A stretch of DNA of 64,000 nucleotides from Cephaloticoccus primus. GTDB taxonomy: Bacteria > Verrucomicrobiota > Verrucomicrobiia > Opitutales > Opitutaceae. The DNA lies in the NCBI RefSeq assembly GCF_001580015.1, contig NZ_LSZQ01000030.1, positions 1 through 64,000 of the forward strand, in the 5' to 3' direction. Below the pieces are notes generated by a model. It did not search any database. It saw only the letters and a program-made list of their open reading frames with translations, and was not told the origin of the DNA. Of the stretch, positions 1 through 64,000 are shown piece by piece (the stretch's first letter is position 1; each line of letters begins with the position of its first letter). Made by a program: the position numbers and the translations under genes.

Positions 1-846
1 GATCACTTCGCGGAGCGAAGCCGGCTCAAAAACCTGCGGAGAGAGGTCGAGGCCCAGCGCAGCCTCTCGCACTTCAAAACGAGTTTTGTCGCGCGTGCGC
101 TCATTGCGCAGCTCGATCGACTTCAGCATCCACTGGCCCGAGATTTTTTTCAGATCGCGCACAGTCATCGTCTTCAGCGGAGCGCCCGCAGCATCTAGAA
201 GCTTCGACTGAAGCAGCGCGTGAAATTGCTCGTCGAAATACGCGCGCACCGCGAGTGGCTCGCTAGCCGCGCCCTCCCCTTTTGGCGTGCGCAGCAAAAA
301 CCGATCCGCCGCACGCCCCAGCACTTTATCCGCGCCTTCAAAATCGAAGTCCTCCCAATAAAGGTAGGGCATCAAAAGATCGAAGGCGCTGATCTCCGCC
401 CCGGCCAACAGCGGTGCCTGCCAATCGCTCTCGGGCAAAAGCTGCGCAGTCGCCATGCTTGGCTCCCAAACCCAGGCGCGCGGGCGCGGCCCGTTTTGGA
501 CAAGTAGCGTGCGCAGGGGCTCGCCGCCCTCGCTGCCGTAGAGGACGACGCGAGAGACAGGGCCTTCCGCATTTCGGCTCCCCCAAAGCTGCCCATGATA
601 GACGCGCGCGCGCCCGCGCCGCGGCAGGATGCGCAGGTCAAACGAGAGGAAATAATCGCCCTCCAGCCCGACCTCGCGCAGTTCGCTCAAAATCTCGCCG
701 CCACGCGATTGCCGTGCCTCATCTCCATCGGGCTGAGGTTGGGCGGTGGCGTGCCCCGCCGCCAGCCACAGCCCCACGGCGCACAAAAAAGCCCGCCAAA
801 ATCCGGCGGGCAAAGTTTCCTGGAAACTACGAGTGAGCTTGGGCAC
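1..846 (-). CDS. LolA-like outer-membrane lipoprotein-sorting protein (partial)
   Basis: Reading from 846 to the window edge gives an open frame of about 282 codons with no stop; the C-terminus lies outside. The start is inferred: GTG at 844-846 is the only good start codon after the preceding gene's stop and is followed by a clear signal peptide (hydrophobic core ending LAAGHATAQ). The mature part (YFLSFDLRILPRRGRARVYH, then WQAPLLAGAEISAFDLLMPY, then KTMTVRDLKKISGQWML) has the pattern of the LolA-like/TP0789-type periplasmic proteins that handle lipoproteins or lipids. It lies 53 bp downstream of secG on the same strand and is probably co-transcribed. The assignment is from remembered family features, not a search. 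Confidence 0.65.
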   Translation of the reverse strand, partial: MPKLTRSFQETLPAGFWRAFLCAVGLWLAAGHATAQPQPDGDEARQSRGGEILSELREVGLEGDYFLSFDLRILPRRGRARVYHGQLWGSRNAEGPVSRVVLYGSEGGEPLRTLLVQNGPRPRAWVWEPSMATAQLLPESDWQAPLLAGAEISAFDLLMPYLYWEDFDFEGADKVLGRAADRFLLRTPKGEGAASEPLAVRAYFDEQFHALLQSKLLDAAGAPLKTMTVRDLKKISGQWMLKSIELRNERTRDKTRFEVREAALGLDLSPQVFEPASLREVI

Positions 847-899
847 GAACAGTTTTCTTTCGGAAAGCGAAAAGGCAAAAGCGGGCAGCTCGCGCCGGG

Positions 900-1337
900 T
901 CACTCACTCCTGGTGGCGGCCTCCGCGTTATCAGAGGCAGCGGGCGCCGCGCTCGTCGCATTGGTCGCTTCGGGCGACTCGCCGTTGAGCGGGATCTGGA
1001 AGCCCGGCAGCCCGACGTTGGGAGCCGCTCCTGCCTCGCCCACCTCGGCCTCAATCGTTGGGAGGGCCGCGCTCCCACCCGCACCGCCGTGCCGGTTTTG
1101 ATACAGGTGCCCGAGGTAGAGCGCGAAGCTCAAGACGAAGAAGGCAATCGTCGCATTGATCGTCGTCTTGCTGAGCACGTTGCCCGTGTCCGCGCCGAAG
1201 GTAGACTCCGTCATCCCGCCGCCGAGCACCGCCCCCGCGCCGCCATCGTTCTTGGCCTTCTGCATCAGCACCAGCAGGACTAGCGCGACAGAGACCAAGA
1301 TGAGTACGAAAGTAAGAATACCGAGTAGGATGCTCAT
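900..1337 (-). CDS. secG: Preprotein translocase subunit SecG
   Basis: This is the small inner-membrane subunit of the SecYEG protein-export channel. The first 25 residues form a transmembrane helix (MSILLGILTFVLILVSVALV) followed by the family signature LVLMQKAKNDGGAG and GGGMTESTFGADTGNVLSK, with a second helix at about residues 55-76. At 145 residues it is roughly twice the usual length, because of an Ala/Glu-rich tail of about 65 residues after the second helix. Such tails recur on several proteins in this window. It sits between parB and the LolA-like gene, on the same strand as both. The 446-bp gap to parB contains a mosaic repeat. Confidence 0.93.
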   Translation of the reverse strand: MSILLGILTFVLILVSVALVLLVLMQKAKNDGGAGAVLGGGMTESTFGADTGNVLSKTTINATIAFFVLSFALYLGHLYQNRHGGAGGSAALPTIEAEVGEAGAAPNVGLPGFQIPLNGESPEATNATSAAPAASDNAEAATRSE

Positions 1338-1444
1338 GGGGAAAAAGGAGGGCCGAGCATCGGTTCGCCCCCCGCTTTGTCAATCCGCAGCTTCACGAGC
1401 GTATACCCGCAGCGCACGCCAACGAAAAGAGCCGGAAGACTCCC

Positions 1445-1765
1445 GCTACGCGCGGGGCGGTGGCGGGTCGCCACTCCCATTGAATTTGCGATTTTGCCCG
1501 TGCGCGTTTCGCGCCCGCCCTCCCGCCCAAAATCGCAAATTTACATGAACCTCTCCCGACCTTCGGTCGGACAGGAAGTTCACCCATTAACCAAAAACTT
1601 CGCCCCAATGGGTTTCCGCTTCATTCGCATTTGATGCCGCATTTCCTGTCGCAACGCGACAGGGGGGCAAATTTGGGAATCGTGCTTCGACGCACAGCGT
1701 CGAGGCCGATTCCCAAATTGAATGGCAGGGGACACCGTCCCCCGCCGCCCGCGTAGGGCCCCCCG
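1445..1765. repeat. Mosaic hairpin repeat, copy 1
   Basis: This copy lies between the parB 3' end and the secG 5' end. The modules in order are a GC-rich edge at 1450-1482, hairpin A at 1483-1541 (14-bp arms AATTTGCGATTTTG), a small hairpin CCGACC-TTC-GGTCGG at about 1556-1570, a core at 1601-1638 (CCAATGGGTTTCCGCTTC and on), hairpin B at about 1646-1664 (CCTGTCGC-AAC-GCGACAGG), hairpin C at 1670-1719 (arms AATTTGGGAATCG), and edge E (GGCAGGGGACACCGTCCCC) from about 1723. Every module recurs in other gaps of this window. No ORF within it looks real. It accounts for most of the 1338-1783 gap. Confidence 0.85.
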
Positions 1766-1783
1766 CGCGCAGTGGCCGGGAGT

Positions 1784-2983
1784 TCAGAGCTCGACGCCGA
1801 GTTTCTCCAGCACGCGCTGGAGGTCCTCGTTGCCGCGGTACTCGATCACGATCCGCCCCTTCTTCGGCGTGTGCAGGACGGCAACTCGTGCCCCAAGCCT
1901 CGAGGTCAGGCGCTGCTCAATCGCGGCCACCGCTTCGGCATCGCGGTCGCTGTGCGCCGAGCCACCGCTTTTGCGACTGCCCGGCGCCGCGCGGCTCGGC
2001 TTTCCCGCTTCCTGCACGAGCCGTTCGGTCGCCCGCACGCTCAGCCCCTCCTCAATCACGCGGCGCGCCAGCAGTGCGCGCTGCGCAGCATCTTCCACGC
2101 CCAGAAGCACCTTGGCATGGCCCGTGGAAAACAGGTTTCGCGCCACGTAGCCTTGCAGCTCTTCGTCGAGCGAGAGTAGCCGCAGCGTGTTGGCGATGCT
2201 CGCGCGGCTGCGGCCGACACGGGCGGCGGCGGCTTCCTGCGTGAGATCAAAATCGCGGATCAAGCTCGCAAATCCGTGCGCCTCTTCAATCGGGTTTAAT
2301 CCGTCGCGCTGGAGGTTTTCGATCAACCCCAGTGCGGCCGAAGACGCGTCGCCCGCCTCGACCACCCGCGCGGGGATCGTCTTGAGTCTGAGTGCCTGAA
2401 AGGCGCGCCAGCGCCGCTCGCCTGCCACGAGCTGGTAGCGCCCTGCCACCTCGCGAACGACAATCGGTTGCAGGAGCCCCTCCGAGCGGATGCTCTCCGC
2501 CAGCTCGCTCAATGACTCCGGCGTAAACACGCGGCGCGCCTGATAAGGGCTGGGCTCGATCTGCCCAACCGGGATTTCCAGATACTCGGTCAGCCCACGA
2601 TCCAGCGTTTTTTCCACAGCGGGCGAAACGCTCTCGGGGACTGGCGCCGCCGGTGAGCGAGCCGCAGCGGCTTTGGCCGGCGGGGATTTCGCAGCAGGCG
2701 CAGCTCCCTCTTTTGCTGCGTCTCCAGCCGCGGCGCGCTTCACGGCCCCCCCCTTTCCCGCTGCCCGCGAAGGTGATTTTTTGGGCGCGGCTTTGGCAGA
2801 ATTTTTTCCCGCATTGGCCACAGCAGTGGGCGCAGCCGCCGCGGGGCGGGCTTTGGCCGACGACGGTGCTGCCGCAGGCGCGGGCGATTGGGTGGGAGAA
2901 GCGGGAGGGGGCGGGAGGGCGGCTTTGGCGATGAGGCCACCGAGGCCACGACCCAGGCGAGATTTGGCAGGAGCAGCAGACAT
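1784..2983 (-). CDS. parB: Chromosome-partitioning protein ParB
   Basis: This is a CTP-dependent DNA clamp that loads on parS sites near the origin and works with ParA in chromosome segregation. The N-terminus (SRLGRGLGGLIAKA) is the usual ParB leader and fixes the start. Residues of about 15-125 are an unusually long Ala/Pro/Lys linker. The ParB/sulfiredoxin-like domain follows (EPSPYQARRVFTPESLSEL, then GERRWRAFQAL), then the helix-turn-helix (LTQEAAAARVGRSRASIANT, NLFSTGHAKVLLGV) and a C-terminal dimerisation region. At 399 residues it is longer than the usual 280-300, because of the linker. No parA lies beside it, and I saw no parS-like palindrome in the window. The upstream LysM gene is 45 bp away on the same strand. 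Confidence 0.95.
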   Translation of the reverse strand: MSAAPAKSRLGRGLGGLIAKAALPPPPASPTQSPAPAAAPSSAKARPAAAAPTAVANAGKNSAKAAPKKSPSRAAGKGGAVKRAAAGDAAKEGAAPAAKSPPAKAAAARSPAAPVPESVSPAVEKTLDRGLTEYLEIPVGQIEPSPYQARRVFTPESLSELAESIRSEGLLQPIVVREVAGRYQLVAGERRWRAFQALRLKTIPARVVEAGDASSAALGLIENLQRDGLNPIEEAHGFASLIRDFDLTQEAAAARVGRSRASIANTLRLLSLDEELQGYVARNLFSTGHAKVLLGVEDAAQRALLARRVIEEGLSVRATERLVQEAGKPSRAAPGSRKSGGSAHSDRDAEAVAAIEQRLTSRLGARVAVLHTPKKGRIVIEYRGNEDLQRVLEKLGVEL

Positions 2984-3028
2984 TGGCGGGTATGTGCAAA
3001 AAAATGGGAGGAGACGGCTTACGCACGC

Positions 3029-3601
3029 TTACTTCGGCTGCGGGATGAAGAGCGTTTGCCCCACCTGAAGCCGCGTGGGGTCGCCGATTTTATTGGCGTT
3101 GATGATGTCGCGTGCCCGCGCCCCCGTCTTTTGCGCGATTGAGGAAATCGTGTCACCGCGCTGCACCGTGTAGCTCGTGCCCTGCTGCGAGTAGTCCTCG
3201 CTGAAAGTCGTCTGCACGGCGGGCCGCTGCGCCTGGCCCTTGGCGAGCGAGTCCAGCGCGGCATTCGTCTGCTTGGCGAGGGCCGAGATCTTGCGGTCCA
3301 CCTCCTTGAGCACCTCGCCCTTCGAGCTCGCCGCCGCCGCTTTTACGATCCGGTTCAGATCGGCCACCGCATCGTTGAGCTGCGAGACCGTCGCGTAGCT
3401 CTGCGCAGCGGAGTCGCTGCTGCGGCGCAGCGACGCATTCTCGCGCTCCAGTTGCTCCACGCGCAGCGTGAGCTCCCCCACCCGCTGCACGAGCCCGCGC
3501 ATGTCCTCGCGCAGGTTGGCCAGTTCGTATTGGAGCGAGTTGCCCTGTGCATGGGCACCCAGGGCAACCGCGAAAAAGATCAAAGTGAGGCGAAGCAACA
3601 T
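3029..3601 (-). CDS. Exported coiled-coil protein with C-terminal LysM domain
   Basis: A signal peptide (MLLRLTLIFFAVALGAHAQG) is followed by a heptad-rich segment (residues about 24-85, LREDMRGLVQRVGELTLRVE) expected to form a coiled coil, a linker, and one LysM domain at the end (TSYTVQRGDTISSIAQKTGA to LQVGQTLFIPQPK). LysM domains bind peptidoglycan glycan strands, so a periplasmic or outer-membrane-tethered cell-wall protein is likely. The architecture resembles YbgF/CpoB N-termini joined to LysM. A second protein of the same plan, but membrane-anchored, is at 57330-57896. It is probably co-transcribed with parB. Its exact role is unknown. Confidence 0.85.
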   Translation of the reverse strand: MLLRLTLIFFAVALGAHAQGNSLQYELANLREDMRGLVQRVGELTLRVEQLERENASLRRSSDSAAQSYATVSQLNDAVADLNRIVKAAAASSKGEVLKEVDRKISALAKQTNAALDSLAKGQAQRPAVQTTFSEDYSQQGTSYTVQRGDTISSIAQKTGARARDIINANKIGDPTRLQVGQTLFIPQPK

Positions 3602-3648
3602 GGCCCCACAGCCTCTCCCGACCTTTCAGTCAAAAACAAGACCTTACG

Positions 3649-4280
3649 TCAGTTTTGCTCACCGCCTGTCGTGAGTTCGCCTAACGCGGAGGCCACCCTC
3701 CGGCGGCGACGGCGAAAAAACCCGAACCCAAGCCCGACCACCCCAAACGCCGCCCCATAAGTCGCAGGCTCGGGGACGGGCGGCGTAAATCTCTCCCCAA
3801 AGTAAACTGTATAGTAAGGGCCAACTTTTCCGTCGACTATCCTCGCTTTATATAGAAGCCCATCCAAGGGATTTCGTAAAATAATACGATCCGCCCCAGC
3901 CCCTATCTCCTTCACTCCCAGAAGAGCTAACTCACTAAAATTTTCTAATACCAAAAAGCTACTCGAACTTATAGAAAATTTCTCAAGGTAGATACGTCCC
4001 CCATACGTATTAGTATTGGAAAAATCCAAAATTCCCATAGTATCATCCCCAACAGTAATGCGATCAAAATGATGCCTATCCCCGCGATAGGGGGGGACAA
4101 GGTAATAATTATCTGAAGAATCAAACTCAACTATATAATTACGGTCACGAGTAACTTCTCGAATCACCGTCCCCCCTTGCACTGCGCATTCTCCGACAGG
4201 GGGGGGGGGATATACGCATGCGCGAGTGGCAAGAAGCAGAGAGAGCTAATACAGGGAATCAGTTTCTTATAGATCAGCAT
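3649..4280 (-). pseudogene. PEP-CTERM protein gene interrupted at a C11 tract
   Basis: The C-terminal part has an exosortase sorting signal: VPEPATYG, a hydrophobic stretch and RRRRRR. The tail of about 15 residues after the Arg cluster is unusual. The longest intact frame (3649-4182) starts with GTG and has no signal peptide. A good one, MLIYKKLIPCISSLCFLPLA followed by HAYIPPP, begins at the ATG at 4280 but is in another frame. The two frames meet at a run of 11 C (plus-strand G at 4199-4209). Twelve or nine C would join them into one protein of about 210 residues; with 11 the signal-peptide frame stops after about a dozen codons. The gene is much more AT-rich than its neighbours, which suggests recent acquisition. 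The break may be phase variation, decay or a sequencing error. Confidence 0.75.
4199..4209. repeat. Homopolymer G11 (C11 on the coding strand)
   Basis: An 11-base homopolymer lies just after the signal-peptide codons of the PEP-CTERM gene. Its length sets whether the signal peptide is in frame with the rest of the protein. It is the longest single-base run I noticed in the window. Confidence 0.9.
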
Positions 4281-4451
4281 AGTGATATATACCTATCTGC
4301 CGCGCGATTGCTTCTATAAACAGCAATCAATCGACTATTTATTGGTAAGCACTACACGGTTTCCTGTTCAGAAGTCTTCATACCAAGCAAGTAAGTCCCC
4401 CCGGTTAAACATGAGTAGTTTCAGACAGAGCCGGGCGGGAATCTTTTAGGC

Positions 4452-5384
4452 TCAGGCGAGCAGCAGCCCGATTGCGAGGAGGAGGGCGTAGAGGCCGAGG
4501 AAGCGGCCGCTGGCGCCGAGCAGGGAGATCAACTCACTGGGATCGCGGCTGGTGCGCAGGGTGCGCTGTTGGCGCCACGCTTCGGGAATCAGCACTAGCG
4601 GCAGCAGGAGCCAGACGCTCGCTCCGGCGAGCGCTACCGCAACGACTGGCAACGCAAAGCTGAGAATAAAGGCCGCGCCAAACTGGGCGCACGCGAACTT
4701 TTTCCCGAAGCGCACTACCGTGGTGCGTTTACCGACCTGTCGGTCTTCCGCTTCGTCGCGGTAGTTGTTTAGCACCAGAATATTCGCCGCCAGCAGACCG
4801 ACCGGCAGCGAGAAAATGAGTGCCCGCGCGTCCAGCGCGCCCGCCTGCACATAGTACGTCCCCCCCACGGCCACGGGGCCAAAAAAGATCAGCACAAACA
4901 CGTCGCCCAGCCCGTGATAGGCCAGCGGATACGGGCCACCGGTGTAGGCAATCGCGCAGAGCACGCTCACTGCGCCAATCGCCGCGAGCCCCCAGCCGCC
5001 CCACGCGACGAGGAGCAGCCCGAGCGCAGTTGCCACGGCGAAGACCAGCCACATGGCGCGCCGCATCGTCGCTGGCGCGACAAGGCCCGCAACCACAGCG
5101 CGGCGCGGGCCCACGCGGGCGGCAGTGTCGCCGCCTTTGATAAAGTCGTAGTAATCGTTGGCGAAGTTCGCGCCGATCTGCATCAGGAGCGAAAAGGCCG
5201 CGCAGAGCGCCGCCGCCCGCCAGTCAAAGCCGCCGTCGTGCCAAGCGAGCGCCGAGCCGACCAAAACAGGAGCAATCGCCGCAGGAAGCGTCTTGGGCCG
5301 CGCCGCCTCGATCCACGGCGCCCAGCCCGCGCCGCGCGGCGCAGAAGGAGGAGCCCCCGCTCGATTCGCAGTTTGCCCACTCAT
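4452..5384 (-). CDS. menA: 1,4-dihydroxy-2-naphthoate prenyltransferase MenA
   Basis: This is an integral-membrane UbiA-family prenyltransferase that attaches the polyprenyl tail to 1,4-dihydroxy-2-naphthoate, giving demethylmenaquinone. The first Asp-rich motif (NFANDYYDFIKGGDTAARVG) and the second region (LNNYRDEAEDRQVGKRTT) are both present, among about eight hydrophobic helices. At 310 residues it has the normal length. An N-terminal PWIEAARPKTLPAAIAPVLV is typical of MenA rather than of UbiA or heme O synthase. The start overlaps the stop of the acylphosphatase gene (ATGA), so the two are translationally coupled. It belongs with menF and menD at 7251-10694, which are in a different transcription unit. 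Confidence 0.95.
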   Translation of the reverse strand: MSGQTANRAGAPPSAPRGAGWAPWIEAARPKTLPAAIAPVLVGSALAWHDGGFDWRAAALCAAFSLLMQIGANFANDYYDFIKGGDTAARVGPRRAVVAGLVAPATMRRAMWLVFAVATALGLLLVAWGGWGLAAIGAVSVLCAIAYTGGPYPLAYHGLGDVFVLIFFGPVAVGGTYYVQAGALDARALIFSLPVGLLAANILVLNNYRDEAEDRQVGKRTTVVRFGKKFACAQFGAAFILSFALPVVAVALAGASVWLLLPLVLIPEAWRQQRTLRTSRDPSELISLLGASGRFLGLYALLLAIGLLLA

Positions 5385-5686
5385 CGGGAAAGCGGAGCCT
5401 CTTCCGCCAAAATTTCGGGGCGAATCTCGAAGCCTTGAAATTGAGGCGGGCGCGAGTCCGCCACGCGCTCGGTTTTTTGGACAAAACCATGCATCCGCTC
5501 CCCAACCGCCTCGACCAGCGCGGCGATTTCCGCGCCTTCGACATCGAGTAGGACGCGCCCGTCAGCCAGGTTTTGAACGTAGCCCGCGACTTCAAACTCC
5601 TTGGCGACCTGGAGCACCGCGTAGCGAAAGCCCACGCCTTGCACCCGCCCAGAAAAGTAAACCCGCTCGTGTTGCACTTCGGCCAT
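5381..5686 (-). CDS. acyP: Acylphosphatase
   Basis: This is a small cytoplasmic enzyme hydrolysing carboxyl-phosphate bonds such as 1,3-bisphosphoglycerate and acetyl phosphate. The phosphate-binding loop with its catalytic Arg (YFSGRVQGVGFRYAV) and the catalytic Asn (GYVQNLADGRVLLDVEG) are both present. It has the expected size (101 residues, family about 90-100). It is the first gene of a two-gene unit with menA; the 4-bp overlap is at 5381-5384. A functional link to menaquinone synthesis is not known, so this may be a chance pairing. Confidence 0.93.
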   Translation of the reverse strand: MAEVQHERVYFSGRVQGVGFRYAVLQVAKEFEVAGYVQNLADGRVLLDVEGAEIAALVEAVGERMHGFVQKTERVADSRPPQFQGFEIRPEILAEEAPLSR

Positions 5687-5744
5687 ATCGCAGCGGATTA
5701 AAACGTCCGCCTCTTACGGCGACTACTAAAAACACCACTGCGCG

Positions 5745-6050
5745 CGGGCGCGGTCTTCGACCGTTTTATTTTGCGAGCCGCCCGTTGGCGGCTCGTCCGG
5801 TATCCCCTCCCAAATTTCGTACGCTGCCGCGTTGCGACAGGGCTGGAAGCATCAAATGCGAATGAAGTGGAAACCCATTTGGGCACGGCGAAAAAGTTTA
5901 CGGGTTAAACTCCCACCTGAGCTCCATTCAGGGATTTCATTCAACTGTGCGGCTTGTTCGTCGGGAGGAACGCCCGACAGCAAGCCGCACAGTAAATGGC
6001 AGGGGACACGGTCCCCCGCCCCACGCGCAGTGGGGGACTGCCACTATCCC
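5745..6050. repeat. Mosaic hairpin repeat, copy 2
   Basis: This copy lies in the gap between divergent acylphosphatase and the plus-strand gene at 6099. Modules: G at about 5752-5797 (TCTTCGACCGTTTTATTTTG, then inverted GAGCCGCC/GGCGGCTC); a damaged hairpin B (right arm GCGACAGG near 5834); the core on the opposite strand relative to copy 1 (AAATGCGAATGAAGTGGAAA, CCCATTTGGG); hairpin D at 5944-5993 (13-bp arms ACTGTGCGGCTTG / CAAGCCGCACAGT plus an inner GTCGGG stem); and edge E at about 5996-6035. Any promoters for the flanking genes must lie in or beside the repeat. Confidence 0.85.
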
Positions 6051-6098
6051 CACTTGTGGGTTGCGCCGTGGGCGAGTCGCGTCACTGTCACGGGCAAC

Positions 6099-6953
6099 AT
6101 GATGAGCGACTTCGAGGCCGACGGTTTTTACGACGACGATTGGAGCGAGTGCGGCGAGTTGTCCTGGAACGAATTCGACTGGGAGCGCTACCTGCGCGTG
6201 CAAGACGAGGGCCTGCACCGCTACTTGGCCATTTACGAAAGCGTGCTCACGCACCCGAGGCGCATTGACGAAGTCGCGCGCCAGCTCGGCTGGGGCGAGT
6301 GGGAGGGCCACGAGATCGACTTGCAGGATGAGGCAGCTGACACCGAAGCGAAGCAGGGCGACGACGCGACGGCCGCTCCCACCGTCACTCTGCCGCCTGT
6401 CGTACTCGCCAAGACCACTCCCGCCGAGGCCGCCAAGGCGGCTCCCTCCGTCGCAGCTTCGCTGCCCTCAGCCGTGCTCAGCGTCACAGTTCCCCAGCCG
6501 GCGCCCCTCAGGAGTACTGGCGAGCCGAGCCACCAATTCGGCAGCGACTTCGAGGTCTACACGCTGCACAAAAACCCGGTCTACGTCGCCACCCGCGCAC
6601 TCTACCTGCGGCTGCGCCGCAACTGGGAGCTCCTCGCCGCGAGTCCCGAAAGCATTCCCCTAAAAATCGCCCTACCCTACCTCTCGTCGCTCCACGCGGG
6701 CGAGACCCACGCGCTACAGGCGATTCAGGCCGTAGAGTTCGGCGACTACGCGATGAGCGTGTGCCTGTTTAAACGCGCGCTGGCCGCGCTTAATCAGAGT
6801 CTCGGCCTGCTCGCCAAGGCCGACACCGAGGCCGCCAAAAATTACGCCGAGTCGATGCGCATCAGCCTCTTTGACCTGCGCGAGATCTGGCTGCGCGTCA
6901 GCCAAGACTCCCGCGAGGAATTCAACTACTGGCTCCACGACGACGAGCCATAG
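6099..6953 (+). CDS. Hypothetical acidic cytoplasmic protein
   Basis: I do not recognise this protein. The open frame extends upstream through the mosaic repeat to 5832, but sequence typical of this genome's proteins begins at the tandem ATG codons at 6099 and 6102. It has three parts: an acidic, aromatic N-terminus (SDFEADGFYDDDWSECGELS, residues about 1-80), an Ala/Pro/Thr-rich linker (about 80-150), and a helical C-terminal region (about 160-284, YVATRALYLRLRRNWELL, LDLREIW-type helices) ending NYWLHDDEP. There is no signal peptide or membrane helix. Composition and codon use match the surrounding genes, so it is probably a real lineage-specific gene. It stands alone on the plus strand between repeat copies 2 and 3. 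Confidence 0.6.
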   Translation: MMSDFEADGFYDDDWSECGELSWNEFDWERYLRVQDEGLHRYLAIYESVLTHPRRIDEVARQLGWGEWEGHEIDLQDEAADTEAKQGDDATAAPTVTLPPVVLAKTTPAEAAKAAPSVAASLPSAVLSVTVPQPAPLRSTGEPSHQFGSDFEVYTLHKNPVYVATRALYLRLRRNWELLAASPESIPLKIALPYLSSLHAGETHALQAIQAVEFGDYAMSVCLFKRALAALNQSLGLLAKADTEAAKNYAESMRISLFDLREIWLRVSQDSREEFNYWLHDDEP

Positions 6954-6954
6954 C

Positions 6955-7345
6955 TTCCACTGCGCGTGCAGCGGTGGCCCTGCGCGGGCGGCGGCAGGCG
7001 GTGCCTGCACCCATTTACTGTGGCACTTGCTTGTCGGGCCTTCTGCCCGACAAGCAAGTGCCACAGTAGAAAGGCCCCGACCATTAATCGGTGATTCACC
7101 GGCAAATCGTTTTCTCTCGCCCAAATGGGCACGCGCTCCATTCGCATTTGAAGCTCCTGTCCCAGTCGCAACGCGACTGGGGGATGTCCCTTTAAATTTG
7201 CGATTTTGGGCGGGAGGGCGGGCGCAAAGCGCACGGGCAAAATCGCAAATTCAATGGAGGTGGCGACCCACCACCGCCCCACGCGCAGGGAAGTCTTCGA
7301 CTCGCTCATTTTGCGAGCCGCTCGTTGGGGCGCCGTTGGTCGCTA
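6955..7345. repeat. Mosaic hairpin repeat, copy 3
   Basis: This copy lies between two convergent genes. Modules: GC-rich edge at 6957-7012; hairpin D at 7017-7067, with perfect 23-bp arms (starting ACTGTGGCACTTGCTTG) and loop CTTCT; a small hairpin near 7077-7092; the core (CGCCCAAATGGGC then CATTCGCATTTGAAGC) at 7118-7155; hairpin B variant CCCAGTCGC-AAC-GCGACTGGG at 7161-7181; hairpin A at 7195-7251; edge E at about 7252-7290; and module G at about 7291-7335. The menD stop codon overlaps hairpin A, and the last menD codons lie in modules E and G. Confidence 0.88.
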
Positions 7346-9212
7346 GGGCGGCTGCGGCGAAAATCGCCTTTCGCCGTGCCGCGTCGTGCTTGCGGTCGGT
7401 GCGCAGCTCCAGCACGCGCAGCCCCTTGGGCGGTAGTTGCGAGACTGCCGCTTCGAGCTCGTCCAGCGTTTCTATCAAACGATGCGCGACGCCGTAGGCC
7501 GCGCAGAGCCGCGCAAAATCGACCGACTGCGGTGTCGCAAAAAACGCCTCAAAGGGCGGCTCGTAATTTGCCACCGGCAGGTGCTCAAAAATCCCGCCGC
7601 CGCGATTGTTGACCACGATCACGGTGAGCGAGCCGCGCAACTTCGACGCGAGGGCCAGCCCGCCGCTATCGTGCAAAAACGAGAGATCGCCGCAGAGCAG
7701 CACCGTCGGGCTGGGGCGGTGTGCGTTGTCGCGGCCACCCTCTCCACCATTGCCAGCCGCCTGCGCCGATGCATGGGCGACGCCGATTGCGGTCGAGAGC
7801 GTGCCGTCTATTCCGTTTGCACCGCGGTTGAAATAAAACGCGTAGCCGCGCTCAGTCTTCGGCCAAAAGTACTCCACATCGCGAATCGGCATACTGCTCG
7901 CCACGAAAACCGCCGTCCCCTCGGGCAGTGCCCGTGCCAAAGTGGGAGCAATCGCGCCTTCAAAAATCGCTTCGGCAGCGGCATCTCCGGCGGAGTCTGA
8001 CGCGGCGCGGAGCACCCGTGTGGCGGCTTGCTCGGCGCGCTGCCAATCACTCGCGTAAGCACTGAGGCCCGCGCGCTGCATAGCCGCGCGAGGCGCGAGC
8101 AGCGACTCGACAGACGCGCAGAGCTGCCGCGTGCACCCGTGCAAGGCATCGCGATTTTTCCGGCGCGGAGAAACGAGCAGCAGCTCGGCTCCGCTCGCAG
8201 CGACCCACTCGCGCAGCGGTTTACTCGTCGGCCAGGAGCCGAGGCAGAGCACTTGCTGTGGGCGCAGCGCCTGCGCCGCTGCTTCGCTGCGCAAGATCGC
8301 ATCGTAGGCCGTCACCACCACGATGTCCGACGCCCCCTCGCCGAGCGGTTGATGCCGCAGCGGCGATACACCGTCCGCGAGTACGGGCCAGCCAAGTCCA
8401 CGCGCGAGCCGCGCCACCGCAGCCGCATAATGCAGCGGATCCTCCACCGCCTGCGGTCCCGCAACGATCAGGCCGCGTTCTGCGACAGACGCAAAGGGTG
8501 GCGCCTGTGCCGCGTGTACCGCGCCAGCGGCTGGCGCACCATGAGTCGCCTCTTCGCCCCGCTCTTGCGCTGCCGAGCACCTCGGCTCCAAGTGCGCAAA
8601 AAACGACTCGCCGAGCTCGGGAGCCAAGGCGGCGCTGCGCCCCCCATCAGGCAGCGGCACGAGCGGGTCGCGAAAGGGCAGATTCAGGTGCACCGGCGCG
8701 CACTCTTCCGCCGCCACGCGGTACGCATGTGCCACGGTCTGCCGCAGGTAGCGCAGCAGCTCCAGGCGGGGCTCGGGCACGGCCAGCTCGTGGTAAAACG
8801 CCACGAAGCCGCCGAACAGTTTTTGCTGATCGATTGTTTGCCCCGAGGTGCAGTCGCGCAGCTCCGGCGGGCGATCCCCCGTGAGCACGATCAGCGGTAC
8901 ACCGCTTTCCTGGGCCTCGATAATCGCCGGAAAGTAGTGCGCACCCGCCGTGCCCGAAGTGCACAGCAGCACGACGGGGCGGCCACTGCGCCGCGCTAGG
9001 CCGAGCGCGAAAAACGCCGCCGAGCGTTCGTCCAAAACCGGAATCGCCTCGAAGCCCGCATGCCGCGCCAGCGCGATTGTGAGCGGGCTTGAGCGCGAGC
9101 CGGGCGAGACCACCGCGTGCCGCGCGCCGCAGCGCCACAGGCTCTCGACCAGCACTCCCGCCCAGAGCGTATTTGCGTTGCTGAAATCGAGATCGGGCAC
9201 GGCGGGTGACAT
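7251..9212 (-). CDS. menD: SEPHCHC synthase MenD
   Basis: This thiamine-diphosphate enzyme joins isochorismate and 2-oxoglutarate to form SEPHCHC in menaquinone synthesis. The N-terminal domain has VVSPGSRSSPLTIALARHAG and LDERSAAFFALGLA. The thiamine-diphosphate-binding region has LLCGDLSFLHDSGGLALASK ending in VVNNRGGGIF. The ATG at 9212 (MSPAVPDLDFSNANTLWAG) fits the family N-terminus better than a TTG 24 bp upstream (9236). At 653 residues it is longer than the usual 550-580: there is an insertion around residues 195-225, and the C-terminal tail (QNERVEDFPARGAVVGRHLH) is encoded by mosaic repeat copy 3. It follows menF by about 30 bp. Confidence 0.94.
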   Translation of the reverse strand: MSPAVPDLDFSNANTLWAGVLVESLWRCGARHAVVSPGSRSSPLTIALARHAGFEAIPVLDERSAAFFALGLARRSGRPVVLLCTSGTAGAHYFPAIIEAQESGVPLIVLTGDRPPELRDCTSGQTIDQQKLFGGFVAFYHELAVPEPRLELLRYLRQTVAHAYRVAAEECAPVHLNLPFRDPLVPLPDGGRSAALAPELGESFFAHLEPRCSAAQERGEEATHGAPAAGAVHAAQAPPFASVAERGLIVAGPQAVEDPLHYAAAVARLARGLGWPVLADGVSPLRHQPLGEGASDIVVVTAYDAILRSEAAAQALRPQQVLCLGSWPTSKPLREWVAASGAELLLVSPRRKNRDALHGCTRQLCASVESLLAPRAAMQRAGLSAYASDWQRAEQAATRVLRAASDSAGDAAAEAIFEGAIAPTLARALPEGTAVFVASSMPIRDVEYFWPKTERGYAFYFNRGANGIDGTLSTAIGVAHASAQAAGNGGEGGRDNAHRPSPTVLLCGDLSFLHDSGGLALASKLRGSLTVIVVNNRGGGIFEHLPVANYEPPFEAFFATPQSVDFARLCAAYGVAHRLIETLDELEAAVSQLPPKGLRVLELRTDRKHDAARRKAIFAAAALATNGAPTSGSQNERVEDFPARGAVVGRHLH

Positions 9213-9242
9213 GGGAAGGTGGCAGGGCGCGCTCAAGAATGC

Positions 9243-10694
9243 TCAGGCCTTGGTGGCAAAGAGCGCGCGCTCCATCGCCTCAAATTTCAGCGCAGTCTCG
9301 GCCAGCTCCTGCTCGGGCTGCGAGCCCGCGACGATGCCCGCGCCCGCGTAGAGCCGCGCCTTGGCGCCGTCGATCAGGGCCGAGCGCAGCCCGACAAAAA
9401 ACTCCGCATTTCCGCGGCTATCGATCCAGCCCAGCGCACCCGCATAGAGCCCGCGCGGGAAGTTCTCGATGGCGCGAATCCCCGCACAGGCCGCCACGCG
9501 CGGCACGCCGCCGACTGCCGGTGTGGGGTGCAGGCGCGAGATCACGTCGAGCGCACGCACGCCGACTGGCAGCGCCGCACGCACGGGCGTGTGCAGATGC
9601 TGCACGTTGTCGAGACGGCGCAGCCCGGGCACCGCGTCGAACTCGAGCTGCAAACCCAGCGGAGCGAGGTGCCGCACAATCGCATCGAGCACCAGCCGCT
9701 GCTCGTGCCGATCTTTATCGCTGCGCAGCAGCGCGGCAGCGAAGACGGCGTCTTCTTCTTCGGTGGTGCCGCGCGGAGACGAGCCGGCGAGCGCCTCGGT
9801 TTGCAGCATCCCGCCATGCACGCGCACGAGCCGCTCGGGGCTCGCACCGATGAAGCTTTGGCCCTGCCCGTTGGCCAGGGAAAAGGCGTAACACTCGCGG
9901 AAGCGCTGGCGCAGGCCGTGCAGCGCCTGCATCGGGTGCAGTGGCACTTCGGAGACCAGGTCCTTGGCGCGCGCGAGGACGATTTTTTCAAATTCGCCCG
10001 CCTCGATTTGCTCCACTGCGCGGCGTACTGCCGCCACATAGTGGGCCTCACCGCCGAGCTCGGAGAGCGTCACGCGCGGCGGCTGCGCATCATCGAGCTT
10101 GAGGGCCTCGGCACCGAGGGCGAAGCCGCTGAAGCGTTGATGCGCGCGCCAGATTTTTTCGCAGGCGGCCTCCACATCGCTGTCTTCGCCGAGCTGGAGA
10201 TTGGCCACCGCGAGTGTGCGGCGCGACTCGCCCGTACCGCGTGTGGCGACCTGCCAGCGCGGCACAAAGACGCTCGCCGAGGCGAAGGGCTCGCTGGCGC
10301 CCACGTCGTTAAAAAACGAGAACGCCGTAAAAAAATGCGGCCCCGAGAGCGGCAGCCCCTGGTCGCCGACGATGATCGCACTGGCGAGCGTCTGGTCGAT
10401 GAAGTCCTGCACACGCTCGAAGCGCTCGGGGCCACTCGCGCTAAACTCGAGGACGGCCTCAGCCCCCGCGATAGCGAGGTTTTCAGTCGGGCGCTCCACG
10501 TAGAAATGCCGCTCGCCCGGCTCGTAAATCGTAGCGAGCACGGCCAGCGGATCGAGCGCAGGAACCTCCAGCGAGATGCTGACCAGTAGCGGCCGCTTCA
10601 ATCGGGCCGCCGAGGTCTGGCACTGCTTGAGGAAGCCGAGGAGCGCAGCGGGCGACTGGTTACTCGCAGGATCGACAGAGAGAGAGGAGCTCAC
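9243..10694 (-). CDS. menF: Isochorismate synthase MenF
   Basis: This chorismate-binding-family enzyme converts chorismate to isochorismate, the first step of menaquinone synthesis. The C-terminal catalytic half has KIVLARAKDL, FIGASPERLVRVHGG, EALAGSSPRGTTEEED, HLHTPVRAALP, LHPTPAVGGVPR and FPRGLYAGALGWID, all hallmark segments. Length (483 residues) is normal. An entC-type siderophore role is conceivable because a siderophore uptake island lies 7 kb away. However, menD is directly downstream and no dhb/ent genes are seen, so the menaquinone role is preferred. It is co-directional with metG upstream (93-bp gap). Confidence 0.93.
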   Translation of the reverse strand: MSSSLSVDPASNQSPAALLGFLKQCQTSAARLKRPLLVSISLEVPALDPLAVLATIYEPGERHFYVERPTENLAIAGAEAVLEFSASGPERFERVQDFIDQTLASAIIVGDQGLPLSGPHFFTAFSFFNDVGASEPFASASVFVPRWQVATRGTGESRRTLAVANLQLGEDSDVEAACEKIWRAHQRFSGFALGAEALKLDDAQPPRVTLSELGGEAHYVAAVRRAVEQIEAGEFEKIVLARAKDLVSEVPLHPMQALHGLRQRFRECYAFSLANGQGQSFIGASPERLVRVHGGMLQTEALAGSSPRGTTEEEDAVFAAALLRSDKDRHEQRLVLDAIVRHLAPLGLQLEFDAVPGLRRLDNVQHLHTPVRAALPVGVRALDVISRLHPTPAVGGVPRVAACAGIRAIENFPRGLYAGALGWIDSRGNAEFFVGLRSALIDGAKARLYAGAGIVAGSQPEQELAETALKFEAMERALFATKA

Positions 10695-10787
10695 GGCGCG
10701 GGAAGAAGTTTTGAGTGATCGGCGAAAGGCGACTTGGGATTGGCGGCGGCAGCGAGCGATACGCAGAGCGAAACACCGGGGCGCTCA

Positions 10788-12443
10788 CTATGCAGACTTG
10801 GGCGGGCGCACACCTGCGTTTGCCGCGTTCGCGGCAGCCGGAGCCGCGGCTTGGACACGCGGGAAAAGGACGAGTGCCTCGGCCACTTGTGCGCCGGTGA
10901 GGCGGCTGCCCCACTCGCATTGCTGGGCGAAGTCGCCACTCGGCGCGTAGCCGAGCGCCGCCTCGATCCGCGCGACCGACTCCGGAATGAACGGGCGCAA
11001 CAACACGGAGGCCAGCCGCAGCGCCTCGGCCATCGTAGCCAACGTCGTGTCGAGCAAGACGCGGTCGGCGGGCTCGCCCGACTTGCCGAGCTTCCACGGC
11101 GCGCGCTTTTCGATGTAGGCATTGGTCGCGCTCACAAAGTGGATCGTGCGCTCCAGACCGATGTGAAACTGGAAGCCCTCCCACAGCGCGGGAATCGCCT
11201 CGCGCGTCTGCTCCCACTGCGTGCGCAGCTCGGCCTCGGGGCTGGCTGCGGCATCACTCGCGGTGCTCGCCGGATCACTTGAGCCGGCTTTGCCTTGCGC
11301 CCCCGCTGCCGACTCCGCCCCCGCCACAACAGCAACGGCGGGCACGCGGGCTTCGGCGAAGCGGTTCAGCATGTTGAGCGTGCGGTTGAGGAGGTTGCCC
11401 AGATTATTGGCGAGGTCGGCATTGTAGCGGGCCAGAAACTGCGCCTCGGAAAAATCGCTGTCTTGGCCGACCACCATCTCGCGCAGCAGGAAGTAGCGCA
11501 GCGCATCGACGCCGTACTTTTCCACAAACGCGTTTGGCTCGATGAAGTTGCCCGTGCTCTTCGACATCTTGTCGCTGTTGATCGACCACCAGCCGTGCGC
11601 GATGATGCCCTTGGGCAGCGGGATGCCTGCGGCCCGCAGCATGATCGGCCAATAGACCGCGTGCGGCGGCACGAGGATGTCCTTGCCGATGACGTGCCAG
11701 GTCGCAGGCCAGACGCCATCGCGGTCGGCGACCGCCGAGTAGTAGTTCGTCAGCGCGTCGAACCACACGTAGGTCACGAAGTCTTCGTCAAAAGGCAGCG
11801 GGATGCCCCACTCCAGCCGCTCTTTCGGGCGCGAAATGCACAGGTCGTTGAGCGGCTCTTTGAGGAATTCGAGCACCTGCTTCTGGCGAAACTTCGGGAA
11901 GACGAAGCGCTCGTTTTCCTGAAGGAACTGGACGAGCCAGTCTTGATACGCGCTGAGTTTAAAAAAGTAGTTCGACTCGGTGATCTCGGTGACTTCGCCG
12001 AAAATCGCGGGCCAGGTGCCGTCCGGGTTGCGATCCTTCTCCTGGAGGAACTGCTCCTGGCGCGTCGAGTAGTAGCCGCGGTATTCGGCCTTGTAGATCT
12101 CTCCCTTGTCGTAGAGCCGCTGGAGCAGCTCGCGCACAATCTTTTTGTGCCGCTCCTCGGTGGTGCGGATGAAGTCATCGTTGCTGACGTTCAGGCGCGG
12201 CAGCAGCGCGCGAAATTCCTGCGCGATCTCGTCGCAAAACTGCTGCGGCTCCACGCCGCGCGCGCGGGCGCTTTGCTGGACTTTTTGCCCGTGCTCATCG
12301 ACGCCGGTCAGGAAGTACACGCGGTCGCCCATCATCCGGCGGATCCGCGCAATGACGTCCGTCAGCACCTTTTCGTAGGCGTGGCCCAAGTGCGGCGAAC
12401 CGTTCACGTAATCAATCGCAGTCGTGATGTAGAAGTCAGGCAT
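10788..12443 (-). CDS. metG: Methionyl-tRNA synthetase
   Basis: This class I synthetase charges tRNA-Met. The HIGH-type motif is SPHLGHAYEKVLTDV and the KMSKS motif is SDKMSKSTGN. At 551 residues it lacks the C-terminal EMAP-like tRNA-binding domain of the long form. The zinc-knuckle position that reads YC-x-x-C in many homologues here reads YYSTRQEQFLQEKD, without cysteines, so it belongs to a zinc-free form. An Ala/Gly/Ser-rich insertion (VVAGAESAAGAQGKAGSSDP) sits between the anticodon-binding helices. It lies in the minus-strand block between rdgB and menF. Confidence 0.96.
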   Translation of the reverse strand: MPDFYITTAIDYVNGSPHLGHAYEKVLTDVIARIRRMMGDRVYFLTGVDEHGQKVQQSARARGVEPQQFCDEIAQEFRALLPRLNVSNDDFIRTTEERHKKIVRELLQRLYDKGEIYKAEYRGYYSTRQEQFLQEKDRNPDGTWPAIFGEVTEITESNYFFKLSAYQDWLVQFLQENERFVFPKFRQKQVLEFLKEPLNDLCISRPKERLEWGIPLPFDEDFVTYVWFDALTNYYSAVADRDGVWPATWHVIGKDILVPPHAVYWPIMLRAAGIPLPKGIIAHGWWSINSDKMSKSTGNFIEPNAFVEKYGVDALRYFLLREMVVGQDSDFSEAQFLARYNADLANNLGNLLNRTLNMLNRFAEARVPAVAVVAGAESAAGAQGKAGSSDPASTASDAAASPEAELRTQWEQTREAIPALWEGFQFHIGLERTIHFVSATNAYIEKRAPWKLGKSGEPADRVLLDTTLATMAEALRLASVLLRPFIPESVARIEAALGYAPSGDFAQQCEWGSRLTGAQVAEALVLFPRVQAAAPAAANAANAGVRPPKSA

Positions 12444-12491
12444 GGTTTAGGAAGCCGCACAGACAAGGGCACGGCCTCCGAAACACAATCC

Positions 12492-13136
12492 TTACTGCGC
12501 GAGCTGCTCGATCAGGGCGCGCCAGGCCGCACTGCGGTGGCTGCGGGCGCGCTTCACCGCCTCCGGCAGTTCGCCGAAAGTGTGCTCAAACCCGCGCGGC
12601 ACAAAGAGCGGATCGTAGCCGAAGCCGCCCTGCCCGACCGGCTCCAGCGCGAGCCGTCCGTGGCACTCGCCGCGCACGCTGTATTCGCGGCCACCGGCCC
12701 CGAGGAGCACGAGCACGCACACGTAGTGCGCGCCGCGCCGCTCGGCGGGGATGCCGCGCATTACTTCGACGAGCTTTTGGAGATTGGCAGCCGAGTCGGC
12801 TTGCGGTCCGGCAAAGTAGGCCGACTCGACGCCCGGGCCGCCCTCCAGCGCATCAACGCAGAGTCCGCTATCGTCGGCCAGCGCCCAGCCGTCGGGCGGC
12901 AGAAGTGGCACGAGCGCGCGCGCTTTTTTGCGCGCGTTGCCGAGAAACGAGCCGGTGTCCTCCACCACTGGCGGCATCCCGCCAAGCACCGCGGCCGACT
13001 CGATTGTAAACGCCAGCGGGCACGCCGGTTGGCCGCCTAGCTGCGACTGCGCCGCAAGCGCGGCGTTTTCGGCAGCGGCGATTTCGCGCAGCTCGCGCAC
13101 CTTGTGGGCGTTACCCGAGGCTAAAAACAGTTTCAT
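12492..13136 (-). CDS. rdgB: XTP/dITP pyrophosphatase (RdgB/HAM1)
   Basis: This enzyme hydrolyses non-canonical purine nucleoside triphosphates (ITP, XTP) to monophosphates and keeps them out of DNA. The N-terminus MKLFLASGNAHKVRELREI marks the true start (ATG at 13136). Later motifs are VVEDTGSFLGNARKKA, ALADDSGLCVDALEGGPGV, GFGYDPLFVP and the terminal RARSHRSAAWRALIEQL, in normal order. It is 214 residues long. The start lies 26 bp inside the end of ribD, so the genes overlap and are probably coupled. A longer reading to 13184 adds residues that do not match the family. Confidence 0.95.
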   Translation of the reverse strand: MKLFLASGNAHKVRELREIAAAENAALAAQSQLGGQPACPLAFTIESAAVLGGMPPVVEDTGSFLGNARKKARALVPLLPPDGWALADDSGLCVDALEGGPGVESAYFAGPQADSAANLQKLVEVMRGIPAERRGAHYVCVLVLLGAGGREYSVRGECHGRLALEPVGQGGFGYDPLFVPRGFEHTFGELPEAVKRARSHRSAAWRALIEQLAQ

Positions 13137-14466
13137 CGACAGAAAGCTCGGAGGGGTAAACCACGCGGCCGCGCGTAAGCACATCGTGACCCAAAATCGC
13201 GTGCTGCGGCTCAGCCAGGCGTACGGCCTGAGGCAGCCGCTCGGTGCGCAGCCCGCGCATCATCGGCTTGGCGCGATCATCGCCGAGCAAGAGCGGTGCC
13301 TGGTAGGAGAACAGGTAGTCGATCTGCGCCTCGCGCAGAAGCTGGCTGAGGACTTGCGAGCCGCCCTCGACGTACACGCCGCAGACGCGCTCTTCGGCGC
13401 ACTTTTCGCGAAACTCGCGCCAGCCCACCCGCTGCGTCGGCGAGGGCAGCACCCAGACCTGGACGCCGCGCTCGCGTAGCTGGCGCACGTAGCCGAGGCC
13501 GCCGTGCGGCGTGGTGACCACGATCGTGCGGTGCTTGAATTCGTCGGTGTACAGCGCAGGCAAGCTGCGCGCGTGCGCAGTCGAGAGCAGCCCGTCGAAA
13601 ACAAAACGCAGGGGGCACCACTCCTCCTCGCCTTCAATCCGCGCGGTGAGCCGCGGGTTGTCCTGCACGACCGTGCCCGCCCCCACCGCAATCGCCGGAA
13701 AGAGCCGGCGCCAGCGCATCACATCGGCGCGCGCCGCCTCGCCCGTGATCCAGCGCGAATCGCCCGTGCGGCAGGCGATCCGCCCATCGATCGTCGTCGC
13801 CGTCTTCGCCGCCAGCAGCGGCGTTTTTTGGGTGATCCAGTGGTTAAAAATAAGGTTCAAGTCGCGGCACTCCGCTTCGCGGACGCCCTCCACCACCTCC
13901 ACGCCGCCCGCGCGCAACACGTCGAGCCCGCGGCCCGCGTGCACCGGATTTGGGTCAAGCGTGCCGATGACTACGCGCCGAAGCCCCGCCGCAAGAATCG
14001 CCTCCGTACAAGCGCCCGTGCGCCCTTCGGTCGAGCACGGCTCCATCGTCACATAAAGCGTCGTCTGCGGAGTCGCGCGGCGGCCACTCGCCGCAAAGGC
14101 ATTGAGCGCGACGCGCTCCGCGTGCGGCCCGCCATCGGCTGCGGTCGCACCCTCGGCGACGACCTCGCCCTCCTCAACAATGACGGCGCCGACCATCGGG
14201 TTTGGGTGCGTGCGCCCCCAAACACTGCGCGCCAGCGCGAGCGCACGGCGCATGAAGTGCGCGTGAGGCTCGGTGTCCGAAGCGACGGCGGCAGGAGCAG
14301 GAGTCGCGGCGGTGGCGGCAGGGACGGCGGCGTTTTCCGCAGCAGTCGCTCCCGCAGTGGGTGCCTCGGGCGCGGCAGCAACGTTGGCGACGACGGGCGC
14401 GGCAACCTCTGCCTCCGGCTCGGGCATATCGGGCGGCTCAAACGACAGTAGATCAGTCGTGGACAT
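13111..14466 (-). CDS. ribD: Bifunctional riboflavin biosynthesis deaminase/reductase RibD
   Basis: RibD carries out the second and third steps of riboflavin synthesis: zinc-dependent deamination of the pyrimidine intermediate, then NADPH-dependent side-chain reduction. The deaminase domain shows HAERVALNAF and METPCS-type TMEPCSTEGRTGACTEAIL zinc ligands. The reductase domain begins near KTATTIDGRIACRTGDSRWI. The start is set at MSTTDLLSFEPPD (ATG 14466), followed by an 85-residue Ala/Pro-rich extension before the catalytic part. The start overlaps the stop of the MBL hydrolase by 14 bp, and the end overlaps rdgB. Riboflavin synthase (33301) is in a separate unit. Confidence 0.95.
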   Translation of the reverse strand: MSTTDLLSFEPPDMPEPEAEVAAPVVANVAAAPEAPTAGATAAENAAVPAATAATPAPAAVASDTEPHAHFMRRALALARSVWGRTHPNPMVGAVIVEEGEVVAEGATAADGGPHAERVALNAFAASGRRATPQTTLYVTMEPCSTEGRTGACTEAILAAGLRRVVIGTLDPNPVHAGRGLDVLRAGGVEVVEGVREAECRDLNLIFNHWITQKTPLLAAKTATTIDGRIACRTGDSRWITGEAARADVMRWRRLFPAIAVGAGTVVQDNPRLTARIEGEEEWCPLRFVFDGLLSTAHARSLPALYTDEFKHRTIVVTTPHGGLGYVRQLRERGVQVWVLPSPTQRVGWREFREKCAEERVCGVYVEGGSQVLSQLLREAQIDYLFSYQAPLLLGDDRAKPMMRGLRTERLPQAVRLAEPQHAILGHDVLTRGRVVYPSELSVDETVFSLG

Positions 14467-15088
14467 AGGCGTTGTGCGCACGCTCGGAGGCGACGTCGGT
14501 TTCGGGGCCGTGGCCCGGGTAAAGTTGGGTAGTGGTCGGCAGCGTATAAACCTGCTCGCGGATCGAGCGGGCCAGCTCGCCGAAATCGCCGCCGGGCAAA
14601 TCCGTTCGCCCGACCGAGCCGCGAAAAATCGCGTCGCCGACGAAAGCCACATTCGCGGCGGGCAAGTGCAGCAGGATGCTCCCCGGGCAGTGCCCCGGCA
14701 CGTGCCTCACCTCGCAGTCGAGGCCGAGGAGTTTTTCGCGCGCGCCGTGCTCCGCGTAAGAATCGATCCGCAGCGGGGCGAGCCCCAGCGGCCCCAGCGC
14801 ATAGGCGCTCATCACCTCGGGGTTTTCGTGGAGCGGCCTGTCGGCCTCGTGTGCCCGGAGGCGCGCGGAGGTTTGCTGCACCACCTCCTCCACGCCCTGG
14901 ATGTGATCCCAGTGCGCGTGCGTCAGCCAGATGTTCGTCAGCTGGCAACGCTCGCGCGCCAGCAGCGGCGCGATCTCCGCCCACACTCCCTGCGGCGCAT
15001 CGACCAAGACGGCCTCGGCGCGCTCGGGGGCCGTCAGCAAATACGCATTGGTCTGGATGGGGCCACAGGGGCACACATGCAACTTCAT
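14453..15088 (-). CDS. MBL-fold hydrolase (glyoxalase II-like)
   Basis: This is a metallo-beta-lactamase-fold metal-dependent hydrolase. The metal-binding motif THAHWDHIQG is followed by the later His (RHVPGHCPGSI) and Asp (VAFVGDAIF, with FRGSVGRTDLPGGD) ligands. That pattern is typical of the short hydroxyacylglutathione-hydrolase-like group (211 residues). The start at MKLHVCPCGPIQTNAYLL (ATG 15088, with AGGA about 11 nt upstream) is preferred over one 39 bp further upstream. The substrate cannot be told from sequence. It is the first gene of the minus-strand operon and is divergent from leuB (144-bp gap). Confidence 0.88.
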   Translation of the reverse strand: MKLHVCPCGPIQTNAYLLTAPERAEAVLVDAPQGVWAEIAPLLARERCQLTNIWLTHAHWDHIQGVEEVVQQTSARLRAHEADRPLHENPEVMSAYALGPLGLAPLRIDSYAEHGAREKLLGLDCEVRHVPGHCPGSILLHLPAANVAFVGDAIFRGSVGRTDLPGGDFGELARSIREQVYTLPTTTQLYPGHGPETDVASERAHNAYVHD

Positions 15089-15229
15089 CGGGCCGCGATT
15101 CCTGTGCGAGCCACCGCACTGGGGCAACCGCTAAAGGACGCACACGCCCTCCCGCCCTCCCGTCCCGCAAACAGGAGCGCGCACGCAAATCGCTATTCCC
15201 TTTTTCGCATGCGCTCGCAATCTCCCTAG

Positions 15230-16342
<1,113 letters not shown>

Positions 16343-16351
16343 ATTTGACCG

Positions 16352-16762
16352 ATGCAGCGCACGGCTAAAACGCTCAGTGAAGCCCTGCAAGCGGCCAAGG
16401 GGTTCGTCGGTCTCCCAATCGAGAACAAGAGTACTGGCCTTGTCGCCACAGTATCCAACACCAACCTGTCCAAAATGAGTAGCCAGAGCGCTTCTCAAAA
16501 GTCCAACAGTCTCACTGACCACAGCTTGGCTATCGCCAATTTAGATCAACTGTTCGCCTGCGCCGCGCTGGACCAAACCCACCCCGATAAGCGAGGAGAG
16601 CCTACGATCATCGCTATCCATCGCTATATCGCACCGATGCGAAACTCACAGGGGCAGCTGCTAACCGTTAAAATGACAGTCAAGGAGACAGCTTCCTCCA
16701 AAGTTCCGAATCCGATTTACAGCGTAGAAACCAGAAAACCCGCCCTCGGTGCTTTCGCGTGA
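16352..16762 (+). CDS. Orphan LPD3-like phage/MuF-associated domain protein
   Basis: This 136-residue protein resembles the large polyvalent-protein-associated domain 3 (LPD3, related to BECR-type nucleases) normally found at the ends of phage MuF and other polyvalent proteins. The recognisable parts are GFVGLPIENKSTGLVATVSN, LSKMSSQSASQKS, HPDKRG, IIAIHRYIAPM, LLTVKMTVKETA and IYSVE. It stands alone, without the large N-terminal part. Its base composition is clearly less GC-rich than the flanking genes, and it lies between leuB and a tRNA-Ser gene, suggesting a leftover of an integrated element. The ending (ETRKPALGAFA) departs from the family and may have been replaced. The assignment is from memory of the family pattern. 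Confidence 0.6.
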   Translation: MQRTAKTLSEALQAAKGFVGLPIENKSTGLVATVSNTNLSKMSSQSASQKSNSLTDHSLAIANLDQLFACAALDQTHPDKRGEPTIIAIHRYIAPMRNSQGQLLTVKMTVKETASSKVPNPIYSVETRKPALGAFA

Positions 16763-16947
16763 GCACCCGGACAAAACCGGAATGCTCCCCCAGGCGGGTC
16801 GACGGGGAAGCTGACCTGAAACCCCGCATTGTCAAGTGTTCGCCCTGCTTGGCTCGAGACTTTCGGGCTGCACAAAAAAGAGCGGTGCGGTGCCAAAAGC
16901 CTTGCGCTTTGGTGGCGGGGGCTTTGCCTCGGGGCTCCGCGTTTTCC

Positions 16948-17039
16948 GGAGAGATGGCTGAGTGGTCGAAAGCGACGCTTTGCTAAAGCGTTGTAGGGGT
17001 TTCCCCCTACCGAGGGTTCGAATCCCTCTCTCTCCGCCA
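16948..17039 (+). tRNA. tRNA-Ser(GCT)
   Basis: A 92-nt class II tRNA with encoded CCA. The acceptor arms GGAGAGA and TCTCTCC pair, the anticodon stem-loop ACGCT-TTGCTAA-AGCGT gives anticodon GCT, there is a long variable arm (TAGGGGTTTCCCCCTA), and the T-loop is GGTTCGAATCC. A strong terminator follows directly. Confidence 0.97.
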
Positions 17040-17045
17040 CGCGCC

Positions 17046-17080
17046 AAAAGGGCCACTCGTCACACCGAGTGGCCCTTTTT
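17046..17080 (+). terminator. Intrinsic terminator after tRNA-Ser
   Basis: The inverted repeat AAAAGGGCCACTCG / CGAGTGGCCCTTTT (14 bp) with loop TCACAC ends in a T run. It lies 6 bp past the tRNA CCA end and would also work for transcripts arriving from the minus strand, since the arms start with an A run. Confidence 0.93.
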
Positions 17081-17159
17081 CGTGCCTGCCCTTCTGTGCC
17101 TGCATCACCCACGCACTTGCCCCCACCTCCCACACTCGCGATTCACCGACAGCTGCCAC

Positions 17160-17753
17160 TCACATCGTTTTCACCAAGGCGAGGGTGCCGGTGATGAGGG
17201 CGTGCAGGCCTTTGGTGCATTCTTGTTCGATTTCGTTTTCTTCTGCCGCGCAGCCGCAGGCTTGCACTGAGTACACGGTATCGGCCACGGCGATGCAGTG
17301 AAATGCCACCGTGGTCAGCATCCAGCGGGCTTGCGTTTGGGAGAGGCCCCAGGCCTGCGCGACTGCGCGGTGGTGGTGGTCGATTTTCGCCAGCATCGGC
17401 TGCGTGGTCGCCGAGCGGCGCAGCAGCCAGGGGGCCAGGCCCGGATTCGCCCTGACAAGCGCTCTTAGCGAGGTGACGAAGTGCTCCAGATAGTCGGCCA
17501 GCGTGGTTTGTCCGGAGCCGTCTACCTGAGGGATTTCCCAGCGGCCAAAGATTTCCTCGGCCACCAGGCACTTGAGCGCTTCCAGGTTGGGCACGTGTTT
17601 GTAGAGCGCCATGTGGCTGACTCCCAGCTCGGCGGCCAGGCCGGTGAAGGTGATGTGCGGCAGCCCGAGAGCGATGCCGGCATCGGCGATGCGTTCGCGG
17701 GTGATGCTGCGCGGACGACCGCGCGGCGCGGGAGAATGAGAGGGAACAGGCAT
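17160..17753 (-). CDS. TetR/AcrR-family transcriptional regulator
   Basis: The N-terminal TetR helix-turn-helix domain covers about residues 9-60 (RGRPRSITRERIADAGIALG, FTGLAAELGVSHMALYKHV). The C-terminal ligand-binding region is helical and includes a CGCAAEE segment with two cysteines. The start at MPVPSHSPAPRGRPRS (ATG 17753) is chosen because AGGGG lies 8 nt upstream; a longer frame to 17810 exists. It is divergent from the TonB-dependent receptor across a 123-bp AT-rich region with repeated TTAGTT/AACTAA half-sites, so it probably controls the siderophore uptake genes and itself. The ligand is unknown. Confidence 0.9.
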   Translation of the reverse strand: MPVPSHSPAPRGRPRSITRERIADAGIALGLPHITFTGLAAELGVSHMALYKHVPNLEALKCLVAEEIFGRWEIPQVDGSGQTTLADYLEHFVTSLRALVRANPGLAPWLLRRSATTQPMLAKIDHHHRAVAQAWGLSQTQARWMLTTVAFHCIAVADTVYSVQACGCAAEENEIEQECTKGLHALITGTLALVKTM

Positions 17754-17808
17754 GGTACGCCCCTGACGCATCACACTCGCGGAGAAAGTGCGATCCTGCC
17801 GGTGCGCC

Positions 17809-17840
17809 AATTAGTTTAATAATATGCAACTAATTTAGTT
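17809..17840. promoter_or_regulatory. Probable operator between tetR and receptor gene
   Basis: In the divergent intergenic region, AATTAGTT (17809-17816) pairs with AACTAATT (17828-17835), and AACTAATTTAGTT (17828-17840) is itself a near-perfect palindrome. That gives three half-sites of TTAGTT/AACTAA, about 40-70 bp upstream of both start codons. The stretch is strikingly AT-rich against its surroundings. It is a likely TetR-family operator overlapping the promoters; it does not match the Fur box pattern closely. Confidence 0.6.
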
Positions 17841-17876
17841 GAGACTTTATCCCACTTGCTAAAAGGAGAGCCGATC

Positions 17877-20069
17877 ATGTGTAAGAAAACCGCCCTCCCC
17901 CGTCCGAAAAAGAAATGCCAAGCCATTCGCTACAAGTGCCTTGCACTGGGATTGCTGGCTGCAATCGCCGCCACCGCAGGCCCCAGCACTGTCCACGCGC
18001 AGTACGCGCCGAGCACCGCAGACCTCACCACCTTGCCGGATGTTCTGGTCGAGGCCGAGGCGCTCTCGGGAAGCCACTCGGGCAGGCAGATCGCAGCGGG
18101 CAGCCGCGTCGGGATGCTGGGCAGCAAGGATGCGATGGAAACGCCGTTTTCCACCGTCGGCTACACCGAGCAATTCATCGCGGATATTCAGGCGCGGGAA
18201 ATCACGGACGTCATCGCGAAGGCCGATCCCACGGTGTTCAACAGCGGGATCAGTGCGCTGAGCAATGAGGCGTATTTTCTGCGCGGTTTTGCCTCGGCGC
18301 CCGTGGATGCGATGTGGGGCGGCTTGTTTGGGATGGCGCCGTTTTACCGGAGCTCGCCCGAAATGTACGGGAGCATCGAAGTCCTCAAGGGCCCGTCTGC
18401 ACTGCTCAACGGAATGCCGCCAAACGGCTCGGTCGGCGGCGCGGTGAACCTGATCCCGAAGCGGGCGGGCGAGCAGCCGCTCAACCGTGTTTCTGCCACT
18501 TACCTGTCGGACAGCCAATGGGGCGGGCACGTGGATTTGGGGCGGCGTTTCGGGAGCACCCGGCAATTTGGCGCACGCGTGAATGCGATGCACCGCGAGG
18601 GCGACACCGCGATGGATCACCAAAAAAGGCGCAGCAGGCTGGGCTCGATTGCGCTGGATTGGCGGGGCGAGCGGACGCGCCTTTTCGCCGATGCGTACGC
18701 CAGCAATGACTACACGCGCGGCATGGTGCGCGGCATTTATCTGGCACCGGGGCTCGCGCTGCCGAGGCCGCCCAAACCGCAGCGCCTGTTTAATGCGCCC
18801 TGGTCGTTTTTCGATACCGATGATCGCGGGGTGATGCTGCGCGGCGAATGGGACATCGGAGAACACGTCATGGCCTACGCGGCGGCGGGGCACAGCAAGA
18901 CCACGTTTGAAACGACGACCACCGCGCGCGCGACCCTCATCAACCCGGCGGGCGACTACACGGCCAACCTCGTCGACCTGGGGCTTGATATGGAAAAGAA
19001 ATCCGCGCAAGTGGGGCTCAACGGCCGCTTCGCCACGGGCCCGGCCACCCACGACTGGGCGCTCAATGCGACGTACTACTCCGACGATGATGACGAAGCC
19101 GTGCGGCAGAACATCCTGCCCACGAATTGGGTGAGCAATATCTACGCGCCCTCCTGGGCCGGAGTCGCGCCGACCGATTTTTTGGCAAACATCCCGCTGC
19201 TTGACCGCAAGACCCGCCACCGCAGCTTCGGCATTGCCGACACAGTGGGACTCGCGCAGGGCCGCTTGCAGCTCACCCTCGGCGTGCGGCGGCAGGAAGT
19301 GCAGAGCGACAGTGTGAGCTTCGGGGTGCCCGCGCATTACGACTCCAGCGCGACCACGCCCTCCGCCGCGCTCTTGTACAAATGGAGCGAGCGGACTTCG
19401 GCATACGCCAACTACACCGAGGGCCTCAGCCAGGGCAGCGTGGCTCCGTCGACGGCGGCCAACGCGGGCGAAGTTTTTTCACCGGCCAGATCCCGCCAAA
19501 AGGAAATCGGCATCAAGCACCATTGGGGCCGCTGGCTGCACAGCCTGAGCCTGTTTGAGATCAAGCGCCCCAACAGCTACACCGATCCGGTGAGCGCGGT
19601 GTTTTCGTTTGGCGGCGAGCAGCGCAATCGCGGCGCGGAGTGGGGATTTTTTGGCGAAACGCCGTTGCCCGGGCTGCGCTTGATGGGCGGCGCGGCCTAC
19701 ATCGAGCCCAAGCTCACCAAGACCGCAGGCGGGATTAACCAAGGGCGCCAGGCAACTGGCGTCCCCAAGAAGCAGGCCAAGCTGGGCGTAGAATGGGACA
19801 CTCCGTTTGTAGCCGGACTGACCTTGAGTACCGGAGCGAGTGCGGCCTCCAGGCAGTATTTTAACCAGGACAATACGCTGCACGCATCGGGCCGCAGCGT
19901 CTACGAGCTGGGCGCGCGCTACGCGACCACGCTCGGCGGCACGCCCCTCACCGTGCGCGCCAGCGTGGCCAACCTGAGCAACAAGGCGTACTGGGCAGTC
20001 TCGCAATGGGGCAGCCTCGGGCTCGGCGCGCCGCGCACCGTCATGGTCTCCGCCTCAGTGGATTTGTAG
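17877..20069 (+). CDS. TonB-dependent siderophore receptor
   Basis: This outer-membrane gated barrel imports ferric siderophores with TonB/ExbBD energy. The start is at ATG 17877, with AAGGAG 8 nt upstream. A signal peptide (core CLALGLLAAIAATAGPSTVHA) precedes the plug domain: DVIAKADPTVFNSGI, YFLRGFASAPVDAMWGGLFG, YGSIEVLKGPSALLNGMPPN, GGAVNLIPKRA. The barrel continues to a C-terminal aromatic-rich strand ending VSASVDL. At 730 residues it has the usual size of the FhuE/FepA-like group. There is no N-terminal signalling domain, so control is likely by the divergent TetR protein. The permease genes follow after 25 bp. Confidence 0.95.
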   Translation: MCKKTALPRPKKKCQAIRYKCLALGLLAAIAATAGPSTVHAQYAPSTADLTTLPDVLVEAEALSGSHSGRQIAAGSRVGMLGSKDAMETPFSTVGYTEQFIADIQAREITDVIAKADPTVFNSGISALSNEAYFLRGFASAPVDAMWGGLFGMAPFYRSSPEMYGSIEVLKGPSALLNGMPPNGSVGGAVNLIPKRAGEQPLNRVSATYLSDSQWGGHVDLGRRFGSTRQFGARVNAMHREGDTAMDHQKRRSRLGSIALDWRGERTRLFADAYASNDYTRGMVRGIYLAPGLALPRPPKPQRLFNAPWSFFDTDDRGVMLRGEWDIGEHVMAYAAAGHSKTTFETTTTARATLINPAGDYTANLVDLGLDMEKKSAQVGLNGRFATGPATHDWALNATYYSDDDDEAVRQNILPTNWVSNIYAPSWAGVAPTDFLANIPLLDRKTRHRSFGIADTVGLAQGRLQLTLGVRRQEVQSDSVSFGVPAHYDSSATTPSAALLYKWSERTSAYANYTEGLSQGSVAPSTAANAGEVFSPARSRQKEIGIKHHWGRWLHSLSLFEIKRPNSYTDPVSAVFSFGGEQRNRGAEWGFFGETPLPGLRLMGGAAYIEPKLTKTAGGINQGRQATGVPKKQAKLGVEWDTPFVAGLTLSTGASAASRQYFNQDNTLHASGRSVYELGARYATTLGGTPLTVRASVANLSNKAYWAVSQWGSLGLGAPRTVMVSASVDL

Positions 20070-20094
20070 CGGAGCGCGAAAGGAGCCGGGCGCG

Positions 20095-21045
20095 ATGTCG
20101 CTGCGTTTTCCACAGTGTCTGGCTCTTTTCGGGCTGCTCTGCGTGGGCTCGGTGCTCGTCGGCGCCAAGCAGGTTTCGTGGGCGGGCCTGCTGTCGCCCT
20201 CCAGCGAAGCGTGGCTTGTGCTTTCGGCGAGCCGGCTGCCGCGGCTGGCGGCACTGGTGTTGACGGGTGCCGGACTGTCGATCTGCGGGGTGATCCTCCA
20301 GCACATCGTGCGCAACAAGTTCGTCGAGCCCGCGACCTCCGGAGGGCTCGACGCCGCCAAGCTCGGCCTGCTGATCGCGATGACGGCAACGCCGACTGCG
20401 GGGGTGGCGGACCGGATGCTGGTCGCGCTGCTCTTCTGCTTCGCGAGCAACCTGCTGTTCGTGGGGATCGTGCGCCGGATCAAGTTCGAGAACACGGTAC
20501 TTATCCCCGTGATCGGGCTGATGTATGGCAGCGTGTTCAGCGCCGCCGCCGAGTTTTACGCGTATCAAAACAACATCTTGCAAAGCATGCAGGGCTGGCT
20601 GATGGGCGACTTTTCCAAGATCGTCCGAGGCCACTACGAGATCCTCTACCTGATCCTCCCGACAGTCGGGCTGAGCTACTTGTACGCGCATCGCTTTACC
20701 CTGCTCGGGATGGGCGAGGCCACCGCCAGAAGCCTGGGGCTAAACTACACGCTCACCGCCACACTCGGCCTGCTGCTGGTCGCCACCACAGTGGCCGTCA
20801 CAACCCTCACCGTGGGAGCGATTCCCTTTGTCGGGCTGGTCATCCCAAATCTGGTTACGCTGCGCTACGGCGACAACCTGCGCCGCAGCTTGCCGATGGT
20901 CGCGCTGGGCGGAGCCTCGCTGCTGCTGGCCTGCGATATTCTCGGGCGAGTGCTGATCTACCCGTTTGAAGTTCCCATCGGGCTGACTGCGGGCGGCATA
21001 GGCGGCATCCTGTTTTTCGCACTCGTACTTTGGAGGAGCCGATGA
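20095..21045 (+). CDS. Siderophore ABC importer permease, FecCD family (YclN/FatD-like)
   Basis: This is an inner-membrane permease of a BtuCD-type iron-siderophore importer with about 9-10 hydrophobic helices. The segments LSASRLPRLAALVLTGAGLS, LQHIVRNKFVEPATSGGLDA, GMGEATARSLGLNYT, GLVIPNLVTLRYGDNLRRSL and CDILGRVLIYPFEVPIGL match the first permease of the YclNOPQ/FatDCB/VctDGC group, which handles petrobactin-like or catecholate siderophores. Length 316 is normal. The RBS AAAGGAG lies upstream of the ATG. The stop at 21045 overlaps the start of the second permease. Substrate assignment is by family only. Confidence 0.92.
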   Translation: MSLRFPQCLALFGLLCVGSVLVGAKQVSWAGLLSPSSEAWLVLSASRLPRLAALVLTGAGLSICGVILQHIVRNKFVEPATSGGLDAAKLGLLIAMTATPTAGVADRMLVALLFCFASNLLFVGIVRRIKFENTVLIPVIGLMYGSVFSAAAEFYAYQNNILQSMQGWLMGDFSKIVRGHYEILYLILPTVGLSYLYAHRFTLLGMGEATARSLGLNYTLTATLGLLLVATTVAVTTLTVGAIPFVGLVIPNLVTLRYGDNLRRSLPMVALGGASLLLACDILGRVLIYPFEVPIGLTAGGIGGILFFALVLWRSR

Positions 21046-22001
21046 TGCACCGGGGTTCTCCACACAAACTCCTCTGGCCGACGGTCATCGGCCTGGCGCT
21101 GGGTTTCCTGTTTTTTCGCTCGGGGCTCGATTTCGGCTACATCATCCCCAAGCGGGCCACGCGGCTGGCAGCGATGCTGATCGGCGGCGTGTGCGTCGCC
21201 TGGTCGTCCATCACGTTTCAGACGATCACGGGGAACCGGATACTCACGCCCGCGATCATGGGCTACGAAGCCGTCTACCTGCTGTTTCAGGCCATGCTGC
21301 TGCTGCTCATGGGCACGCGCAGCCTCGCCGTACTCGGGGCCAACGGAAACGTCTTCGCGTCCGCCCTGCTGATGCTCGGCTATTCGTGGGCCCTCCATCG
21401 CTGGCTGCTGCGCGAAGCCAGCGGCCCGGGCGTGCACACACTGCTGCTGCTGGGGCTGGTGCTCACAATCGTGCTCAGCACCTTTACCCAGTTCATCCAG
21501 CTCAGCATCAGCCCGGGCGAGTTCTCCATCATGCTCGGCTTCAGCCAGGCGTCCTTCGCCAGAGTAACGCCCGCGCAGCTACTCACGGCAGCGCTCGTCG
21601 TCGCGGCCGTATGCCTCGCGGCGCTCAAGATGCTGCCGACGCTGGATGTGCTCCTGCTCGGGCGCGACAAGGCCATCTCGCTGGGCGTACACTACACGCG
21701 CGCGGTGAGGTTGCACCTCGCACTGGTCGCCGTCCTCGTCGCTGTCTCAACCAGCTTGCTCGGGCCGACGGCCTTCATGGGCATCTTCGTTGCCAACACC
21801 AGCTACGCGCTGACGTGCAGCTTCCGGCACCGCTCCACGCTCCCCACTGGCTGTGCGATCAGCATCGGCCTGTTCCTCCTAGCGCAACTCGCCGTCGAGC
21901 ACCTCTTCAACTACCGGACCACCGTCACCATTTTGGTAAACCTCCTGTGCGGGGCGTGGTTCCTCGCACTGATGCTGCGGCGCACGCGCGAGGCCGCGTG
22001 A
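21042..22001 (+). CDS. Siderophore ABC importer permease, FecCD family (YclO/FatC-like)
   Basis: This is the second permease of the importer, with about nine hydrophobic segments. The segments FQTITGNRILTPAIMGYEAV, GVHTLLLLGLVLTIVLSTFT and GPTAFMGIFVANTSYALTCS follow the YclO/FatC/VctG pattern. The start at ATG 21042 (MMHRGSPHKLLW) overlaps the first permease by 4 bp and has GGAGG just upstream; a second ATG at 21045 is equally possible. These two permeases normally form a heterodimer bound by a FecE-type ATPase, but no such ATPase gene is found in this cluster. Confidence 0.9.
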   Translation: MMHRGSPHKLLWPTVIGLALGFLFFRSGLDFGYIIPKRATRLAAMLIGGVCVAWSSITFQTITGNRILTPAIMGYEAVYLLFQAMLLLLMGTRSLAVLGANGNVFASALLMLGYSWALHRWLLREASGPGVHTLLLLGLVLTIVLSTFTQFIQLSISPGEFSIMLGFSQASFARVTPAQLLTAALVVAAVCLAALKMLPTLDVLLLGRDKAISLGVHYTRAVRLHLALVAVLVAVSTSLLGPTAFMGIFVANTSYALTCSFRHRSTLPTGCAISIGLFLLAQLAVEHLFNYRTTVTILVNLLCGAWFLALMLRRTREAA

Positions 22002-22065
22002 GCACACGCCAAACTGACCTCCCCGCCCCCACCTTCATCCGACCAATCCAACGAAAAAATCCGCC

Positions 22066-23055
22066 ATGTACCTCAAGATCCGACACCGGAATACCGCTCT
22101 ATCCTTGCTCGTCATCACAACGCTTGCCGCGCTGGGTTGTGAGGGGAAACAGAGTCCCACGAGCAGCGCCGCACTGGCGGCCTCCCCAGCCTACGCCGCA
22201 CCGATCAGCGTCCGCCACGAACTGGGGACGACCGTACTCGAAAAGCGCCCTCAACGCGTGGTGGCGCTGGACATGAACGAAGTCGATTTCCTCGACCAAC
22301 TCGGCGTCCCCGTCGCCGGCATGCCGCAGGACTTTGTGCCGCACTTTCTCGACCGCTATAAACGCGCTCCGGAGATTCTGGATACGGGCGCCATCGTCGC
22401 GCCCAATCTGGAGCGCGTGCACGCGGCCAAGCCCGACCTCATCCTGATCACCTCGCTGCAAGCGGGCCACTACCGGGAGCTCTCCCAAATCGCCCCGACG
22501 ATCCACTTCGACGTGAACTATCGGGACAGCCAAGCCGCGCACATCGAGGTCATCAAGAATCACCTCATCACGCTGGGCCGGATTTTCGGGAAAGAAGCCC
22601 TCGCACAGCGCAGGGCCGCCGAGCTCAATGCCAAGGTCGCCGAGGCTCGGCGCATCATCCAAGACCGTCCGGAAAAAGCCCTGATCGTCCTGCACAACAA
22701 CGGCGCCTACAGTGCCTTTGGCCCGAGATCCCGCTACGGCTTTGTCTTCAGCGGACTGGGCGTAAAGCACGCTGGCCCGACGGCCGAGACCGGGCTGCAC
22801 GGCCATCCCGTATCCAGTGAGTTTATCCAGCAGGCCAACCCGGACATCATTTACGTGATCGACCGCAGCGCCGTCATGGAAAGCCGCCCCGCACTGAGCG
22901 CGCAGACGCTGGACAACCCTTTGTTGCGTCAGACCCACGCCTGGAAAAACGACCGCGTGATCTTCGCCGATCCGGAGGCGTGGTACATCACCGCCGCCAG
23001 CCCCAGCTCCCTGCACCTCATCATCGATGACGTACTCAAAGCGTATCGGGACTGA
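22066..23055 (+). CDS. Siderophore-binding lipoprotein (FatB/YclQ-like)
   Basis: This is a periplasmic substrate-binding component of the importer. A lipoprotein signal (LSLLVITTLAALGC) is followed by a class III binding fold: RPQRVVALDMNEVDFLDQLG, LERVHAAKPDLILITSLQAG, GALIV-type RPEKALIVLHNNGAYSAFGP, then NPDIIYVIDRS and LRQTHAWKNDRVIFADPEAW near the end. These segments match the petrobactin/catecholate-binding proteins YclQ, FatB and VctP. At 329 residues it is normal. It follows the permeases by 64 bp. About 240 bp without a recognisable gene separate it from the ABC exporter-fold genes. Confidence 0.92.
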   Translation: MYLKIRHRNTALSLLVITTLAALGCEGKQSPTSSAALAASPAYAAPISVRHELGTTVLEKRPQRVVALDMNEVDFLDQLGVPVAGMPQDFVPHFLDRYKRAPEILDTGAIVAPNLERVHAAKPDLILITSLQAGHYRELSQIAPTIHFDVNYRDSQAAHIEVIKNHLITLGRIFGKEALAQRRAAELNAKVAEARRIIQDRPEKALIVLHNNGAYSAFGPRSRYGFVFSGLGVKHAGPTAETGLHGHPVSSEFIQQANPDIIYVIDRSAVMESRPALSAQTLDNPLLRQTHAWKNDRVIFADPEAWYITAASPSSLHLIIDDVLKAYRD

Positions 23056-23294
23056 GTGCTGCTCGCCCCTTTTGCCCCGCGCTACGTGCATACGCGCACG
23101 CCATGCTTCCCTCTCACATCCACCGCGCTGCTCGCGCCCTCAACATCACCGATTCTCACCCACCGGGCTATAACTCCGCTTACATCGGCAGCGGGCGACT
23201 TAAGCGAAATGCCTAACGTTCCGGCTACCTTGCCTGGGGCGGGTGCCCTGCAAACCAGTGAGTGAAGCTCCCCCTCCTCCCTTCTTATCCCCTC

Positions 23295-25196
23295 ATGGCT
23301 TCTCACCCGATAAAGACTCCGCTCAGTTTTGGCAGCTTGCTGCGGCTCGCCGCCTGGCCTCTAGGCGGGGCGATCATCACCGCGATTGGCTCGGCCGCGC
23401 TGAGTATCGCGCCGCTGTGGTTCATCTACCGGATCGCGGTCGAGCTGTTCGCTCCGCAGCCCGACATGGCCGCCGTGTGGCAGCTCGCGTTGGGAGCACT
23501 CGGCCTGCTGTTCCTGCGCTGGGCGCTAATGGTAGGCAGCCATGTGCTGGCGCACATCGGCGCGTTTGGCATCCAGCATCGGTTGCGACTCGCGATGGCC
23601 CGGCGGCTGGGTGAGGTGCCGCTGTCGTTTTTTTCGGGACGCGGCTCGGGCAGCCTGCGCCGCACACTCACCGACGATGTCAGCGGGCTGGAGGGATTTT
23701 TCGCGCACATGCTGCCCGACATGGTGGCAGCGGCGACTGTGCCGCTGATCGCCGCCGCGGTGCTATTCGCGGCAGACTGGCGCCTGGCCTGCGCCGCGAT
23801 GGTGCCGCTGCCACTGGCCTTGGTCGCGCAATGGTGGTGGATGCACGGGATGGGCGAGCGCATGCGCGAGTGGGGCGAGCTGCAAAAGCGGATCGCCAAT
23901 CAGGTCGGCGAATACGTGCGCGGCGTCCATGTGGTTAAAAGCTTCGGGCTGGACGCGCGCTCTTTTGGCGAGCTCGCCAGGGCCGTGCACGGCGCGGTCG
24001 CCTGGGTCGTGGGCTACGCCAAGAGCACGTCCGGCGGCTGGGTGCTGTTTAGCGCGTTGCTGACTTCAAATCTGGCAGTGGTCGCCCCGCTCGGCGCGTG
24101 GCTGCATCTGCGCGGCAGTCTGGATTTGCCCACCTATGTGCTGTTCTTGCTCGTAGCGCCGTCCGTGCTGGCGCCGCTGCTGCGGCTGATGTTTGCGCTC
24201 TCCGAGCAGGCCCAGCGCGTACAGGCACTGGGCCGCATCAATGCAGTGCTGGCTGCCGCGCCAATGAATGCGGCGGATGCGACGCCCGCGACCGAAACCG
24301 CGAGTGCCCCTCCCACCCTGTCCGCCCTGCTCACACCCGCCGCGGAAAAGAGGCCGGCGGGAGACTCCTCTCCGGCGATTGAGTTTGGCGAAATCCGACA
24401 CCGCTACGGCGAAACGCTCGCACTCGACGGAGTGAGCTTTCGCGCCGAGGCGGGCCAGTTAACCGCACTCGTCGGCGCAAGCGGCTCGGGCAAGAGCACG
24501 CTCGTGAAGCTCGTCGCGCGGCTTTACGAGTTTGAGTCGGGCAGCCTGAGAGTTGGCGGGCGCGACGTGCGCCAGTGGCCGTTGGATGAACTGCTCGCGC
24601 GGCTCGGCATCGTGTTTCAGGAGGTCTTTTTGTTCGACGGCACGGTGCGCGAAAACCTCGCACTCGCGCGACCCGATGCCTCCGACACGCAGATAGAGGC
24701 CGCCGCCCGCGCCGCCTGCGCGCACGACTTTATCACGGCGCTGCCGCAGGGCTACGACACGCCGCTGGGCGAGCGCGGCGCACGGCTTTCGGGCGGCGAG
24801 CGGCAGCGCATCTCGATCGCGCGCGCCCTGCTCAAGGACGCGCCGATCCTGCTTCTGGACGAAGCCACCGCCAGCGTGGATGCCGAGAGCGAAGCCCAGA
24901 TCCAGCAGGCGCTGGATAAGCTGTGCCAGGGCCGCACGGTGCTCATGATCGCGCACAGGCTGCACAGCGTGATGCACGCCGACCGGATCGTGGTGATGGA
25001 GGCGGGCCGCGTCGCCGGTCAGGGGAGGCACGACGAGCTGCTCAAAAACTGCGCGAGCTACCAGCGCTTGTGGCGCGACCACGAAGAGGCACGCGATTGG
25101 TCGCTCTCGGTGAGCACTGCCAGCTCCAGACCACCGCCGAAGCCTCCAGGCCCGGCCACAACCGCCGCCGCGCAGGGGAAGGAGGTGCAGCCATGA
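23295..25196 (+). CDS. Exporter-fold ABC half-transporter 1 (YbtP/IrtA-like)
   Basis: This is a membrane domain fused to an ATPase domain. Six hydrophobic helices occupy about residues 15-300. The ATPase domain then follows with Walker A (GASGSGKSTLVK), the Q-loop (GIVFQEVFLFDG), the signature LSGGERQRISIARALL and Walker B (PILLLDEATASVD). The ATG at 23295 is chosen; an in-frame GTG at 23262 is the alternative, and neither has a clear RBS. In this position, after siderophore importer genes, it resembles the YbtPQ/IrtAB systems that use an exporter fold to import ferric siderophores. Export of a siderophore is equally possible. The stop overlaps the partner gene (ATGA). Confidence 0.9.
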   Translation: MASHPIKTPLSFGSLLRLAAWPLGGAIITAIGSAALSIAPLWFIYRIAVELFAPQPDMAAVWQLALGALGLLFLRWALMVGSHVLAHIGAFGIQHRLRLAMARRLGEVPLSFFSGRGSGSLRRTLTDDVSGLEGFFAHMLPDMVAAATVPLIAAAVLFAADWRLACAAMVPLPLALVAQWWWMHGMGERMREWGELQKRIANQVGEYVRGVHVVKSFGLDARSFGELARAVHGAVAWVVGYAKSTSGGWVLFSALLTSNLAVVAPLGAWLHLRGSLDLPTYVLFLLVAPSVLAPLLRLMFALSEQAQRVQALGRINAVLAAAPMNAADATPATETASAPPTLSALLTPAAEKRPAGDSSPAIEFGEIRHRYGETLALDGVSFRAEAGQLTALVGASGSGKSTLVKLVARLYEFESGSLRVGGRDVRQWPLDELLARLGIVFQEVFLFDGTVRENLALARPDASDTQIEAAARAACAHDFITALPQGYDTPLGERGARLSGGERQRISIARALLKDAPILLLDEATASVDAESEAQIQQALDKLCQGRTVLMIAHRLHSVMHADRIVVMEAGRVAGQGRHDELLKNCASYQRLWRDHEEARDWSLSVSTASSRPPPKPPGPATTAAAQGKEVQP

Positions 25197-27007
25197 TCCG
25201 CGAACTGGTGCAATCGGGCTTCCGGCTCGCGGGAACGCGCGACCCGAAGCTGGTGCGCGGCCTGATCTGGGCCGCCGCCGAAGGGCTGTTTATCGCTGCG
25301 CCGAGCGGGCTGCTCTACCTGCTCCTGAACGGCGTGTTTGCGCAAAACCTCAGGCCCGCACAGATCCTGTGCTACGGGCTTCTGATGGTGCTTTGTGCCG
25401 TGCTGCGCATCGTCGCGGGGCGACTCGGCATGCCACAGGTTTTTAGCGGCGCCTACGCGATGATGGGCGAGGCACGGCTGCGGATCGCCGACCACTTGCG
25501 CAAGCTGCCGCTCGGCTGGTTCGGCAAGCAGCGCGGCGGCGATCTCGGCGCACGGCTGACCTCCGATCTGGAGCTCGTCGAGCACCTGTGGTCGCACTTC
25601 CTCGGAGTCTTCGTGGCGGGCCTGGCCATGCCGCTGTTCCTCGTGGTTTTCCTGCTCTGGGTCGATTGGCGGCTGGCCTTGCTGCTCCTGATGGGCCTGC
25701 CGCTCGCGCTGCTGTCGCTCGTGTGGAGCCAGCGTGTCGCCGCGCGGCCCAGCACGCGGCTGATGACGGCCAACGCAGCCGCTCAATCTGCCCTGCTGGA
25801 GTACGTGCAGGGCATCGCCGTGATCCGCGGTTTTGGGCGTTTCGGTGACGTGTGGCAGCGGCTCGAAGCCACCTTGAGCGAACACCACAGGGCGCTGCTC
25901 GCGGTCGAGATAAAGCCCGCCCCGTGGCTGGCTGCGTACGGATTTTTCCTCGAAACAGGCTACCTGACGCTCGTGCTCACGGGGGCGTGGTGGCTGGCCG
26001 AGGGCACGCTCGGCCCCGCCACACTGCTGCTGTTTTTGGTGCTGGCGCTCCCCGTCTACCGGCAACTCTTCGAGGTCGGCCTGTCCACAATGATGCTGCG
26101 CTTCGCGCGGCGCGCGCTGGCGCGGATCGAGGCCATCCTGGGGGAAACCGCGCTGCCCGAGCCCGCCTTGACCAAGGCACCGCAGGGGCATGACATCGTG
26201 TTTGAGCGGGTGAGCTTCGCCTACGAAGCGCAGGGCGAACGGGCCGTGGCAGAGGTCCTGAGCCCAAGCGAAGCGGAGGCGGAAGCCGCACTGCCGCCAC
26301 AGGCACTCATTGACGTATCGTGCCGGATTTCGCCGCAGACGCTCACCGCAGTAGTCGGCCCCAGCGGCGCGGGGAAAAGCACTTTTGTGCACCTGATCGC
26401 GCGGCTGTGGGATGTGAGCAGCGGGGCGATTCGGCTGGGCGGCTTGGACTTGCGCGAGATCGGCACCGACGCGCTGCACCGGCATGTGGCAATGGTCTTT
26501 CAAGACGTGCTGCTGTTCTCCGGCTCCGTGCTCGACAACATCCGCATCGGCAAGCCCGACGCCACGCGCGACGAAGTCATTGAGGCCGCGCGGCGCGCGC
26601 AGGCACATGAGTTTATCGAGGCACTCCCGCAGGGCTACGACACGAGGGTTGATGAAGGCGGCGCCAGCCTTTCGGGTGGCGAGCGGCAGCGCCTCTCAAT
26701 CGCCCGCGCCCTGCTCAAGGACGCGCCCGTACTCCTCCTGGACGAAGCCACGGCCAGCGTCGATCCCTCGGCCGAAGCGCAAATCCAGCGCGCCATCGCC
26801 GAGCTCGCGCGCGGACGCACCGTCATCGTCATTGCCCACCGGCTCAAAAACGTGCGCCATGCCGATCAAATCCTCGTCCTCGAAAAAGGTCGCCTCGTCG
26901 AGCACGGCACACACGCCGAACTGCTGGAGCAGGGCGGCCTGTACTCGCGCCTGTGGGCCGCCCAACAAAACACCCCACACTGGCAACTGGGCTCCATCAT
27001 TCGCTGA
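25193..27007 (+). CDS. Exporter-fold ABC half-transporter 2 (YbtQ/IrtB-like)
   Basis: This is the partner of the preceding gene. Six hydrophobic helices (first LFIAAPSGLLYLLLNGVF) are followed by an ATPase domain with Walker A (GPSGAGKSTFVHL), the Q-loop (AMVFQDVLLFSG), the signature LSGGERQRLSIARALL and Walker B (PVLLLDEATASVD). The start ATG at 25193 has a textbook GGAAGGAGGTG ribosome site and overlaps the upstream stop by 4 bp, so the two are made in equal amounts and should form a heterodimer. An acidic insertion (EVLSPSEAEAEAALPPQ) interrupts the first ATPase strands. The operon ends at a perfect hairpin overlapping the stop codon. Confidence 0.92.
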   Translation: MIRELVQSGFRLAGTRDPKLVRGLIWAAAEGLFIAAPSGLLYLLLNGVFAQNLRPAQILCYGLLMVLCAVLRIVAGRLGMPQVFSGAYAMMGEARLRIADHLRKLPLGWFGKQRGGDLGARLTSDLELVEHLWSHFLGVFVAGLAMPLFLVVFLLWVDWRLALLLLMGLPLALLSLVWSQRVAARPSTRLMTANAAAQSALLEYVQGIAVIRGFGRFGDVWQRLEATLSEHHRALLAVEIKPAPWLAAYGFFLETGYLTLVLTGAWWLAEGTLGPATLLLFLVLALPVYRQLFEVGLSTMMLRFARRALARIEAILGETALPEPALTKAPQGHDIVFERVSFAYEAQGERAVAEVLSPSEAEAEAALPPQALIDVSCRISPQTLTAVVGPSGAGKSTFVHLIARLWDVSSGAIRLGGLDLREIGTDALHRHVAMVFQDVLLFSGSVLDNIRIGKPDATRDEVIEAARRAQAHEFIEALPQGYDTRVDEGGASLSGGERQRLSIARALLKDAPVLLLDEATASVDPSAEAQIQRAIAELARGRTVIVIAHRLKNVRHADQILVLEKGRLVEHGTHAELLEQGGLYSRLWAAQQNTPHWQLGSIIR

Positions 27008-27043
27008 GCTTTTAAAGCAATTGGCGATTTTCTTTAAAAGCTC
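27006..27043 (+). terminator. Perfect hairpin at the end of the siderophore operon
   Basis: GAGCTTTTAAAG (27006-27017) and CTTTAAAAGCTC (27032-27043) are perfect 12-bp arms, with a 14-nt loop ending in TTTT. The left arm overlaps the stop codon of the ABC gene. A second, slightly imperfect hairpin (GGGAAATTTAAG / CTTAAATTCCC) follows at 27047-27073. There is no long T run after either, so they may act in transcript stability as much as in termination. Confidence 0.6.
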
Positions 27044-27387
27044 TGCGGGAAATTTAAGTCCGCTTAAATTCCCCTCGGCCCTTTTTAAGTGAAGCGCCCC
27101 TTTCTTTAAAAGTGGAGCGTCGTAATGAATTGCGGAGCGCAGAAAAAATGCAGGCCGACTGCCCGGCTCCTGCCCTTGAAAAGACAGGTTTGCATCTGGA
27201 GTGGGCTGCTGAAGGAGGACGCGCGGAAAACAGCGTTGAGAACGCGATCAACGCAGTTACCGCGCGCCAAACTCGTTAACCCAAAAATTCGCCCCGATGG
27301 AAAAGCCCCCGCCTCTCCGACGAATTGGAAGGCTACGCCGACCAGCGATTTGGGCCGCCCTGCCCGCCCCTCGCTCGCCCCGCTACG
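27044..27387. other. Gap without a recognisable gene
   Basis: About 340 bp between the siderophore operon and the convergent ahcY gene. It is AT-richer than its surroundings up to about 27120, with a second hairpin at 27047-27073 and two related stretches (TTTTTAAGTGAAGCG near 27085 and CTTTAAAAGTGGAGCG near 27103). From about 27270 to 27300 it holds a fragment of the mosaic-repeat core (GTTAACCCAAAAATTCGCCC). A plus-strand frame at 27125-27391 has no protein-like features. Confidence 0.6.
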
Positions 27388-28824
<1,437 letters not shown>

Positions 28825-28990
28825 CGGGTAAGATGTGTGGATGTGGTTTATTTAGTGAAAATGGGCTGGGCGGGAGAGGGCGGGAGGCGGCCTTCGCCGG
28901 TTTACAGTTTAACCGGTAAACCAAAGCGGGCCGCCCGCGCGGGTTTCCGGCCCTCGGGTCGGAGGGTTCGTCCCGCGCATGCGTGGGCGT
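28825..28990. other. metK-ahcY gap with hairpin
   Basis: Between metK and ahcY the sequence contains GGTTTAC...GTAAACC inverted arms around 28899-28922 (TTTACAGTTTAACCGGTAAA), similar to the GTTAAAC/GTTAACC part of the mosaic-repeat core, and a GC-rich imperfect hairpin at about 28935-28970. I looked for the SAH riboswitch expected upstream of ahcY in some bacteria and could not match its conserved core. Confidence 0.45.
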
Positions 28991-30214
28991 TTACTTTTCC
29001 GCCCCCGTTTCTATGGCGGCCTTCAACTCGCTGACCTTGTCGGTCTTCTCCCAAGGCAGGCCCGCTTTGCCGAAATGGCCGTACTGCGTGGTCTGCCGGT
29101 AGAAGGGGTGCAGGAGGTCGAGCTGCTCAATGATGTCGGCCGGCTTGAAGCTGAATACCTTATCAATCGCCTTCACGATCTGCTCATCGGAGACCGTGCC
29201 CGTGCCAAAGGTGTTTACGTAAACGCTGACCGGCTTCGGGTGGCCAATCGCGTAGGCGACTTGCAGCTCGCATTGTTTGGCGAGACCCGCGGCGACGATG
29301 TTTTTGGCGACCCAGCGGCACATGTAGGCCGCCGAGCGATCGACCTTCGACGGGTCCTTGCCGGAAAAGGCGCCGCCGCCGTGGCGGCCCCAACCGCCGT
29401 AGCTGTCGACAATGATCTTGCGGCCCGTGAGGCCGGAGTCGCCTTGCGGCCCGCCCACGACGAACTTGCCGGTCGGGTTGACGAGGAACTCCGTGTTCCC
29501 GGTAAGCAGCTCGGCGGGGAGGACTTTTTTGATCACGTTATCGATGATGAAACGCTCGATCTCGGCATGCTTCACGTCCGCGCTGTGCTGCGTGGAAACG
29601 ACGACGTTTACAATCTCGGCGACGCGGCCATCGACGTAGCGGACGGAGACTTGCGACTTCGCATCGGGGCGCAGCCAGGCAACTTTGCCGCTCTTGCGCA
29701 GGCGCGTAAGCTCGCGGCCGAGCCGGTGCGCGAAAATCACTGGCGCGGGCATGAACTCCTCGGTCTCATCGGACGCGAAACCAAAGATCAGCCCTTGATC
29801 GCCCGCGCCTTGCTCGGCGGTTTTCTTGCCCTCGACGGAGCGCGCATCGACGCCTTGGGCGATGTCCGCAGATTGCGCGGTCAGGGTGTTGGTGATGAAC
29901 GCCGTGTCGGCGTGAAAAATGTCATCGTCATGCGTGTAGCCGATCTCGCGGATCGCTTCGCGGATGACCTGGTTCACGTTAAAGGCCGCATCAATCGGCT
30001 TCGAGCGGCCAGTCGTCTTGTCCTGAAGCTTGGGCAAGGTGATCTCCCCGCCGACGATGACCGTGTTCGACTTTACGAAAGTCTCGCAGGCCACCCGCGC
30101 GTTACGGTCAAAGGCCAAACAGGCATCAAGGATGCTGTCGGAGATAAAGTCCGCGACCTTATCCGGGTGGCCCTCACCGACCGATTCGGAGGAAAACACA
30201 AAGGAATTTGCCAT
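28991..30214 (-). CDS. metK: S-adenosylmethionine synthetase
   Basis: This enzyme makes S-adenosylmethionine from methionine and ATP. The N-terminus [20 protein letters not shown] sets the start at ATG 30214 rather than 30 bp upstream. Other signatures are [16 protein letters not shown] and [16 protein letters not shown], with catalytic residues in place. It is 407 residues long. It heads the metK-ahcY pair. The upstream 190 bp, shared with the divergent antitoxin-like gene, do not show a SAM riboswitch that I can recognise. Confidence 0.97.
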
Positions 30215-30403
30215 AACAGCGCCGAGCACAGGCACCCGCTCCACTCAACGCAAGCCGCGAAAACATCATATTTGAATTTACTGATGGATATGACGGAGAT
30301 CGTGTCGTGTTCCAGGTTCGCGCAGGAAAAGGAGCCGAAGAGCTCTTGCGGGAAAAGCGGGCCGGGCCTAGTTCTCCCTGAAAAAAGGAAAGGAACACCT
30401 GCC

Positions 30404-30760
30404 ATGCCCATTGCCCAACTCGCCGAGCCGCCGACACAGTCGCTCCCCGCCAAGCCGCGGGCCGAGTCCCGCAAACCCCAGCGAGCGAGCAAAAGGCCGC
30501 CCATCGACTTGACCAAGGAAACGCTCTCCGCTTCCGAGGGCTCCCGACTCCTCAACCAGGAAGAATGGATCCTGCGCATGCTCTGCCGCAGCGGTTCCAT
30601 CCCCAGCCGCGAGATCAACGGCGAGTACCACATCCCGCTGCCCGACTTCTTTGCCTACCGGCGCGAACGGCAGGCGATTTTCGATGAGCTGGATAGCGAC
30701 GACTTCATGGACCAGATGGCTGAAATCAGCGCCGAGCTGGAGAGGCAGGGGCTCCAGTAG
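30404..30760 (+). CDS. Excisionase-like HTH protein, probable antitoxin
   Basis: A 118-residue protein. The first 45 residues are basic and Pro-rich. Residues about 46-95 (LSASEGSRLLN, EEWILRMLCRSG, SIPSREINGEYHIPLPDFFA) look like the winged helix-turn-helix of excisionase/MerR-like DNA-binding domains, and the C-terminus is acidic and helical (ELDSDDFMDQMAEISAELER). The start ATG 30404 has AAGGAAAGGAA upstream. It lies 54 bp upstream of a PIN-domain gene on the same strand, an arrangement seen in type II toxin-antitoxin pairs where the HTH protein neutralises the toxin and represses the operon. The role is inferred from context. Confidence 0.65.
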   Translation: MPIAQLAEPPTQSLPAKPRAESRKPQRASKRPPIDLTKETLSASEGSRLLNQEEWILRMLCRSGSIPSREINGEYHIPLPDFFAYRRERQAIFDELDSDDFMDQMAEISAELERQGLQ

Positions 30761-30761
30761 A

Positions 30762-30798
30762 GGGCAGACGGGACAGGCTCCTGCCCCCCAGTTTTTTT
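30762..30798 (+). terminator. Intrinsic terminator between antitoxin and toxin genes
   Basis: GGGCAG (30763 region) pairs with CTGCCC (30781-30786), with an inner CAGG-CT-CCTG stem, followed by seven T at 30792-30798. It lies just after the antitoxin stop and before the PIN gene start at 30815. It probably reduces read-through into the toxin gene. Confidence 0.65.
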
Positions 30799-30814
30799 AA
30801 TCCGGCCTACTCCG

Positions 30815-31405
30815 ATGAGCACCTCCATCAATACGGCAGTAGTGCCGGAACTCGTAGCGGTTGATGCCTGTGTTTTGGCCAATCAGAAGGTCGCCAACGT
30901 AGTGCTCACGTTCGCCAAGCTCTCATCGGCCCCCTTTTCTCCGCGCTGGTCTTCGCAGATTCTTGAGGAGACCTACCGCACTCACACGGAGAGTCTACAT
31001 TGGGATCCGCGGATCGCTCGCGGTTTTCAGGCGGCGGTTCTGGCCCAGTTTCCGACCAGCTTGGTCAGCGGCTACGAAAAGTGGATTCCCCGCTGTACGA
31101 ATCACGAAAAAGACCGGCACGTCCTGGCCTGTGCGATTGAGTCCAAGGCAGGCACGCTCCTCACCTACAACTTGCGCGACTTTGCCTCAAAGGATCTGAG
31201 CCCTTGGCGCATCCGGGCCCTCCACCCGCAGGACTACCTGCTTGAGCTTCATAGGCAGAACGACAGATGGGTGCAGGCTGCACTTGAGAAAGTCGCAATC
31301 AAGCGCTCACAAAAACTCGGGCGCCGAGTCACCGTCCGGGACGAGCTAAAGGTGCTTGCGCCCTTCGTCCCCGAGTTCGCCAAAACGCTCCTCGCACAGA
31401 TCTGA
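30815..31405 (+). CDS. PIN-domain ribonuclease, probable VapC-like toxin
   Basis: PIN domains are Mg-dependent ribonucleases. The acidic positions are visible: VAVDACVLANQK (first Asp), SSQILEETYR (Glu), KDRHVLACAIESKAGTLLTY (Asp) and NLRDFASKDL (last Asp). The layout fits the PIN_3-type family (196 residues, with a helical C-terminal extension of about 70 residues). It follows the HTH gene and is a likely toxin. It begins 17 nt after an intrinsic terminator's T run. Confidence 0.8.
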   Translation: MSTSINTAVVPELVAVDACVLANQKVANVVLTFAKLSSAPFSPRWSSQILEETYRTHTESLHWDPRIARGFQAAVLAQFPTSLVSGYEKWIPRCTNHEKDRHVLACAIESKAGTLLTYNLRDFASKDLSPWRIRALHPQDYLLELHRQNDRWVQAALEKVAIKRSQKLGRRVTVRDELKVLAPFVPEFAKTLLAQI

Positions 31406-31413
31406 GGCAGTCG

Positions 31414-32088
31414 GTGCCGCCCCGCAAAACCGTAGGCCCATCCCTCCAAGTGATTGCCAAACTCGACAGCCCTCATCAAAGGCGGGGACGCTTGTATACG
31501 CTGCTCGGCAGGTCGCTGATGGGGCGCAGACGCCTGCACCCGCTGGCACAGAGCTACACCATCCTAGCGGTTGGTTTTGCCACACTCGTGGTGCCATGGG
31601 GACTGTCGGGGAGCGCTACTGCCGCAGTCTTCGCACTGGAAGGCGCGGGACTGGTTTGGCTCGGCTGGGTGCAACAGTGGCGCTCGGCGCGCATCGGCGG
31701 CATAATGCTGCAGGTCGCCGCCGCGCTGTTCTGGATTCAGGCGGCAGTACCTGTGGCCCGCGAGAATGCCGAGGCGTTTGTAGTCATCGCCAATGCGGGC
31801 TTCATCGGCGGGGGGATGATCGCTTTGGCCGGCCTCGCCATTGCCTGGCTGTATCGGCAGCATGCCCCCCGCAGCTACATCGCACGTGGCGCCTATTTGT
31901 GGGGGCTGGGCTGGTGGCTGGGGATCGCGGGGCGGGAAATCCTCGAATACGGCCAAACGCATTATTTCCTGCATGACTATAGCTGGCGCTATGAACTGCA
32001 CACACTGCTGCTGCTGTTGGGCCTCACCGGCTGGCTGGCGGCAGCCCGGAAGCGGCATACCACGCGTGCCTTGGTCTCCAGCCATTAG
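31414..32088 (+). pseudogene. Truncated DUF2339 membrane protein remnant
   Basis: The frame encodes a multi-helix membrane segment: LAQSYTILAVGFATLVVPWG, AVFALEGAGLVWLGWVQQW, IGGIMLQVAAALFWIQAAV and more to residue 224. These are segments of DUF2339 proteins, which are usually 800-1000 residues long; only part of the later half is present. The first 45 residues have no hydrophobic helix or signal. It starts 8 bp after the PIN gene, so it may still be transcribed. A deletion or insertion event at the toxin-antitoxin locus probably removed the rest. Confidence 0.6.
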
Positions 32089-32187
32089 GAGCACTCACTG
32101 AAACCGGCCCCTGCGCAGCAGGGAAGCAGTCGCTACGTGGCCACAAAGATCCGCGCGGGCGTCAATGGGAGCAGACACCCGCCCCAT

Positions 32188-33276
32188 TCAGCCAAGGAAG
32201 TAGCCGCGTTGCTTTTCCGAAATCGGCAGGGCCGCGCGCTCCATGACTTTCAGAAAATCCTCCCAGATGGTGCGCTTCGAGCGGTTCGACTGGTTCCGCA
32301 AGATGTAGCTCGGGTGGTAGGTGACCATCAGCGGGCAGCCCGCGAATTCGCGCCACTTCCCGCGCAGCTCGCCCAGCGTTTTAAACGCATCGTGCCCGAG
32401 CAGGCCGCGAGCCGCAGTCGCTCCCAGCGCGACGATCACCTGCGGCGTGAGGATCGAGAGCTGCGCCTGCAAGTAGGGCAGGCAGTAGGCCATCTCCTCC
32501 GGCGTCGGCGGACGGTTGCCCACTTGCTCGCCGTCCGCGCGCAGAGTCGGCATTTGCGGCCGCCAGTTCATGATGTTGGCGATGTAAACGTCTTCGCGTG
32601 CCAAGCCCATCGCCTGAATCATCTTGGTGAGAAGCTGCCCCGCGCGACCGACAAAGGGCTCGCCCTGCTCCTCCTCATCCGCGCCCGGTGCCTCGCCCAC
32701 GAACACGATCTTCGCCTCGGGATTCCCCACGCCAAAGACGACCCGCTTGCCGGGCCGGAGCTGCGCGCGGCAAACCTCGTCGCTGAGGACGATCTCGCGC
32801 AGCGCGGCGAGCCGCTCCGCCTTCGTGCCCGCTGTGGGTATCGTGAAAGTCGCAGACCTTGTTATTGACGGCGTCGGAAGCGGCGGAGGCGGCTCTTTCA
32901 CCGGCGGCGAACTCAACGCAGGCGCAGGTTCGAGTGGGGAAAGTGCGGCCGCGAGTTGAGGCCGCGCTGCGCTCGGGCGCGGCGAGGCGGGAGCGGCAGG
33001 AGCGGCGCCGACGGCAGCAGGGCGGCTTTCCATGTGGGCGAGTGGTGCGGATTCACGAGTTGGACGCGGCTCGGGGCGTGCTACCCCGCGCAACTCGCCG
33101 ACGGAACGGTTTGCCGCCGATTGGCCTTCGGAGACGACAGGCTGCGCACTCGCCCTCCGCTTCCGCACGGCGGCGCGCAGCCGCTCCAGACTCTCGGGAG
33201 CGACCGAGATTTCGCGCAGCCCGCTGGCCTTCAGGCGGCGGAGCTCCTCGGTTAACGCAGTCAGTGAGGCACGCAT
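32188..33276 (-). CDS. udg: Family 4-type uracil-DNA glycosylase
   Basis: This repair enzyme removes uracil from DNA. The catalytic/uracil motif [20 protein letters not shown] and the DNA-binding HPSYILRNQ are present. The iron-sulfur ligands of classic family 4 enzymes are only partly kept: the motif normally reading CRP is WRP ([10 protein letters not shown]), and the N-terminal pair has one Cys (DEVCRAQL), while AYCLPYL keeps its Cys. The first 140 residues (of 362) hold a short conserved N-terminal segment ([20 protein letters not shown]) and a long Pro/Ala linker. It lies 24 bp downstream of ribE on the same strand. Confidence 0.88.
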
Positions 33277-33300
33277 CGGCAGTCGTCGTCGCAGCGCGTG

Positions 33301-34095
33301 TTAGCCCTGCGCAAAATCAGCACCGTCGAGCGCAGCGAGCTCAACCACCTGCGCATCGGCCCCACTAGAGCTTCCCGATACGCCGCGCCGCGAATCGCCA
33401 AGGATCTTGGCCGCGTATTTGCCCAAAAGATCGTATTCGAGGTTCACCGGATCGCCCGGGCGCTTTTCGCCCAGATTGGTCTCGGCCAGCGTGGTGGGGA
33501 TCAGCCACACGGCCAGCCGCCCGTCATCGACTTCGGCCACGGTGAGCGAAACGCCATCAATCGCGATTGAGCCCTTATGAACGATGGGCCCGCGCTGTGC
33601 CTCATCCTCGGGCAAGCTGACTTCCAGACGATAGTCCGCGCCGTGCCGGGTCAGGCTCACGACCCGGCCCACACCGTCAATGTGGCCGGTGACGAAGTGG
33701 CCGCCGAGCCGCGCATCGGCCCGCAAGCTGCGCTCAAGATTGAGGTGCCGCTCCTCCCGCTCGCCCTGCCCGTTCCGTCGCTCGCCACCCGCACCCGCGT
33801 TGGCGCCGCTAGCGGGCACGCCGCTCAACGCGGCAAAATTCGTCAACCGCCGCGTTTCTTCCAAAACGTCGAAGGTGAGCGTCCCCGCGTCGCGATCAAT
33901 CGCCACCACGGTCAGGCAGCAGCCGTTGACGGCGATACTGTCGCCCAGGGCCGCGTCGCTCAGGACACGCCTGGCGGCGAGTGTCAGGTGCCAACTTCCT
34001 TCGCTCACGGCGCCCGAGCTCGCATCGACCTCAGCACTCGCGGCACGGGAAAACGCGAGCAGCCGTCCTTTTTCTTCTACAAGACCGGTAAACAT
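33301..34095 (-). CDS. ribE: Riboflavin synthase alpha chain
   Basis: This enzyme converts two molecules of 6,7-dimethyl-8-ribityllumazine to riboflavin and its precursor. The N-terminus MFTGLVEEKGRL is the family hallmark and sets the start at ATG 34095. The two lumazine-binding repeats show GDSIAVNGCCLTV and KGSIAIDGVSLTVAEVDD, and HFVTGHIDGVG lies between them. There is a Gly/Asn/Arg-rich insertion of about 30 residues in the first repeat (ASGANAGAGGERRNGQGERE), and the C-terminus is extended beyond the usual YDLLGKYAA. It is 264 residues long, compared with about 200-220. Confidence 0.94.
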   Translation of the reverse strand: MFTGLVEEKGRLLAFSRAASAEVDASSGAVSEGSWHLTLAARRVLSDAALGDSIAVNGCCLTVVAIDRDAGTLTFDVLEETRRLTNFAALSGVPASGANAGAGGERRNGQGEREERHLNLERSLRADARLGGHFVTGHIDGVGRVVSLTRHGADYRLEVSLPEDEAQRGPIVHKGSIAIDGVSLTVAEVDDGRLAVWLIPTTLAETNLGEKRPGDPVNLEYDLLGKYAAKILGDSRRGVSGSSSGADAQVVELAALDGADFAQG

Positions 34096-34150
34096 GGGAG
34101 CAGGATTTGCAGGCACGCCGCCGCTGCGCACGCGCGATTTTGAGGTGTGG

Positions 34151-35359
34151 TTAATAAGGCGCGTTTTCGAGCGTGAGGATCAAGATGCGTGGCTCGTCCG
34201 CACGCTCGCGGACGACCTCGATAAAGAGCGTATCCCCGGGCGCCCGACGCGCGACTTCGCGCTCCAGATAACGGCCCAGCCGACTCGGCGGGCGGATCGC
34301 GGGCAGCTCGCGGCTGTTGATCGATACGACCACATCGCCCGGCTGCATGCCCGCTTTTTGCGCCGGGCTGTCGGGCAAGACATCGCCCACCGTCAGGGCC
34401 GGCCGTTTACCGAGGCCGAGCCGCTCGGCAGTCTCGCGATCAACCGGCCGCAGCCGCTCAAAGCCGGCCCAGGCAGCCGTGCGCGCCGAAGCACTGGCGG
34501 GGATGCGTGTGCGCAAGTGCGGCAAGACCTCTTCGGCGAGGAGCACAGCGGAAGTCTCGTCGGGATTGATCATCACGACGGGGATTCCGTCGCGGTCGCG
34601 CTCGGAGAACTGGAGCGCAGCCTGGCCAAAACCGCCCTGCCCCAGCCCCACGAAATCCCCCGCGCCGTTAAAAACGGGTAGGCCAGGGCCCGCTACCTCA
34701 CGCGCGGCAAAGGCGAAGGCCTCGGGCACTTCTGCGACGAGAGACACACGGCTACTCAGAAAATACGGCGCGAAGCCCTCATCTTTCTTGCGCAATCCGA
34801 TGCCCCAAAGCTCTTCGGCCACCTGGGGCCGCGAAGACTGCCCGTCGTAAAAACTCAGCGCACGAAAACGCGTAATCGGGGTGAGCAGGGCCGCCGCACC
34901 CGGCGACTCCACCTGTACGAAATGCCAGTCCGTAAAGGCATCGTAGCCGAGATAACGTGCCGGAATCGGCGCATCGGTGTCTCCGCCCGGCAGGTAAATA
35001 CGAAAATCTCTGAGCGCATCGAGCGGCATCTGTTGATCAATCGCGCCCGTACTGAAAATCACCGTCCCGCTCTCGTCGATCACGGTGCCAAAGGCCTGAA
35101 CCTCTCCCGAAGACGCCACCCCGCCGGTGCCCGCTATGCGAAACTCGACCGCTACAACGCTCGCACTGCGTTCGCGCCAAAGCTCGGTGAGCGATTGCGC
35201 CGGGGAGCGCGCAGGCAGCAGCGCCAGAAGCGTGCAAAATGCGGCCAGCAACACCGAAGCGAAAGCCCGCTTCGGAGCGCTTGCCCGAGGCTGGCGCGGC
35301 CCCCGTGCGGGGAAGGAGATTGACCCAAAAAGCGGATAATTCACGGTGGACCGTTTCAT
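34151..35359 (-). CDS. Exported PDZ protein with degenerate HtrA-like domain
   Basis: A long basic N-region leads into a signal peptide (VLLAAFCTLLALLPARSPAQ). The middle (about 60-280) has the layout of trypsin-like HtrA/DegP domains (SVVAVEFRIAGTGG, GTVIDESGTVIFSTGAI). At the place of the catalytic GNSGGP motif, however, it reads GPGLPVFNGAGDFVGLG, with no serine, and the His/Asp positions are not clear. A single PDZ domain follows (TVGDVLPDSPAQKAGMQPGD, VVVSINSRELPA). It is probably a periplasmic scaffold or regulator rather than a protease. Its ATG at 35359 lies only three bases from the divergent leuS start. Confidence 0.75.
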   Translation of the reverse strand: MKRSTVNYPLFGSISFPARGPRQPRASAPKRAFASVLLAAFCTLLALLPARSPAQSLTELWRERSASVVAVEFRIAGTGGVASSGEVQAFGTVIDESGTVIFSTGAIDQQMPLDALRDFRIYLPGGDTDAPIPARYLGYDAFTDWHFVQVESPGAAALLTPITRFRALSFYDGQSSRPQVAEELWGIGLRKKDEGFAPYFLSSRVSLVAEVPEAFAFAAREVAGPGLPVFNGAGDFVGLGQGGFGQAALQFSERDRDGIPVVMINPDETSAVLLAEEVLPHLRTRIPASASARTAAWAGFERLRPVDRETAERLGLGKRPALTVGDVLPDSPAQKAGMQPGDVVVSINSRELPAIRPPSRLGRYLEREVARRAPGDTLFIEVVRERADEPRILILTLENAPY

Positions 35360-35362
35360 ATT

Positions 35363-38059
<2,697 letters not shown>

Positions 38060-38179
38060 TACAAATACTTAGTAAAAAGCTCGCTATACCGTGTGGTACG
38101 CACTCGTAATTTTTTGCCGAGGCAATACCCAACCAAAACTACTCTCCTCCATACGCAGTCCTAACTCGCACAAAACATC

Positions 38180-39115
38180 ATGGCTACACACTTAAAACCA
38201 CGGCTCGGTCTCGCACTCGCGGCCCTCGTTGCGGCGCTCGGCACAGCCACCGCCCAAGCCCAAACTCCAGTATTTTATGGCCCTTCGGGCGATGTGACTG
38301 GATCGCTCGCAGATAATCTCATCAGTAAACTCTACGCCGTCGAGGTCGACGGAGAGGCCTACTTGGAAAACCATGGTGTAATCACCCCGCTCAGCGCGCG
38401 TGAAGTCCATATCGCCGAAGGCTCGACCGTTTACACCGAAGAGGCGTCCACCACCACTTTGGTAATCTCCAACGGCACCGGCCTGTTTCTCAACGAAGAC
38501 GGACGCTTCAGTATCACGCGTGCCGCCCAAGAGCCCTTTGTCGGCGAGCGCGGCGACCTGATCGCCGAGCCTTCCGTCTCCAACATCCAGATTTATCACG
38601 AGAGCGGCGTGCTCGGTGTTTGCACCAGCCGACTTTTGCCGGACTCCCTGCTTGAAATCGTGACAGACGAGGCCGTCGTCCGCATCCCCGACGGGAAGCT
38701 CGTCTTCGAGCGTAATCGCGAGGGCACTTGGGTCACGCTGGTCGGCGGCGATGCCAGCGCGCAGGCCGGAAAGGTTTACTACGCGGGGCAAGGCCGTGAT
38801 CTCAACATCCACGAAAAGATCTTTTTTCCCGCCGATGGCGGCGAGCCCACCCTCACCAAGCTGAGTGGCCGCGACCTCAGCGAGATGGAAGGCATCGTCA
38901 CAATCGCCTGTCTCGCGCGCCGCAGCGTCTACTTCGATGCCCCCGGCGACATCATCACCACGCCTGACCAGGCGGAAGGCCCCGGCGATGGAATCATCGG
39001 TGTGCCCACAACCCCGGGCACGGGCGGTGGCGGCCCCGGTGGCGGTGGCGGCGGCACCCCACCTACGACCGTGCAGCCTCCTCCGAGCACCGTCAGCCCG
39101 GCAGCGATTCCCTGA
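38180..39115 (+). CDS. Exported FecR-like domain protein
   Basis: A signal peptide (LGLALAALVAALGTATAQAQ) is followed by a beta-rich body with a FecR-like pattern (VHIAEGSTVYTEEASTTTLV, NGTGLFLNEDGRFSI, SRLLPDSLLEIVTDEAVVRI) and a flexible Gly/Pro/Thr-rich tail (TPGTGGGGPGGGGGGTPP). FecR-like periplasmic domains are common in exported proteins of this phylum, often beside polysaccharide or secretion genes. There is no membrane anchor. It lies 120 bp after leuS and 169 bp before the barrel gene, and is probably part of the polysaccharide export module by position. Confidence 0.65.
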   Translation: MATHLKPRLGLALAALVAALGTATAQAQTPVFYGPSGDVTGSLADNLISKLYAVEVDGEAYLENHGVITPLSAREVHIAEGSTVYTEEASTTTLVISNGTGLFLNEDGRFSITRAAQEPFVGERGDLIAEPSVSNIQIYHESGVLGVCTSRLLPDSLLEIVTDEAVVRIPDGKLVFERNREGTWVTLVGGDASAQAGKVYYAGQGRDLNIHEKIFFPADGGEPTLTKLSGRDLSEMEGIVTIACLARRSVYFDAPGDIITTPDQAEGPGDGIIGVPTTPGTGGGGPGGGGGGTPPTTVQPPPSTVSPAAIP

Positions 39116-39284
39116 AATCGCCTCTTCGGCAACGCGTGCAGGAGATGGGGCCGCTCCCTGCCCCTCATCTCCGCTCGCGTAGCCGCACTCTCTCTTAAAC
39201 AAAGCCACTCTTAAGTACGCCCCTGCTTCCACCCGCTTCTTTTTAGCAAGAGACCGAACACCTAGTACCTGACTCCTTAAATAG

Positions 39285-40424
39285 ATGATGAAAATCACCT
39301 CCTCCAAATTCCTGGTGCCAGCAGCACTACTTGGCCTGTTTGCCAATCCGGGCTACAGCCTCGTGACTTTTAACGAGGGGCAAAACAGCCTCTTTGTTAA
39401 CCTGTCCACAGGCATGACCTGGGACTCCAATATTGACTCAAGCTCGGCCTCAAGGAGCGACCACATCTGGTTCGCCAACACGAGCCTCAACCTCGCCCGC
39501 CGCGCTGGGCTCATCAACCTGGATGCCTCGGCCACAGTGAACATCAGCCGGTTTAACGATCAGACGAGCGAGAACTTCGAGAATCCGGCCTTCAGGTTTA
39601 ACGCCACCAAGACCGGTGGCCGCACCACCGGCTCGCTCTCGCTGAGCGCGCAGCGCCAAAACCGCGCGGACTCGGCGGCCAACATTCGGAACCAGTCTTG
39701 GGCCTACGACGCGCAGCTCAACCTGCGCTACCCGATCATCTCGCGCTACTCGCTCACTGGCGGGGCTGGCTTCTCCGAGCGCCGCTTCCAAAACGCGCCT
39801 AACTATATCGTCAACGACCGCGTCACCAACTGGAACGCCGACCTCTCCTACGCCTACACCGATCAGACCAACCTCACCGCAGGTTATCGTGGCCGCTACG
39901 GTGAGACCAGCGCGCACGACTCCTACTACGACCACGCCTTCCTCGTGGGGATTAACGGGAAAATCCTCCCCAAGCTCACGGGTAACCTGAGACTCGGTTA
40001 TCAAAACCGCGACAACACCAAGGCTAGCCAGGGCTCGCACAGCAGCATGACTGTCTCGGGCTCGGCGGATTGGAAAATCTCCCAGCGACTGGGCGCCAAC
40101 TTTAGCCTGTCGAAGGACTTCAGCGTCGCCTCGACCAACATCCACACCGACACGCTCAGTGCAGGTGCCTCGCTCAACTACTCGCTTGGGGCCCGCTTCT
40201 CCGCCCACACCGGCATCAATGGTGGTGAGTCGCGCTTCCTCGGTGCTGCAGGTGGGGGCCGCAAGGACGAGTTCTTCGGCGCCAGCATCGGTGGCTCTTA
40301 CAGCGTCTATGGCGATCTCCTGAGGGTAAACCTCGACTACTCCTACTTCCGTAACTGGTCGAACACCTCGATCTCCGACTACGAGCGCAACTCGATCAGC
40401 CTCTACGCATCGAGCCGCTTCTAA
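39285..40424 (+). CDS. Outer-membrane beta-barrel protein of polysaccharide locus
   Basis: A signal peptide (FLVPAALLGLFANPGYS) is followed by repeated alternating amphipathic strands (FVNLSTGMTWDSNIDSSS, GSLSLSAQRQNRADSA, NLRLGYQNRD), ending in a terminal Phe (SISLYASSRF), the signal for BAM-assisted assembly. It resembles the BBP2-type barrels encoded beside wza/wzc genes, which may form the outer-membrane export channel. Two ATG codons in tandem (39285, 39288) could serve as start. Wza follows after 23 bp. Confidence 0.78.
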   Translation: MMKITSSKFLVPAALLGLFANPGYSLVTFNEGQNSLFVNLSTGMTWDSNIDSSSASRSDHIWFANTSLNLARRAGLINLDASATVNISRFNDQTSENFENPAFRFNATKTGGRTTGSLSLSAQRQNRADSAANIRNQSWAYDAQLNLRYPIISRYSLTGGAGFSERRFQNAPNYIVNDRVTNWNADLSYAYTDQTNLTAGYRGRYGETSAHDSYYDHAFLVGINGKILPKLTGNLRLGYQNRDNTKASQGSHSSMTVSGSADWKISQRLGANFSLSKDFSVASTNIHTDTLSAGASLNYSLGARFSAHTGINGGESRFLGAAGGGRKDEFFGASIGGSYSVYGDLLRVNLDYSYFRNWSNTSISDYERNSISLYASSRF

Positions 40425-40447
40425 TCGCCCTAACCTGAGGACAAACG

Positions 40448-41092
40448 GTGAAACGCCTCCCCTGCATCAAAGCACTCTGCTGCCTGCTGGCCCTCCTGGC
40501 CAGCAGCCTGATCGTCCACGGACAATCCAGGCAAAGGCAGCACGGAGGTCCCGCCCAGCCCTCCACCGCTCAAACCTACCGGATCGCGACCAACGACAGC
40601 TTGCGCGTGGTCGTCTTTCAGGAGCCCGACCTGGAAATCACCGCGCGCATCGATGCCAGCGGGATGGTAAACCTGCCCCTCCTCGGGCAGATCCGGATCA
40701 GTGGCCTCACCATCCCCGAAGCCGAGCGCGCCATCGCCACCGCGTACCAAAACGAGCGCTACCTGCGCGACCCGCAGATCACCATCTCGATCGTCGATTA
40801 CGCGCCGCGCGAAGTCTCCATACAGGGCCAGGTACGCTCACCGGGCCGCTACCCGATCCCGGTTGAGCACCCGCTAACCCTCGTCGAACTCGTCACCCGT
40901 GCGGGCGGCTTCACCGATGTCGCACGCGGCACCGCAGTCACCGTCACCCGAGTTAATTCCGACGGTACTCGCCAAATTTTCACTGTCGATGTAGCCAGCC
41001 TGATCCGCGGTCGCTCCCGAGCGAGCACCGAGGATAACGCCCTCGTCCTGCTCCCGGGCGATATCGTCTACGTCCCCGAACGCATTATCTGA
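40448..41092 (+). CDS. Polysaccharide export protein (Wza/GumB-like)
   Basis: This is a periplasmic/outer-membrane export component. A signal peptide (LCCLLALLASSLIVHGQ) leads to the Poly_export domain (YRIATNDSLRVVVFQEPDLE, GMVNLPLLGQIRISGLTI) and one SLBB domain (EVSIQGQVRSPGRYPIP, LTLVELVTRAGGF), ending in PGDIVYVPERII. At 214 residues it is the short form without extra SLBB repeats and without a lipobox Cys at the cleavage site. It uses a GTG start with GAGGA 6 nt upstream. The next gene begins 3 bp after its stop. Confidence 0.92.
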   Translation: MKRLPCIKALCCLLALLASSLIVHGQSRQRQHGGPAQPSTAQTYRIATNDSLRVVVFQEPDLEITARIDASGMVNLPLLGQIRISGLTIPEAERAIATAYQNERYLRDPQITISIVDYAPREVSIQGQVRSPGRYPIPVEHPLTLVELVTRAGGFTDVARGTAVTVTRVNSDGTRQIFTVDVASLIRGRSRASTEDNALVLLPGDIVYVPERII

Positions 41093-41095
41093 CCT

Positions 41096-43351
41096 ATGGC
41101 TGAACCTGCCGCTGGCATGCCGCCCCCATCCACTCCCTTGGGCGCGGGTGCCTCTACTGACCCCAATATGCCCGCCGGGCAGAGCCGCTCGCTGCGCGAC
41201 TACTACGTCATCCTGCGCGAGCGTTTCTGGATCGCCCTGCCGCTGGCCCTGCTCGTCGCGCTGGGCATCGGCTACTACCAGGCGCGGCAAACGCCCATGT
41301 ACGCCAGCACGGCGATCATCCAGTTCGAGCGGCCCGAGACCATCGTCACTACCCAAGGCGTCGTCGATGCCTCGATCCGCAACGAGATCGACCTCAACAC
41401 CTACATTCACCAGCTCACCAGTAATCGCGTCCGCACCCGCGTCCTTGAGTCACTCACACCCGAGGAGATCGCGATCATCCAGCGCCCCTACCTGAAATCG
41501 CAGCCTCCCGGCGAGCCGCTCCCTCCCCTCGCTGCGATGCTTGGGCTCCTGAGCATCGACCCCGTGCGCAACAGCTTCATCCTGCGGCTCACCGTCGGCC
41601 ATCAGGACCCCGAGGCCGCAGCCATCCTCGCGCAGCGGCACGTCGACCAGTTTCTCAGCTACCTGCTCGATAACATCAGCGGTGTAAACGATACCGCGCT
41701 CGATTTTCTCCACGAACGCGCCGAGCAGCTCCGCCTGGAGTCCGAAGCCAAGGCCCAGAAGCAGCAGGAGTACATGGAGAAGAATAACCTGATCTCGCTC
41801 GATAGCAGTACCAGCATCGTCGACAACCGGCTCCTCACGATCAACGGAGCCCTCACCGCAGCGCGCCTGCGACTCCTCGAGGTCGAGTCGATCGCCAAGC
41901 AAGTCGCCGACTATCAGGAATCCGGGGACAACCTCCTCGAAATCACCTATATCGGAAGCTACGGCACCGTCGCCCCGCTGCGCACCCAGCTCAGCACACT
42001 ACTGCAAGAGCAAGCCCGCCTCGCCGAGCGCTATCTGGAGCGGCACCCGCGGATGATCGAGACCACCAACGCCATCATCACGACCCAGGAGCACCTCGAC
42101 TTCGCCGTCCAGGGCGCCATCGCCGATCTCCACGCGAGCCTGACCGAGGTAAACAAAACCATCTCCCAGCTCGAAACCGAGTACACCGCCGCCGAGCAGG
42201 AAGCGCTCAACCTGCGCAACATGCGCGTCGACTTCGAGAGCCTCCAGAACGAAGCCCTCGTCGCCCGCTCAAACTACATGCAGATCCTCGACCGGCTTAA
42301 CCAAACCACTACCACCAAGTATCTGGAAAAAGTACCGATCCGGCTCCTCGACCGCGCGCAAGTCGCCAGCCACCCCTACACCCCCAATTTCCCGAAAATC
42401 ATCCGCGTGTGTGTGATGATGTTCCTGGTCGTCTTCTTCGGCACGGCCTTCGGCCTCGATTTCATCGACGACCGGATCAAGAGCGCCTGGGACATCGAGA
42501 ACTTCCTCAACACAAGCCTGCTCGGCATCGTCCCCGACCTTAACAACGTCAAGGACGAGGATAAATACACGCTGCTGCTCAAAGATACGAACCCGACAGC
42601 CGTCGAAGCATTCACGGGCATCTACAGCGCGGCCAAGACGCACAGCCTCGTTGATTACCCGAAGGCGATGCTCGTCACCAGTACCATCCCGGGCGAAGGC
42701 AAGACCCTCGTCTCCGCCAACCTCGCCGCCAGCTTCGCCCGCCACGGCAAGCGCACGCTGCTCGTCGACTGCGACTTGCGCCGCCCCATGCTCCACCGCC
42801 GCTTCGACCTCGCCAACACCAGCGGCCTGATCCCCTTCTACGAATCCGGCGCCAGCCTCGATACCGACCTGTCCACCGATCCGACCCTCGGTATCGTCAA
42901 GCTGAACGAAAACCTCTCGCTGCTGCGCTCCGGCGGGCGCTCGCGCCGCCCCACCGAGCTCCTCGAATCCGATCTCTTTGGCGACCTGCTTAAAAAACTC
43001 GGCCGATACTACGACCTCATCGTCATCGACTCGCCGCCGCTTGGTGCCGTAACCGACGGGCTCCTCATAGCCGAGCGCGTGGACGAAGTCGCCTACGTCT
43101 GCCGCTTCAACCGCGCCCACCGCAAGCACATCCAGCTCTACATGCGCGCCCTGCGCAACGCGAAGACGGAGATCCTCGGCGTCATCCTCAACGGCCTCGC
43201 GCCGCGCCGCGTCGAGTACTACTCCAACTACCGCTACTACCGCAGCTACGGCAAATACACCAACGTCGAGCCAGCCCGTGGTGAGCTCGACCGTGAGCCA
43301 GCCCGCGCCCCGGAAGCCGCACCCGCGGCGGAACCGGCAGTCGCCGCCTAG
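41096..43351 (+). CDS. Polysaccharide co-polymerase with BY-kinase domain (Wzc-like)
   Basis: This inner-membrane protein controls polysaccharide chain length and export. A Wzz-type N-terminal domain has the first membrane helix (FWIALPLALLVALGIGYY) and a long coiled-coil periplasmic part. The second helix is VCVMMFLVVFFGTAFGL. The cytoplasmic tyrosine autokinase domain has Walker A (STIPGEGKTLVSANLA), Walker A' (LLVDCDLRRPMLHR) and Walker B (LIVIDSPPLG). A tyrosine cluster (VEYYSNYRYYRSYGKY) near the C-terminus is the likely autophosphorylation site. At 751 residues it is complete. No glycosyltransferases or Wzx/Wzy are adjacent. Confidence 0.93.
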   Translation: MAEPAAGMPPPSTPLGAGASTDPNMPAGQSRSLRDYYVILRERFWIALPLALLVALGIGYYQARQTPMYASTAIIQFERPETIVTTQGVVDASIRNEIDLNTYIHQLTSNRVRTRVLESLTPEEIAIIQRPYLKSQPPGEPLPPLAAMLGLLSIDPVRNSFILRLTVGHQDPEAAAILAQRHVDQFLSYLLDNISGVNDTALDFLHERAEQLRLESEAKAQKQQEYMEKNNLISLDSSTSIVDNRLLTINGALTAARLRLLEVESIAKQVADYQESGDNLLEITYIGSYGTVAPLRTQLSTLLQEQARLAERYLERHPRMIETTNAIITTQEHLDFAVQGAIADLHASLTEVNKTISQLETEYTAAEQEALNLRNMRVDFESLQNEALVARSNYMQILDRLNQTTTTKYLEKVPIRLLDRAQVASHPYTPNFPKIIRVCVMMFLVVFFGTAFGLDFIDDRIKSAWDIENFLNTSLLGIVPDLNNVKDEDKYTLLLKDTNPTAVEAFTGIYSAAKTHSLVDYPKAMLVTSTIPGEGKTLVSANLAASFARHGKRTLLVDCDLRRPMLHRRFDLANTSGLIPFYESGASLDTDLSTDPTLGIVKLNENLSLLRSGGRSRRPTELLESDLFGDLLKKLGRYYDLIVIDSPPLGAVTDGLLIAERVDEVAYVCRFNRAHRKHIQLYMRALRNAKTEILGVILNGLAPRRVEYYSNYRYYRSYGKYTNVEPARGELDREPARAPEAAPAAEPAVAA

Positions 43352-43364
43352 CTGTCAGATAGTC

Positions 43365-43560
43365 GGGCGAAAGGATTAATCCTCTACCCAAAGAATCCGC
43401 CCAAACGGGATTTCGCCCTCGTTCGCGCTTTGGGGCTCCTCGCCTGTCGCGAAGCGACAGGGAGGCCAATTTGGGAATCGGCCCCGTCGCTACGCGGCGG
43501 AACACGATTCCCAAATTCAATGGCACGTGGCGCCACGCCACCGCCCCACGCGCAGTGGCA
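43365..43560. repeat. Mosaic hairpin repeat, copy 4 (short)
   Basis: This copy lies between the Wzc-like gene and lpxI. Modules: a small hairpin GGATTAATCC at 43373-43382; the core in the copy-1 orientation (CGCCCAAACGGGATTTCGCC) at about 43398; hairpin B at 43443-43461 (CCTGTCGC-GAA-GCGACAGG); hairpin C at 43468-43517 (arms AATTTGGGAATCG / CGATTCCCAAATT); and edge E (CCGCCCCACGCGCAGTGG). There is no D hairpin in this copy. Confidence 0.83.
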
Positions 43561-43643
43561 GTTTTCGCTCCGGAGTATGAAACTATTTCGCTTCAAAAAG
43601 AGCTGCCTCACCGGCCCGCAGACCTGCTAAACGTGTGAGCGTG

Positions 43644-44495
43644 ATGCCTGCCTCCGCTTTTTTGCCCAGAGACTTCGATCCGAGCCGTCCGCTTGGGCTG
43701 ATCGCGGGCAAAGGGCAGTACCCCCTCCTCGTCGCACAAGCCGCCCGCGACAGCGGCGTCCCCGTCCGGCTCATTGCCTTTGAAGGCGAGACCTCTGCCG
43801 AACTCCTCGCACTCTTCCCCGAAAACGAACGCGAGACCATCCTCGTCGGCCAGCTCGGCAAACTCCTTAAAACCCTCACGCGCTTCGGCTGCGGCTCGGC
43901 ACTCATGGCCGGCCAGATCACCCCGCGCCGCCTCTTCAAAGGGCTGCACCCCGACTTCAAAGCCGCCCAGCTCCTCTTCTCGCTCAAGCGCCGAAACGCC
44001 GAAACCATCTTTGGCGCAATCGCCGCCGAAATCGAAAAACTCGGCATCGCCATGCTCGATGCGCGCAGCTTTCTCGACGCACACCTGCCAACGGCAGGGA
44101 ACATGACGGGCGGCAAATTCCCGATCCCCGACGAATATCTCGCACACGGAATCGCAATCGCTCGCGAATGCGCGCGGCTCGACATCGGCCAAGGCTGCGT
44201 CGTGCGCAAAGGCACCGTCCTCGCTGTCGAAGCCTTTGAAGGGACCGACGAAATGCTCCGCCGCGCAGGCCAGTTCAAGACCGAAGACGCCCTCTTCGTG
44301 AAAACCGTAAAACCCGCGCAAGACTACCGCTTCGACGTGCCCTGCTTCGGCCTGCACACCCTCGACGTCATGCGCGAAGCCGGCATCCACGCCGCCGCCC
44401 TCAAGTCAGGCAGCGTCATCCTCCTGGATAAGCCCGCCATCCTGACCCGCGCCCACGACTGGAAAATCGCCCTCCTGGGCTTTGACGACGAGTGA
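43644..44495 (+). CDS. lpxI: UDP-2,3-diacylglucosamine pyrophosphatase LpxI
   Basis: This peripheral inner-membrane enzyme of lipid A synthesis cleaves UDP-2,3-diacylglucosamine to lipid X and UMP; it replaces LpxH in many Gram-negative groups. The DUF1009 features are LGLIAGKGQYPLLVAQAARD, GSALMAGQITPRRLF, HLPTAGNMTGG, DIGQGCVVRKGTVLAVEAFE and the C-terminal DVPCFGLHTLDVMREAG. Length (283) is normal. ATG 43644 is preferred; a GTG nine bases upstream is in frame. Its presence shows that the organism makes lipopolysaccharide. Confidence 0.94.
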   Translation: MPASAFLPRDFDPSRPLGLIAGKGQYPLLVAQAARDSGVPVRLIAFEGETSAELLALFPENERETILVGQLGKLLKTLTRFGCGSALMAGQITPRRLFKGLHPDFKAAQLLFSLKRRNAETIFGAIAAEIEKLGIAMLDARSFLDAHLPTAGNMTGGKFPIPDEYLAHGIAIARECARLDIGQGCVVRKGTVLAVEAFEGTDEMLRRAGQFKTEDALFVKTVKPAQDYRFDVPCFGLHTLDVMREAGIHAAALKSGSVILLDKPAILTRAHDWKIALLGFDDE

Positions 44496-44672
44496 GCCCC
44501 GCTCCTTTTCCGGGGAGGTGCACGACAGCACAAGCGACGGCTCATAAGCCCCCTCGGAAGATTTGGGCTGGCAGCTTGATGTGCAGGCGCAGGGCGACAT
44601 CGTGAGGTCGCTTCAACCTTGGTTATCGGTGAGGGAGCCCCCCCTTTTTTCGCCCCCCTGTTTGTGTGCCCC

Positions 44673-45566
44673 ATGTCCCTGTTTTTCCTCAGCACCATGT
44701 TGGTGCCGGCACGAGGTGCGTGTCGCCGGCTCTGCCTGATTTTAGCAATACCTGTTGTTATACTTTTGGCGTTGCAAGTGGGCGGGGCTCCACTCGCTGC
44801 GGGTGCCCCGAGCCTCGACGATCCGTGGGAGGATGTGCTTCGCACGCGCTATACGGCAGCCTCGAAGAAGTTCGAGCGGCTTCACGCGGCCAACCCCGAC
44901 GACAGGCGAATCGCGGTGGCCCATGCGGCGGCACTGCTAACGCGCGACCCGATGACGCGGGGCAACGTCCGCAAGGCCCGAGCCACGCTCATAAATGTGG
45001 TCAACGAAACCCCTGCCAGCGAAGCAGAGTATCGCCCCCTGGCGCTGCTCTTACTCGGGCGCATTGATCACGACCATGTGGAGCCCGTGCAGTTCGAGAG
45101 CGCACGCGCGTTTTACGAGCAGCTCCGCAGCGAATACCCCGAGCACACTCTCGCCGATCAAGCCGCGGTGCAGTTGATGATGCTCGCGTATTGGCAACAC
45201 TCCGCCACCGAGCCCGAGGCGGTTGCAGAGGAGCTGGAGGCGATACTCCCATCGGTGAAAAGCCAGTATGCCCGTCTCATGCTACACACGCTGGCCGTAG
45301 GGCTCTACTCGGACAAGCTGGGCGACTGGGACGCAGTGCTGCGGCATCTCGCTACATCGCTCGCACAAGGATCCACCGATCACAGTATCCACCTGAGGAT
45401 CGGTTGGGTCGCCCGCAAAATCGGCCTGCCCAAACTGGCTGCTGAGCACTACCGCGCTTTTGCGCAAGCCGCACCGCGCGACATACGCGCGCACACGTCG
45501 CTACGAATCGCACGCGAGCTCGAGCAGGAGGAGCCCAGCGCCGCGCAGCCGGGTAAAAACGAGTAA
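44673..45566 (+). CDS. Exported TPR-like repeat protein
   Basis: A hydrophobic N-terminal segment (CLILAIPVVILLALQVGGAP) acts as signal or anchor. It is followed by helical repeats with tetratricopeptide spacing (YTAASKKFERLHAANPDDRR, ARAFYEQLRSEYPEHTLADQ, LPKLAAEHYRAFAQAAPRD). Such proteins usually act as scaffolds; no enzyme motif is present. ATG 44673 is chosen, with ATG 44697 and an upstream in-frame codon at 44619 as alternatives. It lies 62 bp before the solute-binding protein gene on the same strand, so the two may be co-expressed. Confidence 0.65.
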   Translation: MSLFFLSTMLVPARGACRRLCLILAIPVVILLALQVGGAPLAAGAPSLDDPWEDVLRTRYTAASKKFERLHAANPDDRRIAVAHAAALLTRDPMTRGNVRKARATLINVVNETPASEAEYRPLALLLLGRIDHDHVEPVQFESARAFYEQLRSEYPEHTLADQAAVQLMMLAYWQHSATEPEAVAEELEAILPSVKSQYARLMLHTLAVGLYSDKLGDWDAVLRHLATSLAQGSTDHSIHLRIGWVARKIGLPKLAAEHYRAFAQAAPRDIRAHTSLRIARELEQEEPSAAQPGKNE

Positions 45567-45628
45567 CCCGCCCGCCATCACCCCTCGTTCCCCACAGCCA
45601 GAGCTCTGCGAACACTCAGCCCCGCCCC

Positions 45629-47209
45629 ATGAGAAACGTCAAAACACTGCGCAACAGGATCGGCACCGGCATTCTCACCCTCGCGCTCCTCGCCTCCTTC
45701 TGGACAGTCGCCTCGCGCAACATCCAGGAGCTAGCCAGCGACCAGATCGAAATCCGCATCGGCCACTCCGAACTCCACACGGGCATGCGCGAAGCCTTCG
45801 AGGCTGCGATCAAAGCCTACCAAGCACTCCACCCCGGAGTGCGGATCGTGCAGACGCCGATCCCCCAGCGGATCTACCCCGCTTGGTCGCGCACACAGCT
45901 CGTCGGCGGTACCGCCCCCGACATCATGCCGCTGGCGGGGACCGAGATAGAGATCACCCAGTTCTTCCTGCCGCTGACGGATTTGGTCACCGCGCCCAAT
46001 CCCTACAACGCAGGCACGAGCCTCGAAGGAGTCGCTTGGCGGGACACCTTTTTCGACGGGCTCACAGGCATCAGCGACCGCATGCGCTGGACTGCGCCCG
46101 ACGAAGTTTTCGGCGTCATGCTGCAAACCACTTCGCTGCGGCTCTATATCAACCGCGATATGCTGCGCGAAATCACCGGCAGCGATGCGCTCCCCCGCGA
46201 GTACGCCGATCTCTACGCGCTTGGCCAAAAGATCCGCAACTACAACCAGCGCACCGGTAAGCGCCTCATCCCGATTGCCAGTTGCAAGCCCTACGCCGAG
46301 TACACCTTCGACCGCATCGTCGCCTCGCAGACGCAAAAATTCCTCACCGAGTACAGCTTTCACATGATGCCTTGGGGGCTCTATCGCCCGATGTACGATG
46401 GGGTTTTCACCTACAGCGAGACTCCCGAGTTCGTGAGCAGTCTGGAGCTGATGCACGAAGTATCGCAGCTCCTGAGCCCCGGGTTTCAACAGTTTGCCCC
46501 GGAGGATGCCATCGCCACCTATCTCCAGCAGCGCAGCGTGATGCTCGTCGCCGGCAGTTGGGATTATGCGGTACTGATCGACCGGGTGCCCTTTGAGACC
46601 GTCGTCAGCACTCTGCCGATGCCCTCGACAAACGATCCCCGATACGGACGCTTCACACTCGGGCAGGCTGCTGAGCCGGTTAAAACCACCGCCGCACTGG
46701 GCGTCATTCGCACAAGCCCGCATCCCGAGGTCGCAATCGATTTCCTGAGGTTTCTAACCAGCCAGCCAATCGCCACCGAGTTCGCCAACATCAGCAAACG
46801 CCTCTCTGCGATTATCGACGTCCCCGTGCCCGAAGGGCTCCAGCTCATGGCCGCGCAAACCGAAGGCGAAATCCCGGGCTTCCGCGTCGATAATTTTCTC
46901 GGCAGTCACAACATCGTAAACCTCATCCAGCGGCACATCCACAAGGTGATCGGGCCGCAGCCCGACCTGCGCGGCTTTGCCGAAACAATCGATGCCGAGC
47001 TCCCCCGCCAGATCCGCGAAGACCTCAGAACCTACCAACGCTTCGACCGCCAGAATACCCAGCGGCTTGATGCGCTGCTCGCGCTGCACTACCTGCTGCC
47101 CTACGAGCACCCCGCACACGCCAACTGGATCGTGCACGCCGAAGCCCAGAGCGGGAGCCAACACCGCTACATGGAATACCAACTCTACCTGGAAGATGCC
47201 CAACCATGA
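45629..47209 (+). CDS. Extracellular solute-binding protein, family 1 (orphan)
   Basis: The N-terminal signal/anchor is IGTGILTLALLASFW. The body matches sugar-type ABC binding proteins: EIRIGHSELHTGMREAFEAA, IKAYQALHPGVRIVQT, GGTAPDIMPLAGTEIE, and late segments AAEPVKTTAALGVIRTS and HPEVAIDFLRFLTS. At 526 residues it is about 100 longer than usual, with an extra helical C-terminal part. No permease or ATPase genes are adjacent, which is unusual for this family. The substrate is unknown, probably a saccharide. Confidence 0.8.
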   Translation: MRNVKTLRNRIGTGILTLALLASFWTVASRNIQELASDQIEIRIGHSELHTGMREAFEAAIKAYQALHPGVRIVQTPIPQRIYPAWSRTQLVGGTAPDIMPLAGTEIEITQFFLPLTDLVTAPNPYNAGTSLEGVAWRDTFFDGLTGISDRMRWTAPDEVFGVMLQTTSLRLYINRDMLREITGSDALPREYADLYALGQKIRNYNQRTGKRLIPIASCKPYAEYTFDRIVASQTQKFLTEYSFHMMPWGLYRPMYDGVFTYSETPEFVSSLELMHEVSQLLSPGFQQFAPEDAIATYLQQRSVMLVAGSWDYAVLIDRVPFETVVSTLPMPSTNDPRYGRFTLGQAAEPVKTTAALGVIRTSPHPEVAIDFLRFLTSQPIATEFANISKRLSAIIDVPVPEGLQLMAAQTEGEIPGFRVDNFLGSHNIVNLIQRHIHKVIGPQPDLRGFAETIDAELPRQIREDLRTYQRFDRQNTQRLDALLALHYLLPYEHPAHANWIVHAEAQSGSQHRYMEYQLYLEDAQP

Positions 47210-47509
47210 AGGGCGCGCGGGCGCGGGCAGGGCGGTGGAAATCGTTGGACGGCCCTTCCCTTTCACTACGCCCGTCGGCTGCGCCGCATTTTGGCTTGTG
47301 CGTCATAAATCGGGAAAACGCTAGACAGCGCGGAGCGCCCTTACACTGTCGGCGGCTTGCATCAGGAATGAGTTGGTCGCTTTCCCCCCAAAGGAAAATG
47401 ATCAGCTCCGCCAACCGGGCCGGGAGCGGCCACGGTGGATCGGGTGAAAGCCCGGATGTGCGCCCCCTCTCCCCCCCAAGGAGAAGGCGAACCAAGAACG
47501 CTCCTGAAG
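47210..47509. other. Gap without a convincing gene
   Basis: About 300 bp after the solute-binding protein. A frame at 47206-47550 overlaps the upstream stop (ATGA), but its product has no protein-like pattern. Two similar stretches, CTTTCCCCCCAAAGGAAAA near 47381 and CTCTCCCCCCCAAGGAGAAG near 47467, flank a GC-rich segment that could fold (GGGTGAAAGCCC near 47440). I could not match it to a known RNA family. Confidence 0.4.
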
Positions 47510-47548
47510 AAGCCGACCTGATGCCCTGTCATACGGTCGGCTTTTTTT
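47510..47548 (+). terminator. Intrinsic terminator
   Basis: AAGCCGACC (47510-47518) pairs with GGTCGGCTT (47535-47543) across a 16-nt loop, and the T run continues to 47548. It would end transcripts coming from the solute-binding protein gene and isolates the small gene at 47601. Confidence 0.85.
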
Positions 47549-47556
47549 GAAACCTG

Positions 47557-47599
47557 ATGCGTGATCCCCCACTCGAACAAACCCGCAAGTATCACGCAT
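47557..47599. promoter_or_regulatory. Inverted repeat before the small integrase-like gene
   Basis: ATGCGTGAT (47557-47565) and ATCACGCAT (47591-47599) form perfect 9-bp inverted arms with a 25-bp spacer, ending one base before the start codon at 47601. The position suggests an operator for autoregulation or a structure blocking the ribosome site; no Shine-Dalgarno is seen otherwise. Confidence 0.5.
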
Positions 47600-47600
47600 T

Positions 47601-47915
47601 ATGATCACAACACCAACAACACCCGACGCGCTCCCGGGACTGCGACGCAGCACCGACAATCCCAACCACCACCTGTGGAACAACCACGGGACCTGGTTCC
47701 TGCACTACACGACGCACCCCACGCCTTTCACCAAAGAGCGTATCCGGCGCTCACTGGGCACCAAAAGCCTCGAAACCGCGCGCGAACGGCGCGACGTGTT
47801 CTTCGCGCAGCTCTCGCGAGAGCTCACCTTGCGCGAGCAAAGCGCATTGGCCGTGTTTGAGCCCGCGCTGCCACACGGTTTCGACCTCGACAGCGAGCAG
47901 GAAAAGGCCGCCTGA
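47601..47915 (+). CDS. Small protein resembling an integrase Arm DNA-binding domain
   Basis: A 104-residue protein whose central part (NHHLWNNHGTWFLHYTTHPT, then KERIRRSLGTKSLETARERR) looks like the N-terminal Arm DNA-binding domain of tyrosine integrases, where the pattern W-x-V-x-Y ... R-x-S-L-G-T-x-x-x-E-A is common. There is no catalytic domain, and the C-terminus (DLDSEQEKAA) is complete. It stands alone, bounded by a terminator upstream and mosaic repeat copy 5 directly downstream. It could be a degenerate integrase leftover or a stand-alone DNA-binding protein. Similar small proteins may be frequent in this bacterial group, which I recall only loosely. Confidence 0.6.
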   Translation: MITTPTTPDALPGLRRSTDNPNHHLWNNHGTWFLHYTTHPTPFTKERIRRSLGTKSLETARERRDVFFAQLSRELTLREQSALAVFEPALPHGFDLDSEQEKAA

Positions 47916-47929
47916 GGTTCTGGCACGGG

Positions 47930-48320
47930 CAGACTCCCACTCCGCGTGGGGCGGGGGACGGTGACCACTTCCACTCAATTTGGGAATCGGCCCCGCCGCT
48001 ACGCGGCGGAACACGATTCCCAAATTAGCCTCCCTGTCGCTTCGCGACAGGGTCTTCGACCCTTTTTATGGGCGCGCCCTTGTTGGGCCGCGTCCGGCTA
48101 GCGTTTATTCGTTAACTCCAAAAATTGCCCAAACGGGTTACCCATCGGTTCTCCGTCCAAACGGAGGTCGGGCCCCTTCTACTGTGCCGCTTGTGTGTCG
48201 GGCCTTCTGCCCGACACACAAGCGGCACAGTAAGTGGGTGCAGCATGCGCGCAGCGGCAACGACGCTGCGGCCAAATAAAAGAGCCCGAGGCTCCCGCCC
48301 CACGCGTAGGGCCGCCCTCC
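47930..48320. repeat. Mosaic hairpin repeat, copy 5
   Basis: This copy fills the gap between the small integrase-like gene and the convergent SnoaL-like gene. Modules: GC-rich edge at 47935-47975; hairpin C at 47977-48026 (arms AATTTGGGAATCG); hairpin B at 48033-48051 (CCTGTCGC-TTC-GCGACAGG); module G at about 48052-48100 (TCTTCGACCCTTTTTATG); the core with CGTTAACTCC and TTGCCCAAACGGGTTACCC; a hairpin CTCCGT/ACGGAG at about 48151-48166; hairpin D at 48181-48231 with perfect 23-bp arms (starting ACTGTGCCGCTTGTGTG) and loop CTTCT; and edge E at about 48290-48310. Confidence 0.88.
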
Positions 48321-48338
48321 CGCTCCCAGGAGCCAAGG

Positions 48339-48842
48339 TCAGAACATGGTGTTCGAGTTGGCCGACTCCGCCGGGACGGGCTGGATCACATCCCAATGCT
48401 CGACGATGAGCCCGTCCTTCACGCGAAAAATATCGACCACGGCGACGCCGCGATCCGCAGGCCCGTTCGTCGAGTGGATGTGCAGGTAAACGAGGTCGCC
48501 ATCCGTCGCGCTGCGCACGATCCGTGCGCGCGATTGCGGGTTGTCCTTAAAAAACTGCGTGAAGTAGCCGACCACCGGCGCGCGGCCATCGGGCACCGTC
48601 GGGTTGTGCTGCCGGTAGTCTTCGGCGAGCAAGCGGGCGGCCTCAGCGGTCTGGTGCTCGTTGAAAAACTGCTCGTAAAACCGGAGCACGAGCGCGCGGT
48701 TCACCTCTTCGGCAGCGAAATCACGTGCCGAAACTGAGGCGTCAGATTTTTTGTCTGAGGTGAGCACCAAAAAGAAGCAAAGCTCGGCCGCGCAGAAAAA
48801 CAGTACGATGAGGAGGAGGATTTTTTTGGGGAAAGCATTCAT
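48339..48842 (-). CDS. Membrane-anchored SnoaL-like (NTF2-fold) protein
   Basis: An N-terminal hydrophobic segment (ILLLIVLFFCAAELCFFLVL) is followed by a SnoaL-like domain (LVLRFYEQFFNEHQTAEAAR, LLAEDYRQHNPTVPDGRAP, VVGYFTQFF, AVVDIFRVKDGLIVEHWDVI). This pattern (YRQHNP, then IVEHWDV) is shared by predicted SnoaL-like aldol-condensation proteins of unknown substrate. The domain would face the periplasm. It is a single gene between repeat copy 5 and gpsA. Confidence 0.8.
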   Translation of the reverse strand: MNAFPKKILLLIVLFFCAAELCFFLVLTSDKKSDASVSARDFAAEEVNRALVLRFYEQFFNEHQTAEAARLLAEDYRQHNPTVPDGRAPVVGYFTQFFKDNPQSRARIVRSATDGDLVYLHIHSTNGPADRGVAVVDIFRVKDGLIVEHWDVIQPVPAESANSNTMF

Positions 48843-48918
48843 GGGGAGGAAGTGAGGCGATAAGGTAGCAAAGAGACAAAGCCTTGGTCACCAGGACCGC
48901 GAATTTTTTGAGAAAAAC

Positions 48919-49992
48919 CTACGCGTCGCCGCCCTCCTGTTTGAGCTCGCGGGTCATGAGGGCGGAGAGGGCGGCAGCGGGCGCTTTGCCCTCAAAGAGG
49001 ATCGCGTACATCTCGCGCAAGATCGGCGCATCAATGCCACGCGCGGCGCAAAGCCCGGCAAAGGACTGCGTGGTTTTATAGCCCTCGACCACGCTGCGGC
49101 GCCCCGCGAGCAGATCGGCGGCGCGCGCGCCTGCGCCCAGTTGCTCGCCAAACTGGCGGTTGCGGCTCCACGCGCCGTGGCAGGTCGCCACCAGATCACC
49201 GAAACCGCTGAGCCCGTAAAAAGTCTCCGCCTGTGCGCCGAGGGCCACGCCCACGCGCAGCATCTCTGCCAGCGCACGGGTCAGCAGGGCGGCGCGCGCG
49301 TTATCGCCGAGGCGCAGCCCATCGCAGCAGCCCGCAGCAATGGCGTAGATATTCTTCAGGCAACCGCCGAGCTCGGCACCGACGAGGTCGGCACTCGTGT
49401 ACACGCGCAGACGCTCGCTGCTCAACGCGGCTTGCACCGGAGTGAGCGACTCACGCGTGGGCGCACAGGCCAGCAGCATCGCCGCAGGCTGCCCGCGCGC
49501 GACCTCCGCCGCATTGGTCGGGCCGGTCAATGCGCCCACCGTGCAATCGGGCAAGCACTCCGCGATCACTTCGCAAGGGCGCTTGTGACTGCCAACCTCA
49601 AGCCCCTTGGCGAGGCTGAGCACGAGCCGCGGCGGAGGAACCCCGGGCGCAGCTTGGAGCGGAGCGTCGCCGCCACTGCGCCCCGCTTCGCCACCCGATT
49701 GAGCCCTTGCCAGCGCGGCCCGCACTCGTTGCGCGGTTTCTCGCAAGGCCTGCGACGGGCAGGCGAGCAGCAGCACTTCGGCACCGGCCACAGCCGGGGC
49801 GAGCTCAGCCGTGACGCCCACGTTTTCCGGCAGAGCAATCCCCGGCAGGTAGTCCGCATTTTCGCGGCAACGCTGGAGCTGCTCAGCATGCTCGGCGCGA
49901 CGCGGCACGAGCTGCACAGCCTGCCCCGCTCGCGCCAGGTGAATCGCAAACGCCGTACCCCAAGCTCCTGCACCGATGACCGCAAAATTCAT
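48919..49992 (-). CDS. gpsA: Glycerol-3-phosphate dehydrogenase [NAD(P)+]
   Basis: This enzyme makes sn-glycerol 3-phosphate from dihydroxyacetone phosphate for phospholipid synthesis. The nucleotide-binding start MNFAVIGAGAWGTAFAIHLA sets the ATG at 49992. Later motifs are ENADYLPGIALPENV, SLAKGLE, ALTGPTNAAEVARG, LGGCLKNIYAIAAG with the catalytic Lys, DNARAALLTRALAEM and GLSGFGDLVATCHGAWSRNR. It is 357 residues long. An Arg/Gly-rich insertion (QSGGEAGRSGGDAPLQ) lies before SLAKG. A longer frame to 50250 has no homology features. Confidence 0.96.
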   Translation of the reverse strand: MNFAVIGAGAWGTAFAIHLARAGQAVQLVPRRAEHAEQLQRCRENADYLPGIALPENVGVTAELAPAVAGAEVLLLACPSQALRETAQRVRAALARAQSGGEAGRSGGDAPLQAAPGVPPPRLVLSLAKGLEVGSHKRPCEVIAECLPDCTVGALTGPTNAAEVARGQPAAMLLACAPTRESLTPVQAALSSERLRVYTSADLVGAELGGCLKNIYAIAAGCCDGLRLGDNARAALLTRALAEMLRVGVALGAQAETFYGLSGFGDLVATCHGAWSRNRQFGEQLGAGARAADLLAGRRSVVEGYKTTQSFAGLCAARGIDAPILREMYAILFEGKAPAAALSALMTRELKQEGGDA

Positions 49993-50208
49993 ACCGCAGG
50001 GCTTAAACAGGCTTTCGGCGCGGGGGCACGATTTTTCAGGATAATGATAAAAAGGCGGGCTTTTAACATTGCCGTCCCCCGGGCGCGTCCTAGCGCTTCT
50101 CACACTGTGTTGCGCGTCTTGATAAACCTCCTGCGACGACCGGCCATCCGGATGGGGCTGGCGCAGGATCGGCGGCGCGCGTTGCGCAACCCGGGCTTCG
50201 TAAGCTTC

Positions 50209-50361
50209 ATGGCGCAAAACAACCGGCAGCGCCCGGGCAACTACTCCCACGAGCGAATCGAGCGCACCCGCCGCTGGCTGCGCAATCTCGCCGTAACGGC
50301 CCTCGTGCTCGGCTGCGCCTGGATCGCCATCGAGAGTGCCAAGGCCCTCTCGGTATTCTGA
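50209..50361 (+). CDS. Possible small single-span membrane protein
   Basis: A 50-residue frame: a basic, polar start (MAQNNRQRPGNYSHERIERT), RRWLRN, and one hydrophobic helix (LAVTALVLGCAWIAIE). The layout is that of a real small membrane protein (positive-inside, single helix), and the codons fit the genome. The frame stays open upstream to an ATG at 50044, which is also possible. No clear ribosome site is seen. It is divergent from gpsA and convergent with the LEA14-like gene. No function can be given. Confidence 0.4.
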   Translation: MAQNNRQRPGNYSHERIERTRRWLRNLAVTALVLGCAWIAIESAKALSVF

Positions 50362-50398
50362 GGGCCAAGGGCTCTTTTAATTTAGTCAGCTCCCCTGC

Positions 50399-50884
50399 CT
50401 ATCTCAGCAGTGCGCTGATATCCACCTGGCCGCGTGATTGTACAGGGATCCGCTCGGACTCATTTCCCACGCGGTAGCGCACGGTGCTCACGAGCCGGTA
50501 CTCGACTATGCGCTCCCCGGCATCGGCGAGCTGGCGCAAGACCTGGGGTTTATCGATCTCGATAAACACTTCCCGATCCGTGTTCCCGGCCGGCGGGATC
50601 CCGAGAGCCTGAGTGTTGGTGCTCGCACCAATCAGGCTGCCATTGAGGTAGAGTTTGTGCGTGGTCTCAGCGAAAGCCACCGGCATGATGTTGTCGTTAA
50701 AGAAGCGCAGCGTCATCACCGCGCGCCTGTGGTTGCCTGTCGCCGTGCTCGCCGCAGTCGGCTGGATATCGTTTAGCGCAATCGCGATCCCGCTGATCTT
50801 GTAGCGCGTCTGGCAGCCACTGAAAACGAGGCAACCGAGGAGGGCGAAGATCGAGAGGAAACGCAGGGGACGCAGTAAAGTCAT
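50399..50884 (-). CDS. LEA14-like (WHy domain) lipoprotein
   Basis: The lipoprotein signal peptide has lipobox VFSGC (LSIFALLGCLVFSGCQTRYK). The mature part, about 140 residues, has a LEA type 2/WHy-like beta-sandwich pattern (ISGIAIALNDIQPT, VMTLRFFNDNIMPVAF, HKLYLNGSLIGAST, and a C-terminal YRLVSTVRYRVGNESE strand). Bacterial members are thought to be envelope stress or structural lipoproteins. ATG 50884 is preferred over an upstream in-frame codon at 50953, since it directly precedes the signal peptide. Confidence 0.72.
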   Translation of the reverse strand: MTLLRPLRFLSIFALLGCLVFSGCQTRYKISGIAIALNDIQPTAASTATGNHRRAVMTLRFFNDNIMPVAFAETTHKLYLNGSLIGASTNTQALGIPPAGNTDREVFIEIDKPQVLRQLADAGERIVEYRLVSTVRYRVGNESERIPVQSRGQVDISALLR

Positions 50885-50944
50885 GGCGCAAATCTCAAGT
50901 TCCACCGCCGCCCACGGCAAGAGGGCATTCGCGCTTTTCGCAGG

Positions 50945-51275
50945 GAAGGCCACTGCGCGTGGAGCGGTGGCGGGTCGCCACTTCCATTCAATTTGCGATT
51001 TTGCCCGTGCGCGGTGCGCCCGAACAAAATCGCAAATTTAAGGAACCTATCCCTGTCGCGTTGCGACAGGAGATGGAGCCAAAATTGCGGATGAGGCGCA
51101 TACCCATTTGGGCGCGCGAAAAAGTTGACGGGGTAAACTCCCGCCTGACCGAAGGTCAGGCTCATTCAACTGTGCGGCTTGTCTGTCGTGCGGAACGCAC
51201 GGCACGCAAGCCGCACAGTAAATGGCAGGGGACACCGTCCCCCGCCCCACGCGTAGTGGAGACTTCTACTCGTTT
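50945..51275. repeat. Mosaic hairpin repeat, copy 6
   Basis: This copy lies between the LEA14-like gene start and the sdhB end. Modules: GC-rich edge at 50950-50988; hairpin A at 50990-51038 (arms AATTTGCGATTTTG); hairpin B at 51052-51070 (CCTGTCGC-GTT-GCGACAGG); the core on the copy-2 strand (GATGAGGCGCATACCCATTT) near 51090; hairpin CCTGACC-GAA-GGTCAGG at 51144-51160; hairpin D at 51169-51219 (arms ACTGTGCGGCTTG, with a G-T wobble in the inner stem); and edge E at 51222-51260. Confidence 0.87.
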
Positions 51276-51282
51276 ATTATGC

Positions 51283-52101
<819 letters not shown>

Positions 52102-52181
52102 TGGAAGCGTGGGTTATTGGCAAAGAGAAGGAAGAACGGAGTGCGAGCAGTTGGGGCGCAGCGTAGTGAGCGGCGCGCGCG

Positions 52182-54167
52182 CTACTTGTAGGATCGCACG
52201 CTCATCTTGACGAATTCGTAGTTGAGCGGCTCGACATTGCGCAGCGGCTCCACGCCGTCGCCCTGGTACTCCCAGGCCGCGACATGGGCAAAGTTCTCGT
52301 CGTCGCGCAGGCACTCGCCGTCGGGATACTGGTACTCCTCGCGGAAGTGGCCGCCGCAGCTTTCCTCGCGGCTGAGCGCGTCGCGGCACATGAGCTCGCC
52401 GAGCTCCATGAAGTCGGCCACGCGGTTCGCGCGCTCCAGCGCCTGGTTCATGTTATCCGCCGAGCCCGGGACGTTTACGCCCGCCCAGAACTCTTCGCGC
52501 AGGGCCTGGATTTCTTCGATGCCTTTTTGGAGGCCCTCGCGCGTGCGGGCCATGCCGCAGCGCTTCCACATGATCAGGCCCAGCCGCTTGTGGTAGTGGT
52601 TCACCGGCTCCTTGCCCTTGACCGACATCAGGCGGCGGATGACCGCCTCGCTGCGCTCCTGCGCCTCGGCAAACTCGGGCGCATCGGTGGAGGGCTTGTT
52701 GTTCGGCTTCTGACCGGCGAGGTAGCCGTTGATCGTATTGGGCAAGACGAAGTAGCCGTCGGAGAGGCCCTGCATGAGCGCCGAGGCGCCGAGCCGGTTG
52801 GCGCCGTGATCGGAAAAGTTGGCCTCACCGAGGACGAAGAGTCCGGGCAGGTTGGACATCAAGTTGTAGTCCACCCACAGGCCGCCCATCGTGTAGTGCA
52901 CCGCCGGGTAGATGCGCATGGGCTGCTTGTAGGCATCCTCGTCGGTGATCTCCTTATAAATGTCGAAGAGGTTTCCATAGCGTTCCTTCACCGCGGCTTC
53001 GCCGAAATGGAGCACCTGCGCGGCCGTGGGACTCTCGATATTCGCACGCGCCGCCGCCTGGCGGCCGTAACGCTGGATCGCATCGGCAAAGTCGAGGTAC
53101 ACGCCAAGGCCCGACTCGCCGACGCCGCGCCCTTCGTCGCACATACGCATGGCCGCTCGCGAAGACACGTCGCGCGGGGCGAGGTTGCCGAATGAGGGAT
53201 AGATGCGCTCCAGATAGTAGTCGCGGTCTTCTTCGGGGATTTCGTTGGGGTTCTTTTTGCAGTCGGCGGCGTTTTTCGGAACCCAGATCCGGCCGTCGTT
53301 GCGCAGCGATTCCGACATCAGCGTGAGCTTCGACTGGTAGTCGCCCGAGACGGGGATGCAGGTCGGGTGGATCTGCGTGTAGCATGGATTCGCAAAGCAG
53401 GCGCCGCGCTTGTAGGCGCGCCAGATCGCGGTCGCATTTGAGCCGCGCGCGTAGGTCGAGAGGTTAAAGACATTTCCGTAGCCGCCCGTCGCCAGGACGA
53501 CCGCATCTCCCGAGTGGCGGTGAAACTTTCCGGTGACGAGGTCGCGCGTGATGACGCCCTTGGCGTGCCCGTCGATCACCACCAGATCGACCATCTCGTG
53601 CTGCGTAACGAGCTCGACTGCGCCCGCGCCGACCTGCTTCGAGAGCGCCGAGTAAGCGCCGAGCAAGAGCTGCTGCCCCGTCTGCCCGCGCGCGTAAAAC
53701 GTGCGCGAAACCTGCGCCCCGCCGAAGGAGCGGTTGGCGAGCAGCCCGCCGTACTCGCGCGCAAAGGGCACGCCTTGGGCGACGCATTGGTCAATGATGT
53801 TGACCGACACCTCCGCCAGCCGGTGCACGTTGGCCTCGCGCGCGCGGTAGTCCCCGCCCTTGATCGTGTCGTAGAAAAGCCGGTACACGCTGTCGCCATC
53901 GTTTTGGTAATTCTTGGCCGCGTTGATGCCGCCCTGCGCAGCGATCGAGTGCGCGCGGCGCGGGCTGTCGTGAAAGACGATGCACTTCACCCGGTAGCCG
54001 AGCTCCGAGAGCGTCGCCGCCGCCGAGGCACCCGCGAGCCCCGCACCGACGACGATGACCTCGTACTTCCGCTTGTTGGCGGGATTGACCAGCTTGCTGT
54101 TAAACTTGTGCTGGCTCCACTTTTCAGCGAGCGGGCCGGGCGGGATGTTGGAGTTGAGAGTAGCCAT
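52182..54167 (-). CDS. sdhA: Succinate dehydrogenase/fumarate reductase flavoprotein subunit
   Basis: This subunit holds covalent FAD and the dicarboxylate site. The FAD-binding start is [20 protein letters not shown]. The FAD-linking His region ([20 protein letters not shown]), the substrate-site [20 protein letters not shown] and the [40 protein letters not shown] segments are present. It is 661 residues long, the type seen with b558-family anchors (Bacteroidota, epsilon and delta groups) rather than the SdhABCD type. It lies 113 bp after sdhC and 80 bp before sdhB. Confidence 0.96.
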
Positions 54168-54280
54168 GTGTCAGAACGAGGAAGGGGGGAGAAAGCGTAG
54201 TGTGATAAAAAGGATCGGCGGTCGCAGGCGTGTGAGGCGAAGGGCGCAACTGGCAGGTGGGAACGCGTAGAAATCTCCCT

Positions 54281-55099
54281 TCAGTCGTGCTGGGCCACCT
54301 GCGCGGAGGCGGGTGACGTTTGGGCAGTTGCGGCAGTGCCGCGCACATCGGCAGCCGGATGCGGCGCGAGCGCTCCCGTCAAAATCGCCCCGGGGATCGC
54401 GAGATTGCCGATGAAGTACAACAGGCAGATCAGCGCCACGACCTTGCGCAGCGCGCCCGCCCAAGTCTGCGAACGCAGCCCCAGTGTTTGGAAAAGGCTG
54501 TCGATCCCGTGCAGCAGGTGCAGCGAGAGCAGCCCCACCGCGACGATGTAGAAGAGCGAAACCGGCACGCTCTCGAAACCGCGGTAGACCATCAGGTAGA
54601 CGTTATCGACCTGCGTCCCCGCCGCCACGACCGGCAAGCCCATCACCGCATAATCCTGCTGCATCACGTAGGCGTGGGCACCTTTGAAATCGGCCGGATC
54701 GGTGATCCCCAGCGTGAAATGCGCGAGGTGGTACAGCACAAAGGCCAGCACCACGTAGCCCGTCAGCCGGATGTAGCGCGAGGCAAACGGCGCCCGCAGC
54801 CAGCTCTTCCCCGCCGCGTAAGCCTGCCCGCCGCGCGCGCGCTTGTTCTCAAGCGTCAGTACCGTCGCCGCCCAAACATGCACGCCCAGGCACGTGAGCA
54901 TCACCACGCGCACCGCCCACAGCATCGGCCCCGTGTGGTGCAAGAACTCCGCGTAGCCATTGAGCTTATCCGGATGGCTAAAAATTTGCAGATTGCCCAC
55001 CAAGTGCCCGATCGCAAAAGCGACCAGGACGATTCCGGAGAGGGCCATCAGGAATTTCCGGCCAATAGAAGAACGAAAGAGTGTAGCGAGCGGGCTCAT
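54281..55099 (-). CDS. sdhC: Succinate dehydrogenase cytochrome b558 subunit
   Basis: This single membrane anchor has five hydrophobic helices (SIGRKFLMALSGIVLVAFAI, then MLWAVRVVMLTCLGVHVWAA and others). Histidines in the helices (GHLVGNLQIF, HVWAATV, LYHLAHFTLG, LLSLHLLHGIDSLF) are suitable ligands for two hemes b. This matches the b558-type SdhC/FrdC that works with menaquinone, in keeping with the men genes here. The start is at MSPLATLFRSSIGRKF (ATG 55099). It is the first gene of the sdhCAB operon. A Pro/Ala-rich C-terminal tail of about 25 residues is an oddity. Confidence 0.92.
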   Translation of the reverse strand: MSPLATLFRSSIGRKFLMALSGIVLVAFAIGHLVGNLQIFSHPDKLNGYAEFLHHTGPMLWAVRVVMLTCLGVHVWAATVLTLENKRARGGQAYAAGKSWLRAPFASRYIRLTGYVVLAFVLYHLAHFTLGITDPADFKGAHAYVMQQDYAVMGLPVVAAGTQVDNVYLMVYRGFESVPVSLFYIVAVGLLSLHLLHGIDSLFQTLGLRSQTWAGALRKVVALICLLYFIGNLAIPGAILTGALAPHPAADVRGTAATAQTSPASAQVAQHD

Positions 55100-55364
55100 A
55101 AATCCAGGGGGCAAGAAGCAGGGGTGTTAATTCAGCCTGAGCCAAGGGCTAAGCCGCACCTTGCCGACCTGTAAAGCGGCATGACCTCTGTTGCGAACCG
55201 GTCTCGCAGTGTATTAGCTCACCTTACCCGCCAGAGAAGATAAACAGCGGTGAGGCACATGCCCGAGCGCGTACCCGCATGCCTCCGCGCATTCTCGCCT
55301 GCACAGCCGGCTAATGCGCAGCGGCCCTTCCCGCCACTGGCGGCGGGGCGGGGTAACGCACAGG

Positions 55365-56780
55365 CTAAGCGCGGACCGTTTTCAGCAGCGTAAACTTGCC
55401 GCTCGCAGTCGGCGCAAGTGTGCGACGGCGAAAGGCATTCACCCGCACGCCGCCGAGCAGCTTCGCAAGCGCCGCCTCCAGCTTGGCCGCCGGATAGCTC
55501 GCCTCGGCCACGTAATAAAAATCCCAGCGCGCCGGATTCCGCTGCACCAATTGGTAGTGCCAACACGCAAAATCGGGCGGCAGCGCGGCATCCACCTCGT
55601 ACACCGAAACCACCTCCCCGTCGGGGCGCAGATACAAGTCGCGCGCGCGCCCCAGCAGCCGGTAGCCACTCGGTAGCCGCCGCACCACATCGCCCGTGCG
55701 GTAGCGCAGCAGCGGCATCGCCTCACGCCCGCGAGTCGTCACGCAAATCTCGAAAAACTCACGCGACTCAGGCGAAGCCGGCGCTGCTGTCGTCACGGCT
55801 CCGGCAGCCTCGCCTTCATTTGCCGTCACGGCTTCGGCGACCTCTCCCGCGTTTGCCGCCCCACCCTGCGCGCCCGCATGCGCATCCGCGCCGCCCGCCG
55901 CAAAATCGTGCGGCACCAGCTCGATAAATGCATTCGCCTCGACTGGCTGCGCATTGTCGCAAAACGCCTCGCCCACGAACAAGTACCCCGCCTCTGTCGA
56001 GCCGTAGAGATCCACCTGCCGCGCCCCCGGGAAGGCCTCTGCCAACCGCGCGGCATGCTGCCGACTCGCCTTGCCGTAAGTCAGGATGATCACCCGCACA
56101 CTCGGCACGCTCACCCCGCGCCGCGCCACTGCGCGCGCCAGCAGCGACAAGTACACCGGCTCGCCCTCCAGCACCTCCGGCTTCGTCGCCTGCAGCTCCA
56201 GCACGATCCGGTCCCACTCGCTCTCGGGAAACGAAAACGGATCGCTCGATAAATTCAGGTAAACCGTCCCATCCACATAGCGGTTCGGAAACGGATGATC
56301 CTCGTAAGGGCACAGGTTGCTTGAGCAGCCCACCGGAGCCAACACGCACTTCCGGAACGGCCTCCCGACAAACTCGCGCAAAATCGGCGACGCCGCATAA
56401 GCCCGCCGCGTCTGCGCCTCCCACCAGCCCCGCTCCATGATCACCGTCATCGGCCGCTGCGTCGTGCCGCCCGTGCTCTCATACTCATAGCGACTCTCGC
56501 TCAAACCACGCTCGACCTCGGCATAGTTTTGAAAAAACGCCGGCGCACCACGCGTCACGATCTCCTCCTTCGACAAGGCCGGGATCTCCCGATAGCAGGC
56601 CCAGTGCAGCGGCTCGGCATGCAGCGGGAAACGCTCCTCATAGAGCGGGCTCCGCGCATAGATCTGGCGAATCTCCGCCTCCAACGCCTCCGGCAAACGC
56701 GTTGTCCCCCTCCCACCGCTCGCGCGACAATCGTCGCGCTCAGATACTAAAGCAGAATGGGCAAAAACAGGGGCAGTCAT
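55365..56780 (-). CDS. PaaK/CapK-like adenylate-forming ligase
   Basis: This belongs to the phenylacetate-CoA ligase-like branch of ANL enzymes. Recognisable are LPEALEAEIRQIYARSPLYEER at the start, the phosphate loop YEYESTGGTTQRPMTVIM, VILTYGKASRQHA, the adenine-site DLYGSTEAGYLF, and the hinge-region MPLLRYRTGDVVRRL with GRARDLYLRPDGEVVSVYEV. The central part has an Ala/Gly/Glu-rich insertion (DAHAGAQGGAANAGEVAEAV). It is 471 residues long. The substrate could be an aryl or fatty acid, or a polysaccharide precursor; the neighbours give no hint. Confidence 0.82.
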   Translation of the reverse strand: MTAPVFAHSALVSERDDCRASGGRGTTRLPEALEAEIRQIYARSPLYEERFPLHAEPLHWACYREIPALSKEEIVTRGAPAFFQNYAEVERGLSESRYEYESTGGTTQRPMTVIMERGWWEAQTRRAYAASPILREFVGRPFRKCVLAPVGCSSNLCPYEDHPFPNRYVDGTVYLNLSSDPFSFPESEWDRIVLELQATKPEVLEGEPVYLSLLARAVARRGVSVPSVRVIILTYGKASRQHAARLAEAFPGARQVDLYGSTEAGYLFVGEAFCDNAQPVEANAFIELVPHDFAAGGADAHAGAQGGAANAGEVAEAVTANEGEAAGAVTTAAPASPESREFFEICVTTRGREAMPLLRYRTGDVVRRLPSGYRLLGRARDLYLRPDGEVVSVYEVDAALPPDFACWHYQLVQRNPARWDFYYVAEASYPAAKLEAALAKLLGGVRVNAFRRRTLAPTASGKFTLLKTVRA

Positions 56781-56879
56781 CGGGAGGCCAGTTTACAGTA
56801 TCGCACAAGATCTCGGGAAAAGGGGCCGGAGAAAACCGCAGCACCCCAGCAAGTCAAATGTGACAACACAAGGCCCCTC

Positions 56880-57310
56880 TCCTTTCCCACTGCGCGTGGG
56901 GCGGCGGGCCGTGCCCGCTCCCATTTACTGTGCGGCTTGCGGGTTGTCCCTTCCGCACAACCCGCAAGCCGCACAGTTGAATCAAATCCCTGACCAGAGG
57001 TCGGGCGGTCGTTGACCAACTTTATGGGGGCGGCCTCGTTGGGCCGTGCTAGAACTGCGTTTACCGGTTAACCAACAAAATCGCCCAAATGGGTTCCCGC
57101 TTCATTCGCGCACGGGCTGAAGCACCTGACGAGCCGCCAGCGAGCGGCTCGCAAAATGGAACGGTCGAATACCGTGTCGCGAAGCGACAGGGGGAAGCTC
57201 CTTAAATTTGCGATTTTGGGCGGGAGGGCGGGCGCAAAGCGCACGAGGCAAAATCGCAAATTAATGGATGTGGCGACACGCCACCGCCGCCCTGCGCGCG
57301 GTGGAAAAAA
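56880..57310. repeat. Mosaic hairpin repeat, copy 7
   Basis: This copy fills the gap between the PaaK-like and LysM genes. Modules: GC-rich edge at 56887-56922; hairpin D at 56927-56977 with 21-bp arms (starting ACTGTGCGGCTTGCGGG); a small hairpin CTGACC-AGA-GGTCGG at about 56991-57005; module G at about 57005-57050; the core (TTACCGGTTAACC, CGCCCAAATGGGTTCCCGCT) at 57061-57115; an inverted second module G at about 57127-57168; a damaged hairpin B at 57173-57191; hairpin A at 57205-57262; and edge E at 57264-57303. It is the largest copy. Confidence 0.87.
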
Positions 57311-57329
57311 TAGGACCGCGACTGATCGG

Positions 57330-57896
57330 TCAGGGGCGCTTGAGCCGCTGGCCGACGCCCAGGCGATTCCAGTTCACATCCGGATTGGCCGCTTGGAGCG
57401 ACGCGAAGGAAATGCCCAACTCGCGCGCGATCCGCACCCCCGTGTCCCCGGATTTGACGACGTAATCGCCGCCCCCGCTCGCGGCCGCTTGTGCACCCGA
57501 AGCCGCAGCAGCGGCTCCAGTGTTGGCGGCTGCGTTTGCTGCCGGACGATTCGCCGCAGCAGTCGCCGCCGAGCGAGCACGCGGAGACTCCTCCAGCTTG
57601 GTGATCGCTCCGCGCAGATTCCCCAGCTCGGCGCCCACCTGATTAAAGGCATCCTGAGTCGAGCGCGTCAGCGCACCGATGTCGCGTGTCGCCTTCTCGC
57701 TCGCCGAAGTCGCCGTGCCCACCTGCGACTCGAAACTATCGAAACGCGCCATCTTTCCCTGATGCTCCGCAAGCGTGCGCTTCACATTGCCCAGAGAGAT
57801 AGCCGAGTAGCCGCCGAGCAGCAGCCCAATCACTCCCACAATAATTGCCCCGACGGGCAGCATGCTGTTGGGTTCGCGAGATCCGATAGTGTCCAT
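57330..57896 (-). CDS. Membrane-anchored LysM protein
   Basis: One transmembrane helix near the N-terminus (LPVGAIIVGVIGLLLGGYSA) is followed by a helical segment likely to form a coiled coil (about residues 35-105), an Ala-rich linker (RSAATAAANRPAANAAANTG) and a C-terminal LysM domain (YVVKSGDTGVRIARELGISF to LGVGQRLKRP). The protein would be anchored in the inner membrane and bind peptidoglycan in the periplasm. The plan parallels the secreted LysM protein at 3029-3601. It is 188 residues long. Confidence 0.85.
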   Translation of the reverse strand: MDTIGSREPNSMLPVGAIIVGVIGLLLGGYSAISLGNVKRTLAEHQGKMARFDSFESQVGTATSASEKATRDIGALTRSTQDAFNQVGAELGNLRGAITKLEESPRARSAATAAANRPAANAAANTGAAAAASGAQAAASGGGDYVVKSGDTGVRIARELGISFASLQAANPDVNWNRLGVGQRLKRP

Positions 57897-58049
57897 AGTT
57901 GGGAAAGTAAGGAAAGGTTCCGGCGAGAAAGACCAAGCCTATACCCACGCGCAAGAGCAGTCTTCACCCCACTTTCACTTTTCCCGTCCGACTCGGGCTC
58001 GTCCGCCCCTCCCCACTGAGGTCCTATCTCCCCTAACTCCTTGATAATC

Positions 58050-58125
58050 ATGGTGCGGGCAGAGGGAGTCGAACCCTCCTCTCATGCTTGGGAAGCACGC
58101 ATAATAGCCGATATACTATGCCCGC
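58050..58125 (-). tRNA. tRNA-Gly(CCC)
   Basis: Read on the minus strand, this is a 76-nt tRNA with encoded CCA. The acceptor arms GCGGGCA and TGCCCGC pair, the anticodon stem-loop CGTGC-TTCCCAA-GCATG gives anticodon CCC, and the T arm is GAGGG-TTCGACT-CCCTC. Confidence 0.95.
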
Positions 58126-58758
58126 GTGGGTTGAGCGAAGAGCGCGTAGGCAAGCGGTGCGGGAGGTGCTCGGCAACTCTCGAATCACAAAAAACGCAAA
58201 GCCTCCACCAATCGCGAAGAACGCAAGGAACTTAAGAATACCCCATTCTGCTTCCTAAGCCCCAACGAAAACCGTGACGCCTTCCCGGTCGCAGAAAACG
58301 CAGCCCCTGCGCGGGGGCGACGAGTGCGCAGCCAGCCAGTGGCTACCTCGGGATCCAACGCAGCCCCTTCTCGGTTGCAGCAAATGTGATAAACTCTCTC
58401 GATTGCGGCAAATGGGGGGAGCTTTCCCTGGTTGCGGCGAACGTAGCGGCCTGTGTTCACAGCCGGCTTCGACTCCCTCCCAGCCGCGGCAGTGCCGAAT
58501 CACAACACCAGCGGTGTACCGCAGCACCAACAACAGCGCGGCGGAGGCCCGGCAAAGTGGCGACAAGGGCCAAATCAACGAACATGGCAGGAGCGTGTGC
58601 ATCCAGTGCCAGGCCAACGCAGCGAGGCCTCCCGTCATCCAAGCCGTTTACGACGTGTTTTTTTTAAATCGCCCAAACGGAAAGCCTTCTTGTCCGCGGC
58701 TGGCGTTGCCGCCGAGCCACGGCACCAGCGGCGTGCCAAAGGAACGACCGCCTCGGGG
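58126..58758. other. Long non-coding gap with degenerate short repeats
   Basis: About 630 bp between tRNA-Gly and the Gfo/Idh gene 3' end. Short similar stretches recur: GGTCGCAGAAAACG (near 58288), GGTTGCAGCAAATG (near 58373), GATTGCGGCAAATG (near 58403), GGTTGCGGCGAACG (near 58430), and CACCAGCGGTGTACCGC versus CACCAGCGGCGTGCC (near 58509 and 58720). Frames on both strands lack protein-like patterns. It may be the decayed remains of a mobile element or gene. Confidence 0.45.
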
Positions 58759-60177
58759 TCACATTTTGTAAAACTCTTCCCAGCCTTTTCGCGGGGGCGG
58801 GCCGGCGAGCAGGGCTTGGGCAAAGGCGTCGTTGGTGATGGTTTTTGTCGCGGGATCGAAAGCGATTTTCGCGCCGGTCCGCTGGGCGATTACGCCGAGG
58901 CATAGCACCTGGCTCAGTGGCCCGCCGATGGAAATGGGCGAGCGGGTCTTCTCCTCGCCCCGACAGGCCCGCAGAAAGTTCAGGAAGTGGTTGGACGTGG
59001 TCTCGGGCACTTCCGGCAGTTTCGAGGCCATGTCCCTGGCTTTTTCCTCCGGGATGATGCTCAGCGGGGCTGAGTGAGAACCGCCTTTGAAGGTCAGGTG
59101 CTTGCTGTAGATGATTTTGCCCGGATTAAGCCTTACGGGCTCGAGCTTGCCGGTGCTCGGCGGCGGGATGCTCGGGTCGAGGCCGCTCACGCCGTAGCCC
59201 GCGGGGACTTCGGGGAGATTATCGACTCCGTCGTACCAGTACACGTCCACGGCGGGCATGCCTTTGCGCTTGGGGAAGACGTAGCGCAGCGTGGTGGCCT
59301 TGGGGAAGAAGAACGAGTTATGGCCTTCCAGCTTAAGGGGGTGGATTTCGCGCGGCAGGCCCAGCTCCAGAAACTCGTGCGCGCCGTCCAGCAGGTGCGC
59401 GCCCCAGTCGCCCAGCGCGCCGACGCCGAAGTCGTACCAGCAGCGCCACTGGCCGTTCACAAAGTCTTTGCTGTAAAAATGCCCGACCGTGTGCATCTGC
59501 CAAAGATCCCAGTCCAGCGTGGCGGGGATGTCTTCGGGCGTGGGAAATCCGGCCATGGCGGGGTCCCATTTGTGCCAGCGGCGGGGGTGGTTCATGTGGA
59601 CGTCGATGCGGGTGACGTCCTTGATGATGCCGGCGTTTTTCCACGCCTTGAACTGGTGGTAGCTGGCCTCGGAGTGTCCTTGGTTGCCCATCTGGGTAAC
59701 GACCTTGGGGCTTCGGCGCGCCTTCTGGATGAGCAGCTCGTTTTCGTGGAAGGTGTGGGCGAGCGGTTTTTCCACGTAAACGTGCTTGCCCAGGTCCAGC
59801 GCGAGCATGGTGGCGGCAAAGTGGGCGAAGTCGGGCGTGCCGATGCTCACGGCGTCTATCGCGCTGCCCATTTTGTCGAACATCTTGCGAAAGTCCGTAA
59901 AGCGGGGCGCGTCTGGAAACTCCCTCAGGATGCCCTCGGTGTGCTTGGCGCCCATGTCCACGTCGCAGAGGGCCACGATATTGCACTGCCCGGTTTCGTA
60001 GAGATCCCTGATGATCTGCGCTCCGCGATTGCCGATGCCGATGCAGGCCAGGTTGACCCGATTATTGGCCGAGGCCGACTTCACGCGCCCCAGCAGGCTG
60101 CTGCTCAAGGCCATATAGCCGCCTGCCAAGGCAGTTTGCTGAATAAACGAGCGTCGGGAAAAACCGTGGGGCTTCAT
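58759..60177 (-). CDS. Tat-exported Gfo/Idh/MocA-family oxidoreductase
   Basis: A twin-arginine signal (FSRRSFIQQTALAGG) is followed by a Rossmann fold (NRVNLACIGIGNRGAQIIRD, ALCDVDMG), then the family segment GKHVYVEKPLAHTFHENELL with its catalytic Lys, and the large C-terminal domain (GALGDWGAHLLDGAHEFLEL). It is 472 residues long. This NAD(P)-dependent group acts on sugars or cyclitols, and in this phylum several members oxidise glycosides at C3. The neighbouring DUF1080 protein (a 3-keto-glycoside hydrolase-like family) on the same strand upstream supports such a role, in the periplasm. Confidence 0.9.
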   Translation of the reverse strand: MKPHGFSRRSFIQQTALAGGYMALSSSLLGRVKSASANNRVNLACIGIGNRGAQIIRDLYETGQCNIVALCDVDMGAKHTEGILREFPDAPRFTDFRKMFDKMGSAIDAVSIGTPDFAHFAATMLALDLGKHVYVEKPLAHTFHENELLIQKARRSPKVVTQMGNQGHSEASYHQFKAWKNAGIIKDVTRIDVHMNHPRRWHKWDPAMAGFPTPEDIPATLDWDLWQMHTVGHFYSKDFVNGQWRCWYDFGVGALGDWGAHLLDGAHEFLELGLPREIHPLKLEGHNSFFFPKATTLRYVFPKRKGMPAVDVYWYDGVDNLPEVPAGYGVSGLDPSIPPPSTGKLEPVRLNPGKIIYSKHLTFKGGSHSAPLSIIPEEKARDMASKLPEVPETTSNHFLNFLRACRGEEKTRSPISIGGPLSQVLCLGVIAQRTGAKIAFDPATKTITNDAFAQALLAGPPPRKGWEEFYKM

Positions 60178-60262
60178 GATGTTTAGAGATTAAGGGGGGA
60201 GTCTGTTTTTTCCTTATTTATGGCTCAACGCCGCAACCGCAGGCATGAGCCCTTGGGGCCTG

Positions 60263-61621
60263 CTACTTCAGTTTGCGGATCTTGATATTCCGGAAGGAGA
60301 CTTCGTCGCCGTGATCTTGCAGGAGGATGTGCCCGCGCTCGGCCATGCCAAAGTTTTCCCAGACGGCGTATTTGCTCAAGGCGACGAGGTCCTTGTAACG
60401 CTGGTCGCCGCGCGTGTACTCCAGCACTTTGATGCCGTTTAGCCAGTGTGTGACCTTGTTGTCGGGCGTGACGCGGATGCGCGCGGTATTCCACTCGCCG
60501 ATGGGGCGCCGAGCCCTCCAGTTCGTCTTGTCGGCGGGGATGAGGTCGTAGAGCGAGGCAAGGGTGCGGTTGCCATCGCGGCCCATTTTGGCGTCGGGGT
60601 GCTCGGCGTCATCCAGCAGTTGGTATTCGAGCCCGATGGCCGAGCCCGCGGTTTGTTCCTTCAGCGTTACGAAGTACTTGATGCCGCTATTGGCCCCGGG
60701 CGTGAGCTTGAATTCGAGCCAGAGGTCAAACGCGGCGTACTGCCCCACGGTGACGATGTCCCCACCGTTGGTGGACTCGCCCCCGTCTGACTTTTCCACC
60801 GTGATGACACCATTTTCCACCCTCCAGCCCTTCTTCGGCAGGGCGCCCGTGCGCACGCTTTTCCACCCGCGCAGTGTGCGACCGTCAAACAGCAGGCGGA
60901 CTCCCTTGGCCTTTTCGTCCTTGGCCAGACTGTTTGGCTCGAGGTTGACGATGTGGACTTCCTCAGGAAAGGGCTCGGGCCGCAGGCGCTTGGTCTGGAT
61001 GCGGATGTTCTTGAAGTAGACCTTCTTGCCGACCAGCACCTCGGTGCCGATACTGTGCACTTGCAGGCCGATGAGGCCCTCGCGGCCTATGGGGTCTACC
61101 ACGTAAGAAGCCGGCACGCCATTTACCCAGGTTTTCACATTCGGGCCAATGGCCTCGACCTTGATCCGGTTAAACTCGCCCGGCTTGTAGGCCGACCTGG
61201 CCGCCTCGTTCAGGTCGAGCGGATAGAGCCATCCCCGCCCGCCCTCGTCGTAGATGCCACCCGTCCAAGCCCGCCGCGTAGGCTCCACCTCCACCTGTTT
61301 GCCGCGCACCTGACCTCCGGCGGTTTGATAGCTGCGAATCTGGACGCCGGAATTGCTGTTCGCCCCCTCAAGCTTCACATCCAGCTCCAGCACGAAATCC
61401 CCGTAGTGCTTTTCCGTTATCAAAAAAGTGTTGGGCGTATTCATGGCCATGTGGCCCACGATGCAGCCGTCTTCCACGGTGAACTTGGCGGTGCCCCCGG
61501 CCGTCTTCCAGCCATTGAGCGTCTGGCCGTCGAAGAGCTGCTCGTACTGCTGCGCATGGGCCAAGCTGCCGCAGTGGGCGAAAAATGCCGCGAGGAAGAG
61601 TGCCAAAACAGGCTGTTTCAT
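60263..61621 (-). CDS. Exported protein with two DUF1080 (3-keto-disaccharide hydrolase-like) domains
   Basis: A signal peptide (PVLALFLAAFFAHCGSLAHA) is followed by two DUF1080 concanavalin-like domains: about residues 25-220 (YEQLFDGQTLNGWKTAGGTA, YGDFVLELDVKLEGANSNSG, QIRSYQ) and about 230-450 (VRLLFDGRTLRGWKSVRTGA, FDLWLEFKLTPGANSGIKYF, GLEYQLLDD). Some DUF1080 enzymes split 3-keto-glycosides. The start is ATG 61621; the frame stays open to 61879, but the signal peptide fixes the choice. It lies 85 bp upstream of the Gfo/Idh gene on the same strand and divergent from the GH36 gene, forming a sugar-degradation set. Confidence 0.88.
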   Translation of the reverse strand: MKQPVLALFLAAFFAHCGSLAHAQQYEQLFDGQTLNGWKTAGGTAKFTVEDGCIVGHMAMNTPNTFLITEKHYGDFVLELDVKLEGANSNSGVQIRSYQTAGGQVRGKQVEVEPTRRAWTGGIYDEGGRGWLYPLDLNEAARSAYKPGEFNRIKVEAIGPNVKTWVNGVPASYVVDPIGREGLIGLQVHSIGTEVLVGKKVYFKNIRIQTKRLRPEPFPEEVHIVNLEPNSLAKDEKAKGVRLLFDGRTLRGWKSVRTGALPKKGWRVENGVITVEKSDGGESTNGGDIVTVGQYAAFDLWLEFKLTPGANSGIKYFVTLKEQTAGSAIGLEYQLLDDAEHPDAKMGRDGNRTLASLYDLIPADKTNWRARRPIGEWNTARIRVTPDNKVTHWLNGIKVLEYTRGDQRYKDLVALSKYAVWENFGMAERGHILLQDHGDEVSFRNIKIRKLK

Positions 61622-61834
61622 AATTCTCGTTTGTTGTTTGAGGTATAACTGGGGAAGGCCTTGGCCCCGATGGAGGTGGCGCCACCATGCGTACTTTCGC
61701 ACTCTGATACAAGCTGAGTGTTTGGCCTTTGGCGCACCTTTTACCAAACGCGCCAATTCGGTTTGCTCTCCCAGCCGGTTGAGGGCTTCATCCCGCCAGC
61801 TTCTTAGCCTGTAAAAAGCCAACCCCGCTCCCCA

Positions 61835-63889
61835 ATGAAAACACCCGCACAGCTCACAAATGTTGCCCCGGCTCAGCAAGCAGCTGAGCCGATCTCGGCG
61901 CGCCCCCGCCGCGCTTTTATCCGAAAGGCCGCTATGTTCGCCGGTGCGCTGGCCGCGCTAGCCGGCACATCGGTTAGCGCGTCGTCCCTATCCAATCTTC
62001 CTGACGATCGCTGGCCCGGGCGGCTGGTGGTCGGCGACAAGACGCTCGACGACTTTGTAGCCATCGGAGAGGAGGCTCATCCGGATGCGTCGTGGACGGT
62101 CCGAATCTTCCAGTCGGCTTCGATGCCAACTCTGCAAATCCGTGCCCAATGGCGAACGATTGGAGCCGTGAAAGAGTGGATCCCCACGCTGGTAAATAAT
62201 AGCGCTACACCCTCAGGGCGAGTGACCGAGGTGCGCTCACTCGCAGCCTCGTGGCCGACACGCGGGCCGGTGGATTTCTATGGAAATAACGGCTCACAAT
62301 CAAGGATTGAGGACTTTGCTGATCGTACGGAGCTCGATATTGACGTGGTTGAGCTGATGCCAGAAAGGGGGAAGTCATCGGATGGGATCTTCCCCTTCTT
62401 CGCCTTGACCGACCGGCATGATTCCCTCGCCGTCGGCATTGGTTGGAGCGGCCGGTGGGATGCCACGCTTAAACACGCTGATGGGCACCTGCAGATTGAG
62501 ATCGGGTTGCCGCAGGTCGGTTTCGTACTGCGTCCGTGGGAGTCGGTGAGGCTACCTTCGATCTTGCTCGCACAGGCTCCCGGCAAAACGGCTGACCAAG
62601 CCCGCCGCTTGGTGCGTGCCCACCTAACAAACCACGTGGTGCCGAAAACCCCCGATGGGAAGAGCCCTGCCCTTACAGCACACGGGACGATGTATCAGTA
62701 CCACCGCTCGCGAGTGGCAAGCGAAGGGATGGAAATCGCCGCGCTGGAACGCGCGGCGGCACTGGGTTTTGAGATGCATTGGATTGATGCCAACTGGTAC
62801 GGCAATGAGCCCTACTGGCCCACTGAAGTGGGCAACTGGAATGCTCGACACGTTGATTTCCCGCGAGGGCTGCGCCCCATCAGTGACCGTGCGCACGAAC
62901 GGGGGATGAAGTTCATCTTCTGGATGGAGCCCGAGCGAGCGTATCCGCATACCGAATGGGCACGCTCTCACCCCGACCTGTTCCTCACCTTCACTCGCCA
63001 AGATGGAGGACCATGGTATAAAGGGCTGATTTTGGATTTGGGCAATCCGCGCGCGGTCGATCTGGCCTTTACCACGATCTCCTCTCTAATCACCGAATTT
63101 AATGCGGACTTCTATCGACAAGACTTCAATACGATCCCTCTTGATGCGTGGTATGCTGAAGATCCTCCTGATCGGGTAGGGATCACGGAGATCCGGTATA
63201 TCGAAGGGCTCTATGCGTTATGGGATCGAATCTTGGCCGCACATCCCGATATCGTGATCGACAATTGCGCGGCAGGAGGGCGCAGGATCGATTTGGAGAC
63301 CATGCGCCGCTCGGTGCCTCTGTTTCGTAGCGACGCCGGTGATGCGGGCGGCAGGAGGGATATCCCCAAAGCAGATTTGATCAACCAGCTTCACTGCTGG
63401 GGGCTTGGGCACTGGATCCCCTATCATGGAGGCCCGATCAGAACCTTTGATGCCTACGCCACCCGCAGCACGCTCCTGACGGGCTTCATAGCCTACCGTC
63501 CGCTACCAACGGACGAGCATGATCCCGAGTACGCCGATGCCCTCGCTGCGGTGGCCGAGAACAAACGCCTTCGTCCCCTAATCGCCGAGGAGCGGATTGG
63601 CCTGATCGCCCCTTCTTTGGAGAAAGAAGCTTGGATGGCCTTCCAGCACCATCGTCATTCTGACTCCAGCGGGATCATCGTGGCCTTGCGCGGCCCGGAA
63701 GCGGAGTCGGACTCTGTCACGCTACGCCCCGAGTATATCGATGCCAAAGTCACCTATCGGCTTACCAAGTGGAACAACTACCGCGCGACTCGCGCCGTCC
63801 AAGTTAGTGGAGCCGAGCTCAAAGAGATTGCTCTTACAATCGCCGAAACACGCAGTAGCGTACTCCTGGAATACCAGCGGGTAGATTGA
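61835..63889 (+). CDS. Exported GH36-type alpha-galactosidase
   Basis: A Tat-like signal (RRAFIRKAAMFAGALAALAG) precedes an N-terminal beta domain and a catalytic barrel. GH36 signatures: ALGFEMHWIDANWYG, GLRPISDRAHERGMKFIFWM followed by EPERA, the nucleophile region ADFYRQDFNTIP (Asp in QDFN), CAAGGRRIDLETMRRS and the acid/base region VPLFRSDAGDAGGRRD. The C-terminal beta domain ends VLLEYQRVD. It is 684 residues long. It is divergent from the DUF1080-Gfo/Idh pair across 213 bp, so a shared control region is likely. It probably releases alpha-linked galactose in the periplasm. Base composition is less GC-rich than its neighbours, which may mean transfer. Confidence 0.88.
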   Translation: MKTPAQLTNVAPAQQAAEPISARPRRAFIRKAAMFAGALAALAGTSVSASSLSNLPDDRWPGRLVVGDKTLDDFVAIGEEAHPDASWTVRIFQSASMPTLQIRAQWRTIGAVKEWIPTLVNNSATPSGRVTEVRSLAASWPTRGPVDFYGNNGSQSRIEDFADRTELDIDVVELMPERGKSSDGIFPFFALTDRHDSLAVGIGWSGRWDATLKHADGHLQIEIGLPQVGFVLRPWESVRLPSILLAQAPGKTADQARRLVRAHLTNHVVPKTPDGKSPALTAHGTMYQYHRSRVASEGMEIAALERAAALGFEMHWIDANWYGNEPYWPTEVGNWNARHVDFPRGLRPISDRAHERGMKFIFWMEPERAYPHTEWARSHPDLFLTFTRQDGGPWYKGLILDLGNPRAVDLAFTTISSLITEFNADFYRQDFNTIPLDAWYAEDPPDRVGITEIRYIEGLYALWDRILAAHPDIVIDNCAAGGRRIDLETMRRSVPLFRSDAGDAGGRRDIPKADLINQLHCWGLGHWIPYHGGPIRTFDAYATRSTLLTGFIAYRPLPTDEHDPEYADALAAVAENKRLRPLIAEERIGLIAPSLEKEAWMAFQHHRHSDSSGIIVALRGPEAESDSVTLRPEYIDAKVTYRLTKWNNYRATRAVQVSGAELKEIALTIAETRSSVLLEYQRVD

Positions 63890-64000
63890 CACAGCCTCCC
63901 TCGCCTCTCGTGGCGCATCGCCGCGCTGCGAGGCCGGGGGAGCAACTCGATCAGCGCAAGTCGGGCAGCCGGAACGGTTACAAATAGTCGCGGCGGCCTT

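Follow-up and report, generated by a model that had tools for sequence, protein, structure and literature searches.

In a stretch of 64,000 nucleotides (the window), a gene on the minus strand carries a run of 11 C directly behind a signal peptide, and the rest of the gene, ending in a PEP-CTERM sorting signal, lies in another frame. We consider with good confidence that the gene encodes a phase-variable, exosortase-sorted surface protein and belongs to a genome-wide set. Since no sequencing reads were available, switching within cells was not shown, and both the exact C count at this locus and reversible length change in living cells remain unproven. In the mechanism we propose, slipped-strand mispairing during replication would lengthen or shorten a C-tract at the signal-peptide boundary. 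In one of the three length classes the signal peptide would be in frame with the mature part, allowing export and then exosortase sorting via the PEP-CTERM tail, and the other two would give a short secreted stub (OFF). Only the C count would matter, because C-tracts are read as proline in any frame. With many loci switching independently, the mix of surface proteins would differ from cell to cell. Reversible slippage in cells, the surface location and any benefit (escape from phage, grazer or host, or diversity of adhesion) are inferred.

Anatomy of the locus and dependence on the C count

The positions of the features are given in Table 1. The earlier note on this DNA had placed an 11-C tract directly behind a signal peptide starting at ATG 4280, and reading of the minus strand confirmed this. 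The signal peptide has a hydrophobic core and an AHA cleavage-like motif; it was judged by inspection and a hydrophobicity criterion, without a dedicated signal-peptide predictor, and on this basis the window protein has the N-terminal signal peptide required of an exosortase substrate. At the other end, the PEP motif, transmembrane stretch and basic tail required of a PEP-CTERM exosortase substrate are all present, with matches above the model cut-offs to PF07589 (Pfam; 23.4 bits, cut-off 20.7) and TIGR02595 (TIGRFAM/NCBIfam; 21.2, cut-off 16).

Table 1. Features of the tract-bearing gene (positions in the window)
Feature	Position	Strand	Basis or remark
Signal peptide MLIYKKLIPCISSLCFLPLAHAY	4212..4280	minus	Sequence read directly; ATG = 4280; 23 codons, then AT
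C11 homopolymer, proposed slippage switch	4199..4209	minus	Encodes proline in all frames
TGA stop of the 38-aa OFF product (11 C, as assembled)	4164..4166	minus	Frame test and sequence
Reading frame of the mature part (182 aa), uninterrupted between tract and stop	3649..4197	minus	Frame requiring 9 or 12 C
PEP-CTERM sorting signal: VPEP, transmembrane stretch and Arg-rich tail	3697..3777	minus	Model helix 144-169
G6 run 3' of the main tract	4171..4176	minus	Read directly; minor possible second slip site

The C count was varied in silico. The assembled 11 C gave a product of 38 aa, and 10 C and 13 C gave stubs of 44 and 45 aa, respectively. Products of 209 aa (9 C) and 210 aa (12 C) both carried the PEP-CTERM tail, with VPEPATYGAAFGVVGLGFGFFRRRRRR near the C-terminus. 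The earlier statements that the VPEP-bearing remainder lies in another frame, that one C gained or two lost restores the full protein, and that the product stops early at 11 C were thus all borne out. The tract had also been read as switching export on and off. The mature protein and its anchor are indeed frame-dependent, but the 38-aa stub retains the entire signal peptide, so that the switched part is the mature protein with its anchor and not the export signal.

Under a first-order Markov model, the expected number of runs of at least 11 C was 6e-5 for the gene region and 1e-2 for the whole window strand. The gene therefore has what is asked of a contingency locus at this level, namely a long 5' coding homopolymer, beyond chance, the length of which sets the frame. 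The gene was also said to be more AT-rich than its surroundings, which holds: the GC content is 48.5% in the mature frame vs 63.5% in the window. A promoter scan gave nothing above shuffles.

Dispersed intergenic mosaics were observed elsewhere in the window (1443-1760, 5750-6040, 7010-7330, 43443-43560, 47928-48232, 50949-51260 and 56887-57288). Their modules are palindromic repeats of 50-110 nt, 60-98% alike and found in both orientations, and the same few modules are combined at each site; they look like a REP-type element family.

C-tracts in the own genome and in its relatives

The genome to which the window belongs (G000; 2.36 Mb, 72 contigs, 98.8% complete) holds 59 C-tracts of at least 9 C, including 7 flush with a contig edge. 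The tracts of this genome were classified by reading their listings, because genes truncated at a contig end escape the automatic criterion. N-termini of exported, mostly PEP-CTERM, proteins accounted for 18 of the 34 distinct tracts of at least 10 C that were examined and 15 of the 23 of at least 11 C. The PEP-CTERM tail of the window protein had 36 matches in the genome, and roughly one in three of the genes concerned has an N-terminal tract of at least 9 C.

Two layouts were distinguished. In class A, to which the window gene belongs, the tract lies directly behind the signal peptide; its start is 67-89 nt past the ATG at every one of the 24 measured loci (G000 and G007, a genome of the same genus, 2.1 Mb). 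Where measurable, class A mature frames are AT-rich (44-49% GC), so the AT-richness of the window gene is a property of its class. Class B tracts are found in the n-region, ahead of the hydrophobic core (e.g., M-x-I-R-N-Y-(P)n-S-R-C-K-L-T-T-Y...). The class B genes have 61-63% GC and mostly encode proteins of 1000+ aa (PATR/PEP-CTERM); passenger-type repeats (PF12951, PATR) were found in the one class B protein scanned, and the PEP-CTERM signal is present where the gene end falls on the contig.

In G007, all 23 C-tracts of at least 10 C that were examined lie at N-termini of exported, mostly PEP-CTERM, proteins (from the counts there should be two more flush tracts, which were not found). By automatic scoring, 17 of 22 distinct entries fell into class A and 2 into class B; random positions passed the signal-peptide criterion of this scoring in about 5% (class A) and 4% (class B) of cases. 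A synteny test found no equivalent PEP-CTERM gene beside menA in G007. In the absence of a direct orthologue there, tract length could not be compared at the window locus itself.

Tract length was instead found to differ between homologous copies, a further property asked of contingency loci. Near-identical leaders in G007 carry 10, 11, 13, 14 and 18 C (MASLF), 11, 12 and 22 C (MLTAHTIR), 13 and 20 C (MSCRTF), and 17 and 21 C (MRNFRLLG). These lengths come from paralogues, not from the window locus, and several are from contig ends; as far as sequence alone can tell, they are as would be expected of unstable tracts. The phase-variable reading of the earlier note is thus supported, in that many paralogues show the combination of signal peptide, C-tract and intact PEP-CTERM frame, and the tract length varies among copies with near-identical leaders. 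Because it recurs genome-wide, neither a lone assembly error nor a decaying gene fits.

If ribosomes or RNA polymerase slipped on the C-tract in a programmed way, the DNA would stay unchanged and a constant fraction of full-length protein would be made, so that any assembled OFF length would still give some product. Long homopolymers can also provoke polymerase or ribosome slippage. Programmed slippage sites are, however, usually short and of fixed length, and the assembled tracts, which reach 37 C and differ in length among near-identical leaders, point to instability of the DNA; we regard this explanation as very improbable.

Eleven tract genes are complete (5 from G000, 4 from G007 and 2 from G153, a genome of another family of the order), and for each of them the long frame is open in one of the three length classes. 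As assembled, ten are OFF and one is ON (C40:37032). A bias toward OFF was considered (two thirds expected, P about 0.07), but the result is not clearly different from one third ON and no bias is claimed.

Many tracts terminate contigs, the leader and mature halves being split between different contigs. Such breaks fit long or mixed-length tracts breaking short-read assembly. Tract lengths at contig ends are unreliable, and poly-C there can be an artefact; the argument is carried by the linkage of the tracts to signal peptides and PEP-CTERM frames and by the contig-internal tracts. Edge-touching tracts in G000 were seen only at contig 3' ends, never at starts, and in both poly-C and poly-G orientation.

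These features raise the question of an assembly or base-calling error, in which case the cell would hold a fixed in-frame C count and the gene would always be on. Short-read assemblies do miscount long homopolymers, many tracts here are at contig ends, and poly-C artefacts were seen in other genomes. Miscounting nevertheless leaves unexplained why long C-tracts occur at one position in so many genes, and it does not account for their absence elsewhere in G007, where all examined tracts were at such genes. The C11 of the window gene, moreover, sits inside a contig of 124,600 bases. An error of this kind is, in our judgment, improbable, and length variation of the tract remains the preferred reading.

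An exosortase gene in the same genome, as an exosortase substrate requires, was found at G000:C31:2738-3544 (PF09721, E 2.7e-38). G000 and G007 each have one exosortase gene and MutS. Loss of mismatch repair was rejected as the cause of the tracts, since MutS is present in both genomes.

Automatic scoring of the tracts of other genomes gave 3/15, 4/35, 4/33 and 4/33. G002, G003, G006 and G010 were rejected as support, their tracts being mostly not at signal peptides; G006 and G010 have messy poly-C/poly-G contig ends without signal peptides, often resembling artefacts. In G153, two PEP-CTERM genes have an n-region C11, among five tracts of at least 11 C, and both lie inside contig C1 (1.77 Mb). 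In G013 (single contig, 7.3 Mb), one of the tracts read, a C18, precedes a PEP-CTERM frame of 301 aa (L357, C1:7259600-7262600); it may lie upstream of the real start, in which case its effect could be on the promoter or 5' untranslated region. Within the genomes sampled, the arrangement is extreme in G000 and G007, and elsewhere in the order it occurs only rarely. C10-C15 tracts were also observed in homologous neighbourhoods of two species of genus g82, of another family of the order (L335 and L342 of G169, L362 of G155), with lengths of 14 vs 15, 14 vs 12, and 11 vs 10 between species; they are not linked to signal peptides.

The mature domain and the state of the window copy

The mature domains of class A can be aligned among themselves, and the C-terminal part of the window protein aligns with them. 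The window protein corresponds to about the last half of the domain (182 aa vs about 270-350 aa in most class A paralogues, the N-terminal half being missing). The structure of one paralogue (C49) was modelled with a pLDDT of 84 as all beta with a C-terminal helix. Structural alignment of this model with solved chains gave a Z of 16.4 to 7jvi, a gut-metagenome beta-helix, and of about 14 to the autotransporter passengers pertactin and UpaB; Foldseek by itself had no hit with an E below 0.001. The class A fold is thus predicted to be a beta-helix, a prediction resting on this single modelled paralogue, as the model of the window protein itself was of low confidence (pLDDT 62). A Pfam scan of the window protein and four tract-bearing relatives returned only PEP-CTERM, PATR and a weak G8 match, and the C-terminal autotransporter barrel (PF03797) asked of a Chlamydia-type Pmp was absent from it. 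The dN/dS was 0.21 for the pair of C49 (C11) and C32 (C27), a rough value given a dS of 1.75, and 0.6-1.1 for paralogue pairs within G007. The first value favours a maintained, switchable family, and the pairs near 1 speak against it.

Being shorter than most class A paralogues and without the N-terminal half, the window gene could be a remnant: the family would be phase-variable and this copy a decaying pseudogene locked off. The lack of a counterpart beside menA in G007 also favours this, as do further breaks in two relatives, one with a stop immediately behind the tract in the PEP frame (C61) and one with a second frame break (C41:70631), both of which look damaged beyond the switch. The window copy, however, keeps 182 codons open with a PEP-CTERM signal above the model cut-offs, an intact signal peptide, and the tract at the standard distance from the ATG. 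A remnant is therefore possible but unlikely, and a functional switchable gene is preferred.

A further, close G000 paralogue (L054, C44:17241-20309) has the leader MRFFRLLGVLYTVFLYTNLLLS and lacks a C-tract (LLLSAPSPLLGISSVN), its frame staying open over 387 aa; it is apparently a locked-ON relative of C49 and the MRNFRLLG genes.

Relation to known systems and meaning

The closest parallels combine parts of the arrangement. The Chlamydia PmpG family (PMC6740158), in a related superphylum, is likewise an expanded paralogous surface family with variable homopolymeric G/C tracts (e.g., polyC 13-24) and a mixture of in-frame and frameshifted copies; the Pmps are, however, autotransporters with a C-terminal barrel and frameshift tracts well inside the gene, whereas the present set is PEP-CTERM/exosortase with the tract at the signal peptide. 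In Neisseria meningitidis, coding-region poly-C tracts switch secreted or surface proteins (nalP, ausI and some nadA) ON and OFF by slipped-strand mispairing, with one third ON expected if random (PMC5472700), but few genes are involved, secretion is by the autotransporter route, and there is no exosortase repertoire with a shared tract position. In Akkermansia muciniphila, also of the Verrucomicrobiota, homopolymers longer than 8 bp occur in 17 genes and PEP-CTERM genes are enriched near invertons (PMC3048395, PMC11892184), but the homopolymers singled out lie in capsule genes (PMC3048395) and the PEP-CTERM switching suggested is by DNA inversion, not homopolymers (PMC11892184). With the PEP-CTERM/exosortase system as known (PF07589/TIGR02595, PF09721), the present set shares the signal on the window protein and its paralogues and the single exosortase gene of the genome. 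No description of PEP-CTERM genes gated by poly-C was found in the open-access literature (subscription papers were not covered). The mechanism is best classed as familiar (slipped-strand contingency loci), and the exosortase-sorted substrate system and the extent as unusual.

The nearest named records place the genome in the Opitutaceae, the best MetG matches being to a MAG labelled Opitutaceae (77%) and to one labelled Cephaloticoccus (73%). Cephaloticoccus are gut symbionts of turtle ants (PMC5840417), although no host has been established for the present genome. We lean, with some reserve, to the wider view that in this small-genome lineage of Opitutaceae about 20 exosortase-anchored beta-helix proteins switch independently as a phasome, with a long poly-C tract at the signal peptide gating each of them. 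This would allow very many surface states and be the first such PEP-CTERM repertoire described. Homopolymer phasomes are known mainly from pathogens, e.g., Neisseria, Campylobacter and Chlamydia. In the one proposed here, from an environmental or gut-associated family of Verrucomicrobiota, most or all of the longest C-tracts in entire genomes seem to belong to the phasome, and the switched proteins would be exosortase substrates, about whose function little is known. Such a phasome would also account for the repeated breaks of these assemblies at tract-bearing genes. Related metagenome assemblies probably contain more surface proteins of this kind than have been counted, with some misannotated as pseudogenes. 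Comparison of ON and OFF cells would offer a direct test of the role of PEP-CTERM proteins.
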